A stretch of DNA of 8,719 nucleotides. It comes from Acidimicrobiaceae bacterium. GTDB taxonomy: Bacteria > Actinomycetota > Acidimicrobiia > Acidimicrobiales > RAAP-2. The notes below the pieces were generated by a model. The model made no database searches, was not told the origin of the DNA, and saw only the letters and a program-made list of their open reading frames with translations. Positions 1-8,719 of this stretch are shown here, one piece after another; positions within the stretch are counted from its first letter, which is position 1, and every line of letters begins with the position of its first letter. The DNA lies in assembly GCA_030838245.1 (NCBI GenBank), contig JAUTXB010000142.1, forward strand, positions 1-8,719, read 5' to 3'. The position numbers and the translations under genes were made by a program.

Positions 1-1192
1 CCACGTGATCGAGGTGGGTGGGCTCGGGCAGCTCGCTGGGGTTGTCCACGTCCACCTTGGTGCCGTCGGTCAGGTAGGCCTGGTAGGCCACCGAGGGGGC
101 GGTGGCGATGAGGGACAGGTCGAACTCGCGCTCGAGCCGCTCTCGGACGATCTCCATGTGCAACAGGCCAAGGAACCCGCACCGGAACCCGAACCCGAGC
201 GCTCGAGAGGACTCGGGCTCATAGGTGAAGCTGGCGTCGTTCAGGCGGAGCTTCTCCAGCGCGTCGCGCAGGTCGGGAAGCTCGTCGCCGTCGATGGGGA
301 ACAGCCCGCAGAAGACCATGGGCTTGGGGTCCCGGTACCCGGCCAACGCCTCGGTGGCCGAGTGGGTAGCCGTGGTGACGGTCTCGCCCGACCGGGCCCC
401 GCCTACGTCCTTGATCCCGGCCACCAGGTAGCCGACCTCGCCGGGCCCGAGTTCGTCGACGGCCACGGTGGCCGGCGTGCGGACGCCGATCTCTTCGATC
501 TCGTGGTTCTCCCGGGCGTGGATGAAGCGGAGCTTGGCCGTCTTGACCAGCATCCCCTGCATGACCCGGATGGAGCTGACCACGCCGCGGTACTGGTCGT
601 AGGCGGAGTCGAAGATGAGGGCCTGCAGCGGTGCGTCCACATCGCCGGCCGGCGGGGGGATGCGCTCAACGATGGCGTCGAGGAGCTCGGGGACGCCTTG
701 TCCCGTCTTGGCCGAGATGTGGAGAATCTGGGAGGCATCGAGGCCCAGCACCTGTTCGATCTCGGCTGCGCACCGCTCGGGGTCGGCGGCGGGAAGGTCG
801 ATCTTGTTGAGCACGGCCACGATCTCCAAGTTGTGCTCCACCGCCTGATAGCAGTTGGCCAGCGTCTGGGCCTGGATCCCCTGGGAGGCATCGACCAGCA
901 GGACCGCACCCTCGCAGGCGGCAAGCGAACGGCTGACCTCGTAGCCGAAGTCCAAATGGCCGGGGGTGTCGATGATGTGGTGGGTGTGGTCCTTCCAGCC
1001 GACGCGCAAGTTCTGCGGCTTGATGGTGATGCCCCGCTCCCGCTCGATGTCCATCGAGTCGAGGTACTGCTCGCGCATCAGCCTGGGGTCGACGGCACCG
1101 GTCAGCTCCAGGATGCGGTCGGACAGCGTCGACTTGCCGTGGTCGACATGGCTGATGATTGATAAATTGCGGATTCGGTCGACGGGATGCAC
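1..1192 (-). CDS. lepA: Elongation factor 4 (LepA), 3'-truncated by window edge
   Basis: Ribosome-associated translational GTPase that remodels or back-translocates stalled ribosomes in the cytoplasm. Reading the minus strand from 1192 gives about 397 codons, open to the window edge; the family is about 600 residues, so the C-terminal third lies outside. All GTPase motifs are visible: P-loop DHGKSTL at residues 17-23, switch I RERGITIK at 51-58, DTPGH at 75-79 with the catalytic His79, NKID at 129-132 and SAKTG at 160-164. The LepA signature [20 protein letters not shown] follows at roughly 325-345. The start is GTG at 1192-1190: an in-frame TAG lies just upstream at 1243-1241 with no other start codon between, and the N-terminus [13 protein letters not shown] matches the family. 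The Shine-Dalgarno is weak (GAAGAG). It is transcribed away from the accessory block. The family assignment is certain; the exact start is very likely. Confidence 0.97.
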
Positions 1193-1467
1193 GGGCTCTT
1201 CAGCGTACCGTCGACCGGCCGGTGCCCAAGCCCACTGGCCCTATTGCCTGACAATCCCTGGCGCCAGCACTGTCCGTTGACCTTGTTTATCCAACCGCGG
1301 GCTTCAGTGACTACCGGTCAGCGCCAACCGGCTTCAATTGCTTCTATTTGTCCAAATGAAAGCTGCTTGACTCCCAGTATTCCTCATGCCAGCCTTAGCA
1401 AAGATGCCCAAACGGGGGCGATCGTTTTCTCGGGGTGCGGCCCCGGTAGCGAGGAGAAGACGGGGGA
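1193..1467. other. AT-richer intergenic region between lepA and the Tat-signal gene
   Basis: This 275-bp gap separates two divergent genes, so it must carry the lepA promoter and probably one for the 1468 gene. Hand counting gives 66 G/C in 130 bases for 1271-1400 (about 51%), clearly lower than the flanking coding DNA. Loose -35-like TTGACC (1277) and TTGACT (1367) occur on the plus strand, but neither has a convincing -10 at 16-19 bp. A short GC hairpin (CGGGG/CCCCG, 1431-1445) lies just before the ribosome-binding site of the downstream gene. I see no gene or RNA here. Confidence 0.5.
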
Positions 1468-1911
1468 TTGGGCAGCGAACTTTCACGGCGTAGGTTCCTG
1501 ACGCTCGGTGCAGCCATTGCCGGGGCTGCGCTCGTGCCGACCGGGGTCGAGGCGGCCGCAGCTTCGGTGCCATCGAAGTACCCGAAGAACGCTGCGGCGG
1601 GTGGCCGCTTCCCCTATGCGTTGGCCTCGTGGCAGGAGATCGGCAGCGCACCGCTCCGCGTCAGCCTTCCCCACGGTCGATCGACGAAGCTGCGGGTGCA
1701 AAAGGCCACTGATCTGGCCCAGCCGAGCCGACCATCGGCACACGGAGACGAGTTCTCCCTGACGTTCTCGGTGGATGGAGCCGTCCCCAGCGAGGGCACG
1801 TATACCTTCAACCACTCGTCGCTCGGCACCTTCCCGCTATTCCTCTCTCCGGCCGACCATGGACGGGTCACTGCTCTGGTCAACCGGAGCCACGGGGTCC
1901 ACCACCGATGA
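1468..1911 (+). CDS. Tat-exported DUF6916-like protein, function unknown
   Basis: 147 residues. The N-terminus has a twin-arginine motif SRRRFL at residues 6-11, then a hydrophobic, Ala-rich stretch (13-25) and likely cleavage sites around 30-33 (VEAAAAS). It should therefore be folded in the cytoplasm and exported by the Tat pathway. The mature part (about 55-143) has the pattern I associate with DUF6916: a G-x-P-L-R-V strand, FSLTF at 96-100, GTYTFNH at 110-116 and LFLSP at 124-128, ending in an NR-containing strand. The same pattern recurs in the minus-strand gene at 2404-2727, so the two are likely paralogues. The start is TTG at 1468: an in-frame TAG at 1447 excludes anything further upstream, and AGGAG (1452-1456) lies 11 bp ahead. 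The stop overlaps the next start as ATGA. No catalytic residues are evident. The Tat signal is strong; the family assignment is by eye. Confidence 0.8.
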   Translation: MGSELSRRRFLTLGAAIAGAALVPTGVEAAAASVPSKYPKNAAAGGRFPYALASWQEIGSAPLRVSLPHGRSTKLRVQKATDLAQPSRPSAHGDEFSLTFSVDGAVPSEGTYTFNHSSLGTFPLFLSPADHGRVTALVNRSHGVHHR

Positions 1912-2429
1912 GGACAATAGATCGCACTCCGATAGATCACGGACTGGCCAAGATCTCGCTCCGGCCTCGAACCGACAGCGACAAACACTTCCTGTTGGCC
2001 CTCTATGTCGATGGTCGGGATGACGCGTGGTCATTTGGTTGGAGCCCGGACGCGGTCCGAGAGTTCATGGACATGCAGTTCCGGGCTCGGGAGTACTCGT
2101 TCGGTATCAGTTACCCTGAGGCCCAGTCGGACATCGTGGTGGTCGACGGCCGGGCCGTCGGCCGACTCCTCGTGGACCGCCGGCCTCACGGGATCCACCT
2201 GGTCGACATCGCTCTTTTGAGCGAACACCGAGGGATGGGTATCGGGAGCAGGCTGATCACCGGCCTCATCGAGGAGGCGGTGCTAACCGAGCGACCCGTC
2301 TGCCTGCAGGTGCAGCGGGGCAGTCGGGCCCTCGACCTCTACGAGCGGATTGGCTTTGTCGGTGTCACCGAGAGCACTGCGCTCGATCCCTCGGCGATGT
2401 ACCTCACGATGGAGTACCGAGCCTCGTGA
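1908..2429 (+). CDS. GNAT family N-acetyltransferase
   Basis: 173-residue single-domain GNAT, expected to move an acetyl group from acetyl-CoA to an amine; the substrate is unknown. Motif A is clear: DIALLSEHRGMGIGSRLI at about 100-117, with the R-G-x-G-x-G pyrophosphate-binding loop at 108-113. Motif B follows as ALDLYERIGF at 141-150. The N-terminal part (FLLALYVDGRDD, then MQFRAREYSF and VGRLLVDRR) resembles the GNATs that sit beside tail-collar and DUF6916 genes in other bacteria. The ATG overlaps the upstream TGA by 4 bp (ATGA) and lacks its own Shine-Dalgarno, so translation is probably coupled to the Tat-signal gene. Its last 26 bp overlap the end of the minus-strand DUF6916-like gene. 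There is no signal peptide or membrane segment, so it acts in the cytoplasm, perhaps modifying a product of this locus before export (inference). Confidence 0.92.
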   Translation: MRTIDRTPIDHGLAKISLRPRTDSDKHFLLALYVDGRDDAWSFGWSPDAVREFMDMQFRAREYSFGISYPEAQSDIVVVDGRAVGRLLVDRRPHGIHLVDIALLSEHRGMGIGSRLITGLIEEAVLTERPVCLQVQRGSRALDLYERIGFVGVTESTALDPSAMYLTMEYRAS

Positions 2430-2727
2430 AGACCGCCTCGTACGTGATCGACTCCCCCTGGCGGCCGATGGGCACGATGAACACCAAGATGGTCCCTTCG
2501 GCCGGATGGGCGAGCTCATACGTCCCTTGGGCCAGGGGCTCGGAAGCCGGTCCATGGAAAAGCACCGAGAAGGTGCTCGCCTGGCCGGCGGTTGCCGGTG
2601 GGTCGCCATCCAGGGTGGTCAACTCGAGGTCGACGGTGGTCCCTCCAGCCAGGTGCACGGCGAACCGTTGGCCGATGTTGCGGGCGAACATGGCGTACTG
2701 GGGGTCGGAGTGCGGGACGCCGGTCAT
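2404..2727 (-). CDS. Leaderless DUF6916-like protein, function unknown
   Basis: 107 residues, with no signal peptide or membrane segment. Visible landmarks are FARNIGQRFAVHL at 14-26, FSVLFHG at 53-59, GTYELAHP at 68-75, the hydrophobic strand ILVFIVPIG at 80-88 and YEAVFTRLG at 96-104. These match the DUF6916 pattern and align with the Tat-exported protein at 1468 (GTYxxxH, then a hydrophobic strand ending in P). The compact all-beta appearance suggests a small binding or structural domain, but no function is established. ATG at 2727 is the preferred start; GTG at 2736 and ATG at 2691 are alternatives, and none has a good Shine-Dalgarno. The gene is divergent from the collar operon (84 bp apart) and convergent with the GNAT gene, overlapping it by 26 bp. 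A longer open frame extends upstream to 3129 but lies inside the collar gene and is not protein-like. Confidence 0.78.
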   Translation of the reverse strand: MTGVPHSDPQYAMFARNIGQRFAVHLAGGTTVDLELTTLDGDPPATAGQASTFSVLFHGPASEPLAQGTYELAHPAEGTILVFIVPIGRQGESITYEAVFTRLGTPS

Positions 2728-2753
2728 CGAGGGCACAGTCTCGCATGGGCTGT

Positions 2754-2769
2754 CCGCCCACGAGGGCGG
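2754..2769. promoter_or_regulatory. Perfect 6-bp inverted repeat in the divergent promoter region
   Basis: CCGCCC (2754-2759) and GGGCGG (2764-2769) flank the 4-base loop ACGA. The repeat sits midway in the 84-bp region between the minus-strand DUF6916-like gene and the first collar gene, 42 bp before the collar ATG. It could be an operator shared by both divergent promoters, or a hairpin in a 5' leader. The region must hold at least one promoter, but I find no clear -35/-10 pair. CCCCGGGG at 2793-2800 is a second palindrome and merges with the collar ribosome-binding site. Confidence 0.35.
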
Positions 2770-2811
2770 CCGGTCGATGCTCGAGCGGCCATCCCCGGGG
2801 AAGGCCCTTCG

Positions 2812-3339
2812 ATGAGTCAGCCCTACATCGGTGAGATCCGGATGGTCGGGTTCAACTTCGCCCCCCAGGGGTGGGCGTTCTGCGACGGCTCGGCCATGGC
2901 CATCTCCCAGAACGCGGCGCTGTTCAATCTCATCGGCACGACCTACGGCGGCGACGGGCAGACCACGTTCAACTTGCCCGACCTCCGTGGCCGGATGGCC
3001 CTCCACCAAGGGACGGACGGGCAGGGGAATGCCAGGGTGCTCGGGCAGACGTTGGGTGCGGAGTCGGTGACGCTGCAGACGGCCACCATCCCCGCGCACT
3101 CCCACGGTGCGGCGGCAGTGACCGCCCACGGGAACCAGCCCGGGCCTTCGGGGGCGACATGGGCGACCGCCTCAGGGGGGGTCAATCCCTACTCCACGGC
3201 GGCCGAGAACGCCACCTTGCATGCCGGGGCCATCGCCAACGCCCCGGCCAACGGCGGGCAGGCCCACGAGAACATGTCCCCGTTCCTGGTGATCAACTTC
3301 GTCATCTCCCTCTTCGGGATCTTCCCGTCGCAACTATGA
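2812..3339 (+). CDS. Tail-collar (MdpB-like) protein 1
   Basis: 175 residues. The N-terminal phage tail collar domain spans about 5-63 (GEIRMVGFNFAPQGWAFCDG, then ISQNAALFNLIGTTYGG and TTFNLPDLRGR). The middle is variable and rich in Gly, Ala and His, and the C-terminus NMSPFLVINFVISLFGIFPS is conserved in microcystin-dependent-protein-like collars (COG4675). H96 and H98 form an HSH motif; in T4 tail-fibre proteins such HxH motifs bind metal in a trimeric fibre, so metal-bound trimerisation is possible. H152 is also shared by all three copies. There is no signal peptide. ATG at 2812 is preceded by GGGGAAGG (2797-2804) 7 bp upstream, and the collar signature begins at residue 5, so longer in-frame upstream sequence is not coding. 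It is the first gene of the collar and surface-protein operon. No sheath, tube or baseplate genes accompany it, so this is not an intact phage tail. Confidence 0.93.
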   Translation: MSQPYIGEIRMVGFNFAPQGWAFCDGSAMAISQNAALFNLIGTTYGGDGQTTFNLPDLRGRMALHQGTDGQGNARVLGQTLGAESVTLQTATIPAHSHGAAAVTAHGNQPGPSGATWATASGGVNPYSTAAENATLHAGAIANAPANGGQAHENMSPFLVINFVISLFGIFPSQL

Positions 3340-3391
3340 GACGCCCTGAGTCCGTCGTGCCCTCCATTGCCCACGAAGAAGGGGGTCACCC

Positions 3392-3895
3392 ATGACGTCG
3401 CCGTTCCTGGCCGAGATCCGGGTGGTCTCGTTCAGCTTCGCGCCGAAGGGGTGGGCGCTGTGCAACGGGCAGATCCTGCCCATCAACCAGAACCAGGCGC
3501 TGTTCTCGCTGCTGGGCACGACCTACGGGGGAAACGGCACGACAAGCTTTGCCCTCCCCAATCTGGAGGGGTCGGTGCCGGTGCACATGGGCACGGGCTT
3601 CCCGCAGGGACAGAGCGGTGGCGAGGCCGCGCACCTCCTGACCACTCCGGAGCTCCCGAGCCACTCCCACGGCGTGTCGGTTGCGTCGGGGTCGGGCACG
3701 GCACTCAGCCCGGTCAACAACTACTGGGCCGGGGTGAAGAACGCCAACCCGTACAGCACCGCGGCCCCGACGACGACACTGAACCCCACCACCGTTGGTG
3801 CCGGTGGTGCCGGGCAGCCTCACGACAACATGCCGCCTGGTCTCGTCCTGAACTACATCATTTCCCTGCAGGGCATCTTCCCGAGTAGGAACTGA
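3392..3895 (+). CDS. Tail-collar (MdpB-like) protein 2
   Basis: 167 residues, paralogous to its two neighbours. The collar domain is at about 5-62 (AEIRVVSFSFAPKGWALCNG, ILPINQNQALFSLLGTTYGG, FALPNLEG). The HSH motif is at 91-93, H144 lies in the PHDNM segment, and the C-terminus is LVLNYIISLQGIFPSRN. It has no signal peptide. ATG at 3392 follows a purine-rich AAGAAGGGGG (3376-3385) by 6 bp. It starts 52 bp after collar 1 ends and is separated from collar 3 by only 2 bp, so it is clearly co-transcribed. DNA identity with collar 3 is high in places; a 27-base run around 3459 recurs near 3965, which points to tandem duplication. The role is probably the same as collar 1, either as a separate fibre or in a hetero-oligomer with the other two (inference). 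Confidence 0.93.
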   Translation: MTSPFLAEIRVVSFSFAPKGWALCNGQILPINQNQALFSLLGTTYGGNGTTSFALPNLEGSVPVHMGTGFPQGQSGGEAAHLLTTPELPSHSHGVSVASGSGTALSPVNNYWAGVKNANPYSTAAPTTTLNPTTVGAGGAGQPHDNMPPGLVLNYIISLQGIFPSRN

Positions 3896-3897
3896 CG

Positions 3898-4410
3898 GTG
3901 ACCGATCAATTCATAGGCGAGATCCGGGCGGTGGGATTCAACTTCGCCCCGCAGGGGTGGGCGATGTGCAACGGGCAGATCCTGCCCATCAGCCAGAACA
4001 CCGCCCTGTTCTCACTACTGGGGACGTTCTACGGCGGCGACGGGAAGACCAACTTCGCCCTCCCCAACCTGCAGAACAGCACCCCGCTTGACCAAGGGAG
4101 CGGCCCCGGTCTCACGCCCCGAGACATCGGCGAGACCGGCGGGGTGCCGAACGTGACGCTGCTCACCAACCAGGCGCCCGTGCACAGCCATCCCGCCCAC
4201 GCCGTGGCCGCGGCCGGAAACCAGGTGGGCCCCGGAGGAAATCTAACCGCCGAGGTCCGCGCCGACTCGTACGCTCCAACGAGCAACAGCCAGATGAGTC
4301 CGGCGGCCCTGCAGCCAACGGGCGGTGGCCTCGCGCACAACAACCTCCCCCCGTACCTGACCCTCAACTTCGTTATTGCCCTGACCGGCATCTTCCCGGC
4401 GAGGAACTGA
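3898..4410 (+). CDS. Tail-collar (MdpB-like) protein 3
   Basis: 170 residues. The collar domain is at about 5-62 (GEIRAVGFNFAPQGWAMCNG, ILPISQNTALFSLLGTFYGG, FALPNLQN). The HSH motif is at 96-98 and extends to HSHPAH, H147 precedes NNLPPYLTLNFVIALTGIFP, and the protein ends ARN. The start is GTG at 3898, two bases after the collar 2 stop, with AGGA (3886-3889) upstream inside that gene. GTG is preferred because it places MTDQFIGEIR exactly where the paralogues begin (MSQPYIGEIR, MTSPFLAEIR). There is no signal peptide. Its stop lies 7 bp before the large surface-protein gene, so the collar triplet and that protein are expressed together. The middle part (about 65-140) differs most between the three copies and may set specificity, as in fibre tips (inference). 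Confidence 0.93.
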   Translation: MTDQFIGEIRAVGFNFAPQGWAMCNGQILPISQNTALFSLLGTFYGGDGKTNFALPNLQNSTPLDQGSGPGLTPRDIGETGGVPNVTLLTNQAPVHSHPAHAVAAAGNQVGPGGNLTAEVRADSYAPTSNSQMSPAALQPTGGGLAHNNLPPYLTLNFVIALTGIFPARN

Positions 4411-4417
4411 GTCGAAC

Positions 4418-7400
4418 ATGAGGCTCACGGCGCGGTGGAGGTCTCGGCTCGCGGCCCTGGTCGTGGTGGCGGCGGTAGCTGTGCCGGTGGCCGTGGTGGT
4501 CGAGCCGGTGGCGGCCGGAGCCGCGCCTGGAGCACTCGACCCCTCGTTTGGCACAGGCGGCCTGGTGACGACCGCGATCACCGCGGGAGCCGCGGACGTC
4601 GTCAATGCCGTCGCCACCCAGTCGGACGGGAAGGTCGTGGCTGCCGGCTACGACCAGCCCTCGGGTGGGGTCCAGGTCTTCGCCCTCGCCCGCTACAACA
4701 CGGACGGGACACTGGACGGCACCTTCGGGAGCGGCGGCAAGGTGACGACGGCCATCGCCGGGGCCAACAGCAACGGTGACGCGGCTCTGGCCGTGGCCGT
4801 GCAGGGCAACGGAAAGATCGTCGTCGGTGGGTACACGTCGACGCTGACCGGTGGCTCGGCCACCGAGGAGATGGCGCTCGTCCGCTACAACGCCAACGGC
4901 ACGCTCGACGGCACGTTCGGAACCGGAGGCATCACCACCGTTGTCGGTGGGTCGAACGCCTTCACCAACCAGATCAACGCGCTGGCCATCGACAGCTCGG
5001 GCCGGATCGTGGTCGCCGGTCAGTACGACAACGGTTGGGCGGTGGCCCGGTTCACCAGTGCCGGGGCTCTGGACACCACCTTCGACTCGGGGGGCACCCA
5101 ACCCGGCTTCCAGCTCTCGTTCCCGGCGGCGGTGACCCCTACGGACAACGCCTACGCCGTGGCCATTCAACCGAGCGACCAGAAGGTGGTGGTCGCCGGT
5201 AGCGCCAACGCCAATGCCGACTTCGGCCTGGCCCGCCTGGGCACGGACGGAACCCTCGATGCCACCTTCGGGACCGGCGGGCTGGTCGACACCCCCGTGG
5301 GTGGGTCGGCCGGAACCGCCTACGGCGTGGCCGTGCAGGGCGACGGGAACATCGTGGCCGTCGGCCAGTCCGGTGACGACAACCCCGGTGACCACCTGGA
5401 TGTCGCCCTGGCTCGCTACAGCGGCACTGGGGCGCTCGACGGCACGTTCGGAACCGGGGGCATCGTCAACACGCCCATCGGCACCAACCAGGACGCGGCC
5501 GGACGGGCCGTCACGTTGCAGACCGACGGCCAGATCGTGGTGGGTGGGTACTTCCAAGCCGCGGTGGGCGGCGACGACGTCGCCGTTCTGCGGTACAGCG
5601 CCAGCAACGGCCAGCTCGACACCACCTTCGGTACGGGGGGCATCGTCACCACCAACACCGGCGGGGCGGACGATTTCGGCAATGCCGTAGCCCTCGAGCC
5701 CGGGTCCCTGAGCGCAATCGTCGCCGCCGGGAGCGACCAGCCCTCGGGCGGAACCTCCCAGTTCCTCTTGGCTCGGTACTTGGCTGCCATTCCTCCGAGC
5801 ATCACCAAATCCTTCGGGGCCGCCTCCATCCCGCTCAACGGCACCACCTCGCTCACACTGCAGATCACCAACCCGGGCACCGCGGCGATGACCGGCGTGG
5901 CCTTCACCGACACCTTGCCGGCCGGACTGGTCGTGGCCACCCCCAACGGGCTGACGTCCACCTGTGGCGGCACAGCCACGGCCGGATCGGGCACGGTGAG
6001 CCTGTCAGGGGGTTCGCTCGCGGCCAGCGCCAGCTGCTCGGTGGTGGCCAACGTGAAGGGCACGTCGGGTGGGGTCAAGAACAACTCGGTCACCGTCTCC
6101 TCTGACGCCGGCACCGGCAACACCTCCAACGCCAGCCTCACCGTGGTGGCCCCACCGGTGATCATCAAGGCCTTCGGCGCCGCCTCCATCCCGCTCAACG
6201 GCACGACCTCGTTGACCTTCACCATCCAGAACAACAACGCCAACACCACCCTCACTGGGGTCGGATTCGGTGACACCTTGCCCGCCGGCTTGGTGGTGGC
6301 CACGCCCAACGGGCTGACCGGATCGTGCGGGGGCGGGACGGTCACGGCCACCGCCGGCTCCAGCACGGTGAGCCTGACCGGGGCGACCCTGCCCGCCAGC
6401 GCCCAGTGCACCTTCTCGATCAACGTGACCGGCACCACGCCCGGCACCAAGAACAACACCACCGGACAGGTGACCTCCACCGAGGGGGGCACCGGGGGGA
6501 CGGCCTCGGCCAGCCTCTCGGTCGTGGCCCCGCCCAGCATCGCCAAGTCCTTCAGCCCCGCCTCCATCGCCAACGGATCGACCAGCTCGCTGACCTTCAC
6601 CATCACCAACCCGGGGGCCAACAGTGCGGCACTCACCGGCGTGGGCTTCACCGACACGCTGCCGGCCGGTATCACCGTGGCCAGCTCGTCGGCCTCGGTC
6701 TGCAGCGGCACGCTCACCACGACGAGCCCGGCCGGCATCGCCCTGACCGGGGCCACAATCGCCACCGGCGCCCACTGCCAGTTCTCGGTCACGGTCACGG
6801 CCACCGCCAATGGGAGCTACACCAACACCACCGGGGCGGTGACCTCCACCAACGGCGGGACCGGGAACACCGCGTCGGCCAGCCTGACCGTTGGTACCGC
6901 TACGACCACCGCGCTCGATCTGTCCACCAACCCGTCCGTGTTCGGCCAGACGGTGGTCTTCACCGCCACCGTGGCCCCGGTCCCAGACGGGGGAACGGTG
7001 GCCTTCACCAACGGTGGGAACCCGGTGACCGGCTGCTCAGCCGTGGCGCTCAACTCGGGTTCCGCGGTCTGCTCGATTAGTACCCTCAGCGTCGGTTCCC
7101 ACTCAATCGTTGCTACGTACTCGGGCGACACCAACTTCGTGGGCTCGGTGTCCCCGGTCCACTCTCAGACGGTGCACCGGGCATCGATCACGACGACCAT
7201 TGCCTCGTCGCTCAATCCATCCGTCGCCGGTGACACGGTGACCTACTCGGCGGGGGTGGCTGTCGTCCCACCCGGTGCCGGAGCTCCTGGCGGGACGGTG
7301 TCCTTCACCGACGGAGGGACCACCATCAACGGCTGTGGCGCAGTTGCCCTCACCGCAGGTTCTGCCACTTGTCCGACCAGCTATGCGTCCAGTGGCACGC

Positions 7401-8107
7401 ACACCATCGTCGCTACCTACTCGGGCGACGCCAGCTTTGCTACATCGACTTCCGGCCAGCTCAAGCAAAAGGTCGTGTCCACTCCGACGGGGTACCTCCT
7501 GGGTGCCGCCGACGGCGGAGTCTTCCCTTACGGAACGGCGACCTTCCACGGCTCGATGGGCGGCCAGCCCCTCAACGCCCCGGTGGCGGGCATCGCCTCG
7601 ACACCGGACTTGGGGGGCTATTGGCTGGTGGGCGCAGATGGCGGCGTCTTCGCCTTCGGTGACGCCCCCTTCGCCGGCTCGATGGGCGGCCAGCACCTCA
7701 ACGCCCCGGTGGTGGGCATCGCCTCGACCCCGGATGGCCAGGGCTACTGGCTGGTGGCCGCCGATGGCGGTGTCTTCGCCTTCGGAAGCGCCCAGTTCGC
7801 CGGCTCGATGGGCGGCATGCCCTTGAACGCTCCGGTAGTGGGCATTACCGCCGCTGCCGGTGATCATGGCTACCGCCTGGTGGGCGCCGATGGTGGGGTC
7901 TTCAATTTTGGGAGCGCACACTTCCACGGCTCGATGGGGGGCAAGCACCTCAACGCTCCCATGGTGGGCATCGCTTCGACCCCGGACGGGCACGGCTATT
8001 GGCTGGTGGGCGCCGACGGCGGCGTCTTCAGCTTCGGAAACGCCCAGTTCGCCGGCTCGATGGGGGGCAAGCACCTCAACGCCCCGATGGTGGGCATCGC
8101 CGGATAA
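4418..8107 (+). CDS. Large secreted modular repeat protein (delta-60, DUF11-like, Ig-like, C-terminal 42-residue repeats)
   Basis: 1229 residues. A signal peptide covers about 1-36 (RWRSR, hydrophobic core 11-29, cleavage near AGAAPG). Residues 39-455 hold seven delta-60 repeats, each with an LDxTFGxGG turn (L40, 99, 163, 218, 280, 340, 400) and an ALARY-like strand; seven copies suggest a seven-bladed propeller. Three DUF11/DUF7933-like domains follow (459-577, 579-704, 706-826), then two bacterial Ig-like domains (828-919, 922-1020). From 1025 five GYWLVGADGGVFxFG repeats run at exactly 42 residues. The ten cysteines all fall in the five central domains, two in each (516/540, 637/664, 762/787, 873/885, 973/985), as expected for extracellular disulfides. 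No LPxTG motif, C-terminal membrane segment or catalytic motif is seen. ATG at 4418 follows GAGGA (4401-4405), 7 bp after collar 3. It is probably an adhesin or display stalk. Confidence 0.92.
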   Translation: MRLTARWRSRLAALVVVAAVAVPVAVVVEPVAAGAAPGALDPSFGTGGLVTTAITAGAADVVNAVATQSDGKVVAAGYDQPSGGVQVFALARYNTDGTLDGTFGSGGKVTTAIAGANSNGDAALAVAVQGNGKIVVGGYTSTLTGGSATEEMALVRYNANGTLDGTFGTGGITTVVGGSNAFTNQINALAIDSSGRIVVAGQYDNGWAVARFTSAGALDTTFDSGGTQPGFQLSFPAAVTPTDNAYAVAIQPSDQKVVVAGSANANADFGLARLGTDGTLDATFGTGGLVDTPVGGSAGTAYGVAVQGDGNIVAVGQSGDDNPGDHLDVALARYSGTGALDGTFGTGGIVNTPIGTNQDAAGRAVTLQTDGQIVVGGYFQAAVGGDDVAVLRYSASNGQLDTTFGTGGIVTTNTGGADDFGNAVALEPGSLSAIVAAGSDQPSGGTSQFLLARYLAAIPPSITKSFGAASIPLNGTTSLTLQITNPGTAAMTGVAFTDTLPAGLVVATPNGLTSTCGGTATAGSGTVSLSGGSLAASASCSVVANVKGTSGGVKNNSVTVSSDAGTGNTSNASLTVVAPPVIIKAFGAASIPLNGTTSLTFTIQNNNANTTLTGVGFGDTLPAGLVVATPNGLTGSCGGGTVTATAGSSTVSLTGATLPASAQCTFSINVTGTTPGTKNNTTGQVTSTEGGTGGTASASLSVVAPPSIAKSFSPASIANGSTSSLTFTITNPGANSAALTGVGFTDTLPAGITVASSSASVCSGTLTTTSPAGIALTGATIATGAHCQFSVTVTATANGSYTNTTGAVTSTNGGTGNTASASLTVGTATTTALDLSTNPSVFGQTVVFTATVAPVPDGGTVAFTNGGNPVTGCSAVALNSGSAVCSISTLSVGSHSIVATYSGDTNFVGSVSPVHSQTVHRASITTTIASSLNPSVAGDTVTYSAGVAVVPPGAGAPGGTVSFTDGGTTINGCGAVALTAGSATCPTSYASSGTHTIVATYSGDASFATSTSGQLKQKVVSTPTGYLLGAADGGVFPYGTATFHGSMGGQPLNAPVAGIASTPDLGGYWLVGADGGVFAFGDAPFAGSMGGQHLNAPVVGIASTPDGQGYWLVAADGGVFAFGSAQFAGSMGGMPLNAPVVGITAAAGDHGYRLVGADGGVFNFGSAHFHGSMGGKHLNAPMVGIASTPDGHGYWLVGADGGVFSFGNAQFAGSMGGKHLNAPMVGIAG
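4532..5782 (+). repeat. Seven delta-60 repeats within the surface protein
   Basis: Seven units of about 55-64 codons (spacings 59, 64, 55, 62, 60, 60 between successive LD turns). Each contains a Q-x-D/N-G-K-I-V-V-x-G strand, an A-L-A-R-Y strand and an L-D-x-T-F-G-x-G-G turn. Repeat 4 is the most diverged (LDTTFDSGG, with a longer insert after it). The array begins with an LD turn directly after the signal peptide and closes with an ARY strand. Confidence 0.9.
5792..6895 (+). repeat. Three tandem DUF11/DUF7933-like domain repeats
   Basis: Three units of about 120 codons, each starting with a P-x-I-x-K-x-F motif, then TSLTFTIxN, TGVGFxDTLPAG, a Cys pair, and a GTGxTxxASLxV end. Units 1 and 2 share long stretches of near-identical DNA exactly 360 bp apart (for example 5821-5850 against 6181-6210, with one mismatch), so they arose by fairly recent duplication. 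Unit 3 is more diverged. Confidence 0.88.
7490..8104 (+). repeat. Five 126-bp tandem repeats coding 42-residue units
   Basis: Units begin at 7490, 7616, 7742, 7868 and 7994, with no indels between them. The consensus reads GYWLVGADGGVFxFGxAxF, then xGSMGGxxLNAPVVGIASTPDG. The last unit stops after 37 residues at GIAG. DNA identity is patchy and mosaic: units 3 and 5 share one block (GCCCAGTTCGCCGGCTCGAT) while units 4 and 5 share another (GGGGGGCAAGCACCTCAACG), which suggests gene conversion between units. These repeats are common on secreted proteins of Acidimicrobiia and relatives; their function is unknown. Confidence 0.93.
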
Positions 8108-8115
8108 GGCGAGAC

Positions 8116-8138
8116 CCCGGCCCTCATTGGGATCCGGG
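8116..8138 (+). terminator. Possible hairpin terminator after the surface-protein operon
   Basis: CCCGG (8116-8120) pairs with CCGGG (8134-8138), and the inner CCC (8121-8123) pairs with GGG (8129-8131), leaving loop TCATT and a 2-base bulge. It lies 8 bp after the TAA at 8105-8107. There is no T-tract, which is common in high-GC actinobacteria but lowers certainty. It overlaps the -35 element proposed for rpsT. Confidence 0.4.
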
Positions 8139-8156
8139 CCCCCCGACTGCTAACCT
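8127..8156 (+). promoter_or_regulatory. Probable rpsT promoter
   Basis: A -35 TTGGGA (8127-8132) and an actinobacterial-type -10 TAACCT (8151-8156, TAnnnT) are separated by 18 bp. Transcription would start near 8163 and give a leader of about 105 nt before the rpsT GTG. A separate promoter is expected for a ribosomal protein gene lying behind an accessory operon. Confidence 0.5.
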
Positions 8157-8166
8157 GCACTGTCTC

Positions 8167-8193
8167 GCCGGGGAACCCTTAGGGCTTTCCGGC
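8167..8193 (+). promoter_or_regulatory. Leader hairpin of rpsT
   Basis: GCCGG (8167-8171) pairs with CCGGC (8189-8193). Inside it GAA can pair with TTT and CCC with GGG around a TTA loop, giving a long stem with single-base bulges. It would sit at the very 5' end of the rpsT transcript predicted from the promoter at 8127-8156. S20 represses its own translation in E. coli, so a control element is possible; mRNA stabilisation or attenuation are alternatives. Confidence 0.35.
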
Positions 8194-8267
8194 CACGATC
8201 TCCAGCCGACCCGCTGCCGCTGTGGGTGACGACAGGACCGATTTCCCGAGCACAACAAGGACGAGCC

Positions 8268-8546
8268 GTGGCAAACATCCGTAGCCAGATCAAGCGCAAC
8301 CGCCAGAACGAGAAGCTCCGCGCCCGGAACAAGGCGGTGCGTTCGGAGCTTCGCACCCGGACCAAGCGAGCCATCATCGCGGCCGAGACCGGGGCCGAGG
8401 ACAGTTACGAAGCGCTGCGACAGGCCATCAAGCGCATCGACAAGGCTGCAGCCAAGGGCGTCATCCACAAGAATCAGGCCGCCAATCGCAAGGCCCGCCT
8501 CATGAAGCACACCGCCGCGTTCACCGCCGAAGACGAAGAGGGCTGA
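8268..8546 (+). CDS. rpsT: 30S ribosomal protein S20
   Basis: 92 residues, the normal length for S20, a primary-binding 30S protein that contacts 16S rRNA and helps early small-subunit assembly. The N-terminus MANIRSQIKRNRQNEK is the family hallmark, followed by basic helices (RARNKAVRSELRTRTKR), a central segment with SYEALRQAIKRIDKAAAKGVIH, and the typical KNQAANRKARLMK tail. The start is GTG at 8268 with AAGGA (8257-8261) 6 bp upstream. An in-frame ATG at 8226 would add 14 residues absent from the family and is rejected. It has its own probable promoter and leader hairpin, and a GC hairpin follows at 8568-8583. It is oriented away from lepA, an arrangement common in Actinobacteria, but here about 7 kb separates them. 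Confidence 0.98.
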   Translation: MANIRSQIKRNRQNEKLRARNKAVRSELRTRTKRAIIAAETGAEDSYEALRQAIKRIDKAAAKGVIHKNQAANRKARLMKHTAAFTAEDEEG

Positions 8547-8567
8547 CGCTCACCGCTCGGACCTCTA

Positions 8568-8583
8568 GGGCCTGCTCAGGCCC
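8568..8583 (+). terminator. Hairpin after rpsT, probable terminator
   Basis: GGGCCT (8568-8573) and AGGCCC (8578-8583) form a perfect 6-bp stem with loop GCTC, 21 bp after the rpsT stop. There is no T-tract. A second inverted repeat, CCCTGTT (8597-8603) and AACAGGG (8629-8635), follows and could serve either strand if a convergent gene ends here. Confidence 0.55.
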
Positions 8584-8621
8584 GTATGCCATCGGGCCCT
8601 GTTGAACGCTCGCCCGTAGGG

Positions 8622-8719
8622 TCAGTCGAACAGGGTTGGGGCTTGTAGCTGTACCGGGACGACTTCGTCCTCATCGACGTCGTCAGGGGCGATCTAGTCC
8701 GGCTCGTCGTTGGCGACGT
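8622..8719 (-). other. Possible 3' end of a convergent gene, unresolved
   Basis: On the minus strand one frame reads VANDEPD, then TAG (8696-8694), then IAPDDVDEDEVVPVQLQ and APTLFD before TGA (8624-8622). The part after the TAG looks like a real protein tail: an acidic linker, then a Q-L-rich end finishing in TLFD. Either a gene ends at the TAG and the rest is chance, or one gene carries an in-frame stop. The opposite strand is also open from 8649 to the window edge, with even stronger third-position GC but no start codon in view. In many Actinobacteria holA lies next on this strand, but I cannot recognise it here. Confidence 0.25.

Follow-up and report, generated by a model that had tools for sequence, protein, structure and literature searches.

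Genes and spacing at the locus

The window, by which we mean the whole stretch of 8,719 nucleotides that was analysed, carries between lepA and rpsT three collar genes, two DUF6916 genes, one GNAT gene and one gene for a giant secreted protein of 1229 residues. Pfam backs each of these genes, which the original prediction had named as a collar triplet, a DUF6916 pair, a GNAT and a large secreted repeat protein. Their order is as follows:

2-1192, - strand: lepA, flank of the block (Pfam)
1468..1911, + strand: DUF6916 protein with a Tat-type N-terminus (RRRFL, then a hydrophobic stretch), 147 aa; PF21880, E 3.5e-10
1908..2429, + strand: GNAT acetyltransferase, 173 aa; PF00583, E 5.7e-10; acetyl-CoA-type motif RGMGIG
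2404..2727, - strand: short DUF6916 protein, no signal, 107 aa; PF21880, E 3.9e-23
2812..3339, + strand: collar C1, 175 aa; PF07484, E 7.8e-30; clade C1
3392..3895, + strand: collar C2, 167 aa; PF07484, E 2.6e-26; clade C2
3898..4410, + strand: collar C3, 170 aa; PF07484, E 7.9e-27; clade C3
4418..8107, + strand: giant secreted repeat protein, 1229 aa; Pfam repeats and domains, signal-like N-terminus
8226-8546, + strand: rpsT, other flank of the block (Pfam)

All three collars score far over the PF07484 cut-off of 24 bits, at 91.8-103.1 bits. The GNAT gene overlaps the preceding DUF6916 gene by 4 bp, and the Tat-type start of the latter reaches E 0.002 with the TAT_signal model, which is under that model's cut-off. 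The start (around position 2727) and length of the short DUF6916 protein were set from an identical 107-aa database protein.

C1, C2, C3 and the giant gene follow one another on the + strand with gaps of 52, 2 and 7 bp. Because no sigma-70-like promoter was found in the window, and terminator-like sites occur there at chance level, it is from gene spacing and orientation that we read these four genes as a probable operon. The collars do run on into the giant gene after 7 bp, as had been proposed; the second DUF6916 gene, however, lies on the opposite strand, and the run therefore consists of C1-C2-C3 only.

The giant protein of the window combines DUF5122/delta-60 propeller repeats, DUF11, DUF7933 and Big_3_5 matches (Pfam), with two Ig-like domains, and ends in 42-aa repeats that appear in the DNA as a 126-bp tandem repeat at 7507-8101. 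It has a signal peptide, as judged by eye, and tandem stalk-type repeats as in fibrillar adhesins. Pfam recognised no anchor domain in it, while some of its relatives show anchors or export tags.

For the short DUF6916 protein, AlphaFold2 predicts a small beta-rich fold (pLDDT 89, pTM 0.80). DUF6916 has no PDB relative by sequence (best E 0.54), its alignment holds no nearly invariant charged residue, and structure comparison, including with the PilZ and PilZN c-di-GMP domains, gave no decisive fold match. Across 113 loci a script flagged a Tat-type start on 28 DUF6916 ORFs, those of L107, L135 and L220 looking spurious by eye. The acetyl-CoA-type motif [RQ]xxGx[GA] is present in 92 of 97 neighbourhood GNATs.

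Three collar paralogues and their putative head

By their sequences, C1, C2 and C3 are evidently old and distinct paralogues, with one of each in most of the loci examined. The HxH motif, which holds the metal in T4 gp12, is found in all three window collars and in 298 of 300 collars surveyed. C1, C2 and C3 very probably form one heterotrimeric receptor-binding head of the T4 gp12 type, in which each chain would contribute one HxH to the bound metal. The idea of fibre-like trimers in the original prediction thus holds insofar as a trimeric head is likely, but this is most likely a single heterotrimer of three paralogues rather than three homotrimers.

Proteins annotated as 'microcystin-dependent protein' or 'tail fiber protein' likewise have three collar units, but fused in one chain and in many cases circularly permuted. 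Many carry export signals, and many have a PEP-CTERM-type tail. They probably represent the same head built from a single chain. A profile of such fusions matches the fibre heads 1ocy (E 8e-9) and 8kec (E 3e-12), as does a structure search; C3 alone reaches E 0.27 against 1ocy. Predicted models of natural three-collar fusions resemble a single trimer of the T4 gp12 type, and that of L137 would allow a closed trimer. A first clade assignment placed all three of its units with C1, and L137 was therefore dropped as an example of a C1-C2-C3 fusion.

Recurrence of the cassette and its pairing with giant proteins

The claim that this neighbourhood recurs across distant bacteria is borne out by collar triplets in nine phyla, in seven of which GNAT and DUF6916 are both present. 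Collars appear in 62 of 69 windows that were picked on DUF6916 alone. Of 398 Pseudomonadota genomes sampled, 44 contain DUF6916, and among the genomes sampled from three other phyla the share is 2.5 to 7 per cent. The DUF6916 windows come from 53 of 57 matching genomes (omitting the centres G010 and G004 and the weak matches G034 and G107) and from 13 of 15 further genomes (omitting the centres G003 and G005; a second place in G956 lies outside its window).

Giant proteins were filtered from plain ORFs by composition (fraction of RHCWP below 0.17, of NDTSGV above 0.45). A giant of the Ig/cadherin type lies beside the collars in 22 of 35 DUF6916 windows and 27 of 36 collar windows, and is present in 5 of 40 controls (Fisher tests, windows under 19 kb omitted). 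Giants are thus found beside collars far above chance, also relative to other windows from the same genomes, and co-occurrence extends well past close relatives. Whether a large protein directly follows the third collar, as in the window, is another matter: of the 72 loci that bear a giant, only 13 have this arrangement (same strand, within 200 bp). Upstream giants are also common, in divergent orientation in 19 loci and on the same strand in 18, and only 2 giants are convergent. This tally includes giants truncated at contig ends, and two of its 'giants' (L123 and L125, near copies of each other) measure only 848-851 aa. Some places are shared between sets (L087 is L207, L128 is L171), and the pairs L089/L102 and L170/L172 have stretches in common.

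Pfam scans of the window's own giant and of 65 of the 72 (all except L123, L125, L135, L166, L175, L178 and L192) revealed Big, cadherin, DUF11, calx-beta or propeller repeats, in some cases with surface or export tags. The giants share no common domain, and both their position and export route vary among loci; since they differ in this way, what is conserved is the pairing. C1, C2 and C3 recur together, commonly with GNAT and DUF6916, and a giant export-type repeat protein accompanies them in most full windows.

Comparison with known systems

The collar domain and a trimeric, metal-binding head are shared with the short tail fibre gp12 of T4 (PDB 1ocy, 5iv5) and the fibre of cyanophage A-1(L) (8kec). 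In contrast to these, the cassette has three different paralogous chains where T4 gp12 has one, lacks a shaft (the window collars are only 167-175 aa long) and surrounding phage genes, and resides on chromosomes or plasmids with GNAT, DUF6916 and giant genes.

RhiB, from the Rhizobium rhiABC operon, is likewise a bacterial collar with HxH outside a phage, and the only collar relative we encountered whose operon has a described role: rhiABC is expressed in the rhizosphere under quorum-sensing control and affects nodulation. RhiB is however very distant: its collar-profile E is 4e-9, where the cassette collars score 1e-45 or lower. The rhi locus has a single collar, no GNAT or DUF6916 profile match in a 45-kb stretch, and no giant annotated beside RhiB; Pfam has no match for RhiA or RhiC. 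Unlike in the rhiABC neighbourhood, Pfam identifies no LuxR-type regulator among the window genes that lie between lepA and rpsT.

Fibrillar adhesins and other giant Ig, cadherin or RTX surface proteins resemble the cassette giants in their repeats and, for some, in export or surface tags. Known fibrillar adhesins bear their own binding tip, whereas the cassette encodes a separate phage-type head beside the giant. Lastly, fibres of eCIS and tailocins are phage collar heads in bacteria too, but the cassette locus lacks a contractile apparatus.

A proposed binding head on a surface stalk

What would such a head do in a bacterium? We give an even chance to the reading of the locus as a chromosomal, domesticated phage-fibre cassette, in which a heterotrimeric, metal-bound binding head works together with a surface stalk. 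About equally balanced is our judgement of where it would act: the head may act extracellularly, gripping a glycan or surface polymer as a binding tip or clamp, with the giant as its stalk or anchor through a putative contact. The giant would be swapped between lineages and leave the cell by whichever route the host offers, be it Sec, type 1, type 5, type 9 or the S-layer. The roles of the remaining genes are more doubtful. The short DUF6916 might be an assembly partner in the cytoplasm, and the Tat-borne DUF6916 might be the carrier or receiver of an already folded head during its passage over the membrane. Small N-terminal residues of the collars might be what the GNAT acetylates. A small second residue is seen in 140 of 155 collars (20 others have no start within 12 residues), which, having no baseline, is a hint only.

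The most serious alternative, which we hold to be unlikely, is that the collars never leave the cytoplasm and assist the giant from within, as chaperone, assembly checkpoint or export regulator, with DUF6916 and GNAT as partners. C1-C3 have no signal peptide in the window, nor do the collars of most loci or the short DUF6916, and a passage of PMC2275737 describes RhiA, encoded beside the distant collar RhiB, as a highly expressed cytoplasmic protein. Against this, collars in L096, L108 and L130 carry Sec-type or Tat-like signals, fused relatives have both a signal peptide and a PEP-CTERM-type tail, the fold matches receptor-binding heads, and PMC4949626 places a collar-domain protein, of a triplet or otherwise, in the exoproteome of Ruegeria pomeroyi.

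Quite improbable is a second alternative, in which the collars are exchangeable tail fibres of a contractile injection system encoded elsewhere, and the giant is an unrelated second surface gene. Some eCIS fibres do contain phage collar domains, as stated in part of PMC12923769, and in Acaryochloris MU13 a sheath gene and a baseplate gene share an induced-gene list with collar genes (PMC11633204, table 2). However, among the window's seven proteins PHROGs gave tail families only for the three collars, plus one acetyltransferase family, and revealed no sheath, tube, baseplate or lysis gene in the block; the window collars moreover lack a shaft. Just 23 of the 61 genomes surveyed gave a sheath match (19 of them over cut-off), with ordinary prophages counted in, and the other 38 gave none, with the proviso that drafts may be incomplete; a collar lies in the DUF6916 or C3 window of 58 of these 61 genomes, the exceptions being G067, G087 and G505. 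The same PHROGs result rules out a prophage remnant and, together with the sheath survey, supports the earlier view that this is neither a prophage nor an ordinary tailocin.

Similarly improbable is that giants and collars co-occur as a by-product of accessory genes collecting at the same variable spots of the genome. The lack of a common giant domain, the variable position, triplets with no giant in range, and controls unmatched for variable genome regions would all fit this. The rarity of convergent pairs and the enrichment over other windows of the same genomes speak against it, as does the repetition of the pairing with different giants in seven phyla of the C3 set and in 7 of 8 annotated plasmid loci (examined from 40 listed).

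Least likely is a role against phages or rivals, with the cassette released or on display, for instance as a decoy head competing for phage receptors: a head derived from a phage fibre could bind cell-surface sugars of the kind phages bind, and the distribution is patchy and includes plasmids (67 plasmid records match C3), but the cassette here adjoins lepA and rpsT, and PADLOC has no family for any of the window's seven proteins, leaving a defence system without support.

Returning to the head and stalk, a still bolder and rather unlikely version would be a new class of surface apparatus. A phage receptor-binding trimer would have been triplicated into an obligate heterotrimer before spreading over the phyla. 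Its assembly would take place in the cytoplasm, together with DUF6916, and its export in the folded state, for some lineages through a Tat-borne DUF6916 partner or through Tat signals restricted to two of the three chains. Set on the host's giant stalk, it would give asymmetric heads with three different faces.

Significance

No description of the cassette was found in the open full-text literature, a scope outside which preprints and most subscription papers lie, and no mention of DUF6916 was found there either; the statement that the neighbourhood has no assigned function agrees with this. Carriers of the cassette include many unrelated soil and water bacteria, Dyadobacter soli and an Aminobacter sp. 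among them. COG4675 ('microcystin-dependent protein') is listed, in part of PMC5579227, among the proteins of a soil metaproteome. If the proposed reading is true, a sizeable share of bacteria would have an undescribed surface-binding system behind the labels 'tail fiber protein' and 'microcystin-dependent protein'. It would furthermore provide a function for DUF6916, an explanation for collar proteins outside phages, and a natural heterotrimeric gp12 head, useful for understanding how phage parts turn into host organs.

Gene content and setting

Three collar genes of one Pfam family (PF07484; C1, C2 and C3, names also used for their clades) run in the window into the gene of a large secreted repeat protein, hereafter the giant, the intervals between successive genes being 52, 2 and 7 bp. 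The features are as follows:

lepA, minus strand, incomplete at the window edge
Tat-type DUF6916 (PF21880) gene, overlapping the GNAT gene by 4 bp
GNAT gene, sharing this 4-bp overlap
Short DUF6916 gene, on the strand opposite to the collars
2812-3339, plus strand, C1
3392-3895, plus strand, C2
3898-4410, plus strand, C3
4418-8107, plus strand, giant gene of 1229 codons: signal-like N-terminus, six to seven delta-60/DUF5122 propeller repeats, three DUF7933/DUF11-type domains, two Ig-like domains and a C-terminal array of 42-residue repeats
rpsT, flanking gene

The flanking lepA and rpsT suggest that the window belongs to an ordinary chromosome. Among its proteins only the collars and one acetyltransferase matched phage families, and none matched a defence family. 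The collars share approximately 42-59% identity with their counterparts in other close loci. A 126-bp tandem repeat (7507-8101), encoding GYWLVGADGGVFxFG-type units, ends the giant gene.

Recurrence across phyla

Scanning GTDB contigs with C3 yielded 77 loci, of which 58 (L081-L138, the C3 set) form a close group comprising 14 Pseudomonadota, 12 Acidobacteriota, 11 Bacteroidota, 10 Actinomycetota, 4 Bacillota, 3 Verrucomicrobiota, 2 Vulcanimicrobiota, 1 Armatimonadota and 1 Ignavibacteriota. With some loci cut by contig ends, at least three collar ORFs were present in 54/58, a GNAT in 43/58 and DUF6916 in 39/58; the three were combined in 36/58, and accompanied by a giant in 30/58. Collars, GNAT and DUF6916 share a locus in seven of the nine phyla, not in the Bacillota or Vulcanimicrobiota of this set, and also on a Deinococcus plasmid (L242).

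Genomes were additionally drawn by phylum and searched with DUF6916 only, independently of the collars. Positives amounted to 44/398 in Pseudomonadota, 13/296 in Actinomycetota, 5/198 in Bacteroidota and 10/149 in Acidobacteriota, each count including one centre genome already known to be positive. The 55 windows from the first two phyla (the DUF set, two of which coincide with C3-set loci) held a collar in 51 cases and a GNAT in 50, with exactly three collars in 32, one in 15 and two in 4 at a 60-bit cut. A third set, 14 windows from Bacteroidota and Acidobacteriota, carried the triplet in 11 and lacked a collar in 3. The original prediction that this neighbourhood recurs among distant bacteria is thereby borne out, with triplets in nine phyla and collars in 62 of the 69 DUF6916 windows pooled over four phyla, versus none in 40 control windows from DUF-set genomes, which also had no DUF6916 and two GNAT hits. 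No description of a cassette combining three collars, GNAT, DUF6916 and a giant was found in the open-access literature searched.

Some loci have further neighbours. In some loci from Bacteroidota, Ignavibacteriota and Deinococcus, a periplasmic-binding-protein-like gene (Peripla_BP_6, ~385-435 aa) adjoins the cassette. In two Eremiobacterota-type loci the triplet is followed by a ~300-aa ORF that starts like a lipoprotein, contains part of a collar domain and has a C-terminal part of another, non-collar type. These genes are:

L122, 4257-5417, Peripla_BP_6 gene
L132, 11075-12223, Peripla_BP_6 gene
L100, 6714-8021, Peripla_BP_6 gene
L242, 9614-10861, Peripla_BP_6 gene
L129, 2473-3378, ~300-aa ORF
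L131, 11130-12041, ~300-aa ORF

In L122 and L132 the Peripla_BP_6 domain begins at residue 3-4, and a signal peptide therefore seems to be absent.

Three old collar paralogues

In a FastTree phylogeny covering 60 loci (the 58 of the C3 set, the window and L001, an IMG/VR ‘viral’ contig) with 181 collar units, the window's C1, C2 and C3 fall into three separate clades of 54-58 loci each, and 51/60 loci carry exactly one of each, ordered 213 in 27, 123 in 14, 132 in 9 and 321 in 1. With the DUF set added, 59 three-unit loci have one clean member per clade (46/53 in the C3 set, 13/32 in the DUF set), while in the other 26 some members were unplaced or placed twice by the clade cut; none of the 85 triplets formed a locus-specific clade. 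An IQ-TREE analysis of 83 units, from 24 triplet-bearing sources including the window and nine single-collar loci, recovered C1 (24 units, 24 loci, support 56), C2 (23 units, 23 loci, support 95) and C3 (24 units plus one labelled C2, support 83), with two C1-labelled units elsewhere and two single-collar units attached next to C3. From these one-each clades it follows that the triplication is old and that one copy cannot freely stand in for another, although the tree is not sharp everywhere. L001 itself carries the triplet twice in tandem (5315-8531, order 1-2-3-1-2-3), and the contig may be of bacterial origin, with an erroneous viral label.

An HxH motif is present in 298/300 collars, and the closest well-known solved fold is that of T4 gp12, reportedly a knitted, metal-binding trimer by the title of Thomassen et al. 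2003. RhiB of Rhizobium is a distantly related collar. Single-collar loci form a separate subfamily, 15/15 lying outside the C1, C2 and C3 clades in the larger FastTree, and these collars probably make homotrimers. They keep HxH, the HxN..P motif being missing in 14/15, and four of their cassettes (L188, L198, L199, L204) include GNAT, DUF6916 and a giant.

Pairing with differing giants

When ORFs of stalk-like composition and 1000 aa or more were counted in full windows only (at least 19 kb), giants were found in 27/36 C3-set and 22/35 DUF-set windows versus 5/40 controls (Fisher, p 2e-8 and 6e-6, respectively). With the size limit set at 800 aa and the distance from the collars at up to 4 kb, 72 loci (41/58 in the C3 set, 31/55 in the DUF set) carry such an ORF. 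On the collars' strand it lies downstream in 33 and upstream in 18; a further 19 have it upstream in divergent orientation, and 2 are convergent, where ~18 would be expected under free orientation (p 3e-7). One is likewise present beside each of the 11 third-set triplets. The window's layout, with the giant directly behind the collars, recurs within 200 bp in only 13/72.

Domain scans of 66 giants (65 of the 72 and the window's own) revealed no common architecture. Among the matches listed, Big_9 occurs in 31 and Cadherin_4 in 27, besides DUF11, calx-beta, He_PIG and others. As export or anchor tags, at least 12 giants carry DUF4347, at least 6 RTX repeats, at least 4 a T9SS sorting domain, at least 3 an autotransporter barrel and 1 SLH. 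Giants are one kind of protein despite differing domains and varying tags, and conservation lies in the pairing of head genes (the head being the proposed collar trimer) with some giant surface-type protein, not in giant architecture.

C3 also matched 67 plasmid records. A large protein adjoins the collars in 7/8 plasmid loci examined (8 from 40 listed), one with a single collar (L246), annotated as Ig-like (three), VcbS, YDG, choice-of-anchor D or hypothetical (>4000 aa). The eighth, locus L247 on an Azospirillum oryzae plasmid, has a triplet without a giant neighbour within 9 kb; its triplet, GNAT and DUF6916 sit amid lasso-peptide-type, 2OG-oxygenase and glycosyltransferase genes.

Expression, export and apparent independence from a sheath

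In the gene lists of one Acaryochloris marina study, AM1_3688-3690 are annotated as phage tail collar, AM1_3686 as acetyltransferase and AM1_3687 and AM1_3684 as unknown; all six are strongly up in low far-red light in MBIC11017 (log2 -3.2 to -4.0), and the MU13 top list also has four of them (3686-3689), plus a sheath and baseplate gene (PMC11633204). COG4675 is among the entries of a soil metaproteome, with Acidithrix, Pedobacter and Ramlibacter (PMC5579227), and the exoproteome reported for Ruegeria pomeroyi with Synechococcus includes a collar-domain protein (PMC4949626).

Most cassette collars lack a signal. Sec-type signals occur in all three collars of L108 and in two of L096, whose first collar is cut, and Tat-like signals in C2 and C3, not C1, of L130; fused three-collar relatives carry signal peptides as well as PEP-CTERM-type tails. 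Tat-type DUF6916, found in ~25/113 loci, as it is in the window, and in some with a lipobox-like cysteine, makes it conceivable that a Tat-borne partner would co-export the folded head, although no gene of this type is seen in most loci.

Sheath-family matches, those from ordinary prophages counted, occurred in 23/61 surveyed genomes and exceeded the cut-off in 19; in three of these 61, DUF6916 had no collar in its window. Since just 23/61 matched, the cassette seems, within the limits of draft genomes, not to depend on a sheath.

Altogether, the original finding is real, and better than the sequence alone could show. Three new points are the strongest: three old paralogues are kept one each, three-unit forms exist naturally on a single chain, permuted ones among them, and the pairing recurs with giants that differ. 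As for the mechanism beyond these, we infer that the cassette would serve surface adhesion with a phage-derived head, through putative adhesion and contact, and it possibly represents a new class of system.
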